A stretch of DNA of 64,000 bases from Phlegmacium glaucopus (Eukaryota > Basidiomycota > Agaricomycetes > Agaricales > Cortinariaceae). The notes under the pieces are model-generated. The model did no database searches and had not been told where the DNA came from. It saw nothing but the letters and a program-made list of their open reading frames with translations. A program made the position numbers and the translations under genes. The stretch is from assembly GCA_015039465.1 (NCBI GenBank), contig MU130357.1, forward strand, positions 407,721-471,720, given 5' to 3'. This document shows, in pieces, positions 1 through 64,000 of the stretch (the first letter of the stretch is position 1; each line of letters begins with the position of its first letter).

Positions 1-525
1 GCAAGTTCATCAGAAGGGAAGCTATCTCTTATGATATAAATGGGCTGATCTCAATTTTGGAAAAGCAGGTTCTAATTCTTTTAATGGATACAGCGCAAAC
101 TGGATCCTTTCATCCTTGAAGAAATCCTCCTCATGGACTGAAGTCAACCAAGATCCTCGTAAAGAACTACGTGATTACCTCAGTAGTCCTCTTGAAGATA
201 CAACAAATCCAGTCAAGTGGTGGGGGGTATGTATTTATTCAATTATTCCTGATTTTCTCTTTAATTCAAATTCTAGTACCATTCACAACAATACCCAACA
301 CTGTCTTGCATTGCCCGTGACTATCTGGCCATACAAGGTTCATCAGTTGCCTCAGAAAGAGCATTCTCTAGTTCAGGCCATACCGACACTCTACAACGCA
401 ACTCTATGGATCCAGCAGCCTTTGGTTATGTTCAAATCCTTAAAAATGCATACAAGACTAACTTTTTGAATGCTATGGATGAAGCTGATGCCCATGAGGC
501 CTTTGAAGTAATTAATATCAAATAA
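1..525 (+). pseudogene. hAT transposase, C-terminal remnant
   Basis: This is the 3' end of a hAT-superfamily transposase. The first visible part (from about 116) carries LRDYLSSPLED followed by NPVKWW. A phase-0 intron at 227-276 (GTATGT...TAG) follows. The next exon, 277-525, reads YPTLSCIARDYLAIQG and then SSVASERAFSSSG. Together these form the classic hAT C-terminal dimerisation motif: W-W, then YPxLxxIARDYLAI, then SSxxSERxFS. The N-terminal BED finger and the catalytic core lie outside the window or are lost. The frame upstream of 116 is closed by stops, so this is a remnant or the last exons of a truncated copy. The family call is secure; whether the gene is intact to the left cannot be seen. 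Confidence 0.85.
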
Positions 526-580
526 ATATACTTAGTCTACTGTTTTACAATAAATATCCAGTTTTTGTGATTTTTTATGC

Positions 581-746
581 AGTTCATCAGTTCGAACCGG
601 TTCTAGAACTGAACTGAACTGTTAGAACTGGTTCTAAACAGTTCAGTTCAGTTCAGGTTCAGTTCAGCCAAGAGGGTGTCAGTTCAGTTCTCAGTTCAGG
701 CCAAGGGGGTGATGAACTGAACTGAACTGAACTTTGGTAGCCCTAG
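581..746. repeat. GAACCGGTTC-word repeat element, copy 1
   Basis: A short dispersed element made mostly of degenerate GAACTGAACT / AACCGGTTC words. The same family recurs at 8246-8328, 11670-11873, 13589-13817 and 33495-33751, and in mirrored form near 8575-8720 and 10370-10480. Its right end (TTTGGTAGCCCTAG here, TTTGGCATCACTA elsewhere) overlaps the stop codon of the neighbouring minus-strand Myb/SANT-like gene. Insertion may therefore have changed that gene's C-terminus. Confidence 0.75.
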
Positions 747-1870
747 ATAGTAGGTGTCATTTTGGTGCTTATCGACTGTACACGCGATGGCTGAGAGGAT
801 TGGGAAGATGAAGTGTTTCTGGATTTAGGTAAAGATCTAGGTAAGCTGGAAGTCTTCTTTTTAGCTGGTCCCCTACTAGACACGATAGGGGAGGAAAGCT
901 TCGATGACAGAGGGATGGGATTCTCAGATATGGTGGTGGTCGCGGCGTTCAGCTCCTCGTCAGATGTGATGACATCAAGTTTACGTTTACCAAAGGAGTT
1001 GGAAGTGAAAGTAGAAGTGGTGTTGGATTTATGCTGGTCGATGTCCATTGGGTTGATAAGAGTATTTCCAGTGCTATTGTTTGTGCTCATCTCATCTATG
1101 GTACCTTCGCCAAGATCGAGCGTCTCGTTGAGTGGAGCAGGTGGAGCGGTTTGCATTGCCGAGAACGCATTGGCACCCCTTGCGGAAGCATTGGGAATGA
1201 TATCTTGAAAATTTTCGAAGTATGGCCAGCCTTTGTTGCGAAAGGGGGAGATGAGCTTGTTAGACTATATGACAACAGTACAGTAAGATGACAGATGATA
1301 AGATTAACAACTCATGGACTTACCTTTGACGCATTGATATAATTGTTCCATGCAGACACTGCTGCATCGCCCTCAATATTTGCACCTTTCTGACCATCCC
1401 AATGAGTTCCAGATGTAGTATCTTTATACGTTATAATCATTCGAAAGGTAGCCTTGAGCTGCAAATAATATCAGTTTTTATCAAGATTAAAGATGGATAA
1501 GATTGGACTGACTCACCAAATTGTACTTCGTTTTGCACTGTTTTGCAGTCTTGGCGGGTCCTGAAGTCAAGAGGTCTGCTATACAACCTGGTATAGCATT
1601 GAATGTCATGTCCTTGAAAGTCCCTCCATCGCCACTCTCAGCCCTGTGTTCCCAAAGATAGTTGACAAGCGCCTCTACCTCCTTTTCATTCCAAGATGCC
1701 TTTTCCTGGTGCAGGCTAGCCATGAGAAGAGATGTTACAAATTGAGCACCAAGAGCTGTTAAAGACACAGCAGAATTTAAGAGCTTTTGACGTTCAAAAA
1801 GAGGACGGTACCCTGCCATATCATCCATATCATCGATAATCAGGAAGTTGATACATAGCTGAATATTCAT
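743..1870 (-). CDS. Myb/SANT-like DNA-binding domain protein
   Basis: A three-exon minus-strand gene: exon 1 at 1517-1870, exon 2 at 1324-1458 and exon 3 at 743-1264. The introns (1459-1516 and 1265-1323) are phase 0 with consensus GTGAGT/GTAAGT donors, giving about 336 aa. Residues about 58-165 form the Myb/SANT-like domain common in agaricomycetes. It shows ASWNEKEVEALVNYLWEHR, then GPAKTAKQCKTKYN, then SGTHWDGQKGANIEG and AWNNYI. The C-terminal half is Ser/Thr-rich with a basic KRK segment. Members of this family are often multi-copy and some travel with Harbinger-type transposons, but no DDE transposase is visible next to this one. The stop codon falls in the edge of a GAACC repeat, so the native C-terminus may have been longer. 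The ATG at 1870 is a guess; the internal MDDMDDM methionines are alternatives. Function beyond DNA binding is unknown. Confidence 0.8.
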
Positions 1871-2655
1871 CCTGCCACCGGCAACTTCGGCACAACTTCA
1901 ACATGACCCAAAGTTTTGTCCACACAGCGCATCCGAACTAGCTCTAATGTTACTGCTAACTACAGTCTATATCTGGCCTGAATTTTCTCCATTTAAGCCA
2001 TTTTAACGCGCCTCCTGTACTCTGGATGTCCCTGGAGGGTTAAGAGGGGTTCGACTATATATATCGAATGAACGGAAACGGGTCGGAAAATTATGCTCAG
2101 ATAATTGTAATGACGAGAGGGTATAAGTAATCAGATGGATAAATGAAATGGCAATATATTAGAGAGACATTCATCTAGAGTGTAATAGTAATATTCGTAG
2201 ATTAAGACTCCGGTGGGCACCAGTCCTATTAGCACATGTAAGCTGAGTCAACCGACCGTACGCCTAAGCAAACTGAAGTGAGAAGGATGGATGGAGAGAA
2301 AGAGGAGTAAAGTTACGTTTGTGAAAGGCGAAAGTACGAGTTACGGTTGCAACTATACCGAACACGAGGATGCGCGTAAGCTTACCACGAGCTATCATGT
2401 CTCCATCCATCCTATAGCCAGAGGAGAAGTGGTACATCGTTAAAGCTTGTCGTTCGAAGGCTGCCGTTGAAACGTTCATTATTTTACTACCGATGGCGAT
2501 TAGTCGGGTCCATGGGTTTCCAAGCTAGGTGGTCGAAGCCAAGTTAGTTGAATCACCACAACACGGTCACGTGTTCTGTTGAACTTTGTTTTTTGAGTCG
2601 GGACAGTTCTTCCCGACGCTCATTTCATGAACGTAGATCCTCATCATCGTCCATA
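1871..2655. other. Intergenic, divergent promoter region
   Basis: This lies between the minus-strand Myb/SANT-like gene and the plus-strand SAP gene and probably holds both promoters. A TATA-like tatatata run lies near 2056. The 71-codon open frame at 2264-2479 on the minus strand has no recognisable features. Confidence 0.4.
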
Positions 2656-5600
2656 ATGTCGACCACAACTCAAATTTTATTTAATTCTCCCGCATTACAC
2701 TCTCTTAAGCGCGACCAACTTGTCAAATTGTGCAAGATACACGCCATAAAGGCCAATGGCAAAAACGTGGACCTTATCCAACGGCTTCAGCAGCATGCAC
2801 AGACTTTGCCAAAGGATTCACCTCTGAGCATCGCTGCTCGTAGTGATAACCCTGAGGTACAACAGGAAGAGGAAGTTCGAGACGATGTATCATTTCGGAG
2901 CGCAATGCCTCGACCAAGTGAACAATGGGAGGTAGTTATGGATAGCATTGTAGAGGTTGAAGAAAACTCGGAAGGAACACTTTCCTCCCAACGCATAGTC
3001 AATAACAGTGGAACAACTGGCGAGTTCGGAACGGGCAGCTCCAGATGTGCGTATGGCGAATTATATAAAGAGTTTTCCGGTAATAACTTAGCTTTGTTTT
3101 ACAGCTACAACCGTAAGCTCGTCTATTAAAGCATTTGCCACCTCTTGGGGCCTCAAGCGAAACCCCATCAAACCTACACCATCATCGACTGCCTCATCCA
3201 GAATTAGTAATCATGTCGTTACAGAAGTCAGCGACGAACTAGCACGAAACTCAACACCTTACGCGTCTCTTCCCCCTCCCTCTTCGCCCCCTCAAACAGA
3301 TCACTTCGTACTAAACCCACCTCGGATGTCCTTGGACGGAGATGTAGAGATTCCTCTACCAGGACATGTCCTTCGACCAGGTATCCCAGCTCCAGCCAAT
3401 GCACGGCTCAGTCTAGGTTTGGGCCTAGGCGTACCTTCTACTCCAACTCGTCAAAGCCAGCCTACAACAACGATCAGGCTCATTTCAAATCCTTTCCCTA
3501 GTGTTAATTCCAGTTATGGCGCAGGCGAAAATGGAACTCCTCAACTCCAGCCTTTTAACACCACATTTGATCTGATCCTTGGAAGCCCCACACCCAGTGG
3601 CGTACTTGCATCCATGAGCACTTGGCCACCAAGAGACCCCGAAGATGATGTCCCAATGAAAGGCATCTATCCTACCCTAACAGCTGATGATCTTCCGCCT
3701 TCCCTTGTTTCTATAGGGAGTCCCCAGGCCAAGGCCGATCGACGGGAGAAAAATGAAGATGTCGCTATGCCAGGTTTGCTGACTCCCGCGCATGCACGCA
3801 CTTCTGTTCTCGGATCACCCGAACCCTTCATTTTCGGTTCTCCTCTTCCCCAACACAACGTCACTAATACCCAATTCCGTGTTGCCGCCGCCTCTGTTTT
3901 GGAAGAAATGAATAAACGCCTTCGTGAAGAAGGGGTTGACGAAATCCAAACCGACATCATCGCAAAGCTGCGGCCAGGTGCTAGTGTCCTCCATGGCACT
4001 CCAGATGGTAGAGAAATTAAGCCAATGCCAGGGGCGAAGAGAGGAGAAATTAAGGAGAAATTCCAGAAGTTACATGAAAGCGAGTTTGAGAGAATGGAGG
4101 GGATTGATGGATTGATGAAGAGAAGAACTGAACGGTCACCTCAAAAACGTGAAGAGAAGGAGAAGGTTGTTATTGGGAAGAAACGTAAATCCAATGCGAT
4201 TGAGAAGGGGAGCGTTGATGGGCTTGGACCACACAGACCGAGTGCGTTTGTTGGTAGAGCTAGCTCGACGAGGGTGATTAGTAACGGCCGACGCTCGAAA
4301 GTTGTCATTCCCGGTGCTTTTGGTTCCAAAGACGAAGAAGAGGATGAGGCAGAAGAAGACGCAAGGACTGGGAAACGCGTCAGGATGGATCCTGAGGTTC
4401 AATCATCGCTGTTAGGCGAAGGAGAGAAGAAAAGCGAGCAAGAAATCCGTTTGCAAAGGGAGAATGAGGCTATTCGGAAAAGATTAGAAGCAAATAGAGC
4501 TAGAAGACGCAGTAGTGCTGCTCACGGGGGTTTGCAAGGAAGGAAGAGTGGAAGGATAAGTTCGGGAAGACCAAGTCTTCTAGGTAAGACTACCTTTTTC
4601 TTTTCTTTCACTTCTGGCGCTGACTTTCATCATCAGGTAAACCTAAACCTAAGCCTTCTCGCTTTGGTTTTCTATCATCTGCCAAATCACTTGTTCAAAG
4701 CGTATGGAATCGTGGAAAGGCTCCTGCGCCTGTTGCCGCCAGCAATATCCCCAAGCCTTCGCCTGCGAATGCGAATGTCTCAACTAAACCTGCCCCCGCT
4801 CCTACTGCAAAGGCTAAAGTAGGTCCACCACCCCTTGGCCCTACAAAGAAGTCATCCATAGCACCTGCGCGCCCAACAACAGCCGTCGCCAGTGGTAGCA
4901 GGATTCCTTCTATGCGCAATGCTAATAATAAAGCAGATGGAAAATCAGAGGAAGAAGGCAAACTAGCTGTTCCTAACGGTAATGCTATTGGGAAAGGCAC
5001 CAACACCTCTACCTCGTCTTCTCGGTCTCGATCTAGGTCTCCGCTGCCTTCTTTTACTAGTACCTCTGCTTCAAGGAACAGTCTGCAAAGCAATGCTGGA
5101 ACACGCACAAGTCGTACAAGCTCTGTAGTTGGTGGACCTGCGTCGCGTAATAGCTCCCTTGTTGGAACAGGCATCTCAAGAAATTCTGGCAATACGGCGG
5201 GAGTGTCGTCGATCGGTACCCGGATTTCATCTACTAGGATGTCTTCCACAGGAGCTATCAGTAGTGTGGGTTCGAAGAAAGCCTTGGGGGGCGCTTCTGT
5301 TACTTCGAGGACTTCCTCTACTGGGTCGTCGAGATTGTCCTCGATGACTTCTCGACTCTTCGCGCCCACTGCTAGTTCACTAGCGAAGGGTAGTCGTCCT
5401 TCACCTGGAGGAGGGGGGCTAAAGGCCGTCTCTGAGGATCGACAACATCCCCCTCTAGGAATGATAACCAACAGTTCAGCTCTTCATTCCCCTGAGATCT
5501 CTTCTCCAAACTCGAGGCAGATTTTCAGCAAGCCTCTGTTATTACCTCAACAATCGGGTATACCTACCCCTGTGAAGAACCAAAGAATTGCTAGTAATGA

Positions 5601-6006
5601 TTCGATGACTTTGGCTCGAACGAATTCGATTCAAAGATCTTTGACTGGAAGGAAGCCTCGGATATCAAGATCGAAGGTGATTGCTAGGTTAGCTTCGCAG
5701 AGAGCTGCTAATGGGAGCGGGAGCGGGAATGGGAAAGGACCTTTGGGTAATACTAGCGGCGGATTAGCACCAAGAGCGTCGAATGATACTGCCAGTGGGA
5801 GGACGAGGTCCAGCCTTGGGGCTAAAATTTCAAGAGCAAGCTATGGTGGTGGAACGAGGTCTCGAGCTAGTGGCGGAGGCAATGTCTTAATGAGTGCCAA
5901 GAAGAGGGCTAGGCAAAGTGAATATGCGAGGAGGAAGAGTAGGGTTGTTGCTCCGTTGGTATTGGATAGAGATAGGGGATCTATGGATGTTGATGATAGC
6001 CAGTAG
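2656..6006 (+). CDS. SAP-like domain, Ser/Arg-rich disordered protein
   Basis: Three exons join cleanly: 2656-3046, 3105-4583 and 4637-6006. The introns (3047-3104, GTGCGT...ACAG; 4584-4636, GTAAGA...CAG) are both phase 1, giving about 1,079 aa. I chose the ATG at 2656 (MSTTTQILFN) because the SAP-like helix pair follows at residues 17-44: LKRDQLVKLCKIHAIKANG, then NVDLIQRLQ. The rest is low complexity. It contains a charged coiled-coil-like stretch (about 480-505, EIRLQRENEAIRKRLEANRA) and a basic RFGFLSSAKSLVQSVWN patch. A long Ser/Thr/Arg-rich tail ends MDVDDSQ. SAP domains usually bind AT-rich DNA or chromatin, so a nuclear role is inferred. I do not recognise a named orthologue. A decayed piece of this gene recurs at 33,755-33,813. 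Confidence 0.78.
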
Positions 6007-6390
6007 GCGACATTGGTGAGAAGTCACTAGTCAGGGCTGGCCACCTGGCTCTTGCTTAGCCTGGACATTCTTTTTTTTTCTGTTCATCTTTGCAATTATT
6101 CCTCTCTTCAAGTTCTTGAATCTTGAACTCTGTTCCCTCGCTATGTTCCCTCATGTTTCAAGTTCCCAATATTGCGCTCCTATGTTATAACATTATTTGT
6201 ATTTGTATGATATGTACATGTTACAATACACAGTAACGTCCCTCGTCTGCTTCTGTCCAGAACTGTTGACTAGCTCTAAGTCCCCTAATAGTTGGGGTGC
6301 TGATGCCAATAGACTGGGAGAAAACAGCAGAGGTGGTAGCCGTGACATGGCTCTTTGCGATAACGGTAACTACCTTACTGTAACGAATGC
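6007..6390. other. 3' flank of the SAP gene
   Basis: Pyrimidine-rich, probably 3' UTR and terminator. No gene is seen. The last 8 bases (6383-6390) are the target-site duplication of the next element. Confidence 0.4.
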
Positions 6391-6961
6391 CAAGGGGTAT
6401 GCATGCACAAACTCAGCTACACGACCTTGTTTTTTGCGTTTAAGGCACCCTCCCCACTTGCCTAATTAGGAAGGTCACATGATTATATAATTATATTTTA
6501 TGTTTTTTTTATAATAAAATTTAAATTTAATTAATCTTTTTGTCACCACTTTTGACTCCCAACCATATACCCCACATCTTTTTGTGTTCATCATCACAGA
6601 ACCAACCTCCTGTTGGTCTTCCAAGTAGTCCTTGGCATGTGAGACAATACTAAAGTGATATTCATTTAGTAAAGAAAACTAGAAGAAAACAAGAAATTTA
6701 CAGTCAATTTGCAAATTTAGACTTTGACAATGCTTAGAGAGAGAGAAAGGCACTGATTTACTCAACAATGGCCTATTTTTGTTACATGTGACTTAGCTTT
6801 TTGATAATAATGTGCAAAATTGATATTATTTTGCTCAAAATGGGTTCATTCTAGATAAAAATGATGCAATATGTCTAATTTCTACATAGACTTTACCCAG
6901 GAACCACATTTTTGGCAAAAATAAAGGTTGTGTGCCAGAGTTTGCCGGTGCATACCCCTTG
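6391..6961. mobile_element. hAT-type MITE, 571 bp, with 8-bp TSD
   Basis: The left terminus CAAGGGGTATGC and the right terminus GCATACCCCTTG form an imperfect 24-bp inverted repeat. The flanks are acgaatgc (6383-6390) and atgaatgc (6962-6969), 7 of 8 identical. This matches the 8-bp duplication made by hAT transposases. The interior is AT-rich and non-coding, so the element is non-autonomous. Confidence 0.75.
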
Positions 6962-7739
6962 ATGAATGCTATGCCCTACCATTGAATGGCAGCATTGGCA
7001 GGCCGCCCCAATCCACACACCCCATACCTTAGTCATTCGGAACTCTACCTCTAAACTACTTCTACCAGACCTCCATTATCAACATCAGCTATAGCAGCCG
7101 GCTCTAGCAGGATTTTTATTGATACAACGACTTCCAGCTTGGGCTTTTGTTGGGAACTTGGAACTGGCCTCGCCACTGGCAATTTTACAAACCTTTGCAT
7201 TTGTGAGCATACACAGGTGACAGGATGGGACAAATTGTTTGACCCTTCTTTCACTTTTTGTATCTGACAGAAAAGCGAAACATCCAAAGTTGGGCTTTAT
7301 GCATCACAGGACTGTGTCATACTTTTAGGATTTGAATAGAGAGCATGGATGGAGGATACATATGTGAATGAAAACAAGAACATTACAAAAAGGGAATAGA
7401 ATGATTATGTTGCCAGAATAAGGATCTATTCTGCGCAGAACTGTTAGGCATTGATGGAGCAGAAAACACTCACCACCAGGTGCATGAAGGGATATACCAC
7501 ACAGGTGCCTTCAAATTTTTTGAACAGCACACATCATCTTCAGATCCTCAGCCGTCTTCAGATCTTTGGTTATGACAACTACAACAGCAAGGCATACTCC
7601 AGTGCCACACACAGGGACTACTGCAAGGTAGGTATTGGAGTTTACCAAAAAGAACCTGAGATAGGGACACATGCTATATCTTACTATATTTTGCTATAAC
7701 TCGCTATGACAAAAAATCTGAGTTTGCCAAATTGCTGAT
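6962..7739. other. Unassigned spacer
   Basis: Only short, unconvincing open frames occur here. I see no domain, tRNA or terminal repeat. Confidence 0.35.
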
Positions 7740-7939
7740 GAAGCAGAAAACATACTTTTTGCAACAAGGACCAAAATCAAAGACATTAAGCCCATCCTTG
7801 ACTCAGAACCACCAACCACTTTTGAAGGTTAAGAATTACACCACTATATTGTCACAGCCTCTGAGACATGGGTTTGAATGGAATGACAGGCAGAAAATTG
7901 TTGTTGACTGGTCGCTCTACCTCAACAACTTGAGACATG
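7740..7939 (+). pseudogene. Protein-kinase gene fragment, copy of 58,600-58,797
   Basis: This stretch is near-identical to the kinase fragment at 58,600-58,797, in the same orientation. It encodes AENILFATRTKIKDIKP (one frame) followed by LSQPLRHGFEWND, but one extra base between the two parts breaks the frame. The similarity ends at gacatg|gtaag, an exon/intron boundary. That indicates a piece of a kinase gene with its exon end, not a processed copy. It has no catalytic loop of its own and is not functional. Confidence 0.7.
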
Positions 7940-8055
7940 GTAAGGGTTTCCCTCCATTTTCATTAGTTTGTGGGGTTCTTATTACATTTTAATAGCCCAG
8001 CAGCGGAAATACAAACCAGAAAAGAATGAAGACTATTTATCTGCACCTGAGACCT

Positions 8056-8245
8056 CATCAGGAAAAATGACCTCTGCCCTAGGCTGTCCTGAAATGTCCT
8101 GGGGTGCCCCAGGCAGCTCAGGGTGCTCAGGTCAAGAGGTCGCCCTGGGGTGCAAGTTACCTATGTATAAAAAGTCTTAGGCTGTCCTGTGGCAACCTGA
8201 GGCAACCTGAGAGCATCCTGAGGCAACCTGAGAGTGTCCTCAGGC
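8056..8245. repeat. CATCAGGAAAA-type element, TGTCCTGAGG words, right end lost
   Basis: Starts with catcaggaaaaatgacc, the same terminus as the Plavaka element (39,320) and close to the fold-back element (35,147). It is then filled with GTCCTG / GGCAACCTGAG words. The matching right terminus is absent: it is cut off by the GAACC element starting at 8246. Confidence 0.6.
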
Positions 8246-8328
8246 TAGTGATGCCAAAGTTCGGTTCTGAACCAATGCAAGAACTGAGAACCGGGAGGAC
8301 CAAACCATCGGTTCAGGTTCAGTTTAGT
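8246..8328. repeat. GAACC-word element, truncated copy
   Basis: Begins TAGTGATGCCAAAGTTCGG, the same edge as the copies at 11.8 and 13.6 kb. It is cut after about 80 bp by a second element starting tagtgatgggcagggg. Confidence 0.6.
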
Positions 8329-8371
8329 GATGGGCAGGGGTTTGGGAAACCCCTGGGGTACAAGGGTAAGG

Positions 8372-10945
8372 GTAACACGTGGTAGGTTTTCTATATATTT
8401 GGTGGGTGTTAAAACAAAAGAATAAAGGATGAAGGGGTCATAATATGATCATATAAATAGATAGTGATAAAATAATAATTATAATAATAATAATAAGACA
8501 ACCACTCTGGTAAGTTTATAGACCAAATATATACAAAAGATCGTAGTCTAGGTTTCCCTGATTCCGACGGACTCCATCACTACGGTTTCAAGTCAAGTCA
8601 AGCCAAGAAGTTGGTAAAAACTTCTTGACTCTTGGTTTGACTACCCAGAGAGTGACTTGACTTGACCTTGACCTTGGCCAAGATAGCCAAGTCAGACCAA
8701 GATCTTGGCCAAGTTTGGCAGTTTGGTTACTTTTTTGGAATATTAAATATTAAAATTATACTACCCGGTGACCCTCATGAAATAAAATCAAATTATTCGA
8801 TGTTCATTAGATGATCGTTATTGTCATACTACTTTATGTTTTTTATCCAGTATGTTACGATTAAAGGTCCTGTCACAATAGCAAGTAAGTAATATATGGT
8901 ATGGAAGTCATCCATACGTAGTCCGCTCCCACTTAAAGGAAGGCCTACCCGATGCTGTCCGCCTTTGGCTTCACCTCTGAACCTCAAGTAGCCGTGAGAC
9001 TAGTTGTTCCTACTAATTCATCACTATCTATACTACTTGATTCAACTTACGAGTGTAATTGCAGTCGTCGACCTTATGAATGTCCTCGTTCTAGTAACTA
9101 GGGGCTTCACCTTTGGTTTCATCTCTCATCTAATACCCTCCGGACTAACTACTCCTACCAATTTACGAATTCCTACGCTACCCACTTCGACTTGTGAGTG
9201 TCATTACGGATGTAGAACTTGCGAGACGGTCGCTGAACTTATTGAACACACGAACGTCGGTGTCGTAAGCGTCCTTGCCTATCGTACCCTAGCCGCCACG
9301 AACAAAACTACCAGCTGTAGCTTCAACGACCAAGTCTCGAACTTAGGTCTCGTAGTAACTACCAGTCTACCTACTAAAGTACCACGTCCATCTTCAACTT
9401 CTACACCTTACCCACGAACCACATTAGCTTAGCTGTTCACTGCTGCCGAGGAGCTACCAGGGTCGCTTACTTCGCTCGCATACCTGGTTTTTAGTTGTAA
9501 CTCTTCTTTACCAAAGTTTTTCTGTACCTGTCCGACTGCGGACGTATCCGTCATTAGACCGGCGTACACACCTATGGTCTGAGCCACAACCAGAGTTACG
9601 AGCTCCTCCGCCTCCTACAACCATACAACCGGAGCAGTTCACGTTACAGAAGAAGAAGGACTCGGAGAAGGAGCGACCCACTATCATGTAAATGCAGGTA
9701 GACCAGGACTAGGAGAAGTAGGAGGAAGAGAAGAAGAAGAAGGAGGAGGAGGAGTGAGAACAGACGCAGGGACCCAAAGAGCAGACTATGTATCATCTTA
9801 CGTAGTACCGATGCCAGTTCGAACTTAAACACTACACAGACAACCGCATTCTTCAACCATACAAACAACAACCCGTGTAACTAAGCAATAACTATAAACG
9901 AGTAACAACAACAAACAAACAATAGTAAACAACAACAGGTAAACCGTAGAAACAAGCAGTAGTCAACGGACAGCATCAAATGTAATCTTTATTCAGTTTT
10001 GGATTTTTTCATGGAGTCTTCCGGGTTCCCCATCACGGTAGGTACAGACAATAGCAACACGATTGACAGTAACACTAATAACAACAACACGAATAACAAC
10101 AGTAGGGACACATTAAAGTATCAGTATAACATAATTAATTTAGTTCTTTGAATGGTTTTATTGAAGGGATCATCCCTCAACAACCACAATCGTAACAATC
10201 AACAAGCGTAACGCAGTCAACACAAAACAACTATCGACTCTCAGTTACTCTAAAAATTTTGAGGTTGAGGGTTTTATACCCAAGACCGCGAACAGACCGT
10301 GGATTGTTATAAAATATCTAATATTTAAGTTAAGACGCGTCTTTTTAATCTTTTTTTTAACTACCTTTCAAACCAAGTTTGGTCAAGTTTGACCAAGAGT
10401 TTTTAAATCTTTACACTCTTGGTTCTTGGCTTGGCTGTCGGGTTTTAGGGACCTGACTTGACTTGACTTGATCACTACCAGTTCCCATTGGGGCCCCACC
10501 TTAATCCGACTGGGAATGGGAATGGGAGGTTTTTGGGAATGGGAACCGACTCCCATTCCCAAAACCTCCCATTCCCATTCCCAAAGACTCCCCAACCTCC
10601 CATTCTTTGGGGTCGTCCCAAATCACGTTCCCAAACCAGGTTTAGGAAGGAGTTCGAAACATTAGGTTTCCTCGGAAGTTTCATCGATAATAAATTTTGT
10701 ACAAGTCCCACAATTTCCACAAATCGTTATCTAAAATTTACTTTATCTCTCCCAAACTGATCATAAAATTCGATGACTAACAACACTTTCGTCACTCCGG
10801 AGAAATCTAACGAAAAAGAGACTAAATTTCAGTTAAAATATCTATGTGTTGTCAATCTAGTGAGACTATAGTCTCTTTATTTTTAAGGGTTTTTATGGGA
10901 CTGGGGAGGTCCTCCCATTCCCAAAAAGTTCCCAGTTTTTTAGAC
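8372..10945. other. Mirrored segment A (reversed, not complemented)
   Basis: Read right to left without complementing, this stretch becomes normal fungal repeat and gene sequence. Positions about 8372-9477 are the plain reversal of 10,972-12,095. For example gagctaccagggtcgcttac at 9451-9470 is cattcgctgggaccatcgag (10,979-10,998) spelled backwards. Positions 8575-9477 correspond with no shift to 10,972-11,874; a few indels occur further out. Read backwards, 9,880-9,640 encodes an acidic region (runs of Glu/Asp) leading into the FunK1-like motif ARFIRWDHRGAVV. Backward 10,370-10,200 matches forward sequence near 32,400-32,500. Forward and reverse-complement ORFs here, including the Leu-rich one at 9644-9871, are meaningless. 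Confidence 0.85.
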
Positions 10946-10970
10946 AAAAAAAAAAAAAAAAAAAAAAAAA
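10946..10970. repeat. Poly-A run (25 A) at the edge of segment A
   Basis: A homopolymer that sits exactly where mirrored sequence stops and normal sequence resumes. A similar run lies inside mirrored segment C near 41,806. Confidence 0.7.
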
Positions 10971-11240
10971 TCTCGCTTCATTCGCTGGGACCATCGAGGA
11001 GCCGTCGTCACTTGTCGATTCGATTACACCAAGCACCCATTCCACATCTTCAACTTCTACCTGCACCATGAAATCATCCATCTGACCATCAATGATGCTC
11101 TGGATTCAAGCTCTGAACCAGCAACTTCGATGTCGACCATCAAAACAAGCACCGCCGATCCCATGCTATCCGTTCCTGCGAATGCTGTGGCTGCAAGCGC
11201 ACAAGTTATTCAAGTCGCTGGCAGAGCGTTCAAGATGTAG
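10971..11240 (+). pseudogene. FunK1-type fungal protein kinase fragment
   Basis: Correctly oriented sequence encodes RFIRWDHRGAVVTCRFDYTK, then an Ala-rich stretch ending VIQVAGRAFKM before a stop. The segment FIRWDxxGAVVTxxFDYT is a hallmark of the N-terminal region of basidiomycete FunK1 kinases. Upstream coding sequence exists only inside mirrored segment A. No kinase catalytic motifs follow before the repeats, so this is a fragment or a misassembled gene. Confidence 0.6.
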
Positions 11241-11669
11241 GCATTACTGTGAGTGTTCAGCTTCACCCATCGCATCCTTAAGCATTTAACCATCCTCATC
11301 AATCAGGCCTCCCATAATCTACTCTCTACTTTGGTTTCCACTTCGGGGATCAATGATCTTGCTCCTGTAAGTATTCCAGCTGCTGACGTTAAAGTGAGCA
11401 TTCAACTTAGTTCATTGTATCTATCACTACTTAATCATCCTTGTTGATCAGAGTGCCGATGAACTCCAAGTCTCCACTTCGGTTTCCGCCTGTCGTAGCC
11501 CATCCGGAAGGAAATTCACCCTCGCCTGATGCATACCTACTGAAGGTATGGTATATAATGAATGAACGATAACACTGTCCTGGAAATTAGCATTGTATGA
11601 CCTATTTTTTGTATTTCATCATACTGTTATTGCTAGTAGATTACTTGTAGCTTATTAAACTAAAATAAA
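11241..11669. other. Unassigned spacer
   Basis: Possibly downstream exons of the kinase-like fragment (Ser/Pro-rich short frames); no motif is recognised. The same stretch appears mirrored at about 8780-9208. Confidence 0.35.
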
Positions 11670-11873
11670 GTACTCCCAGTGGCCCATCATATTAAAATTA
11701 TAAATTATAAGGTTTTTTCATTGGTTTGACGGTTTGAACCGGTTCTAGAACCAGACTGAACCGATAGAACCGGTTCCAGTTCCAGTTCAGTTCAGTGAGA
11801 GACCCATCAGTTTGGTTCTCAGTTCTTCAAAAATGGTTGAAGAACCGAACTGAACTGAACTTTGGCATCACTA
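11670..11873. repeat. GAACCGGTTC-word element
   Basis: A near full-length copy in the same orientation as 33,495-33,751: ggtttgaaccggttctagaa on the left, TTTGGCATCACTA on the right. Its plain reversal is what makes the TCAAGTCAAG words at 8575-8720. Confidence 0.75.
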
Positions 11874-12561
11874 CCTCAGGCAGCCTTAGTCCCTTTGGAT
11901 CTGATGCTAGAAAACATATATAAACCAGATATTTGAATGGTCTCACCAAGGTCTCACACAACAGAATAATAATAATAATAATAAAATAGTGATACATAAA
12001 TATACTAGTACATATATAATACTGGGGAAGTAGGAAATAAGAAAACAAAATTGTGGGTGGTTTATATATCTTTTGGATGGCGCACAGACCATTGGTCACA
12101 TGATCACAGATAAGCATGATTTCAAGCATATGGTGCTGGGTCAGGGTAGATTACATAAATTCCAAAAGGGGAAATTTTTTAAAGATGGTAGAGAATTGTT
12201 TTAGGACCCTGAATGTTACAAATTCTATTTTCTTTTTCTTTAACTCAACCAAACACGATGCTGTTTCACCTACACACATTATGCATACTCTTTTCATTTC
12301 TGTTTACATATGTTTACCTTGCCCTTTTCATCGTTTCATCCACATGCATATGACTCATTGCATGAGTCACCTTTATTTTTACCTACGACTCACTCTTTAC
12401 ATGTGGACAACTCATACCTATGCATAACTCATTTACTTACTATAAATACCGTATTTACTCCAGATGTATTCTCTAGCTAGTTCTTGAGAATTGTACCCAC
12501 TTTACTCTCTGATCTTTCTCAAACTCCTAAGACAATTCCTTGAGACGATTCTCTTGGTATT

Positions 12562-13139
12562 TGTTACATTCTGTTATATGTTACTCTGGTCCAACTCTGT
12601 CAGAGTTGTTTCCAGTAGTCCGTACTCTGTTCCAGTACCTTCCCATGTTTCTGGTTCTACTCCTCCTACGTCCAACTCTGAGACTTCTCCGTATCATTCC
12701 GACTCTTCCAACAATACTCCAAACCCATTACCACACCTTCACCATAACAACTATTTCTTTGTCATCACTTTCCCACTATCAGTCAGCACACCAGCTTTGG
12801 ATTATTCACCCCAAGAATGCAGGACTTTCCGGGAGCAGAACACAGCACTTTATATTTATCTTTTATATTTTGGATGCTATTCCTTTTATTATTTAAGTAC
12901 TTGGAACTTGTATGTTTCCCTCAGTTCAAATATCAACATAGTTTCCTCTTCTTGTTCTTCCTCTAAGTCACTGAGGTCTTCCGTCTTTCCATTCTCTTCC
13001 GGTTCCAAAATCAGGACATTGTAGGAGCTGGGCAGCACAGCACATACACTGAGGCCAAAGTCCTTTCCGTTACTTGTTTTGGTTCTGTTCCGTCTGATCC
13101 GGTGTTACTCTGACGTTACCCCTTTGTCTAAACTTAACA
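12562..13139 (+). mobile_element. Solo LTR, 578 bp, TSD gtatt
   Basis: Begins TGTTACATTCTG and ends AAACTTAACA (TG...CA). The 5-bp direct repeat gtatt sits at 12,557-12,561 and 13,140-13,144. Inverted relatives lie at 13,935-14,507 and 25,364-25,942. No internal region remains between two LTRs, so this is a solo LTR left by recombination. The long open frames inside it are not coding. Confidence 0.82.
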
Positions 13140-13329
13140 GTATTCTTTTGAGCTGACTTCAAACAACAAATCTATCTTTACATGACTGTCTACAGTCCAG
13201 AGTCATCTGAACCATTTGAAGTTGTAACACTGAATATGTTTATATTATATTAATAGCAGCTCTCCTTATTGAGAAAACTGCAAAATACTTTCCTGGATGC
13301 AGCGGTTAAAGATTTTCTAGCAAAATTCA

Positions 13330-13588
13330 TAAATTCTAAGGGACTCCCAGGGCCTCCTGATGTGATTTAATCCAGATGGTCAATGCACCAGGATACACTA
13401 AAGGTGTCCTGAGAAAATGGGTGACACTCAAAACTTTATCTATGCTGTCCTAGGTTGTCCTGAGGTGTTCTTGGATAAGTGTGTAACACTCATATTTTAC
13501 CTGTGCTGCTCTAGGATGTCCTGAGTAGTGATGTGATACTAACAAATTACCCAAGGCTACCTAGGGCCAAAATCATTTTTCCTGATGC
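13330..13588. repeat. CATCAGG-type element, TGTCCTGAG words
   Basis: Ends with catttttcctgatg, the reverse complement of the CATCAGGAAAAATG terminus. The interior repeats GTCCTGAG / TGTCCTAGG words. The left terminus is not recognisable. A GAACC element abuts its right end. Confidence 0.55.
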
Positions 13589-13817
13589 TAGTGTTACTGA
13601 AGTTTGGTTCAGTTTGGTTCTTCAACTATTTTTGGAGAACTGAGAACCAAACTGAAAGCTCCCTGGCTGAACTGAACCAGAACCGGTTCTGTTGGTTCTT
13701 TTCTGTTTTAGAACCGGTTCAAACTGTCAAACCGATGGAAAAACCAATGGTAATTCATATTTATTTTTTGTTATTACATTATTACTGGTAGCCTAATAAA
13801 ATAAACTAAGTGGGTCC
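13589..13817. repeat. GAACCGGTTC-word element, inverted copy
   Basis: Begins TAGTGTTACTGAAGTTTGG and ends in AATAAACTAAGTGGGTCC. It is the inverted counterpart of 33,495-33,751. The shared unique tail (gcctaataaaataaactaag) defines the element as about 230-260 bp. Confidence 0.72.
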
Positions 13818-13934
13818 AGACTGTCTAAATGGGTGGGTTTATCCATCATGTTCATGCCTAGTGTATGGAAGGTACTTAGGGAGTTTCATGAATACTCAGA
13901 GTCTTAGATGCTATCAATGAGTTATGATACTTAC

Positions 13935-14507
13935 TGTTAAGTTTGAGAACTCTGTTCTGGAGTATCGGACGGAGTTTGATTGGAACGGAACCATGGAACA
14001 GAAAAGGACTATAGCCTCAGCATATGTGCTATGCTACCCTAAACCTTTGTGTCCTAATTTTGGAGTAAGAATGGAATGGAGTGGAACCAGAAGTTGCGGG
14101 AACTTAGATAGAGAATAGGAGGAGGAAACTAGGTTGATATTCAAACTAAGGAAAACATACAAATTTTGAGTACTTAAATAATAAAAGGAATTGCAACCAA
14201 AATATAAAAAATAAATATAAAGTGCTGCGTTCTGCTCCCAGAAAGTCCTGCATTCTTGGGTGAATAATCCATAGCTGGTGTGCTGACTGATAGTGGGAAA
14301 GTGATGACAAAGAAATAGTTGTTATGGCAAAGATGTGGTAATGGGTTTGGAGTATTGTTGGAAGAGCCAGAATGACATGGAGAAGTCTCGGAGTTGGACA
14401 TAGGAGGAGTAGAACTGGAAACATGGGAAGGTACTGGAACAGAGTACGGAGTACCGGAGACAACTCTGACGGAGCTGGACTGGAGTCATGTATAATGGAA
14501 TGTAACA
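13935..14507 (-). mobile_element. LTR of the same Gypsy-like family, minus orientation
   Basis: On the plus strand it reads tgttaag...gtaaca, the inverted form of the 12,562 LTR. The flanks (cttac / tgatt) do not match, so it is not a simple solo LTR. It directly abuts the 1.25-kb duplicated block that starts at 14,508. Confidence 0.68.
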
Positions 14508-15728
14508 TGATTTAAATCTGCATAAGCATGGCTTTTGCAATTTTTATCTATTATTTCAGCATACATATTAATTAATGCACCAATAACTGGCTTATACAGC
14601 TGATAATAAACAAGGGAATCACAGAGTTGTCTACCCTACAACTGCTGATTAGACCTATTACTGTGTGACTTAAATGCATATAGTTAATAAGTGTGGTCAA
14701 TAGACTATCATTTGTTACACTACAAATTGCATGTCTGGATTAAAACCAATAAATCTATGATAGACTTGGCACGGGAAAAGCTAAATAAACAATATTGGGT
14801 TAGCAATGTCATGGGGTGTGATTTCGGAGTAACAGGATATTATTAATAAATATTCAGGGGAAGGTTGGTGCCCTAGCAACAGTGGAAGCAGAATAACCAA
14901 GATAGTGGAACCATGTGATTGTGTGGGAATCATGATGATTAAGGATAGGGGGAGTGCTGAACAATCATAAAGATTGTTTCCAGGCACAACCATCAAGAGG
15001 GGTGGAAACTACCTAAAATTAGTAACATGGGGCTAAAAATAGACAACCCCTATATTTTCAGGAACAATGAGTGCACATGGTGCCAGAACCAAAGCAAGGG
15101 TACCAGGAACCAGTATATCTATTTTTGGACATTATCTATTTTTAAATATCTCAAATGTATAAAATACCTCCCAGGGTTTGTAAATAGTCAAAAAATTGGA
15201 TTCTTTCTTTCCCCCCTCATTTGCAACCTAGTACAGCTCACTGTCTTAGACATTGAGCAAGAACACTTGTCTTTGAGATTTGGGTATTGAATATAGATCA
15301 GTTTCACAGAGTGTTGGACTTGTTAGAAGTCATAGCAGAAGCAAGGAGTCTTCTAGTGTATGCAAATTGTTTTGAAGTCATAGCAGAAGCAAGGAGTCTT
15401 CTAGTGTATGCAAATTTGTTGAAGTTGTAACAAAGTCCAATTGGACTTTTGTGTACACAAGTAAATCAATCAGTAAAGTCTTAGGAATTCTTTGACTGAT
15501 TGTTGGTGCAAACCATAAATTGCAAAACTACTTAAAAAGTTTGATCATCCTTGAATTGATCCAAATTATTGTTGTTATTGTGTGTACTAGTTGAAGTGAA
15601 ATTCAAAGTCTTGGAAAGGTTATACTTTCTAGAAAACCCAACTTGCATTATAAGATTGTATAAAGTATTGATTGAGTTATTGTTTTGAGTAGAGATTCTA
15701 TAATCTTGAAAATATACTTTTTCCAGTA
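14508..15728. repeat. 1.25-kb duplicated block, copy 1
   Basis: Near-identical in direct orientation to about 22,377-23,740. It starts at tgatttaaatctgcataagc. This copy has about two units of a 45-55 bp tandem repeat (tcatagcagaagcaaggagt) at 15,329-15,430, against about four at 23,252-23,455. No convincing coding region is present. The 22-kb copy lies inside an element with inverted ends, so this block is probably a piece of that transposon. Confidence 0.75.
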
Positions 15729-15807
15729 CTTTTCTGTCCCCCACCAGATCTGATCAGATCTGATCAGAATTGTTATATCTGACCAGATCTGGTGGATCAC
15801 AGCAAAG
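15729..15807. repeat. Mini-MITE, AGATCTGATC words
   Basis: This insertion is absent from the duplicate at 23.74 kb. There, tcttgaaaatacaccttttc runs straight on, while here it is interrupted. The left end is agtacttttctgtcccccac and the right end is gtggatcacagcaaagacc. The interior is palindromic AGATCTGATC. The ends resemble the MITEs at 19,225 and 24,501. Confidence 0.62.
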
Positions 15808-18199
15808 ACCTCACTTTTTCTCAACAACCTCTGTGCAGTTACATCAATGTGTGGGCTAATAAATTTTGCTCCTTATGTTCATACCTCTCCATATGCACAT
15901 GCATGTTGTGTGTTGCACCGTCATTCATTGATAGCCTGCCACAATGGGTATACCACTTCAAATGGATTCCTTGCATGTCTATCAATCAACTTGAAACTTT
16001 TTTTAAAGCTTGACAATGTAGTAGAAACTGACTCAAAGTAGAAATACTCACACAAGACCCAGTCTGAAAGCTAGCACATCTCCCTGTTGTTCAATGGTTC
16101 TCATTCAGGCATGTGGATCATTAAATACCTGGAACTTGTCCAGCAATAATCCAAATCTTGGAATGCAATAAGTGCTGTACTCGTGATGCACTACTCATAG
16201 TACTGTGGGTCTGTCATATTGTTAGCTATGTAGACTCTACTCATGCTTTATAAAATCTCCCAAAAATTCCATGTCCCCATTGTAGTTCTTGATTTAAAAA
16301 CAAGGATCTCAGTTACTGCTGGATTTTTCAGAAGCTCTGAGAGCTCAACTTCTGTCCAAGTACTATGTTCCCTACACTCCACACCTAAAACAGCATATGT
16401 TTTCCCTTCTGCATGTTTTGCTGCATCTCAACATATTATCCTCCATTCATCCTTATATTTCCTGAAATACACCCCAGCTAGCTTAACTAAGTCGCCAACT
16501 GTTGCTTCCTTGTGCTTTGTTGCCAGTAGACAAGCAGCCTTTTGAGAATGGTATGCTTTATTTGTGTCTCTGGTTTGGCTCCTGAACCAGATAATGGGAG
16601 TCTTGAATGCTTCCAGATGGACCATAAACCATTTCAAGATAAATTCAACCCTCCTAAATTTAAATGTCTTTATTATCAGATATGGAGATTGCTGCAGATA
16701 GGAGGTTTACTCTTTAGGCAGGTTTTGTGCATGAATGTCCTAAATTCTGGGTCAATATAAAGCTATTCATAGAAATAGACTTAAAATAGACCGAGTGAAG
16801 CCTATCAGCGCCCAGGTGAGCTGAGGGTGACTTCAACAAAAACGAGAGCCATGAGGTTATCTTTGTGAATAATGTTCCAAGCATGAGCTTCATGGGGGTC
16901 TTTGTCAAAACAGTTCACAGGTAAGGTTCTAATGATTAACAACATTTTGAGAAGGCTGTAAACTGCTAATCATCATTGTGAACACATCTGTCAGAGCAGC
17001 CTCTGTTCATTCTCATGCCAGAAATATAGAGACTTGCTAATAACTTATTGCTTAAGTGGCTAGAGATCATCTGAAATAGTTCATTTATTCTGATGTACAA
17101 CCCCTAATCCCAACCCTTATAAAGTTTTAATGTGCATGGAATAAAAAACTGCCGATGCTGACAAGGGTGAGGCCCTGTTATTTGTAGGAAGAATGAACCG
17201 CATAACCTAACAGGAATCTTGCCGATAGGTTTTCTTTTGTTGCCTGCAAAGCACCGCACAATGCCAAAACAACCATAAAGGGATAATTAAGAAAAAGAAA
17301 AAATACCCCAGGGTTGAAATGATGAGCTTGGTGGGAACAAAAGTTGGAGTTGAACTTATATATTTAGTAATTTTAGTCCACTTGCACACAGACTTTGTTT
17401 AGGGTTGGGTTATTGAACTTAATGAACAATAATGTACTCTAGTGTGACATAGTGATGAAGCCAAACTATGCTGGACAGTGTACACTACATGGATGCTATG
17501 GAACTATATTTTTGTGTGACATAGCTATGAGAATTCCCTGAATTTGCTGATGCATGTTGGTTACTGAAGTGAATTGTTGGTTCAACCTCATCACCTGATG
17601 AAAGAAGGATGCCTCTTCCCAGCAGTATTTGAATCCCCCACAACCTAACCGGGTGAAGGATATGTCCTGCTAGCATGAAGTTCCCACCAACCTTACTGCT
17701 AGTAAAGCAGTTGTCAATGGTGCAAACTAACATCATAGGTGGGAAAATTAGGACATTGTATCCTAACTTTCCCACCTTTACCTGAATGTTGAATGCTGAT
17801 GTTTTAGATAATGCAGGCTCATTTTTGATAAATATTGGCTTAATAAGGTATTCTTATCAAACAATATGGTAGAGAGTAGCAGTATACACTGCTGGCACCC
17901 AACTATATATTGCTTAGGTAAATGATTGGAAATTTTTTTGATCATTGTTTAAATTTTTGACATATCCCCCATTACTGTAAAAAATTTGAAAATGTGTGAC
18001 AACCTCTAAATAAGTTAATTGAAATTAACTTATTTAGAAGTTGGTGACTATTTACAAATTGTTTACAGTAACAGGGGACATTTCAAAAATTTAAACAACT
18101 GTGGGAAAATTTCCCAAACATTTACTGGTGCTGTATATAGTCTGGTGCCAGAAGTGATAAGGGATATTGTAACTTTTAGCTATAATACAGGCAGTCAGA
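15808..18199. other. Unassigned AT-rich sequence
   Basis: Only scattered short open frames; no domain, RNA gene or terminal repeat is recognised. A short inverted pair (taaattgaaattaactta type) occurs near 18,010-18,040. Probably old repeat debris. Confidence 0.35.
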
Positions 18200-18372
18200 C
18201 AATAAAGAGATTCCCTGGGCCTCCTGGGTTGCTCTGAGACATCCAGAGGTGCCCTGGAATGCCTCTCAGGGTTGTGGGAAGCTTGGCACTACTCTGACAA
18301 ATGCCACCTTCCTAAAGTGGCCTGAGATCAAAAGGCATTTTCCTGATGTATTTTCCTGATGCCTTTGGCATG
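18200..18372. repeat. CATCAGG-type element remnant
   Basis: CCTGGG / CTCTGAG words are followed by two successive copies of ttttcctgatg separated by ta (about 18,338-18,362). A right terminus has apparently been duplicated. The left end is not found. Confidence 0.5.
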
Positions 18373-18422
18373 GCTCTGCTCTGCTTTGCCAGCCTACAGC
18401 ACACTCAAATATAATATAGAGA

Positions 18423-18445
18423 ATAGATAGATAGATAGATAGATT
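18423..18445. repeat. (GATA)n microsatellite
   Basis: About five tandem units of tagatagatagatagataga. Simple-sequence repeat only. Confidence 0.7.
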
Positions 18446-19224
18446 GCATGAAACTTACCCACCATTGCCAGAATTCATTCATGACTGCTCACCATTACTG
18501 AGAACAAAATGGCCAATGCAGTGTGAGAAAACATTGATGAACCAGTTTGCTTACCTTCATGCACCACACTCAACTCAACCTCTAGTGCCCAGCAGGCTGC
18601 CAACAATAGCAGACTATAATAAGAGTGATTGACTGTCATCACTCAGAATATATGGGTTGTCTAGGGGAAGGTTAGTTTCATCCCCTCTGGTCTTCTCCTC
18701 TAGGTAGTATATAGTTAATTATATATAGAGGAGATGCCAGTGGGCTTCATTGATCTGAATTCTGGGGTACATTAAAATATATCTCATGTACTTAGTATGG
18801 ATATGGCTGTTCCTTAAAGGGACCTCCAAGTTCCTAGAATAAATCTACCTACATACCATAGATAGTTCTGTAATCAACAAACTTGGAAGATCTGACCAAC
18901 TTTTGTGAACTATAAAAAACTATATTACATAGGACTGAAGCTATGGTAACTACACAGACATTGATCCAGCTAACAGACTTTTAAGCACTCCCAGTCATCA
19001 AAAACAGCTAAAATCACAGTGCTACTGCAAAGGGCCAAAAACTTCACACTTTTGCAATCTTGTTGTCACTCCAGCTACCCATCAAAGGTGGGTGGATATA
19101 TTCCTTGGCAATCTGTATGTACCACATCTGTACTGTTGATAGGTTAGCTTGTAGGGAAAATAAAATTTGCTGACAAAAATTATACCTGAGTTTTAGGGTT
19201 TTAAAGGCTATTTCAGTGGCAGTA

Positions 19225-19544
19225 CTTTACCCTCCCCCACACATTCCGAGCAGGTCCAAGCAAGTCCAAGCAGGTCCAAGCAATCTGAGCAAATTCCAAC
19301 CAAATTCCAACCAAATTCCAACCAACTTCTGACGTCATTTAGGGTTAGGTTAAGGTTTGGTAAGAGTCTATTTAGGGTTAGGATTAAGGTTTATTTAAGA
19401 GGTTAGGGCAGTATATTGATACTAGGTGGTTATAATGAATTTGATGTAAAATTGGTTGGAATATGGTTGGATTCTGCTTGGATTCTGCTTGGAGTTCGCT
19501 CGGACCTGCTCGGACCTGCTCAGAATGTGTGGGGGAGAGTAAAG
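19225..19544. mobile_element. MITE, GTCCAAGCAG / CTCGGACCTG words
   Basis: Left end CTTTACCCTCCCCCACACAT, right end the inverted form ending TGTGGGGGAGAGTAAAG (TIR about 27 bp with few mismatches). Just inside each terminus are 3-4 degenerate copies of GAGCAGGTCCAAGC or its complement, followed by CCAACCAAATT repeats. A TA dinucleotide precedes the left end. Non-coding. Confidence 0.75.
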
Positions 19545-20264
19545 ACCTCTTTCAGTGGTTGCATTGGCATCAAGACCTGGCACAGTGCCTCCACATCCTG
19601 GGACTTTTCCAATGCCTCCCCAGCAAATTTGAGCACTTTATCCCAGCCATCCAGACTCTTCCACTGTCCAATGTTGAGATGTATCACAAAACACCTTCAA
19701 GCTTGCAACCTAGGTGACTAACAGTAGGTTGAATACAGTCTCGCATATTGGGCACAGGCTATGGAGGAAAGGATGTGCAGTGGGTTCTGTCTGACAAGAA
19801 ATCAACAGGTGGAAGTCCTCCCATGACTTGAAAACAACTTCCTGGCATGAGACTCATTGAGAACTCACATGGTTTTGGTGCTGCCATCAAAAGAGAAGAA
19901 CTGGAAGCTGCTTCTGTCACAGAGAATGCCATAGATCAGTATGCTAATATCTAATCACATGTTGTTCTGGTCACAAGCTGTGGGATTGACAGCAGGTTGA
20001 GAAATCAATGGCAAGTTCTATTATGTTAAAGAGATGCCTGGCCATCATATTCTGCTATTACTTGGGCAATGGCATTTATATAGGTCTTTGGCACTTCCAA
20101 TTTTCAGTTTCACCTCCACAAACACAACTGTTTGGGCACCAAAAGTCTTAAAATAATACTCAATCCACCTCTAGGAGCTCGGACATATATCAAAATGGGC
20201 AGTCACCCATGAGAAGTATGTATATATCAGGGGGGTAATCTGCCTGTCAGGCAAGTTGCCCAAG

Positions 20265-20390
20265 ATACATATATTTCCAAAAAAGGAAAAAAAATTGTAA
20301 GAATGTTAGATCATCCTTTTAGGACCCTGAATCTGTTGAAATTCTATTAATAGCTTCTTTTCTTATTGAGAAAAATGCAAAATACATTTC
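20265..20390. repeat. 130-bp dispersed unit, copy 1
   Basis: Core: ccttttaggaccctgaatct, then attaatagcttctttt, then attgagaaaaatgcaaaatac. Further copies at 20,935-21,075 and 21,085-21,200, with remnants near 12,205 and 13,250. Confidence 0.65.
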
Positions 20391-20934
20391 TGATGATGAC
20401 TGGGCATGGGAGACACGAACAGGTGTAGCATGTCAGAACCAGTTTTGGCAGCTCTAAGGCTAGCCAAACGGTCTAATATAGCATTTTTTCAAACTAGGTA
20501 CATCTAAGTAGAGGAACATACACGTAGTTCTAAAAAAAAGGAAGTGGGTGGGTGGGTAACCAAATAAATGGTCTGGTACTTCTAGCTGCTCAAGACTAGG
20601 CAAGACAGTTAGTGAAGAGCTAATGAAACAACAAGGAAAGGTATTGAGAGATATTTACCTAGGAGAGACAGTGAGCGAAGAGATACAAGCTAACCTCACT
20701 GGGTCGCTTGGTTTAAATATCTCCCCCACTATGTCTCTCCTCAACATCAGTGATAGATGTCTGACTCTGGTGAGTGAGAGTTGTCTGATCCTGACAGGTG
20801 TCTCAGGTGTGTGTCATTGTTGTTTCATTTACTGTCATTGTTTGAGTACATGTGACAGGTCAGCTGCATACCAGAGGCCTGTTGGTGTTGTAAAGAAACA
20901 TTTATCTTTAAACTCAATTAAACACAGTGCTAAA

Positions 20935-21200
20935 TGAGATTTGGCCTATGGGAAATTTTCCCAAAAAAGGAATTAGTGTCTAAAAGGATGGAGCATCCTT
21001 TTAGGACCCTGAATCTGTTGAAATTATATTAATAGCTTCTTTCCTTATTGAGAAAAATGCAAAATACATTTTTAAACATGGTATTAAATGGGATTTGGCC
21101 TATGGGAAAAAATTTCCAAAGAGGAAATATTGTATAGAATGATAGAGGATCTTCTTAGGACCCTAAATTTATTTAAAATATACTAATAGCTTCTTTCCTT
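20935..21200. repeat. 130-bp dispersed unit, copies 2 and 3 in tandem
   Basis: Two adjacent direct copies, each starting with the gatttggcctatgggaaa side and containing aggaccctgaat or aggaccctaaat and ttccttattgagaaa. The third copy is truncated. Confidence 0.65.
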
Positions 21201-21389
21201 ATTGAGAAAGGGCTATATTAAACAAACTTAAGTCCAAATTTGAGTTATATCATTTAGAGTTGCCTTTCTTAGATGATAGCTAAATATAAATACTGTGTGC
21301 CTGCCAAGACTATATTTTTATATTTGTTTGTATTTGAGGCCATAAAATTATATAATTGAACTCTAAACATAGAAATTGATAGTGTTTAA

Positions 21390-21950
21390 AAGTCTGGTCC
21401 AGTCTGGTTTTTTGACCCTCAGGAGTCAGGGCCTTTAACCGAGACTGTAACTGGTCCACTTCAGTCCTAGGACCTCAAAAGACCGGACTGGACTGCTTCA
21501 GACCAGTTTACATTGGTTTTTTTCAGTCCTAGCTGGTCCTGGTCCTAACTGGTCTTAATCAGTCTGTAACTGGTCTTCTGCTCACAAATATATATTTTTG
21601 TAATCAAAATAGTTGTTCAGTTTAATAATAGCTTCCAAACGAGCCCAAGAACGTTAACTTCCGTTAAGATTTGGATTTTCTACAGTAATATTATTAAAAT
21701 GCCTTATTTTAGTGAATATTTTAGAATATTTTACAGATCTATTTATTTCTCAGCCAGTTCTTATCAGATTTTTATGCTTGTTGGCTTGTTGGAAAGGGGT
21801 AAATTAGGGCTACCCTTTTGCAAGTTTAAACCGGTCTAAACCACAAAAGACCGGTTAGTCAAGACTGGTCTTTTTCTGGTCTTTTTCTGGTCTAGTCCAG
21901 TCTGGTTACGGTCTTTTTCTGGTCTCGTAACTGGACCTTCAAACACTAGA
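21390..21950. repeat. Paired GACTGGTCT-word blocks
   Basis: Blocks at about 21,390-21,575 and 21,825-21,945 are packed with GACTGGTC / GACCGGTCT / CTGGTCTTTTT words, separated by unrelated AT-rich sequence. This is the same architecture as the other word-rich MITE-like elements, with a different word. Confidence 0.55.
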
Positions 21951-22189
21951 AACTGAGCCAAATAGAAGGTCATACTTTTTCAAAAGTACACACGTGTGGA
22001 ACAGTGGGCAAATTGCCTCCCTGATATATACCTTCTCATGGGCAACTGCCCAGTTTTGATACATGATTCTAGCTTATAAGGCTGGCCACCAAGTGATTGA
22101 AGATCTGGTGGATATTAGAAAAATTCTGTGGTTATAGAAAGGATACTCACAGGAGTGAGGAAACATGATCTCACTTCCTCCATAGTACT

Positions 22190-23832
22190 GTACTAAATCA
22201 ATCAATTCGCCGGTCACAGGTCACAGGCCCTTCAAAATCAGCGAAAATTCACAGCTGTCACAGCGAAAATGCGAAAAAGTTCCTAGAATAGGCCTGTTTT
22301 GGCCCTAAATTGCTGACAAATTGCCTAAATATTACCAAATAAGGTAATTAGGTGAAACCAAAATTTCGCCGCTGATATGATTTAAATCTGCATAAGCATG
22401 GCTTTTGCAATTTTTATCTATTATTTCAGCATAAATAATAATTAATGCACCAATAACTGGTTAATACAACTGATAATAAACAAGGGAATCAGAGTTGTCT
22501 ACCCTACAACTGCTGATTAGACCTATTACTGTGTGACTTAAATGCATATAGTTAATAAGTGTGGTCAATAGACTATCATTTGTTACACTACAAATTGCAT
22601 GTCTGGATTAAAACCAATAAATCCATGAATATCCTTATAGACTTGGCACAGGAAAAGTTAAATAAACAATATTGGGTTAGCAAATGTCATGGGGTGTGAT
22701 TGTGGAGCAACAGAATATTATTAATAAATATTCAGGGGAAGGTTGGTGCCCTAGCAACAGTGGAAGCAGAATAACCAAGATAGTGGAACCATGTGATTGT
22801 GTGGGAATCATGATGATTAAGGATAGGGGGAGTGCTGAACAATCATAAAGATTGTTTCCAGGCACAATAGGCACAGTTACCATCAAGAGGGGTGGAAACT
22901 ACCTAAAATTAGCAACATGGGGTTAAAAATAGAACAACCCCTATGTTTCCAGGAACAATGAGTGCACATGGTGCCAGAACCAAAGTAAGGGTACCAGGAA
23001 CCAGTATATCTATTTTTGGACATTATCTATTTTTAAATATCTCAAATGTATAAAATACCTCCCAGGGTTTGTAAATAGTCAGAAAATTGGATTCTTTCTT
23101 TCCCCCCCTCATTTGCAACCTAGTACAGCTCACTGTCTTAGACATTGAGCAAGAACACTTGTCTTTGAGTAGTGGACTTGAAAATAAATCAGTTTCTCAG
23201 AGTTGTTGGACTTGTTGCAATAATTGTTGAATTGTTGTAAAAGTTGTTGTTGTGTTAAAGTCATAGCAGAAGTTTGAGTCTTCTTGTGTATGCAATTGTG
23301 TTGAAGTCATAACAGAAGCAAGGGGTCTTCTTGTGTATGCAATTGTGTTGAAGTCATAACAGAAGCAAGGGGTCTTCTTGTGTATGCAATTGTGTTGAAG
23401 TTGTAACAGAAGCAAGGGGTCTTCTTGTGTATGCAATTGTGTTGAAGTTGTAACAAAGTCTTGGACTTTTGTGTACACCAAGTTTAAATCAATCAGTAAA
23501 GTCTTAGGAATTCTTTGACTGATTGTTGGTGCAAGCCATAAATTGCAAAAGCTACTTAAAAGTTTGATCATCCTTGAATTGATCCAAAACATTGTTGATT
23601 GTTGTGTGTATTAGTTGAAGTGAATTTCAAAGTCTTGGAAAGGTTATACTTTCTAGAAAACCCAACTTGCATTATTAAGATTGTATAAAGTATTGATTGA
23701 GTTATTGTTTTGAGTAGAGATTTTTATAATCTTGAAAATACACCTTTTCTCAACAACCTCTGTGCAGTTACATCACCGCACTGGTCACAGGTCACACAGG
23801 GTGGCAAATTGATTGATTTAGTACAGTATGGT
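22190..23832. mobile_element. 1.64-kb DNA element, TIR TACTGTACTAAATCAATCAA
   Basis: tactgtactaaatcaatcaa at 22,196 recurs inverted at 23,808-23,828. Immediately inside both ends is ggtcacaggtcaca. The interior is the second copy of the 14.5-15.7 kb block plus about four 45-55 bp tandem units (23,252-23,455). No transposase frame survives, so it is non-autonomous. Confidence 0.65.
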
Positions 23833-24157
23833 CTTGCATAGTGCCATATTGAATCAACATAACATCCATATCTGTCACAATGTCTCTGAAGAGTGCAGTA
23901 GGAATTCAGGAATGGCAGAGATTGAAAGAAGGAGCATCATGGAATAACTGTACAGGGTCCAGGCCAATGAATAGAGCAATCTCCAGGTACTTGACGTTAG
24001 AGAAACTGATCTTCAAGCTCTTTTCTGAGAGAGAATGTATTGAGCCCAATTTAAACAACAGAGCCATTTTAAACAACTGAGCCATTCTTACCTGTCAAGC
24101 TAGCCTTCAACTCTTGCAAATAAAAATCAAATTCTTCCATTAGATGTAGCATCAGTA

Positions 24158-24345
24158 CTTTACAGTGCCCCATGCTTCTGAGTGGAATCCAAGTGGAATC
24201 CAAGCAATCCAGGTGGATTCCAAGCAGAGTCTGAGTGGAGTCTGAGTGGAATCTGAGCAATCTGAGCGGACTCCAAGCAGAGTCTGAGTAGAGTCCAAGT
24301 AGAGTCCATTCGGAGTCTGCTTGTGTTAGGGGACACTCATTGTGT
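24158..24345. mobile_element. MITE remnant, GAGTGGAATCCAAG words
   Basis: The left end agtactttacagtgccccat matches the 24,501 element. The interior has about ten degenerate copies of TCCAAGCAGAGTCTGAGTGG. The right terminus (tgtgttaggggacac) is degenerate. Confidence 0.6.
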
Positions 24346-24500
24346 CCACCTCTAGGTACGCTTAGTATTACTTACTTTCACTTTCACTCTATGATAGTAT
24401 TACATACCGTGTTCCCCTTCCATTGTTGTAGTAGTTGACCCTTTGCTGATGACATCATACCGATGTCAGTATCTATTCTTGGTATCTACCTCACCGTGTA

Positions 24501-24910
24501 CTTTACAGTCCCCCACATTGTCCGGCCAGAGTCCGGTCAGAGTCCGGTGAAAGTAGAAAAATGCCTGGACTGTATGTCTGGTCACAGTCTGCCGGACTTT
24601 TGATAGAATTTAGGGTTATATTTAGATTTAGAGGTTAGGCTTAGGGTTATATTTAGATTTAGGGCTTAGGCCTAGGGCTTAGGATTAATATTTAGGGATG
24701 GGGATATTTTCTGTCCACACAGTAGCGCATTCTTAGGTTAGGAGGGGATACAGGCATGTTTTGTACTTCTACCGGACTTCCACCGGACTCTGACCGGACT
24801 CTGACCGGACTTTTCTGGAGTCCAGCGGAAGTCCGGCAGAGTCCGGTCAGTCCGGTGGAGTCTGGTCAGTCCGGCGGAATTCCGGCCGGACAATGTGGGG
24901 GAGTGTAAAG
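24501..24910. mobile_element. MITE, GTCCGG words, 410 bp
   Basis: Left end CTTTACAGTCCCCCACATTG and right end CAATGTGGGGGAGTGTAAAG are nearly perfect inverted repeats. Inside the left end are three GTCCGG-containing words; inside the right end are about ten ACCGGACTC / AGTCCGG words. The centre is TTAGGGTT-like and AT-rich. No ORF. A TA dinucleotide sits left of the element. Confidence 0.8.
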
Positions 24911-25363
24911 TCCTCACCTCACCCTACCTTCTATTATGTACTAGCTGTATATAGTTGTATTAGCTCCCATGCTTTGTAGTATATAGGTGTAAGGTGCTTA
25001 TTGAAGATAAGCACCTTAGAATTCAACTTAATTCCCAGTGATACAGTGTAAATGTGTATAGGCATGGATATGCACATTTTTCTGGAAATACCAATTATAT
25101 TAATGTAATCTGGCACAGAGTGGTGACTACACCAGTTGATTAAACAGAAATTGTAATGAAAGGTTCACAGCATAAGGCTGGAGATATATTATGGTGTGAA
25201 TTCACCTAATTGTCACACTGTCTAATAATTGAACTTCCTGGCTAAAACCACAAATATCCATGACAGCTATCAGGGAATACATTACAATATTATGTAAATA
25301 TTAAGTCTACACTACAAGGGGATTTATCTGGTGCATCTGGAGCTATGTCTAAAGGTAGAAGAC

Positions 25364-25942
25364 TGTTAAGTTTTAAAACAAGGGAGTCACATCAGAGTTA
25401 CTCCGGAACAGACAGAATGGAACCGGAACAAGTAACAGAAAGGACTTTGGCCTCAGCGTATGTGCTGTGCCGCCCAGCTCCTACAATGTCCTGATTTTGA
25501 AACTGGAAGAGAATGGAAAGACAGAAGACCTCAGTGACTCAGAGGACGAACAAGTGGAGGAAACTAAGATGATATTCAAACTGAGGAAAAACATACAAGT
25601 TTCGAGTACTTAAATATAAAAGGAATAGCAACCAAAATATAGAATATAAATATAAGTGCTGCGTTCTGCGCCCGGAAAAGGTCCTGCATTCTTGGGTGAA
25701 TAATCCATAGCTGGTGTGCTGACTGATGGTGGGAAAGTGATGACAAAGAAATAGTTGTTATGGCAAAGGTGTGGTATGGGTTTGGAGTATCGTCGGAAGA
25801 GTTGGAATGATACAGAGAAGTCTCGGAGATGGACATAGGAGGAGTAGAACCAGAAACAAGGGAGAGTACTGGAACAGAGTACGGACTACCGGAAACAACT
25901 CCGATGGAGTCGGACCAGAGTAACATATGACAGAATGTAACA
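25364..25942 (-). mobile_element. Gypsy-like 3' LTR, minus orientation, with PPT
   Basis: The same LTR family as 12,562-13,139, inverted. On the minus strand the LTR start (TGTTACATTCTG) is preceded by the purine-rich gacagggaggtac (25,943-25,955). That marks this copy as a 3' LTR with its internal region to the right. No matching TSD is found, and the internal region is soon replaced by other sequence. Confidence 0.72.
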
Positions 25943-26082
25943 GTACCTCCCTGTCAAGGCTGAGACCCTCGAGGCCACATGATGGTCTGTGCAAGGTTGG
26001 CATGGTATAAAGACCGTCGGAGACTGGTGGAGATTCTTCACTTCAGATAACTTCCTAAACCCCCATCCTCTAATCAAACACC

Positions 26083-26792
26083 ATGAACAACAACAACAAC
26101 AATGCTGGCTCTTCCCAACAAGCCAAGTCGGAAGAGGCCTGGGCTTGAATTCAGAGCAAGTGGGAGGCAGAGAAGCGAGCGCAGGAGGCAGAGGAGAAGG
26201 AGTTGATGGAGTTGGAGGCAGTGGGAAGAGGAGAACCGGAGAGCGGAGGAGGAGAGGAAGAGGGTGGAAGCGGAGAAGAAGAGTAGAGAGGAGCAGCAGC
26301 AGAAACTGCTGGAGATGCAGCAGGTTTGAAAGGTGGAGGAGCAGAGGAGGAGAGAAGCAGAGGTAATCAACATAGATGACAAAGAAGTAGAAGAAGAGCC
26401 ACAAAACAATGGAACGGAGCCGGGGCCCAGCATCCCAAAAAAAAGAAAACTAAATAACAAAGTAAGTGCATTCCATAAAAAAGAAAATGTAACACTAAAC
26501 AAATCATAGGACCAAGTAACTCCAACCATGGAGGAAAACTGCCTGGCCCGCGCCCTATGTACGGGCGCAGGTACTATGTGCCACGGAAAGATGCGGGGGC
26601 CCAGGTGCTGGAGGTGCTACCAGCTGAAGAAGGGCTGTAGCATAGTTGGAGGGAAAAAGAGGATGGTGGCGGTGGAAATTCCAGTGGAGAGGGTTGGAGG
26701 GAAAGGAAAAGGAAAAGGGAAGGCAAAGGAAGTTGTGGAGTTGGAAATGGAAGGAACAGATAGGTTGGCGGATGGTGTCGCACACCAATACT
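26083..26792 (+). pseudogene. Degenerate zinc-cluster-like, Glu-rich gene
   Basis: The start at 26,083 reads an Asn run then SSQQAKSEEAW. A TGA follows (about 26,146), and the frame resumes with KWEAEKRAQEAEEKELMELEA, after which stops and a frame change occur. The last exon, after a GTAAGT...ATAG intron near 26,461-26,510, encodes CTGAGTMCHGKMRGPRCWRC then KKGCSIVG. This is a C-rich module of the kind seen in many agaricomycete Glu-rich proteins. The TGA codons and frame breaks make it a pseudogene. Function is unknown. Confidence 0.55.
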
Positions 26793-27446
26793 GATTGGTA
26801 GTGTGAGAAGAAAGCTTAAAAGTTGCCATCATGAAAATAAGCGGACTTTGAATTTGCTTACCTATTTTGGAAGCGGCCCTGAATCGTGTTCCTGGTCAAC
26901 AAAACCATTCGTTCAACGATAACATCCTCATCGCTCATCATATCCTCAATGTCTTCCACTATGTTGTCTATCATTTACACTATCGACATGCTCCTTAACA
27001 TCTACCATCTGTTTGTCCCTTGGCTAGTGATACAACAAAGCGATCAATCTACTATTCACATCGGTCATCGGCTCGCGTTTGATCGTATCTTTGGTCCATC
27101 ATTTCAAGAACGGCCCGTTTATGGATGCATCAGCCACATCTCCCATTATGTCAAAGGCTTTGTCATTGTTGTTGTGGCTATGGACCCACAAGTCTTCGCC
27201 TCAGCCATCTATCTTGCCATACCTCGCTCCTGGATCTCACTCAGTCCCCTATCCTCACTCATCTACCTCTTATCTTATCATTCACTGCCAAAACCATCAT
27301 TCACGCGGTACCTGAAGCCTTCCCACCCTCTTTATGACAATTTAGGAAGTCCAGGAGGATCACGACTAAGCAGGAATTGCAGATGAATCAGCAGCAGAGG
27401 ATTATTCTCGCAGAGTGTCAAGTGTTATCAAAGCTGCACAAGAAAT
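26793..27446. repeat. Block X of an inverted X-Y-X'-Y' arrangement
   Basis: Sequence from about 26,784 to 27,446 recurs inverted to the right. 28,258-28,297 is the reverse complement of about 27,405-27,446. After undoing the mirror error, 28,900-29,080 is the reverse complement of about 26,784-26,955. The rest of the inverted copy is hidden by the N gap. The plus-strand frame at 26,886-27,386 shows no domain I recognise. Confidence 0.6.
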
Positions 27447-28257
27447 TGTAGTCCAAATCACTACAAACAAGCAACAAGCTCGGCTCGAAGAAGCACGCTA
27501 TAAATCGTTGTTGGTGTTGTATATAAAACACCAACCAGAGAGCAATGGACTAGTCTTTAAGTCAAAAGCCTCCCTGTTGTTCGTTTAGGGAAGGTGTAAC
27601 CTTGACTTGTAACACACAGAGGGAGGGAGCAAGAGTAGAGGTAGAAGGAGGATGAGGATGAATGAGAAAGAGTCTTCAGTAAGACTATAGCAGTTGACAG
27701 TGGGTTGACAGTAAAGGACTGAAAAAGCGAACTCAGAGGGGTTAAGGAAGAGGATGAGGAAGAATAAGAGGGAGTCTTCAGCAAGACTATAGCAATTGAC
27801 AGATGGGGATAGATTGACAGTAAAAGGCAAGAAAAAGCGAACTTGAGGGAGGAATTCACTGGAATTCCACTGAGAAGATGAAAGTGGGGAGTAAGAATGA
27901 ATTGAGGTGAACTACCTATCCTGGTACAAAAGAGCAGTAGTTATACCCTAAGGATGAGGCTATGTAAAACAATAAAAAGAAAGAAGTACGCGCTGTCAAA
28001 GGAAGAAAGATAAAGAGAGGACAGCTGCGAGAAGAAAAGAACAATGGAAAAGAAGAAGGAACAATAAAAAAATCTGTAAAGTGTCAAAGTGCGAGAGAAA
28101 AGAAAGGAAGGCAGTGTACATAGTCCAATAGCAAAAATATATCGACTCCTTAGGCGTGTGGTCATGTCAAAATATGAAAGGTCCTGAGTCAACACTTGAA
28201 AGGCGCAGCCTTGTTCCCAAGAAAACACTACTTGCCCATGGTCCCATGTCGCGCAGC
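27447..28257 (-). mobile_element. LTR-like block Y, minus orientation
   Basis: On the minus strand this has a TATA-like ataaatact / ctcttttgtaccagg segment and ends near gttggtgttttatata. Plus-oriented relatives lie at 29,083-29,525 and 31,880-32,365. It appears to be an LTR of a second retroelement family. The exact ends could not be fixed because both neighbours are rearranged. Confidence 0.55.
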
Positions 28258-28297
28258 CTTGATAACACTTGACACTCTGCGAGAATAATCCTCTGCT

Positions 28298-28667
28298 NNN
28301 NNNNNNNNNNNNNNNNNNNNNNNNNNNNNNNNNNNNNNNNNNNNNNNNNNNNNNNNNNNNNNNNNNNNNNNNNNNNNNNNNNNNNNNNNNNNNNNNNNNN
28401 NNNNNNNNNNNNNNNNNNNNNNNNNNNNNNNNNNNNNNNNNNNNNNNNNNNNNNNNNNNNNNNNNNNNNNNNNNNNNNNNNNNNNNNNNNNNNNNNNNNN
28501 NNNNNNNNNNNNNNNNNNNNNNNNNNNNNNNNNNNNNNNNNNNNNNNNNNNNNNNNNNNNNNNNNNNNNNNNNNNNNNNNNNNNNNNNNNNNNNNNNNNN
28601 NNNNNNNNNNNNNNNNNNNNNNNNNNNNNNNNNNNNNNNNNNNNNNNNNNNNNNNNNNNNNNNNNNN
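28298..28667. other. Scaffold gap, 370 N
   Basis: Undetermined bases. By symmetry with block X the missing sequence should be largely the reverse complement of about 26,956-27,404. Confidence 1.
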
Positions 28668-29082
28668 GCTCTTCTTTTCTTGTTACCTTTTCTTTTTCCT
28701 TGTCATTTTATTAGACATTTCACAGTTTCACGCTCTCTTTTCTTTCCTTCCGTCACATGTATCAGGTTATCGTTTTTATATAGCTGAGGTATCCGCACAC
28801 CAGTACAGTTTTTATACTTTCCAGGACTCAGTTGTGAACTTTCCGCGTCGGAACAAGGGCTCTTTTATGATGAACGGGTACTAGGGTACAGCGCGACAGC
28901 GCGTGGTTATGACTAACCATCGCACTCTTCTTTCGAATTTTCAGCGGTAGTACTTTTATTCGCCTGAAACTTAAACGAATGGATAAAACCTTCGCCGGGA
29001 CTTAGCGCAAGGACCAGTTGTTTTGGTAAGCAAGTTGCTATTGTAGGAGTAGCGAGTAGTATAGGAGTTACAGAACAGCTGT
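28668..29082. other. Mirrored segment B (complement without reversal)
   Basis: Directly right of the N gap. Its bases are the plain complement, in the same direction, of 28,028-28,255 followed by about 26,784-26,955. For example acatttcacagtttcacgct (28,715-28,734) is the complement of tgtaaagtgtcaaagtgcga (28,075-28,094), at a constant offset of 640. If the segment is string-reversed in place it becomes the correct reverse complement and runs without a break into 29,083. From there on the sequence is a normal inverted copy of 28,027 leftwards. Confidence 0.88.
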
Positions 29083-29525
29083 CCTCTCTTTATCTTTCTT
29101 CCTTTGACAGCGCGTACTTTGTTTCTTTTTATTGTTTTCCATAGCCTCATCCTTAGGTATAAATACTGCTCTTTTGTACCAGGATAGGTAGTTCAGTTCA
29201 ATTCATTCTTACCCCCCACTTTCATCATCTCAGTGGAATTCCAGTGAATTCCTCCCTTAAGTTCGCTTTTCTTGCCCCTTACTGTCAATCTATCCCCTAT
29301 CCCTCAACCGCTATAGTCTTACTGAAGACTCTCTCTTGCTCATCCTCATCCTCGTCTTATACCTCATTCATCTTCCAAGACCTTCATCCTCCTCCTTCTC
29401 TTCTGTATTCCTTCCCCTTACCTCTGTGTGTTAAAAGTCAAGGTTATACCTTCCCTAAACAAACAACAGGGAGTCTCTTGACCTAAGGTCTGGTCCACTG
29501 CTCTCTGGTTGGTGTTTATATACAA
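29083..29525 (+). mobile_element. LTR-like block Y, plus orientation
   Basis: The reverse complement of about 28,027-27,520, containing tataaatactgctcttttgt and the ctctggttggtgttta end. It is followed by a short leader and a charged ORF. Confidence 0.6.
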
Positions 29526-29548
29526 CAACAACATCGATTTATAATGGG

Positions 29549-29869
29549 TTGGAGATGATAGGAGGGTGGTTGAAGAAGTTAGCGGAGACTCAGGAGGAGA
29601 TAAGGTTGGCGATGGAGGTGTGGATGAGGAGGGAGTTTGAGAAGGAGAGATGGGAAGAAGAAAGGAGAAAGGAGGAGAAAAAATGGAAGGAGGTGAAGAA
29701 AGTGGAGAAGGGTGTAGAAACAGAGAGGCAAGAGGAGACGGAGGACGAGGAGATGGAAACAGATGACAGGGACAAGTCGGAAGTGGAAGTAGGATTGGGA
29801 GCGGAGACGGAGAGGACAGAAGGAGCGGAGGAAGAAAGGATAGAAGAAGTAGAAACAACAAAAGAGTAG
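29549..29869 (+). CDS. Charged coiled-coil-like ORF, possible retroelement gag remnant
   Basis: An open frame of 106 aa, almost entirely Glu/Lys/Arg. It has a heptad-like region (about residues 8-60, EEIRLAMEVWMRREFEKE and similar) and an acidic tail. It begins about 25 bp after LTR-like block Y, where a gag would start. No zinc knuckle or capsid motif is visible. The start codon is uncertain because the surrounding sequence is low complexity. It could equally be a chance purine-rich frame. Confidence 0.35.
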   Translation: MEMIGGWLKKLAETQEEIRLAMEVWMRREFEKERWEEERRKEEKKWKEVKKVEKGVETERQEETEDEEMETDDRDKSEVEVGLGAETERTEGAEEERIEEVETTKE

Positions 29870-30046
29870 AATAAAAAAATAATTTGTATATAATCTTTTT
29901 CTTGTTGTTATTTTTTTTGTTTTGTTTTATAAAATAATTTTGTTTTCTTAACTTTGTTTTGTGAAATGGAAAAGTAAGATAACGGAAAGGAAAGGAACAG
30001 AAAAGACATGGAAAGGAACGGAAAAAACAAGGGAAGGAAAGGAAAA

Positions 30047-31535
30047 GGAATCAAGAGAGCGGAAGAGGTCTGGGTTTAGCCGGATAGCTCATGTGGAAAT
30101 CAGCAACAAGTTCGGATGCATGTCATAATTCATTAGCTGGTAACCAGGAAGTTTCTTCATCAGTACCTTCATAGCCAGACCACTTGACTAGGTACAGAAT
30201 TTTGCATATGCGCCGTCTGTTGTCCAATTTAGAGTCCAAAATTTCAGAAACCTTGAATTCCTGTTCTCCATCAATGACAACCGGAGGAGGCAGAGGTTGA
30301 GTACAATCCGGAATAGTGTTCGGAATGGAGGGCTCTAGCATGGGAACATGGAAAATGGGATGGATGGCACACAAGTTGTCAGGAAGACGGAGGGTCCAGG
30401 ACAAAGGACCTGCCTGAGCAATAATCTCATATGGACCAAGATACTTCTCGGAAAGCTTCTTTGAAGGTCTGGTCATACAGAAGAATTGTGCTCTGACAAA
30501 GGCTTGATCTCCAACCTTGAAGTCCAGAGGAGGAATCTGACGCTTGTCCGCAGAACATTGGTATTGTTCCTGGGAGGTAAGGATAGCTTTTCGGAGTTCC
30601 TCGTGGAGTTTGTTAAGGTCTGTAACATACTTGTGAGCATGGGAGGAGATGAGGTTGTACTCCAGATGGATAGTGATAGCCAGATTGTAGCCTTTGTTAG
30701 TGAAGAACAGAGATACACTGGTAGTGGCACTCGGAGTATTGTTGTAGGAGAATTCCGCTAACGGAAGAAGTGAACTCCAGTTACCTTGCTGATAATTGCA
30801 GTAGATGTGGATATATTGTTCCAAGGTCTGGTTGACGTGTTCCATTTGTCCGTCACCTTCCAGGTGGTATCCGGAGGTGAAGTGCAGCTTCATGTCGAGG
30901 GCTTTTCTGAGGGATCTGAAGAAGTGAGATACAAACTTGGAACCGTGATCAGAAGTTACATGGGACAGAACACTGTGCTTGGAAAACACGTGGATGACAA
31001 ATAGTTCAGCAAGTTGAGCAGAAGTGATGGTGTCGTATGTGGGGATGAAAATGGATTGTTTCATGAACCAGTCTACTACGACTAAGACCACAGTGAAACC
31101 TTCAGAGTCTGGAAGGTGTTCAATGAAATCCATGGAGATGGAGTCCCAGGGACAGGATGGAACAGGAAGTTGTTGGAGTAAGCTGTATGGTTTATGATGT
31201 TTGGCTTTGGACCAAGAACAGGTGGTGCAAGTCCTACAATAATCAGTGACAAAAACACAAATACTAGGCCAAGTATACTCTCAACGGATAACCGCAAGAG
31301 TCCTATTGACACCAAAATGTCCAGAGACAGGATGGTCATGATAATAACGAAGGACACGGAGACAAAGATCTCTGGAATCTGGAACATAGATCCATTGATC
31401 AATCTGGACGAATCCGGAAGAGTCCTTTGACCATCTAACATACTTTGGATTATTGATATCCAATAAGTAGGACTGTGCAAGGGGATCCGTGGAAAGAGCG
31501 GAAAGAATCCCCTTGTTGAGCTCTTCAACATCCAT
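30047..31535 (-). pseudogene. Gypsy (chromovirus-type) integrase-chromodomain, decayed
   Basis: Reading leftwards: an HHCC zinc-binding region (HDHPVSGHFG... CRTCTTC), then the integrase core, then a C-terminal chromodomain. The core acids are all retained: D in VVVDWFMKQ, D in TSDHGSKF, E in GQMEHVNQTLEQ. The GPY/F-like stretch KYLGPYEI precedes the chromodomain, VSEILDSK...YLVKWSGYEGTDEETSW. Two in-frame TGA codons (after RTLAVIR and after WLPANEL) sit where the family normally has an amino acid, probably CGA changed to TGA. Reverse transcriptase and RNase H are missing. The 5' side is truncated near 31,540. No matching LTR pair in the right orientation brackets it. Confidence 0.82.
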
Positions 31536-31539
31536 GGTA

Positions 31540-31860
31540 CCTTGTATTTGTGGTGTGCATAACAGGATGAATACCAGCTGACCAAAAAGGTAAAAATAGA
31601 TCCTAAAAGAGGGAATTGTTAGCTTTCAAATGCACCATTTAACATTGAAAATGACCTAAAAATGACCAACATTGCACCATTTCAATCTACCTCCTACTTA
31701 TTTGGCCCCTTGCATTTGCAGTGTGTATAATGGAAGAAATACCAAGCTGACTGAAAATGTGAAACCATATCCTAAAAGAGGTGACTGTTAGCTTTCAAAC
31801 ATGCTGTTAAATGATGCATTGGACAGAGGGTTTGAAGAAAGAGGCCACATCAACACTGTG
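31540..31860. repeat. Two diverged direct units of about 95 bp
   Basis: The segment tcctaaaagaggga/gtga then ctgttagctttcaaa occurs at about 31,600 and 31,770 with similar flanks. No gene is seen. Confidence 0.5.
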
Positions 31861-31879
31861 TAAAAAAATGAGTATTGTT

Positions 31880-32365
31880 CTACATAGCCTCATCCTTAGG
31901 GTATAAATACTGCTCTTTTGTACCAGGATAGGTACTTTCTCCCAATTCATTCTTACTCCCCAACAGTCATCTTCTCAGTGGAATTCAAGTGAATTCCTCT
32001 CTCAAGTTCGCTTTTTTATCTCTTTACTGTCAATCTATCCCTCTACTGCTATAGTCTTGCTGAAGACTCTATCATCCTTATCCTCATCCTCTATTCCCTC
32101 AAGTTTGCTGTTTCAGCCTTTAACTGTTACTGTCCCCTATTGTCTACTGCTATAGTCTTTCTAAAGACTCTTTCTCATTCATCCTCATCCTTGTCCTCTA
32201 CCCTCAGTCACCTGTTAAGACATTCATCCTCATCCTCCTCACCTCTACTCTTGCCCCCTACCTCTGTGTGTTACAAGTCAAGGTTATACCTTCCCTAAAT
32301 GAACAACAGGGAGGCTTTCAACTTAAAGACTAGTCCATTGCTCTCTGGTTGGTGTTATATAACAA
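31880..32365 (+). mobile_element. LTR-like block Y, third copy
   Basis: Shares tataaatactgctcttttgt and the whole following CT-rich region with 29,150-29,520, ending gctctctggttggtgttata. About 85-90% similar by eye. Confidence 0.58.
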
Positions 32366-32389
32366 CACAAACAATGATTGTTCGAACTG

Positions 32390-33470
32390 AACTTTCTGTA
32401 AATATTTTTTGCTAATTTTTCTGCTGAGAATTAACCTTAAAATCTATAAAATAATGTTCTTAGGCACCAGACCTGATGTTTTGGGAGTCGGAGTTTGAAA
32501 AATCTCATTGCTTGCAAATCACTTCAGAAAACACAAGCAACAACAATGTGACCAATACTGATGATGGACAACACCAATGACAAGAACAAGCACAATGACG
32601 AGCACAACAGTGCACCCTTGGAAGGTAGTTTTTAAAATTAAAATTAAATCTAATTGTACTTAAACTACAACAGACACATGACAACATTTCTTAATTTATG
32701 AAACATCCCCAGGCAGCTGAGAAAAACACATACCAGGTGTAAAGTGGGGCAATAAACAGGTGAAAGATCAAGTATGGAAGATGGGTAATGAAGCTATGCA
32801 AGTTAGTGAATGCCGAAATTCATCCTTCCATCATATACTCACAAAATTTTATGGCAGATGTTGCTATGATAGCTTGTATTCTGTGCAAACAGTATGTGAT
32901 CCATAAAAAAAACTTGAAATATGCTGAACAAGTAATCAACAAATAAACAACGATGAACAAGTGACAAGTGAATCACAACAAATGAATGAATGACAAATGG
33001 TTGACAAACAAATGACAAACAAATGAATGATGGCTTAGGAGTGTCATAAGCGACATCATGGGCCAAGGTACGCCAGCTGTGCCTCATAGTAAAACATGTC
33101 ATTTTCTAAATATACTGAACAAGTAATCTAGGTACCAACTGTACAATGACAACAAATGAACAATGATGAATGAATGAATGAACAAACAATGATGAGCATT
33201 ACCCTCCCTGGAGGTATGTTTTTTAATTCTAACTTAATTCTAATGTAAACTAATACAACAGACAAATGAGAACCGACAAATGATGCCAACCGACAACAAC
33301 AAACAAACAACAAGTGAATGACAACAAGTGAATGGACAACAAATGGATGGACCACCAACAAATGGACAACAAATGAGCAGATGATGAGTGGATGATGAAT
33401 GGATGATGAACAAAACAGATGACAACTTAAGAGGAGCAAATGGTGTTGAATGAGTACAATGGATGAATGG
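32390..33470. repeat. Low-complexity AATG/ACAA region
   Basis: Two related units, each with a cttggaaggtagttttt or ccctggaggtatgtttttt edge (about 32,615 and 33,208), followed by long degenerate (AATG)n / (ACAA)n tracts. Part of it corresponds to the backward reading of 10,200-10,370 and 9,880-9,960. Non-coding. Confidence 0.5.
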
Positions 33471-33494
33471 CCTACCCGTTTAGACACCAACCAC

Positions 33495-33751
33495 GACCCA
33501 CTTAGTAGTTTAGTTTATTAGGCTACAGTAATAATGTGATGATGAATAAATATGAATTACCCTTGGCAATGGGGTATTTTTTATTGGTTCATCGGTTTGA
33601 ACCAGTTCTAGAACCGAACAGAACCGACAGAACTGGTTCTTTTGGTTCTGGTTCTGGTTCTGGTTCAGTTCAGCCAGGAACCTTTTGGTTCGGTTCTCGG
33701 TTCTCCAAAAATAGTTGAAGAACCAAACTGAACCAAACATTGGTAACACTA
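33495..33751. repeat. GAACCGGTTC-word element
   Basis: An inverted counterpart of 13,589-13,817, running from gacccacttagtagtttagt to ACATTGGTAACACTA. It inserted directly next to a fragment of the SAP gene (33,755). Confidence 0.75.
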
Positions 33752-33754
33752 GTT

Positions 33755-33813
33755 GGATAAGGTCCACATTTTTGCCACTGGCTTTTATGGCGTGCAATTT
33801 GACAAGTTGGTTG
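33755..33813 (-). pseudogene. Fragment of the SAP-domain gene
   Basis: The minus strand reads accaacttgtcaaattg, then cacgccataaa, then gtggaccttatccaac. This is the SAP helix region of 2,715-2,780 with a 9-bp internal deletion and a few substitutions. It encodes QLVKLHAIKASGKNVDLIQ. It is bounded by the GAACC element on one side and the Copia LTR on the other. Confidence 0.8.
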
Positions 33814-34083
33814 TGTTGACTTATACCAGGGGTCAGGTCATCTATCATCTCACGTGATACTCCTTTTTGTTTATCAGTCACATTTTCCCTTTCTTGTTCC
33901 TCAGTTGTCAACTACTACTTCCCGACACTGAGGACGTATGTTATTCTCTGTCTACTATGATAAATGTGTATCTAACTCATATCCTAGTACGCTCTTCGCG
34001 TTCTAGGTAAATACATTAGTTGTCAACTACTACTTCCCAACACTGAGGACTACGCTCTTCACGTTCTAGATCCACGATCTACA
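33814..34083 (+). mobile_element. Copia 5' LTR (inferred), about 270 bp
   Basis: Starts TGTTGACTTATA, the same 12 bases that follow the polypurine tract at 48,104, and ends ...ATCTACA before a tRNA-type primer site. Inside it gttgtcaactactacttccc and the ctcttcgcgttctag segment each occur twice. The 3' LTR no longer matches beyond 12 bp, so the end is inferred from the PBS. Confidence 0.55.
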
Positions 34084-34097
34084 GGTTATGGGCCCCG
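34084..34097 (+). other. Putative primer-binding site (initiator tRNA-Met half)
   Basis: ggttatgggcccc follows the LTR end directly. It is complementary to the anticodon region (GGGCYCATAACC) of initiator tRNA-Met, a half-tRNA primer known for several Copia elements. Confidence 0.5.
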
Positions 34098-34267
34098 GTC
34101 GGCTGTGACCTAGACCTTAGAGACATTTTCGGGAACAATAACTCAAAAAAATTTCTGTTTCTTATAGTCCATTCAATTTTCAAGTGCACTTTTAATTGTC
34201 CTCATCACACCTGGAATTATCAAACATGCAATTTCTGCACAAATCTTTGTGCATATAGTCGGCAAGA

Positions 34268-36174
34268 ATGAACTTGAGCACTCCGACTCCTTTTGGTCTG
34301 AATGAACAACACATCTGGGGAGGAAATCATTACCAGGACAGCGTCTCCGATGGCAACGAGCGGCCTGCCTTTATCAATCCACACATACAATCACCTCAGG
34401 CACATCTCATAGCATCTGATTCAGATACATTATTTTTCCCTTCTACAAATGCACGTCCTTCGCTTCCCTTTGTACTTCCTGATATTCCTTATCACTTTAT
34501 TCCAAATTCAAATTACACATATAATCAAGTATCACCTTGCATTTCTCATATCCCCATCAATAGAGACCATTTGTCCGAGCCTCCATTCACACATTCTTTG
34601 CATAATGCCCCTTTTTCATCTCTTCATTCCTCATATAATAACCCTGGTTTTTCCTTTCCACCTAAACAATATAAACATCCACCAATCAATCCACCTCATT
34701 TTCAACCACCGTTACCAACATATCCCATTCCTTTATTCAATCCAATGTCCATTCAACTCCCATTGCATCCTTCACTTCCTTCATTGGGACCTTCATTTCA
34801 TCATCCAATAAACAATAACTTGTCCCTTCCACCTCAGTCTTCGGCTCCGGTACAATATGTCTATTGTCTTCCACCTCCTTCATCCTCTTCATCATCAGCT
34901 TCCCCTTCTAAACCATTACCTAGTGTTTCACATATTCCCCTTCTTACAAACAAGTTTGATTTTTTCACTTGGGATGATGCTGTGACATCGTTGCTGCGAG
35001 CAAATGGTTTGATAGGACATATACTGGATCCTTCATGACCAGATCATATACCTGTCCCTTTACCCATTCTGCCTGTATCTCCTACTCAGGCCAACTTGAT
35101 GACCCTTACTTGTTGGTGGGATGATGATAATGCTGCTCAGCATGTTCATCAGAAAAAAATAACCTTGGCCTGGCTGGCTCTGGCTGCCCTGGCCAGCCCT
35201 GGCCAGCCCTGAACATCTTTGGCTAGGTTTAAAAATCTGAAAAAAATGTAACAAATCACAGAAATATTTATAGTACCAAATTCCAAAAAAAGGTAAACAA
35301 TTACATAAGACAGATGCTGAGATATTCAAGATATTAAAACAATTAAAAATCTTGAATATCTCAGCATCTGTCTTATGTAATTGTTTACTTTTTTTTGGAA
35401 TTGGGTACTATAAATATTTCTGTGATTTGTTACATTTTTTTCAGATTTTTAAACCTAGCCAAAGATGTTCAGGGCTGGCCAGGGCAGCCAGAGCCAGCCA
35501 GGCCAAGGTTATTTTTTTCTGATGTTCTCACGTCACGGATTGGTTCCATACCTCGCGGATTACTTCCCTCCCCCAATCTCGTTGCAAGGACTGCACTTAC
35601 CATCTATCAAACACTTCTTCATTACTACAGCACCTGTAGCTTTGCTGACTGCACTGAGCTTCTTCACTAGCTCAGTAGTGCTACATGTATACCTGGTTGT
35701 GTTCAAGAATTTGTCTCTAAATGGCAAGCTGGGATCTCTCGGTTACAATCAGCAAAGTTTCCCTTCAGCATCAAACTCTGCATCAGTCAATTTGTGCACA
35801 GTTTACCTCATGTACCCACCTATAATACTCTGTGTGCCGATTTGCCTAATTGTATTGCTGCCGCCAGCGATCATTATTATGGTGCTTTCATTGTCATTAC
35901 CGAGAATGTCTTAGAGCTCGAGACCATCTTTCAATCTGTTCAGCACCCTCATTGTCCTGCTCGTACATTGCCTGCTTCTCAAGGGCAACCATTGTCACCA
36001 CAAAAGCCCAACTCAAATATTGTTGTACCTGCTGGTACTGAACGCTCTACGACTACTCCACAAATTTGTGGTAACTGTGGGAAACCAGGTCACTCTGTTC
36101 CTACCTGTTTCACACAGGTGGTGGGATGGAGGGACAACGCGGTGCCTACAAGAGGGATAAAGGAAAGTTTGTAG
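34268..36174 (+). pseudogene. Copia gag with zinc knuckle, interrupted
   Basis: Gag starts MNLSTPTPFGLNEQH and runs to a TGA at about 35,036 in FDFFTWDDAVTSLLRANG...LDPS. The same frame continues past the stop (PDHIPVPLPILPV) to 35,146, where a 378-bp fold-back element is inserted. The frame resumes at 35,527 (LTSRIGSIPRGLLPSPNLV). After further breaks it ends in a CCHC knuckle ICGNCGKPGHSVPTC (CX2CX4HX4C, 36,064-36,107). Gag packages the RNA in virus-like particles; here the stop, the insertion and the frame changes make it non-functional. Confidence 0.82.
35147..35524. mobile_element. Fold-back element, 378 bp, CATCAG ends, TSD tt
   Basis: An almost perfect palindrome with arms of about 180 bp around a short loop (35,329-35,344). 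It starts catcagaaaaaaataacctt and ends with the inverse. The first 60 bp of each arm are GGCCAGCCCTG / CTGGCTGGC words. Removing it with one copy of the dinucleotide tt (35,145-35,146 = 35,525-35,526) restores the gag frame exactly, which fixes the ends and the 2-bp duplication. Non-autonomous. Confidence 0.88.
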
Positions 36175-37760
36175 CCATGTTATTGGTGAATTTGGACGAC
36201 TCTTATAACTTGCCGGAGGATTTGACAACATCTGAACACGAATCTCGGTCATTGTCTCCACTTCCTGATACGCTTGATGATCATACATTCCTACCTTCTA
36301 TCAGCAATTTGTCTGTATCATTGGTTACTACTGCAAATGAAAATGTACACCGTGACCTCTACCCTATGCGTGATCATCCTAAGTCCCGCTGTTCCTTTGC
36401 AGCTGTTTCCCCAGCAGATATTGATCATGTCGCTTTCCTCTCTCTTTGGGAGCAATTTAACTCATGTCTTGATTCTGGATGTACAGATTATATCATCAGG
36501 GATCACACCCTTTTCCAAATGTATGACACGTCCGGTGCTGTTGAAATTGGTACGGCCAATTGTGGATCTCTCTCCACAATTGCATCTGGTGATGTATCTT
36601 TTCGTTAGTCTTCATGGCTGCCTACACACTCCAGAAGCACCGATTAATCTACTATCGGTTGGCGCCATGAATGAGAGAGGAATCATTATTACTTTTAATC
36701 CCAATGCACCAACCATACTTTCCTATCCTCCTGATGACCCTATCCTGCCTGGATTCTCTTTTTCAGCAACTGTTATATATTGTTTATCATTCCTTAATCT
36801 CGACTTTATTTGACATTCCAATCTTCCACAACTTCCTCCCTTTTTCTCCACCTTGACATTTCCCAAGGCTAAGCTTACATCAACGCTTTGGCACTGCTGC
36901 TTCGGGCATCTTGGCATGGAGGCTACCAAAGACGCATTAATGAAAGAATATGTGGAAGGTATTGAATTTGTTGGTCCTTTCCTTCACGAAAATTGCACTG
37001 CTTGTATCATCAGCAAAAGTCCACAACAGCCATATTCTCACAACAGACACCGTGCGTCTGGTGTTGGTGAACTTTTGCATATGGACTTATGCGGACCCTA
37101 TCCGACACAGACTCCTGACGGCAAACTTTACTTTTACACTGTCCTTGATGATTACTCCAATTTCGGTTTCACACACACTTATTGAAACTAAAAAGCGAAT
37201 TTTATCTTATTTTCTGTGGTATTGAGGCTCTACTTCTTCAGTCTTATGGGAAAAAGGTTATTACCATTCACATTGATGGCGCACTTGAACTGTCAAAAGG
37301 ATCCATGGGGAAGCACTGTGCTTCTAATGGAATTGTTGTCCAAAAGACCACGGCACATGCTCATTCACAAAATGGGAAAATCAAATGATCCCTCTGAACA
37401 ATAGAAGAAGGTGGTCAGATGCTCCTTGCGGATTCTGGTCTTCCTACCTCTTTCTGGGGGTGGGCTGTTCTCACTTCTCAATATCTTTGCAATTGACTAC
37501 CAACTTCTACTCTTACGACAAATATAACTCCTTTTGAGGTGATGACTGGAAAGAAACCCAACCTCTCTCATCTGCATGTCTGGGGGTGTCAGTGCTTTGT
37601 AGCTATTTCCCCTGAATTGCGAACAAAGGCAGGTCCTTGGCGTTATGAAGCTATTTTTGTTGGTTATGAAGAAGCCAGAATTGGATGGTCAGTACAGGAT
37701 TTAAAGGGTGTTATTCATTTCTCTCGGGATGTTATCTTTAACAAAGATATGATTGGCTGA
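36175..37760 (+). pseudogene. Copia protease and integrase, decayed
   Basis: The protease motif is LDSGCTDYIIRD (about 36,468-36,505). After a frame break near 36,605 the reading continues CLHTPEAPINLLSVGAMNER. The GAG-pre-integrase region LWHCCFGHLGMEATKDAL...CTACIISK (36,886-37,020) carries the HX4H...CX2C-like zinc ligands. The integrase core follows with HMDLCGPYPTQTPDG and TVLDDYSNFG, then breaks. The last part has FEVMTGKKPNLSHLHVWGC and a terminal FSRDVIFNKD. At least four frame breaks are visible. The domain order (PR-IN before RT) is that of Ty1/Copia. Confidence 0.82.
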
Positions 37761-37835
37761 CTTGGTATACCTTGTTCATTATCACCTCGACCTTTCCCTG
37801 ATCCATCTCCCTCTCCTCAACCTATCCACAACCAA

Positions 37836-39319
37836 GTGCAGACCTTAGCTGGGCGCAATTTTACTGAAGTACTCCGCTTGAAGAAATCTCAAGCAGAAGA
37901 ACATTTGAAACAGAGAATGGCGCAAACAGGGGATATTACTCAGAATGGGGGTGATGCTGATGTGGAATTGGGAAGAAATCATGATGGGGGTGCAGCTTTA
38001 TATGTCAATAACGATGTGGTCATTTCTGATGCAAACATTCCTGCAAATGAAGGTTTTGTGCCTATCGGAATGGGTGATCTCAACCCCAACAATGGTACTA
38101 TTATTGACTACATCTCTTTCCTCACATCTTCCAACTTCTCCCATCAAGTTGATACTGAGTCTTTGGATTTGATGGAGGCTGTAGCCCTGCATTCCATTAC
38201 TCATTTCCACCTCAACAAGATTCCATTGACTTACTCTGAAGCTACTACACATCCTGATGCTCCGGTATGGATCGCAGCAATGGCAAGGGAACATCAGAGT
38301 TTAGATGACATGGGAGCTTTTGTCGAAGAGGACTTGCCAAAGGGTGAATGCACCATAGGGCTGAAGTGGGTCTATGATCAGAAGACTGATGTCAATGGTT
38401 CACTCATAAAAGGGAAGGAGAAAGCACACTTGGTAGCCCAAGGATTTAATCAATGTCCTGGGCAATACGATGAGATGTATGCACCTATTGCTAAGATGGT
38501 GAGCATCCGCGTTCTTCTTGCTTGGGCAGCTGTCCACAACTTAGAAATTTTCCAATTCAACTGCAAAACGGCTTTTCTTCATGCCAAGCTGCGTCATCCC
38601 ATCTACGCTCGACCATTTCCCGGTTATACATCCTCTCATCTGGGAAAGGTTCTCCGTTTACTTGTTACCCTTTATGGACTTCAACAATCTGCCTACGAGT
38701 TCTACATCCTCTTTATGTCACTTCTTTGTGATTTGGGAATGGTCCAATGCGATGTTGATCATGGGGTTTTCTATGGCAAATGGTTATTGCCACCAGATCC
38801 TTCCATTGCAGCACCTACAGATGGAAAACCATTGGTTCTGTATGTTCCTATCCACGTCAACAATGGTCTCACGATTACCAATTCCCTGTCCTTATACCAA
38901 TGGTTTCTTATCACCCTATCCAAATGTCTATTGATAGTGGACTTGGGACCTTGTTCTAAATTTCTTAGTATCATCATTATCCAGGATCGCTTGAACCGTC
39001 ACCTATGGCTATCATCACATGTCTACGTCAACACATTGTTGGACGAATGGAATATGCTACTTTGCAAACCTGCCTTGACACTTTTTCCTTATAAAATCAC
39101 TGAAATGCTGCCAGCTCCGCCGAACTCACTCCCTGACATTACCAACAAAGAACTTATACCGAAATATCAACGACTCATTGGATGTCTGTTGTACCTTGCC
39201 ATCTCCACTCATCCTGATATTTCACACTATGCAATGTGGCTTGGCCAGTTCAACTCAAAACCCACTCATTTCCACTTCCTTGCTGCCAAGCACATATTAC
39301 GCTATTTGACCGGTACCAA
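37836..39319 (+). pseudogene. Copia reverse transcriptase with altered active site
   Basis: A long open frame with Copia RT landmarks: WIAAMAREHQSLDDMGAF, IGLKWVYDQKTDVNG, KAHLVAQGFNQCPGQYDEMY, then TLYGLQQSAYEF. The first catalytic motif reads FQFNCKTAFLHAKL, where the family has FQxDVKTAFL. The YVDD box reads HVNN (in VPIHVNNGLTIT). All three catalytic aspartates have therefore become asparagine. Enzymatic activity is not expected although the frame is open. It continues to ILRYLTGT, where the Plavaka-type element is inserted. Confidence 0.85.
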
Positions 39320-39735
39320 CATCAGGAAAACGGCAGATGCCTACATAGGCTACATAGACCTATGTAGGTCCAATGGCAGGTTAGGCAACCCCCTACTATA
39401 TAGGTAGCCACAGGCATTTCACCGACTATATAGGTCATGTTAGATATCATTATGCTTCCATAGGATTTGTCTGTTAGGCAAATTAGGCAGTATAGATATC
39501 CATAGGATCGTCTCTTAGGCAAGTTAGGATCAGTCTCTTAGGCAAATTCGGCAGTATAGATATCCATAGGATCGTCTGTTAGGCAAGTTAGGATCAGTCT
39601 CTTAGGCAAATTCGGCAGTATAGGTATCTGTATTTGTAATTAGGATGTAATTAGGACATGCAGCTGGGGTATAATTTCCGTATAAATATGAATCTAATTA
39701 AATAGCTGCAGTGTGATTAACGGTGCTGGTGATTA

Positions 39736-40018
39736 TTAGTACTGATTCTCGTCATCCGAAAGCACCAGACCCTCCCATTCCTGTTTCGCAGCTTCAATAT
39801 CGGCATCTGAAATGTTTGTGACTTGAGGGGCTCCTTCATCCGAAACTTTTGCATGTTTTCTATACAGAGAAACAAGTCAGCCAAATATTTATAATACCAT
39901 TAATACACATACCGAGCAGCCTTCAACATATGTCTGAGGAGACGAGGAATGATGTCGGCCTCTTGCGTTTTCTTCTCAAAATTCATGATGCGTTTGAGGT
40001 GGATATGGTATTTGGTCT
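39736..40018 (-). CDS. Plavaka-associated ORF, C-terminal exons
   Basis: Minus strand, stop at 39,736. The last exon, 39,736-39,859, ends EWEGLVLSDDENQY. The intron 39,860-39,912 (GTATGT...ATAG) is consensus. The preceding exon from 39,913 carries YHIHLKRIMNFEKKTQEADI. The rest lies in mirrored segment C. The plain complement of 44,393-44,928 reads KRALEDAVRSEQRLEEINGF then NGRTLVHRTQNAENEIPFVQ, and joins in frame once the mirror is undone. It appears to be a charged, helical accessory protein of the transposon. No known domain is recognised. Confidence 0.6.
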
Positions 40019-43000
40019 TGTCACCTCCGATGACGTAGCTTTAGACCGGCAGTCGCGTTTAACTACTTATTTGTTGTTGTTGAATCATACAAAAGAAAAA
40101 CAAAACCAAGGGAATGAATAAACCCGGGAGCACGATCAGAGGTTGGTTTTACTCTTTCTTCTCCACCGTTTTTTTGCCCGGGAACTTCTACGACAAGCAA
40201 GTCTCGTCGCTAATCTCCTTTAGTTACCAAAAGCGTTCTCCTTGGTTGGTCCATTACACGTAAACTGAATGGTAAAAAGGTAAAGACTGGAAAGATAAGC
40301 GTTGAGGGTCACCTACTGTTGTTGTTGAAACCCGGTCTTAGACTTCTACTGCTGCTGCTTGGTCAAAGATCATCACTATACCAAACAAAACAAAAACAAA
40401 TTGACTTCTTTATGATTACGGAAAGTCCGGAAAAGCTCACACTGGTAGGGAGGATAATAGTTCTGCTGACAAGCGTTACCGGCGTGGAACCAAGTGGCGT
40501 GAGTCTTACGTCTCTTGCTCTAGGGAAAACACGTCATGAGGGCTAGACATTCATTTCTAAGATATACACATAAACGGAAAAAACACTGGATAATAATATT
40601 AGTCGTGCGGCAAAGTCGAGGTCCCGGCGGTTTCTGGGAACAAGCTGCAAGGTAGTCATTGTTGAGTAGTGGTAGAATAGGAAGGTACCAGAGAGCGGTC
40701 GGACTCCCACTAGCCGTTGAAGAACCATGAGGTCAGGTTCATGCTATACCTGTTCCACTATCCTGTAAAGTGGACAGTTCAGGGGTTCAGCTTCTTCCTC
40801 AACTTTCATTCATGGAGGGCCAGAGGAAAATAATAATAATAATAAGTAAGTATGTTAAAAGCGTCACTCGCTGCTACTTCAGTTGGGGAGACGGTAGTGC
40901 ATGGGGTTCGTAGAACAGACAGCAAGGGACCTACGGGTGGGTCGGTAGCTTTGGAGGGTCGGACACCGATAAGTGTTTGCATTCCTATGGGACTGTTGAT
41001 GGAGACGACTATGCTGTTAACAGTGGTTTGCCTAGTTCCAGCTTCCGTCACCGAGAGCACCAGCGTAAGCGTGTCGTCTGAAACTACTCAACTGTGCTAG
41101 GTAGTAACTTCTTTGTTAGAGTTATATAGCACGCGTCTAACCACCACAACTTGGGAAGGGCCTTGCACGACTACTGGCGTTATGCCACTTCGTACGTACC
41201 CAACTTCAAACATGACCAGCGTTAGAAGCTCAGCTCGAACTTCTTCTATAAAAGTTCAACCATGCACTTATATCATTTATTTAGAAAGAAAGCACTATTT
41301 CTGAGGAAGAACGTCTAGTAATCAGCACGAAGGGTTCGGGCTCCGATGCGGTTTTGGTATAGATCTGGTATGAAGTAGAGACGAAAGTTATAGTTGTCGG
41401 TTCCGAGTTTCGCACGTTAAGCCCTACGGTGACTTGTTGAAAACCTCCTTCGTGCCAAATAAATGTTCCAGAAGATACTGGGTAAATGACAACATAGTGA
41501 CGATTGGTAGATACCTATCCTAAGACACAACTTCTGACCGTATAAGGCACGGGGTAACTAGGTTTGAGAATAGTTATTTTAGACCAAGTTCTTGTTTCTC
41601 CTGCTGCCCCAATAGGTGGGACTCAAAAGGCTCCTGTTGTACGAAGGCTACCGATGGTAACGTAAACATGTCTGACACCACTTAAAAAAAATAACGCTCA
41701 CTAGTTCACTAGTACCAATGGTAAAGATTAAAAGAAGTCTAGCTTTTGTTGGAGCTACTCACCCATTGACCCCTCGTATAACTACAGGGGAAGTGGCGAT
41801 GCCGAAAAAAAAAAAAAAAAAAAAAAAAAAAGCAACAGTCACAGGTTCGGTTCCAACGGTAGCCTATATTCTAGTTCGCGTCACTACATTAGTTCCATGT
41901 GAGATTTAGCCCGTTGGCGGAGAACGGAAGGGTTGGTGTGACAGTAAACCGCTTGTATGAGGAAAAACAACGAGCGAGCCATGCGAAGGAAGCGTATCAG
42001 TTACACATCAGCGAGACCTCTGAGTCACAACTTAGGTAGTCCACTCGGTGCCCTAACTTACCGGCTTTACATTACCAAGTAACGCACTTAAAATCCTTAT
42101 AACTTTACGAGTGCCTAAGGGAGTAAGTGCTTGTGTAGGAATAAAAGCACCTTCCAAAGTTCCCGAAAAACCTCTGCAAAGTCCCAGACACTCCACACAT
42201 GAACATCAACGCTTATTATCTACTTCAGTTACTGGCGTTGTCGACACGCTTCCTGACGCCCAACTTGACGGGGTTACTCTTCTGGCCGTTTTTAGGAAAC
42301 GTAAAGGAATACGAGCGCTGGGCAGGTAACGCTTTGTTTGCTCTATGGTAAAAACTTCACAGCCTCCGGACCCATAGGACCGTATGATGTTTTAGCACGC
42401 AGTTAAAGCAGAAGAGGACGATAAACTTCTGTGGTTAATTGTTCTACTAGAAACTTCTGAGGAAATACTTCGACTACCTCCTATAGCCCTCACTTTGTCC
42501 ATTTTTACAGCCATACACCCTCCAGGCGGGTCTTACCTAATATCTGCCGAGATTACGGAAGAAAACATTTCCGTGGTTGTGCAGCGGGTGAAAGAAACAC
42601 AACTTCTTAATGGAAGCATGCAAGAACAAGAGCAAAACCCTTAACTCGATTGAGAGGGGCGAGTAATCCATCTCGAGATGTGAGACCTGTTATCGAAAGG
42701 AACGTTGTCCGATGGTTTGTAACGAGTCCTTTTAGCCGTTGTATTCGTCGTTCTTACCCTTTGTAGGCCGCTTACATAGGTAGTCGCGTCCATTACAGTT
42801 GAGGTACGAAGGGTCGCTACTATTAACCCGACTCATTAGCTGCGTATGTTATCACTTTATCCGCTATAGCGACCTGGCTCGCCCAAAGTAGACACTTCAA
42901 CAGCTCAAAACGGTGTCCTTCTATCGGTTATTCATGTCATCGTACACGACAACCGAAGGCAGCATACCGGAAACGCTGTAAGGGCTAACAGTCCATCTGT

Positions 43001-44928
43001 CCGGTCCGCGAGAATAGTGGGGCTTTAACCCTATCAACCCAGAACAGTCTACTATCTTATTCCCCCGTGTGACAGCTTGGTTAACCATTAAAAAAGAAAC
43101 TATTCTATAGGTAATCGAGTTCAGGTTTAATGTCCTCCTGTTTAAGTGGACTCATAGGGTGGTGGTTAGACGTCAGGTGTAGAGTGGTTTGTATGCTAAT
43201 AATGGGAGGAATAGGCATTTTACCGCAAGGCCACACATAAAGTTCTTTAGGAAGTCTTAACCTAACGGGTAATTGAGGAAGTGCGTAAGGTGTCCTAGAG
43301 CGGCGGTCTCAAGGTTTGCAAGACCTCCGTACTCAAGAGGTAGGAGCAACTCAACCAAAGGCCCTCTACAGTGTTATAGTGTACAGGTAGGGTGGGGAAC
43401 GCAACCTTCAAGTAGCTAGAAAGGGTTCTTCGAAGCCAATGACAGTATCCATCCGACACAGGCAGAAACACAGATGTACCTAATTAACCTCTACAGTTAG
43501 TCTTCCTAGCTACTCTTAGTTGCTTTAAGAGTGTTACCCTTCGAAATTCTTTCGTAGACAAACGAAAACTGGTTGCAATACTTAGTCGGTGAGGCGTTCG
43601 GGGGTAAGGAGGAGCAAAAGTTTACCTGGGGTCGCTCTTGGAGGCGGGAGAAAGTCGACCAGTACCTCTCTGAGTTTTTAACCGAACCTTAGGGGGGTAC
43701 ATCGTGGGCGGGCTATGAGGAAACCCTTAAGAAGTTGTATCTCAAGGAGTAGTGACAGAAGTAGTAGCCCTCGTAGGAGTTGTCAGCGTACTACCCTCGC
43801 ACCAACACCAAGTTAAACACGACCACGTCCACCATCCAACTGAAGAAGTGGAAGTTCGTACCGAAGTCGTTAGACTTATAGAAGAAGATCTACTTATAGT
43901 CCGTTTAGTCCGACTTAACCTGAACCACCGCCGACACCTGGAGGCTATAACCCTAAAAGACCATACAGCAGGGTATATGATAAGCGTATAACTGGTTTGA
44001 GGAGTACTCTTCGGAAAGACGTTAGTCCTCATAACAGTTACACAGAAAAGTCTGGACCCTGGCATCCCGTGTTAAATGGCGTTTTTGGTGTCATTCCGTA
44101 CGACTTCTTGCATTCGTATAAAGAAAGGTCAAATTGGGGAGATGGCCAGAATCGGTGTCCACTAGGCTCGTGGTGGCACAAAGTTACCACGGTATACTTT
44201 GTAAATAACTTGCTTTAAAATCGTGACGGTGTATAAAGAGGATGAATTGTTAGGTCGTTTTATAGAGATGAATAAAGTTGAAGCGAAGAAAGTGAAAGAA
44301 AATAAGTGAGAGAAAATGGAGAGAAAATGGAGTCATCGACCTTTACGGGGGCTTTTTTTGGCATCGACGGGGGCGATGGTCGTTTTGAGGTGGTCACCTC
44401 CGATGACGTAGCTTTAGACCGGCAGTCGCGTTTAACTGCTTATTTGTTGTTGTTGAATCATACAAAAGAAAAACAAAACCAAGGGAATGAATAAACCCGG
44501 GAGTACGATCAGAGGTTGGTTTTACTCTTTCTTCTCCACCGTTTTTTTGTCCGGGAACTTCTACGACAAGCAAGTCTCGTCGCTAATCTCCTTTAGTTAC
44601 CAAAAGCGTTCTCCTTGGTTGGTCCATTACACGTAAACTGAATGGTAAAAAGGTAAAGACTGGAAAGATAAGCGTTGAGGGTCACCTACTGTTGCTGTTG
44701 AAACCCGGTCTTAGACTTCTACTGCTGCTGCTTGGTCAAAGATCATCACTATACCAAACAAAACAAAAACAAATTGACTTCTTTATGATTACGGAAAGTC
44801 CGGAAAAGCTCACACTGGTAGGGAGGATAATAGTTCTGCTGACAAGCGTTACCGGCGTGGAACCAAGTGGCGTGAGTCTTACGTCTCTTGCTCTAGGGAA
44901 AACACGTCATGAGGGCTAGACATTCATT
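40019..44928. other. Mirrored segment C: Plavaka transposase spelled backwards
   Basis: Read right to left without complementing, this stretch is coding. From about 44,000 down to 43,740 it gives IWDDIPENPNIGGPQPPPSP and then RSHHATVEDAPDDEDSDEEL. From 43,320 down to 43,263 it gives LELWRRDPVECVKELMGNP, a hallmark of Plavaka transposases. The plain complement left to right gives the accessory ORF. The first 527 bp (40,019-40,547) are a near-identical direct duplicate of 44,393-44,920. Dropping the left copy and reversing the rest in place connects both to the accessory exons on the left and to the transposase C-terminus on the right. All forward or reverse-complement ORFs in this interval are spurious. 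Confidence 0.87.
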
Positions 44929-45760
44929 ATCACGAAGACAACGAGGAGGAGACACTGGAAGACGCAATGCCCAGTGCATCCACCCATTCCATCTCTGTCA
45001 AGCCGGCCTTCCCACACACAGATGTCAATACTCTCTCCACCCGTTTCAAAGCTGCCAATTTCATTCCCACTCTTTCAACTTATATTCATCACCTTGTTCC
45101 TCCTCCTGCCCTTCCTGTTCTTCCCAATCTCATCGATCAATTTGACCTTTACACGCGGGTCACAATTCTTCAACCTCCAAACACAATGGGCGGATTTCCA
45201 AAGTCTGTGGATCGAGTTCGCGCAACACCTTCAGTTCCAGCCAAGGGGAGATTTAAGGCGGTACCCGCACATTTTGATACCGTACTCATACACGCAGGGG
45301 ATTCTAACAATAATCAACATACCAAAGGGACTTGCTTAGAAGGTGAGTAGTTGATTAATCTGCCCAGCATCACTCGTTAATCATTATATTTAATATGGTT
45401 GCCTCAGGACTTCGTGTTGCTCAGCTACGGGCAATTTTTTCACTTCCAGAGCACCTACAGCACCCTCATTTGCCCATCCAACTTGCATATATTGAATGGT
45501 TTACACCATTTCGCGCTCCACATGCCGATTCCGGCTTCTTTCCTCTTACTCGTGCTTCTCAAAACAATGGCCTTGTCGCTGAGATTATACCACTTGATCG
45601 CATTGTTTCCAGCTGTCATCTTATGCCTAGATATGGGACAAAGTATCATCCTGCCAAGTGGGACAGTGACACCGTGCTGGAGGAGTGCAATTCTTTCTTT
45701 TTGAACAAGTACATATCCATACAGACTTTCTTTGACCTTGAGCAGCATTTACATGTGTAG
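44929..45760 (+). CDS. Plavaka transposase, C-terminal part
   Basis: Two exons in normal orientation: 44,929-45,342 and 45,408-45,760, with the intron GTGAGT...CTCAG in phase 1. The protein runs HEDNEEETLEDAMPS ... LPNLIDQFDLYTRVTILQPP ... RVRATPSVPAKGRF ... AHFDTVLIHAG | LRVAQLRAIFSLP ... YIEWFTPF ... IVSSCHLMPRYG. It ends LEQHLHV. This FDLY-VTIL / VRATP / AHFD / LRVAQxRxIF / YIEWFTP / CHL-P series is the conserved C-terminal region of agaricomycete Plavaka-type proteins. The catalytic core is upstream, inside mirrored segment C. Confidence 0.75.
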
Positions 45761-45970
45761 ATAGCTGCATGTATAATAGATTAATCATACAAGATTTATA
45801 ACATTCTCGATGATCATAATACTTTTTTTGTTAATGAGTATAGGATAACATGTTAAATTGTTAATCCATTATGTTTTCTTGTCAAGTCGTCGTAGTTCAT
45901 ATCAGGACTTTGCAGGGTTCACCATGAAATAATTTTTAAATGAAATGTATTGTTTGCTACGCTACTAGTA

Positions 45971-46784
45971 CTAGCCACGGGACAGGATGAGCATCTTACA
46001 ATAGAGCTTCCGCGTCCGTTTTTGCAGGGAGTCGATGACCAGAAGCTCTCTGGATAATTGAGCAGCGCGTTTTCGTGCCTTTTGTGGCGTCATAGTGTTG
46101 TGTACTTGTTGCGTAGTCGTTGTAGGGATTTTCGAGTCCTTTAGAATGTCAGACGAACTGAGGGTAGGTGCTGGCGGCGATGTGCTGGCTGCTTGTGGGA
46201 ATGCGCAAGCTGTGGGTGAGGATGACGGCAATATATGGTCTAGCTGTTGCTAGAAATAAGTTAATATTCCATTTTCGTGGTTAAGAACCATTGTAACACA
46301 CCTTTTCAACTTTTTTGATCATCTGACATCCCTCGAAGCTTGTAGCACTTGCCGCCTGCAGCACATCCGATATCTGTGAGAGGTCTTCATCAGAGAGGTC
46401 GGAGCGGCCTTCAAACATATCCCGAAATTCTTGAACCGCGGGTGGCAGGGTATATGTTTCCGAGAAGTAATGAGACATCTGAGACTCAGGTTGACTCTCG
46501 AATTCAGGCTGGGATTCCAAGGGGGCCAGTATCTGTAACTGACATCTTAATTAGTAGAGGACCAGTAACTCTGTCTCTGGAAGCAGAGAACATACCTCAT
46601 GTTCATAGACCATCGAGCTTTCCACCTGAGATTCCGAGTCGGGATTGGAGAAAGCTTCCCACTGGCACTGGTCAGACTCGGACTCCGTTTCACCTGGAGT
46701 GCTGGGGTTGGAATCAGGGATGTAGCGTGAGCCATATTGTTGCCTTAGCAGGCGTCGCGACCTAACTGTGGATTTTTTGGGCAT
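45971..46784 (-). CDS. Second accessory gene of the Plavaka-type element
   Basis: Three exons on the minus strand: 46,596-46,784, 46,302-46,532 and 45,971-46,249. All introns are phase 0 (GTATGT, GTGTGT donors), giving 232 aa. The N-terminus is MPKKSTVRSRRLLRQQYGS (basic). The middle is acidic and Ser/Pro/Glu-rich (ESQPEFESQPESQ) with a helical segment, VQEFRDMFEGRSDLSDEDL. The C-terminus is basic (TPQKARKRAAQLSRELL, LQKRTRKLYCKM). I recognise no domain. It is convergent with the transposase and inside the element, so it is probably carried cargo or a regulator of transposition. Confidence 0.62.
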
Positions 46785-47497
46785 CTCAGCGGATTGAGCA
46801 CAAAATTGGAGTCGAAAAACTTACCGGTCGTCAGGCTGACACCATCAATGGTTTAAACAAGTGTCAACAAAAAGGCAAAAAAGCGAACCTTGAAGGTGGT
46901 TCGAAAGACGAGGACAGGGAGAGACAGAGAAGGGTATGAACTCAAAGACAGAGAATTGATGTCAAGAGGAGGGACCAAAAAGACGAAAGGTGGTTGGAAA
47001 GACAAAGACAGGGAGAGATGCAGAATGGAGAATTCAAGTTGACGACAACAGACTCGGAAGTAGTACCTCAGATGACTAGGGACTCGGAGAACACATTATT
47101 GCACGATAGGTGTTCCGTGGTGGAATACCAAGGAACCATTGTCTCGGGTGCAATAACCATCTACATAGTGAAGGTAAATCATGCCAAATATTTGGTGATG
47201 ACAACGACTGAAATTTAAATTATACCCCGTTCAGCTACTATTGAGGTTCATTGGTAGTCTCCTAGAACAGACCTAATGATAATGTGATGACAATTGTTCA
47301 CTATTATATAGAGGCCTATGATGCATAAAGACCTACAGTATCCTACCAAGCCTAATTTAGGCTACATAGATCAAGCCTGACCTAATGGTACGGAACATTT
47401 TCCCTTAAACCTATAAAGACCTACAGCGTCCTACCAACCCTAATTTGGGCTACATAGATCAAGCCTGACCTAATGGTATGGAACAGTTTTCCTGATG

Positions 47498-48040
47498 AAG
47501 GAACTCGCTCTTCTACTTGGATCACCCTCACCTTCTGTTCCTTCCACTCTCTGCACCTATATGCAAAATGTCGGTTGCTCTGACGCAGACTGGGCATCAG
47601 ACACTGTCGATTGCAAAAGTATCTCAGGTTATTCATTTTACTTTGAAGGCTCTCTCGTTTCTTGGTCTGTGGTTAAACAAAAATCAATTGCACTGTCGTC
47701 AACAGAGGCAGAGTATTATGCAATGACTCATGCATTCAAGGAGGCACTATGGCTCAAAGTATTTCTTGGTTTTCTCAAATTCCCAGTCCCTCGTCCTTTT
47801 CCTATCTTGTCTGACAACTAAGCTGCATGCTCTCTTTCAAATTCACCTGCCATTTCTGCCTGTTCAAAGCATATTGATATCCGACATCACTTTATTCGCT
47901 CTCATGTCTCTGATGGCTCGTTTTCCACCACTTGGATCCCTACAAACAATATGCCTGCCGACATTTTTACTAAACCACTACCTTTTCCATTATACAAACG
48001 TCATCGGGAAGTTCTTGGCCTTTCTATTCCTCCCAAATGA
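47498..48040 (+). pseudogene. Copia RNase H, 3' end of pol
   Basis: Continues the RT frame after the Plavaka-type insertion: KELALLLGSPSPS, then GCSDADWASDTVDCKSISGY (first RNase H Asp), VKQKSIALSSTEAEYYAM (Glu region) and a TAA right after LSDN (47,821). The frame continues CSKHIDIRHHFIRSHV and ADIFTKPLP to the stop at 48,038-48,040. The family normally has no stop after the SDN. Confidence 0.82.
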
Positions 48041-48091
48041 TTATTTTTCTTCTTTTATTTTTCTACTTCTATGTCTCATTTCCTAACCGAC

Positions 48092-48115
48092 CTGATGGGG
48101 GTGTGTTGACTTATA
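48092..48115 (+). other. Copia polypurine tract and stub of the 3' LTR
   Basis: gatgggggtg then TGTTGACTTATA. Only the first 12 bases match the 5' LTR at 33,814. The sequence beyond is unrelated, so the 3' LTR is truncated or replaced. Confidence 0.6.
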
Positions 48116-48953
48116 AGACACCTGGACAACATGTGAAAAGCTAGAAACGATGTAGGGCACAAGCAACAGTTTGTTTGAGAAAGTATGGTAACTGAGACAT
48201 AACATCTTGCTGATTAAATACTTATGTAAATAAATAACAACTTTTTTCTCACACTTTCCGAGCTCCATACGACATTCAGAGGCATCGCAAAGGCATCGAG
48301 TTAGAATCTGTTTGATGTGTTGTGTAGATATACAAAATAGACTTACTATTTGATCTGCTTCTCTTTTTTTTGAAGGGTTGTTCGCAGGTTGAAGCTGGTT
48401 GAAACCTAGGCCTTCCTCGGTCAACCCTCGGTTGCGGTTGCTTGAACTTGCTTCGTCATCGTCGTCTCTTGTTCTTTTTTTTCATCTGCGTTCCAAGTTG
48501 GAGCATCCTCATGAGTCGATGTATGGGTAGCGCCAGCGCTTGTCCTAGTCAATACAATACAAGCAGCTAGGACGGGTTCGAGAGGTTTGAACTATGTAGG
48601 ACCACGACCTCGGATTTTGTTTACAAAGCAACAGATTTGTAGTTTATAATACACAGTGGCAACTTTTTCAGTTCTGCTTCCCTTAGACTCCTTTAGAACT
48701 GTGCGCAATCGCATTCCTTCGTGCCCCAGAATTTCTGGAGATGAGGTTTTGAGAGAGTTATCCAAACCACCTTTCTATAGAAACACACACACAAGTACAT
48801 CTCATGATATTGTATTCAATATTTCATTGACGAATTGATGTTACTCAATCACTGGGCATTTGGGCCCTCAGTCCGAGTTAAATTCCATGAATAGAGATGG
48901 TTGGAAAGAAAGGGAAAAGCAGGTATAGTAGTAATACTACTAGGATGTACCAT
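48116..48953. other. Unassigned spacer
   Basis: No gene, repeat end or RNA is recognised between the Copia stub and the carboxylesterase. It probably includes the esterase 3' UTR on its right. Confidence 0.35.
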
Positions 48954-51390
48954 TCAGTTGAATCTCAACGCTCGTCGATGGTGGAACACAGTAGGATCAG
49001 AATTTATGAAATCAATCTGCTCTTGGCGGTAATTGTCTGGAATAAGCGTTGTGTTTTCACCATTCAACTGCAACAGGACCTAATTATTGAAAATGAAAAT
49101 ACGCTGGTTTAAGAAAATATTACAGCACACAAGTCAAAGGAAAAACAAACCTGGTTTTTAGGAGTGTATTGAGACCAGTTAGGACCTTTAACGCAACAAT
49201 GTCAAGGAACGAATTACAACTGGTGGGGTATATAAAGTGACAGCTTACGAGGATTTCCATGACCATCGTTAGGATCAAGACTCGTCGCGAAAGATATCCA
49301 ATAATCAATCATGATGCTGCTAAGGTGAAGGGCAGAGGCTGATGTGTCTGAAGGCGCGCCGTAAACGAAGAGAACCTCGGATCCATGTGATACTGTTATC
49401 AAAGCATCGGCATATATCGACGGGCAATAGAAACGATAAATTGGACAAACCTCCAACAGATGGGTCACCGTTGGGCTGTGGCTGCGTGAAGAGATAACCA
49501 AAGGTCTTCACTCCAGCTTGGCTTGCAGCTTGGATCCAGCTTCTTCGCTGCGACTGAAAGCTCAGATCACCCATCTTGTTTGAACTATAGTCAATAAAAG
49601 TGAAAGATAAATAAGATACAACACCGAACTCAACTAGAGCAGCTGATCGCTTGTAGCCGGAGGCTAGCCCAAAGGTGTTATTCCCAGTGTTGAAGGGAGA
49701 TCCTAGGGCTGGGATATCGGGATATAAGTCGAGTAATTTATCTGCCGTGGCCTGAAGAACATCCGGATTAACGAGTGGCGGCGAGTAACTCGTGATAATG
49801 GAATCACGAATGTCTTCCGTCGACGTCAGAGTTCGGGAGGTGAATATCGTCCCTGAAACACAGGAGGAGAATTAGTTAAACTTTTTATGCTTTAACTCCG
49901 TGATAAAAAAAACAAACCTTCATCCAAATTTGTACCAGCAATGAAGGGGATACGAGCAAAGTGTCCTGCATTGATGAGCTTTGAAGCAATATCGGGGAAA
50001 AGACCGCCGGGACCGTCAATAGTAGGATCAAACCCGAACAATTCTGGAGCTTCTGCGAGAGATTGACCAAGTCCAGTAAAAATTTCAGTCGTATTTGCTT
50101 TCCTCAAACAATCAAAAGTATTCCCAGATTTAGCCAATGTGGCGCATGAAGCAACACCAGAGACGAAGTTCTGCCAGTCAATCTCTCGACGTGCCGCGTT
50201 GAACTCCAATGCTGTTGCTGCAGAACCTGACTCAAAGATCTTTAGAATATAGGGTGAATTGTAAATCTTTTTCTCTAGAACTGAGTGATGGCTTACAGCT
50301 GCTCTAGCCAATTTTTCAATCGGAGAATTCAAGAAGAGCACAGCCGTCATGATTGCACCAGCACTTTCTCCAAATGCTGTGACCTATATCTCATGAGCGC
50401 TCTAGCACAGAGGAGGATAGTTCGCCGCTAAATTACCTTTTTCTTGTCACCGCCAAAACTTTCAATATTCGCTTGGACCCATTCCAGCGCTGCTAATTGA
50501 TCCTTAAGGGCCAGGTTGAGGGCTCCTCGGTTATCAGCTAAGATGCCAGAATGAGCGACAGAAATACATAGATGTATCGTCAAACAATACCTTCTTGACC
50601 TTGAGGGAAGCCTAATGGTCCCAGACGGTAGTTGAAATTGACATAGATGAGAGGCGTTCCCTGAAGATATGGTCAAAGTTCCGCAGTGACAGGATCATTT
50701 CATGGATCATACCCGAGCCACACTCTGAGCCACGATAGCACTGGCATTGAATACCGAGGAAACACCAGCGTCGAAACCGCCACCATAGCTATTTCAAGAA
50801 TTACACAACATGGGCAATGCATCCAAAAAAAGGTTTTTTTCACATACGTCCAAAATAACTATGGGGGGCGCCAGATGATTTTTATAAAGTCGTGTTACTG
50901 GGAGTCTATATGTTGACTTACCACCGGAAGTTTTGCATTTGACTTCAACCCTGAAGGTCTATAGACGTTAATGGTCAAACAGTCCTCCGAGAACGATGCA
51001 GACGGTGTGTTCTATGAACAATAAGACTCGCAGTAAACAGGAAGGGAGCATAAATGGCCTTACTCCTTGCAGGCATCCCTTGCCGAAATTGCTTGCGTCG
51101 AAAGTTTTCCCATCAAGCTTTGTTTTGAGAACGGGTGGTCTCAAGCGTAAATTACCCAGGGGAGGTTCGGCAAAAGGGATTCCTGTAAGTAAAAAAACTA
51201 CCTTGAGCTTCGCGATACGTAGGAAGTTTTTGAATTTCATACCACCAAAGAAATCCAACTTGAGTCCTGTTATGTCTCTTCCAGTCAATGTAGTACCCGC
51301 AATCTTGACTTGGGGAGCAGCAGCAGCATGGGGAGCAGCAGCATGAGCTACGGCTAGAAGGCCTAGCACGTAAGGAAGACTGAGAAACAT
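48954..51390 (-). CDS. Secreted type-B carboxylesterase / lipase
   Basis: About 13 short exons: 51,243-51,390; 51,064-51,182; 50,922-51,011; an 11-nt micro-exon at 50,848-50,858; 50,713-50,788; 50,591-50,660; 50,437-50,537; 50,297-50,383; 49,918-50,239; 49,451-49,852; 49,249-49,392; 49,151-49,185; 48,954-49,079. All splice sites are GT-AG and phases agree. The long exon may hide one more 60-nt in-frame intron, giving 556 or 576 aa. The start has a signal peptide, MFLSLPYVLGLLAVAHA. Landmarks: FFGGIPFAEPPLGNLRLRPP, SEDCLTINVYRPSG, FWTYGGGFDAG (oxyanion hole), nucleophile Ser about 212 in FGESAG, acid Glu in GTNLDEG, His in VSHGSEVLFVYG. All three triad residues are present. It hydrolyses carboxylic esters outside the cell; the exact substrate is unknown. 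Confidence 0.88.
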
Positions 51391-53539
51391 GTCAACTCCG
51401 AGGTGGGGTACAAAATTTGGAACCTTGGTAGGTGGCTGGCAGCAATTCTTATAGATCTTTGAATATTTCTCTCTTGCTGACGATGAGTATATTATCTCCA
51501 TACTATGGGCACGCGTGGCGGCCTTCAACATGTCAGCGGATACAATTTCGTGACTGAAAGATCTCCATATTTGTCGGTAATTGGTTCGGAAAATCCCATG
51601 AGAGATTTATGAGAGACGAAATGCATCCGATTTTCAGGGGGTTGAATTCCTCCAAATAACTGCTGCAGACTACTGCACAGTGCAACATGCCTCACAAGCC
51701 CGGAACTATAAAAAAACGTTAGTATAACTAGGTATAACTCTGTATGACTCTGAAGATAAATATGATGGCAGATGATGGCCCAGGCGGGATACTGCGGCGG
51801 GAGAAGTCCCGTACCAATGTGCGACTTGTCCATAGGTAGTACCGGCAAATAAGAACACCCGGAGTATCACAGACTCAAGAGGGCCTGGCAAGTGACACAT
51901 CAATGACGAACCGCTTGTGCTGTGACTACTGGGTGTAATCGAGCCCCTCTTAACCCATACTTCGCTATGGGTTATGAAATGGGTTTGAAGAGTCATGCTA
52001 AAAATAGAACGTAAAATTGCAAAAAATATATAATCACTGTAGCGTATTCATGGCAAATAACATCTAATGCACTTACACTAGCGAGTGAAAAGTCTGTTAA
52101 CACTGAGTCCGTCATATTATGAGGTCCTTCGAGACGAATTTTTCTGTTGAACGATTCAGGAATTGCCTGAGTAATAGGATCATTTACGTGGGCGCAGCTA
52201 GTAAGTAGTCAGCTAATTTGACGACTATTGGCAGTGGCTCGCGAGATGAGCGGCTGCTTTTAGGAGCCTGTCCAAGTAGACTCCAAGAATAGAATGAAGG
52301 TTTCTTATAAATAAGACCTTTAGACCGTGGGAATCTTACATAATCATATTTCTTGTTTGAAGTATCGTTTCGACCGACCCAAGCGACGGTTTCCAATCAC
52401 GCGTCACCAGCGTAGGTAAGCTGTGACGGTCCCAAAGCCGCTCACGCTGCTCACTCCCATCCGGACGCACTCTGGCACCAGCTCGGCTCGCGCTCACGCT
52501 CTCGACTCTCTGCTGCTGATCTCAGCCTGTCACTGTCCATGCACACGCGATGCGACGTAAAGCCCGAAAGCAAGCTGGATCAGGATCATCCCTGGATGAT
52601 CCAGGGATGTAACCTGGAACCGAACAAAAAAGCAACCGAACAGCCTCAACGACAAAGCTCAGATGCGATGGGACAAAACATCATGATTGGGACAGGGAGA
52701 GAAGACCATCTCGCACCTCTGTAAGTTGAATGACTTGGATTGGGATTGACTACTTATCCATGATTAGAGCACTCAAAAAAAAATAGCTTCGCAATTGCAA
52801 TGCCACTCACGCAAGAGCAAACTGATGGTGTCGATCCTCGGTTAAGTAGGAGGATGCCAAGAGTTCTCCCTCCTCGATCAAGGTCCCAATGTATGTCATC
52901 AAAGCTAGTGAAGAGGATTGTGGTTGGTAAAGGACAAGAGGGGACCTCGAGAGCGGTGGTGAGTTCAAACTGTTCAATGTGATAAAGTTATATATTGCCT
53001 GCCACTTATCGTACACGAGGCAAACATTCTCACCAATCTCTCGAAGATGAAGCCTTTGTTAATTTTGAGTGTGTTACATACACCTGCCAAGGTATGTTCT
53101 TGCTATTATACGTACATGTACTGGCTCGTGGCACTAATGCCCAGTTGCAGCTGTGAGCCGAATACCACAAGTTGAACCCAATTCAAGAATTGACCCAAGC
53201 CCCCATCACGTCCGTCTGACCGACCCTACCCGGAACGGGCATTCTGCCAAGTTGCCAAAGCCAGAGCGTTAATTGTTTGCCCATCAAAATATGAAGTCGT
53301 CGCAAAGCCCGAAAATGACAGTTCTTAGCCTACCGTCCATGTTTTCTTGCAGAAGAGTGACAGTTTATTAAGGGGAGAAGACAGTTTTCTTGATGATTTT
53401 GGGCTGCTGCAAAGGTGGAACCGTAGTTCTTGCCTCCGTTCTGGTTCAGCAAGCTGGTTCAGTCAGGTAATGAATGTGAATGCCTATCACCGCTAGTATT
53501 CACTCATAGTTCCTTGCTTCCTCGTCTCAAGGAAGAACC
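51391..53539. other. Long spacer between the esterase and the Crypton-like element
   Basis: The first 200 bp are presumably the esterase promoter. A GC-richer stretch at about 52,435-52,570 and several short frames (for example 52,539-52,724) lack recognisable features. No RNA gene is seen. The left boundary of the Crypton-like element cannot be fixed, as Cryptons lack terminal inverted repeats. Confidence 0.35.
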
Positions 53540-53790
53540 ACCATCGTCGCCCAAGGTCTTCATGCTGGCGATATTGCTGGCATTTCCCCTGACCATGAGT
53601 CCCTCCTCAGCCCCACCCTCACCCCCAATCATTTGTCACCGCTCTCCCATCTCAAATGAACCATCGTCATCCAAGGTCCCCACGCTAGCGATATCACTGG
53701 CCTTTCCCCTTCCCCTGACCATGAGTCCTTCCTCAGCCCCAGGACTTTCCCCACCCCCGATCACTTGTCACCTCAAATTCCTACCTTCCA
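53540..53790. repeat. Two tandem units of about 115-120 bp
   Basis: The series cccaaggt/tccaaggt, gcgatat, ggcctttcccct, tgaccatgagtcc, cctcagcccca, cacttgtcacc appears twice, at 53,545-53,640 and 53,670-53,775. It may be an upstream exon or the promoter region of the recombinase. Confidence 0.6.
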
Positions 53791-54126
53791 CCAACTGACC
53801 TGACTGGTTCTCTACCTGGCGCCAGTGCCCAGTGCCAAAGCTCCAAGGCTGTTCCTAGATGCTCATCGAGTCATCTGCCATTGATGGTCACAAACCTGCC
53901 AGAGGTCCCTGCGTTCATCTGGGACTGCCTCATCTGGGACTGCCTCAGCAACAGCCAGTCCACCAACAGCTTCCTAGTGTGAGTTCAACATTGTTGCGCA
54001 ATATATTCATTATTATAATAGCCAAATAGAATAATTTGTCATGTGAAACATGTATGAAAACACACCCAGGAGGCGCATTGTCTTTCATCTTTCCCTATTC
54101 ACCTCTCTCTCTCTGCCCAACATCAC

Positions 54127-55905
54127 ATGCCTACCCGACTTCACATCTCTCCACTGGACTCACCTGCGTTTGCAGGTATTCCCAGTTCTATGAAAATTGA
54201 CAGAAGAGGAGAGATTGAGGACAACGACATTGCTGTGGACATGGAGGACGAGCAGGGCACTGTTCCAGACCTCGCAGAAGAGGATTTGGTTGGGGTTGAT
54301 GACGAGGAAACACTTGTTGGCTTGCCATCGCAATGGTCTGACACGATTACAGGGGCCTCGAAAGTGGTATCAGAGCGTACTGAGAAAGGTTATCAGCGGT
54401 AAGTCCCAACCTTCACTGGCTTTCTTGGCCTTTCTGTTTTGATATTGATACACTGATACTGATCTCCCTCCTCTGTAGCCTTGTGGATGCATGCACGTCC
54501 TTCCTGGTTGTAAAGAAGTTAATCAAGGCAAAGGAAGAATTCTTATGCAAGAGTCCGCCTCAAGATTCTGCACGATTCATTATTGCTTGGATAATGAACG
54601 AGTGGGTTCAATCTCCATACCTATATGCTCAAGAGCTGAGACTAACAACTTCCAAAGATGCGACAGTTGCAATCTCGACGGGAGCGACAAGAGCTCATCT
54701 ACAATCCGGAGCGGCTATACGCATGCCCAGAAGATGCGTGCTGCCATGACCTATGCATTCGGGCGGCTTTATGGTTGTGGCAGCCGGTCTTGGCAGATGG
54801 ATGAATCCCGGGGGGTAATGGTTGGAAACCCATCCATTTCTACTGAGGTTTCTGACTACATGCTTGCTTTACACCGCCGTAAGGTAAGGACCTTAGGCTT
54901 GACTTTTCCAGCTCTTTTTTTTTGACCGTCTGACTTTGGTTTTACCGGCACCTTAGGTTCAGGGAGGTGAAACCTCCACCAGTGCTCGTGCGATGACCCC
55001 AGTGAGTAAGCACAAGGTTTCCGCCTGTCCTTCACCTTCTGACGCAGTGGTTAGGGAATGATGGAGAAGCTCTATGACTTCAACCATCAAGCTGAGCTTT
55101 GGGAGGTCGGAAAATGTGCACCAAACAGTCGGAATGCTGGTTCATGGGGAGGGCCATTCCACCGCCGGCTGGTTCAGGCTGTTTATACGATCTCGTACCT
55201 GTGCTTGCTTCGCATCGATGAGGTCCTCAAGATTCGCAGGGAACATATTAAATTGGAGGAGGATGGCAAGGTCACTCTGACACTGCCCTTCCGTAAAACG
55301 CATCAGTTTGGAGGTGAGTATTTTACTTGAACTATACAAATAACCACTCTGACCTGTCATCTTGTCATAACTGTACTAGACATCAAGCCATTTGTCCTGT
55401 ACCCTCTCAGTCCAGAAGAAACCTATCTATGCCCTGTTCGTGCCTTGGCTGACTGGATACATGCCTCGAAGATCACCTCTGGCTTTCTGTTTCGTCAGCT
55501 GGCTGCCGGTAGACCAGCTGAGAGAGATAGTGCAGTGGTACGTTCATCGCTTCTTCTGTCCTCTTTTAAATTATACCTCATATTTTATATTTTTTTGAGA
55601 CATCTGCCCAGTTTCTGGAGATGTTTCGTCGCAACCTTGCTGAGCTTGAGGTTGACTTTACCCCTTATGGAACACACTCCTTTCGACGAGGGGGATGTCA
55701 GTACCTAGCATCGGTTCGACGCTGGCTTCTTCGAAGGATCTGTGAGTGGGGTGGCTGGAGTACAGATTTCTCCAACATGACGATCGTAAAGTATCTGATC
55801 TCCTGGAGCGATGACCCGACAGAATCCCGGGATGAATTCTTCAACCCAAAACGTGTTGCTACAGTGAGGTGCCCCCACTGTGGAAGGTCTTGTAGTTGCT
55901 CGTAG
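54127..55905 (+). CDS. Crypton-like tyrosine recombinase
   Basis: Seven exons keep one frame: 54,127-54,398; 54,479-54,601; 54,658-54,883; 54,957-55,001; 55,055-55,313; 55,380-55,537; 55,600-55,905. That gives 462 aa from the first ATG, though more N-terminal exons are possible. The N-terminal part has a SAM-like core-binding region (TIRSGYTHAQKMRAAMTYAF). The catalytic part shows Arg about 275 in YLCLLRIDEVLKI, the HxxR box at His 387-Arg 390 in THSFRRGGCQYL, and Trp in ICEWGGW. The presumed nucleophile is Tyr about 426 in TIVKYLISW. These residues make a complete tyrosine-recombinase site that cuts and rejoins DNA through a 3'-phosphotyrosine. The C-terminus ends in a Cys-rich CPHCGRSCSCS. 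The gene looks intact. A convergent companion gene lies 170 bp downstream. Confidence 0.85.
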
Positions 55906-56072
55906 TAGATTACATTAGATTAACATGAACAGAACAAAAATGCAAATGAAGCTGATATTAAAAAGTGTGTAATTGGTGTGTAAGGTAATTTAGAACTTGT
56001 TGAATTGAATAGCGAGCAAATGACTACTGTAATTGGCATGAATGACGAATGACTGCCTGACTGCTGGCTGCC
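55906..56072. other. Convergent intergenic gap
   Basis: Holds the 3' ends of the recombinase and the companion gene. AT-rich; no hairpin of note. Confidence 0.4.
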
Positions 56073-57988
56073 CTATGTCAAGCCCTGTAATTTTCGATAC
56101 ATCCTTGCTATGTCGGCCGGCTTACACATGACATGCACTTTCCCATTCTTCTTGTAGACGAATGTGGATGCAAAGTGATCGCCATATTCTTCCTTCGCCT
56201 GCTCAGTAAGTTGATCATTCTCTTCTACTCGCAGAGTTTTGAGCCGGGTGATGATTGCTGTGTAATTCATTCTAGTTCCTGTCGAATCACTGAACTCCTT
56301 CCAGAAGTCAGCCTCAGAGCCTTCACGCCATCGTTGGACAATGTACTGTAGTATTCATACATAGGGTCAATCAGAAAAGAAAAGTAGACTGGTGTTATAA
56401 TGACGAACCTTCCACTCAGAGTGACGTGATTTCAACACGTTCCACTGCCTTGACTTCCAAGGTCCATCAACTTTTGAGCTTGCGTAAACAAATGGCCAAT
56501 ACACGATGGCGATGGGGATGTCCTTGATGTGCAAGGCTGACTGTCCATCCCAGTCTGTTGACGTGTCGTCCCACATCCGGTTGAGTCGAGGCAGATCATC
56601 AGCAAACGTTGGCGCAGGTGGAAATGGCACATCGTCTGGAGTGAATGTGAGAGCGGTGCTGTTTCCAAGTGTAAGGGTGCGTGCTTCAGGCAAGGAGGTC
56701 GTCATGGCTTCACTGGCTTGGGACTCCTCTTGAACATTCTCAGGTGGTTCTAATTCCGATGTTGTGCTGGTAGCTGAATATCGAGGAGGGGTTGAGGTGC
56801 TTGCGAGGAGAATGGGTAGAAGATGTTGGTACGGTCCCTTGATGATGGCCTTTATCTCGTCGAAACCGCTGTTGATGGTGTCATTGAGCGCGGATGTGTT
56901 CTGTTAAGTTAAGAGACAAGTTGAAGTTGTAAGCTGCTGCTGCCAAGAAATACCGGTACTCACTACATGTTGACCAGCTGCTTGGGCTCGATACGCATCA
57001 CGGGCTGGCTTGTCCATGTGGGGGAATCTTTTCAATATGTTGTCCGCCTGGTGGGTTCCTTAATGGTTAGTAAATGGAAGAGATCTGTGGTGTCGTGCGC
57101 TTACTTACCCAATCGAGGTCACCCTTGCCATTGATGACTTGCAATGCAGCGAGTTGTGCGGCCTGCGTTGGGAGCATCGCTATCGCTAGTGCACAGGGCA
57201 CAGCCTGTTGTTGTTGACCGGGAAAGAGATTCTCAGCGAGGGACACGGACAGCTTCTTGGACGTCCTCTTGCTGCCAATTCGGGGACCTCTGTGCATGCG
57301 ACGAGCTCCAGGAAGGATGCTATCATATATATAAAAGAAAGTGGTGAGTGAGAAGGGGGAAAAAAAGAGGCGATAGAAGGCCTGTATGCACCGATCCCAT
57401 GCAGCCTGATTCCGACTAAACTTGCGCAGCTCATTCTTGAGGGCTTTCTTGTTGCCAGAGTAGTGTAGGCCAAATCCGCGGCACCAGTCTTTGAGGGTCG
57501 TCTTGTCCTGCTTGTTTCTAGGCAGAAAATCAAATCAGCTGAAGTAAGTGGGTGGCTCGTCAGGATAACAACAAAAATGGAGGGACGCACATGTCCAGGA
57601 GCCAGGTCTCCATCTTGCCATCCACAACATGTGGGAATGGCATTGGCTCCTCCTTGATGTCTACATCCATGGGATCGTCACCGTCGCAGCACGACAAGTC
57701 CATCGTTGTTGTTGGCTGTTTGCAAATGACGAGGCAGAAGCAGGTGCAGCAGATCGAGAGTATCGCCAGAAAACCGAGGGCAGTAATGAAGCCCAGGTGA
57801 AGGTGACGAGCTTGAGGAGCCTGAGCGACGTCGAGAGAGCTGTCAGTGTCGGTGCTGGCCTGGATCGGAGGGGTTGTGGTAGTCTTGGCCTCGATCCCGA
57901 TCACACTCAGCGCCGTCGATGCGCCGTCGAAGCGCCATGTTCCGTCCTGCTCTGGCAGTGATCTAATTGAAAGGCGACGGGGGGGCAT
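56073..57988 (-). CDS. Crypton companion protein (putative DNA-binding)
   Basis: Six exons on the minus strand agree in phase: 57,591-57,988; 57,392-57,517; 57,109-57,319; 56,964-57,047; 56,409-56,900; 56,073-56,345. The product is 527 aa from ATG 57,988 (MPPRRLSIRSLPEQDGTWRF). The order is a variable start with a hydrophobic segment (LGFITALGFLAILSICC), then NKQDKTTLKDWCRGFGLHYS, then KNELRKFSRNQAAWDR. Near the C-terminus is WDDTSTDWDGQSALHIKDIP ... WPFVYA ... WNVLKSRHSEWK ... DFWKEFSD. The WDD-W / YW-VY / W..FW pattern resembles a GCR1_C-like fungal DNA-binding region and is typical of proteins next to basidiomycete Crypton recombinases. Function is inferred from that context: target or end recognition. 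Confidence 0.75.
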
Positions 57989-58321
57989 CAGCAAGCCGAA
58001 CAGAGCCGACGGCAGGGGCAAAAGGGCCCAAATCGGGCCAAGGCCCGTCCCCGGAACCGAACTACGGTTCTGCCGAGGCCTGAGCCAGTTCCTCACTGGG
58101 TGACATGGGTGACGCGGCAGCCCCCGCATCCCACGTGACTCGGCCAACCGTCAAGATCTCGACAGAAGTTGTTTCACGTTCGCATCAACCACTATGGGCA
58201 AGAGAAAACGAGGCAATAAACTGTCTAACTACATGGCTCGCCTTACATGTTGACGATCTTCACTGTCGCTGCCTCAGAGCGCGCAAAGACTGCGGAACTT
58301 CCAATCCACGAGGCAGTAAAT
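57989..58321. other. GC-rich upstream region of the companion gene
   Basis: Probably its promoter and part of a decayed 5' kinase exon on the plus strand (for example HEAVNEIDDFLDLPTLQGSF at about 58,303-58,362 in another frame). Confidence 0.4.
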
Positions 58322-58797
58322 GAAATCGATGATTTCCTGGATCTTCCAACACTTCAAGGCAGTTTCTGGGAGGAAAGCAGCGCTGGATCGCATCTTCTTC
58401 TTGATGAACATATTGAGCACCTCCGTTCAGCATTTGCGACAAGATGCCGAGAACCAGCGGCTCCCCGTTCATGCGGTGCAGCAGATCGTTTTTGCTGTTT
58501 CTGAGGCACTTGAAGGCTTGCACAAAGCTAAAATAATGCATGGACGTATGTTTCTTATCATGATTCATCCTGATGTTATCGCTAACACTCTCAGAGATTA
58601 AAGCGGAAAACATACTTTTCGCAACGAGGACCAAAATTGAAGACATTAAGCCCGTCCTCGACTCAGAACCACCAACCACTTTGAAGGTTAAGAGTTACAC
58701 CACTATATTGTCACAGCCTCTGAGACACGGGTTTGAATGGAATGACAGCCATAAAATTGTTGTTGACTGGCTGCTCTACCTCGACAACTTGGGACAT
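58320..58797 (+). pseudogene. Serine/threonine kinase fragment
   Basis: The frame from 58,320 includes RIFFLMNILSTSVQHL and then VQQIVFAVSEALEGLHKAKI, which looks like the hinge and helix E of a kinase. It reaches LHKAKIMHG just before a GTATGT...CTCAG intron (about 58,547-58,595). The next exon begins IKAENILFATRTKIEDIKP, i.e. the H-G-x-I-K-x-E-N catalytic loop, although the residue at the junction is Gln rather than the expected Asp. It ends LLYLDNLGHG at an exon edge. The N-lobe and the DFG region are missing. The second half is duplicated at 7,740-7,939. Confidence 0.6.
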
Positions 58798-59708
58798 GGT
58801 AACCCATTAACTCCACCTACACATCATGCCCTTATCTGGTTGTTCAACTCTCCATCAGTAACCCACATCTTGGTATACAGTTGTCCCTACCATCCTGTTA
58901 TCGAGCTGCCTAACCTCAAGCACTTGGACATAGACCGCTATGCGTCTTTTACATCCGAGGCCTGACACACCGCCCCCCTTGATCCCCCAAAACTAGTCTC
59001 TCTCGATGTGTCGAAAGTGATCAGGTCAACAGTGAAGAGATTGCTCAACGAGAGGCGGGCTGATGGACTCCCCATGTTTGATTTATCATCTCTTCAATCG
59101 TTGAATATCTGCGTGACGCATGGACCAGCGGATGAAGGACATTTAAAGCAGATTTTACACTCAACTTCTGAATTGGAACGCTTGTATTTTATAGGTATTT
59201 TTATAACTCCTTTCATGCACTCCTTGGATCAATAATTGCCTTGTTAGTTTTACCAGAAGCGCTGATTCAAGACAGCTTCGCTTAGGCGCTCGTGATTTCA
59301 TTGTCTACTCTACGTTCACTGACAATAGAATGGGACATCGGTGACCGTGACGATGAGAGCGCGGTTTCCGATAAATTTCCTGGATTAATCAACGCATTAC
59401 ATTCCCTGGCTTATCATCCAAACTGTATCAACGAATTCACTCTCATCTCGTGGGCACTTTGGTCTCACACCTTCGCTAACCGAGATTGGGAAAAGGTCGA
59501 CCACGTTCTAACAGATCGATCCGCCCTTCCACAGTTGGAAAAACTCAGTATCAAGTTTTGGACTTATCTTGATGCTGCCGATGAGTTGGGGGAAGAGACA
59601 TTACTATCTCTACTGACGGACTTTAGGGTGACAAAAGTCACAAAACTTTTGCGACTTTCCTCTGCCAGTAGCGACTGTCTCGATTTCCAATTTACCATCG
59701 AAACTTGA
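58798..59708 (+). pseudogene. LRR / F-box-like protein fragment fused behind the kinase piece
   Basis: Continues in frame from the kinase fragment with HALIWLFNSPSVTHILVYS, then ELPNLKHLDIDRYASF to a TGA at about 58,963. After that comes VSLDVSKVIRSTVKRLL, then LSSLQSLNICVTHGP, LHSTSELERLYFIG, then from 59,292 LSTLRSLTIEWDIGD ... LPQLEKLSIKFW. The repeated L-x-L-x-L pattern is that of the LRR part of agaricomycete F-box-type proteins. The F-box end is missing and there is at least one stop. It is probably the remains of an F-box/LRR gene whose 5' part was replaced. Confidence 0.55.
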
Positions 59709-61343
59709 ACTTGCAACTACTTGAAACCACGTTTGGTTGATGAACACGGTGATAACGGTCTTGGCGTCGACTAACTATGTTCGGGAACCCACACCCACAC
59801 TTGGTTTACGGATTCCCTCGTTCTGATCAAAATTGGGAAATTTGAAGATAGGCGAGACGGAATTGGTGACTGGCTGCTCTTAAAGAAAGAAAAGATAATT
59901 TCGAACAAAACTATAATTCAAGGCTCAGGAACGCGATTCAAAGCCAGGCAGTTTTCGCGCACAGACTATCTTTACTCGATCATGAAAACATTCATCACTG
60001 CACTGAAGGGTACGAAGTTATTTACTTTACAAATGAAAACCACGAACACTATAGCCAGCTATCGGTGACCGCATAACCTAGCTTGAACGCTATTGAGGTG
60101 ATATAATTCAGGAATGGACACAAGGACAGGTAGACGGAGTGCCGAGATGATTTAATCAAGCGCTATACCTTACTATACGAGTACGTATTGCAGTCTGATC
60201 ATCATCATTTGTGATCGTTAGTCGTTCAAATTTGCTCGACATATCTGTATGGATCATCGACTGTTACTGCAGGGGAAGAATGCAGGAGGAAGAACGTACT
60301 GCGACCCGAATCACCCGATATATAATCCATTGAGTATAGCCCAGTTTCCCAATGTTGTGTGAATTTATAATATAGGATATTAAACACGTAAGCTGCATGT
60401 TATAACAGTCCCTGGCGTTGTAATTGCCGCATCAAACCTGTTTATTGTGTCAGTGTACAGTGGTACAACGACAATGGCTTATCGAAACGTTTCCCATCGA
60501 TATCGGTCTGAGTTTACGTGCATCCCTCTAGAACAAAATCTTGTTTATAAGTATTTTATAACTGGCCTTTCAATTTCCGGGCATGTGATACTCGCTAGCT
60601 TATTCACAGGAATAGACAGTCTCATCTGAACCTCTGGTTATCGTTTGCGAACGGAACTACGGCGTTGCAAGTCTAGTATATAGACTCCAGTTTAGGGCTG
60701 AATTTGAGTACAGGTCCGAGTCGGTAATAGGCGCCGGATCCTGGATCTAGGCGCTACTCGATAACTTGCTCAATACCTATTTGTTACATGCTCGATAATT
60801 CCTCATTCAGGCCACTTTGAGTGTGTTCGCATCCTAATCGGGTATATCTTTGTTGTACCTCAAGTGATGTCAATAAGTAACTTAAAAGGGTAATTATCTG
60901 AGTTGTTCATGCAAACCTATGCAAACACGCTTTGAGTTGGCTTTGACTGACCTGCCCAAACAATGGCAAACATTTACATTAAAGGAATTCAACTCTGAAA
61001 GACTCGGACTCGGAGGTGAGTCTGTTTCTGGATCTATACTTATTGTTTTCCAACCCTTTTGGCTTTACGACAACGGATTGGGTTCAATGGATTGCTATAG
61101 AAATATTATTCTTCTTTTTTTTTATTAGGAATACAAGCCATTTTGGATTGATTGCTGTCATCACTTGACACAACATAATTTAGGTTACGTGCTGTTAAGC
61201 GACCAATCCAATGATTAATCACACCATAGTTTCCTTTCTAGGTAACTATGGGTTTGTATAGCATTAACCTATTTCCATTAAAGGTAATAATGAGAATTGG
61301 ATTGGAATCGATTGCTCGATTTCCAGTTGATCTCCTGGGCTGT
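59709..61343. other. Long spacer upstream of clp1-like gene
   Basis: No recognisable gene, repeat family member or RNA. Short frames at 60,447 and 60,919 lack features. Sequence close to 61,344 is the promoter of the clp1-like gene. Confidence 0.35.
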
Positions 61344-61351
61344 TATATAAG
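61344..61351 (+). promoter_or_regulatory. TATA box of the clp1-like gene
   Basis: TATATAAG lies about 98 bp upstream of the ATG at 61,442. A pyrimidine-rich stretch (tttcctcgttatcccgccctc) between them is typical of basidiomycete promoters. Confidence 0.6.
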
Positions 61352-61441
61352 GGAGGATGCTTTCAAGAATATTTCCTCGTTATCCCGCCCTCTCCAGCTC
61401 TTTTGAAATTCCTTACAAACGGTCAAATCACATTCAGCGCC

Positions 61442-62634
61442 ATGGTTCTCCAAGCAAACTTCGCAAAGCGCACCGACGCAGAGAACACCCCGCCTCCTAC
61501 TTATCCAAAAGGCCTTGCTAGTCGCATCCAGAGCTCTATCCATGAGACCTCTCACCGCCGCCGTGCACGCAACAATGGCGCATCTCATACATCCAAATAC
61601 GCCATTGAACAAGCCAAAAGACGGAACACGAGCAAATCGAAGATTGCTGCCCGCGAAGTTCGCTTCAGTGGCTTCACTCTCACTCCAGTCCCGACTCCTT
61701 CAGACGTCGAAATGGACGATGCTACGCGTGCTTCAACCTCACATCTCCCGGCCGCTATCTGCGTTCCTATGAGTTTCCCTAGAACACTTGGACGGCCTGA
61801 GTTTCGGGAAGTGTCGCCAGAAGCTCTGCAAGCCATTGATCCCTCACTAGTTGATACGGATATCAACCACATACGCGAAACTCTCGAAGAACTTGGACCT
61901 GAGTAAGTCTACTTTGTTCATGCAATACTATTCCTATTTGCTAACCTACCTTTCCTAGTCTCATAGCGTCCGTGACATCCGTCAGAGCCCACCCTCACAA
62001 AGACAGGCTTCCAAAAGAACTCGAGATTGTCATTAACGACATGACTGCCATTCCCCCAACCCACATGCTCGCTGTCTTTGGCAAGCAGTCCAAAGCCAAT
62101 CAACCACGTAAAGTCACCCTCTACCCAGTCCACAGCCTCGTCTTCGCGTCTCAATGCGCGAGCCTCCCTAAATTCCCTACGGCTCTACCTGTTGCTTTCC
62201 CTGAAGACGGAGAAGAAACCCGAAAGGTGACTGTACCCGTATGGCCTGTATGTATACCATCTCCGGCCACATATCCCCACCTTTCAACATATCTATACAA
62301 CAAAAGCACCGATTTCTTCATCAGAACCGTGTTGTCTCGTCCACCTCCACCTACATTTGGCCAAGATCCGTCACAAATCCCCCTTTTCGCTAAAGAGCTT
62401 GCGGAGACTTTCACCGTCCAGACGTTGGTCAAACAAACGTTGTTGGTCTTTGGAGTATGGCAAAATGTCTGCGCGTTAGGTATCTTTGATGATAACCTGT
62501 GGGAAACTTTGGACAACCTGTGGGAGCTCCTTCTCACCAGTATTGCCATTGCGACCGGAAACCCTTCAGCTTTGACTACTCCATCACCACAGCCATCAAC
62601 TGAGGAGCAAGTGTCAACATCAACACCAGCCTGA
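61442..62634 (+). CDS. clp1-like: Clp1-like protein
   Basis: Two exons, 61,442-61,902 and 61,959-62,634, with one phase-2 intron (GTAAGT...CCTAG). The product is 378 aa from the ATG in a clean context 98 bp after a TATA box. The N-terminal 110 residues are basic and Ser/Thr-rich. The conserved part is about 150-355: VTLYPVHSLVFASQCASLPK, LPVAFPED, VTVPVWPVCIPSPATYPHLS, YLYNKSTDFF, LLVFGVWQNVCALGIFDDNL, then WETLDNLWELLL. This pattern is the signature of basidiomycete Clp1 proteins. Coprinopsis Clp1 acts downstream of the A mating-type homeodomain proteins and is needed for clamp-cell formation; Ustilago Clp1 acts in dikaryon development. No frame damage is visible, so it is likely functional. 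I cannot tell whether it is the true clp1 or a paralogue. Confidence 0.85.
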
Positions 62635-64000
62635 TCGTAACCGCATCCTCCTAGTGCATTTATTCCTTCAATCGCGCCATTTTTCGTTCCGTTTGCATCT
62701 GCCATCATTTTGCTATCGGTTACTATCATTATCTGCTCATTTGCTATCATCGCCATTGTTGTCGCACTACAATAATACTGTTACATCATAACTCAAAATT
62801 GGATCCATGTGTATTACTACCTATGAGCCTGCATTCATTTTCAATATGCATTTATGAATAAAAAAATTCTTGAACAATGTCTTGCAATTGTGTGTATGCG
62901 AGTCAATTTTTTGAAAATAATTTTAAATTTGACGCCTTGAGCTAACCTCAGGCTTGAGCATGACTTGACTCGGACGTTTGAAGTTTGTGAAGTTTATCTT
63001 CAACGTTTAATACTATGTACTTATTATTACGGTTCAGGATCAAACCATTCTTGATTTCGATCATGACACTCAAGCTCTATGAGTGGAGTGCAAGTTTAGG
63101 TTAACGTTTCTAAATTTCTAGTGTCCGAGTCGCCTGTACGTTCAATTGAACGATCCCCAATTTTTTTATATTAATTGATTAATTAATTAATTAGTCATCA
63201 TGAGATTCATACACTGTACGGAAACGTCGACCTTCATCATGCCGTGCTCTCGATCGGCTTGAATTCATGAATTTTTTCACCCTCGCAACCGACAAACTGT
63301 CAGGCCTGTCAAGATTAGCCTGAGCTGTAGGTATGTATGTACCTGGTCGCACCCCGTCATCATTAAACCAAGGGTCTTAAGACGTAGTCAGATACAGTTG
63401 ATTGATCAACATTGACTTGAACATATGACAGTTCTGCTGCTGTCTTAACATCCAACGCCGCTGAGAGCGCTGACCGCGGGAACGGAAGCGGAATCAGAGA
63501 TACAGGTGCATGACTGGGTTGCAGATCACCTATTTGTGGCCAAAAAATCTCGAGGATTTGTCGCTGATTGATGACATGAGATGGAATCAAAAGACAATCA
63601 GGGAAGAGGTGGGGGGAAAGAAACCCTTATGCGCAGTCGATTGATTCATGGAGATGAGATGAGATTTCCGCCTATGTATAAATTATGATTGGTCGCTTGA
63701 TAGATATATATATAAAATTAAGTAGCGCAGCGACGGAGACAGGGAAATTTTTATTGCTCTGCATGCAGGCTAATCAATGACCTCGATGATTAACGTGAAT
63801 TTTCCCTTGTTTCGGTTGTGAGTAGGTACAGGGAGGAGTCATCAAGACTAAGTGAGGAATCCTTGGTTAGTTAATATTAGTTTCGTATAGTGGTTAGTAA
63901 TTAGTAGTAATAAAAGTAATCAGAATAGTTGAGTTTACTGGTAGAGAAAAAGACCAGGAATTTTTGAAAAAGAAAGAAAAGGACGCACGGACGGATATTT
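62635..64000. other. Downstream region of the clp1-like gene
   Basis: A possible polyadenylation signal, aataaa, lies near 62,857. A ttaattgattaattaattaa palindrome lies at about 63,172-63,192. No gene is recognised; the minus-strand frame at 63,363-63,590 has no known feature. Confidence 0.4.

Follow-up and report, generated by a model that had tools for sequence, protein, structure and literature searches.

Why does a 4.9-kb stretch, flanked on both sides by recognizable parts of a transposon, make sense only when its letters are read from right to left? The stretch lies in the window analyzed here, a segment of 64,000 nucleotides (G000:C125:407,721-471,720) of a 60.5-Mb assembly of 259 contigs, in which it is present letter for letter. 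The initial annotation described a single block of a Plavaka-type transposon, written backwards without complementing, which recombination could not have produced and for which gap filling, misassembly or a deliberate edit might be responsible. As described below, our analysis agrees with a gap-filling error and with the exclusion of recombination, and it replaces the single block with two separate extensions.

The mirrored segment at 40-45 kb

Neither strand of the printed sequence at 40,019-44,928 codes sensibly, as had been claimed: in six frames, the longest stop-free stretch is at most 110 aa. A six-frame reading of the string-reversed sequence yields a stop-free frame of 491 aa. Of five peptides taken from the reversed sequence, two match the Pfam family PF18759, with E values of 1.4e-96 (profile positions 103-325) and 7.8e-28 (profile positions 1-100), which bears out the right-to-left reading as a Plavaka transposase; no Pfam family was matched by the other three in the same search. 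The proposed check, i.e. translation of the reversed string followed by a protein search, thus recovers PF18759, and the best database protein shows 90% identity to the 430-aa reversed-reading query with 97% of the query covered. At the nucleotide level, blastn gives 31 alignments of the reversed segment to 30 Plavaka loci of the same genome and zero alignments of the printed segment to the same 30 loci.

A measure that is independent of coding leads to the same reading. The 5-mer score compares each word with its mirror, negative values indicating reversed sequence, and within the window it picks out 40,031-44,905 as most strongly reversed, with a sum of -530. The dinucleotides are also swapped as expected, the observed/expected ratio being 0.61 for AT in the printed segment and 0.68 for TA in a sample of the genome. 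Because reading frames, Pfam, blastn and the coding-independent score all favor the reversed reading, the mirror relation at 40,020-44,928 is confirmed as real. The right edge stands as annotated at 44,928, and the left edge is corrected from 40,019 to 40,020.

Judged from its sequence, the un-reversed element appears to be an ordinary Plavaka transposon without biological novelty. It carries the PF18759 domain and, in the two-piece arrangement described below, a divergent accessory gene in the gene order of L032, a relative from the same assembly; the printed sequence, in contrast, is not readable as an element. The suggested search for an un-reversed copy elsewhere in the assembly found none among the 98 of 387 candidates that were scored, the best own-genome relative in that set being 74% identical in protein across residues 5-353 of 430.

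Piecewise reversal and a hidden overlap

The geometry of the site is best described from left to right. The left flank (39,740-40,019, minus strand) holds the correctly written 3' end of the Plavaka accessory gene, as judged by tblastn to L032. It is followed by a string-reversed extension of this flank, piece A (1785 nt, 40,020-41,804), which has a negative 5-mer score and becomes collinear with L032 only when it is reversed alone and in place; once un-reversed, its part of the accessory gene lies on the minus strand. A run of 27 A on the plus strand (41,805-41,831), which we interpret as a linker of 25 A with two adjoining A, forms the junction to the second reversed piece. This piece B (3097 nt, 41,832-44,928) extends the right flank in string-reversed form and contains the N-terminus and the centre of the transposase, with PF18759 matched after reversal. 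The right flank (44,929-45,757, plus strand) carries the correctly written C-terminus of the transposase, where tblastn matches P0127 and P0122 at 44,934-45,757.

In L032, the accessory gene comes first, in reverse orientation, and the transposase second. The left flank, A, B and the right flank are collinear with this order once A and B have each been reversed where they lie, and a single tblastn alignment then passes from B into the right-flank sequence. No coding-frame alignment crosses the junction between the left flank and A, where the two alignments end 18 bases apart and L032 has 22 bases; this join is less exact than that of B with the right flank.

The two pieces also share sequence. 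The outer 536 nt of reversed A (40,020-40,555) and the outer 536 nt of reversed B (44,393-44,928) are identical at 532 of 536 positions. A is therefore the extension of the left contig and B that of the right contig, their overlap of 536 nt being left unjoined. Since this overlap, printed reversed, falls at the outer edges of the two pieces, the outer limits of the direct repeats coincide exactly with those of the reversed stretch.

This arrangement bears on the possibility that an assembly error reversed the 4.9 kb as a single block. Such a block would indeed carry the transposase, and the initial annotation held that its reversal in place connects both sides. The connection holds piece by piece; when the block is reversed as a whole, however, accessory sequence (reverse complement of L032, about 520-1380) comes to lie within the transposase, between its centre (to 4817) and its C-terminus, and both the A27 run and the edge repeats are left without explanation. 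Whole-block reversal is not collinear with L032 and was rejected on this ground, which makes this origin very improbable.

Gap marks in the window and across the assembly

The same signature is found at two further sites of the window. At the second site, the left flank up to 8,375 matches the locus L019 up to 2383, and its string-reversed extension (2570 nt, 8,376-10,945) spans the gap and continues for 1.1 kb into right-flank sequence. Read from right to left, 10,946 to 10,471 correspond to L019 2403-2879 with 99.2% identity and continue the match of the left flank, about 19 bases of L019 being absent at the junction. Further along the same reading, 9,477 to 8,375 correspond to 10,972-12,086 (97.9% over 1115 nt). 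Having spanned the gap, the reversed extension thus repeats 1.1 kb that is printed behind an A25 linker (10,946-10,970, plus strand).

The third site retains a gap of 370 N (28,298-28,667), after which the right flank is extended by 408 nt of string-reversed sequence (28,668-29,075). When this piece is reversed, it aligns together with the flank across the junction in all five copies tried (L014, L024, L042 in un-reversed form, L064 and L067, picked from the all-against-all matches); in the printed order, the alignment is confined to the flank and begins with its first base or the base before it. The alignments across the junction take in the 228 nt adjoining the flank, and the outer 180 nt align only out of line, in L024 and L064. 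Altogether, 7,860 of the 64,000 bases in the window (12.3%) are letter-reversed. Weak negative scores (-50 to -63) also occur at window positions 24,279-24,992, 33,470-34,121, 21,378-22,001 and 2,173-2,616, none of which has a gap mark; these four stretches may be repeats or chance.

The linker itself can be traced through the assembly by counting runs of A preceded by another base, on the printed strand and on the other strand of the 60.5 Mb. The printed strand has 298 runs with 25 or more A, against 14 on the other strand; for exactly 25 A the counts are 157 and 1, and for exactly 24 A they are 0 and 1. The control lengths are nearly balanced, at 35 versus 28 for exactly 15 A and 21 versus 24 for exactly 16 A. 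A real feature of DNA should be symmetric between strands, unlike a 25-base linker that software writes into oriented scaffolds. The A25 runs are probably such a linker, and the excess of about 284 runs of at least 25 A (298 - 14) points to the same fault assembly-wide.

To place these runs beside the mirrored sequence, we refer to the 5-mer score of their 500-nt flanks at 23 loci with at least 25 A, two in the window and 21 elsewhere, chosen non-randomly. A negative score was obtained at 15 of the 23 loci and in 20 of the 46 flanks, versus none of 12 control flanks from six loci with 15-base runs (Fisher P 0.005); random 500-nt stretches of the training sequence score negative in 3.4% of cases. 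Three of the 15 positives, i.e. the two window sites and L017, had been suspected beforehand, and without them 12 of 20 loci and 16 of 40 flanks are negative. Both flanks are negative at the A25-26 runs of L042 (C3:48158), L044, L071 and L073, as at the 40-45 kb site. Eight of the 23 loci have no negative flank (L034, L045, L064, L065, L066, L068, L074 and L076). At L045, 1103 N lie close to the run.

The flank score can err, and three flanks serve as cautions. The right flank of L046, scored negative, is probably correctly written; that of L044, also negative, is a 99-nt tandem repeat; and L047, a T44 run on the other strand that was left out of the 23-locus count, has one of its two flanks negative at -19.3. 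Two stretches that score as reversed found no further support and are not counted: L024:3-925, which reads as tandem repeats and has no reversed match listed in the all-against-all search described below, and L028:3043-3504, likewise with no reversed match listed there.

An all-against-all search of 47 records (236,808 bases, after L001 and 23 overlapping poly-A loci had been dropped) found, in sequence flanking A25-26 runs, long matches that are obtained only once one partner has been reversed: L042 1-1223 with L027 (99.1%), L067 397-1091 with L046 (99.4%) and L017 1118-1504 with L015 (99.5%), the choice of the reversed partner in each pair relying on score and gap mark. When 240 proteins were compared with the 47 records by tblastn, coding sequence readable only in reverse was found in two of them, at 41,887-44,091 of the window and at L017 785-1503. 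Among the 23 loci, the two window sites and L070 (57 nt) are the only ones with a clear reversed overlap inside the locus.

These recurrences also bear on a deliberate edit or planted test of the window, which the initial annotation had kept open. The letters are indeed mirrored exactly, a result beyond any natural process; the assembly nevertheless carries the identical segment unchanged, and the signature returns at two more sites of the window and elsewhere in the assembly, so that an edit of the 40-45 kb site is very unlikely. A biological origin of the mirror by recombination, a palindrome or template switching can be dismissed as practically nil, because inversion of DNA reverse-complements and polymerases copy antiparallel, a real feature of DNA should lack the one-strand A25 excess, and no evidence in its favor was found. 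The earlier argument against recombination is accordingly upheld, the letters being reversed without complementing. An ordinary inversion misassembly resembles the present case in that sequence at a repeat faces the wrong way, but it reverse-complements that sequence, whereas the segment here is not complemented.

A probable origin: reversed extensions from a gap filler

That the mirrored sequence is a gap-filling artefact and not a biological feature is well supported, the signature recurring at all three gap marks in the window and at other places in the assembly. With a probability of roughly 95%, we consider that a gap filler with PBJelly-like flank extension wrote its extensions reversed and uncomplemented. 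A long-read gap filler would have extended the contigs on both sides of scaffold gaps and placed each extension correctly, yet in reversed letter order and without complementing. The overlap of such extensions would go unseen, and closable gaps would be kept as overfilled gaps of the minimum size of 25 bases; backwards extensions would thus themselves create overfilled gaps. Presumably, these minimum-size gaps appear here as 25 A, and the linker may have been written after the scaffolds had been oriented. Applied to the window, this sequence of events would mean that both flanks of the Plavaka element were extended at 40-45 kb, that the left flank alone was extended at 8-11 kb and overfilled its gap, and that the right flank was extended at 28-29 kb with 370 N remaining.

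The sites share several properties with overfilled gaps. Contig extensions meet without a recognized overlap, and the gap is 25 bases long, as indicated by the run lengths (157:1 for exactly A25, 0:1 for A24); PBJelly is said to write its overfilled gaps as 25 bases. The gap is printed as A at two of the window sites and as N at the third. By its published description, PBJelly treats 25 or more N as a gap and incorporates flank-extending reads where a gap is too large for assembly across it, an overfilled gap being one whose extensions lack an identifiable overlap yet are longer than the gap was predicted to be (English et al. 2012, PMC3504050). A later paper distinguishes gaps extended on one side, extended on both sides, bridged and overfilled (PMC7757076). 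The likeness therefore covers one- or two-sided flank extensions, unrecognized overlap and the threshold of 25 N. The differences are the string-reversed extensions and a linker of A instead of N, neither of which is in the accessible part of the PBJelly description. In a large Joint Genome Institute study, ALLPATHS-LG was followed by patching with PBJelly for hybrid fungal assemblies (PMC7550596). No report of a reversed gap-fill fault was found in a literature search of titles and the beginnings of abstracts, and it is absent from the accessible parts of PMC4580222, PMC8081667 and PMC8848313.

The tool class would seem to be PBJelly-like, with A25 standing for N25 and the reversal preceding the test for overlap. 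In a variant of this explanation, which we consider less likely than not, the extensions were reversed afterwards by a separate script, e.g. in a re-orientation or N-replacement step: the replacement of N25 by A25 would suggest that a later step touched the gaps, but the overlaps of 536 and 1115 nt remain unmerged, which fits a reversal that came before the overlap test.

Letter-reversed sequence disrupts genes, conceals transposons and inflates an assembly with false unique DNA, and the reversed pieces may be recoverable by in-place reversal, one by one. The strand asymmetry of A25 runs, together with the forward/reversed k-mer score, can be used to screen the quality of other assemblies. We tentatively raise the possibility that a software fault in the hybrid workflow, i.e. 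short-read scaffolding followed by long-read patching, has left string-reversed extensions in many public genomes. If so, they would escape homology searches and could be detected by a one-strand A25 excess and the forward/reversed k-mer score.

Some minor features were observed along with these results. L046 contains a 34-nt direct repeat (1467-1500 and 1533-1566, 97%) with one copy abutting A25, resembling an overlap that was left unmerged, with its letters in the normal order. For the ORF at 3,092-4,819 of the window, the best matches among named sequences come from Crassisporium, Laccaria and Pholiota, at 56-58%, and unnamed ones reach 77%. L068 has a perfect inverted repeat of 191 nt (1266-1456 and 2811-3001), of which one arm abuts A25 and the second lies at the end of the examined stretch. 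Several transposable elements are present in the window, among them an open reading frame with an RVT_2 reverse transcriptase at 37,761-39,404, which we take to be of the Copia type, and one with an integrase and a chromodomain at 30,063-31,538, presumably of the Gypsy type.
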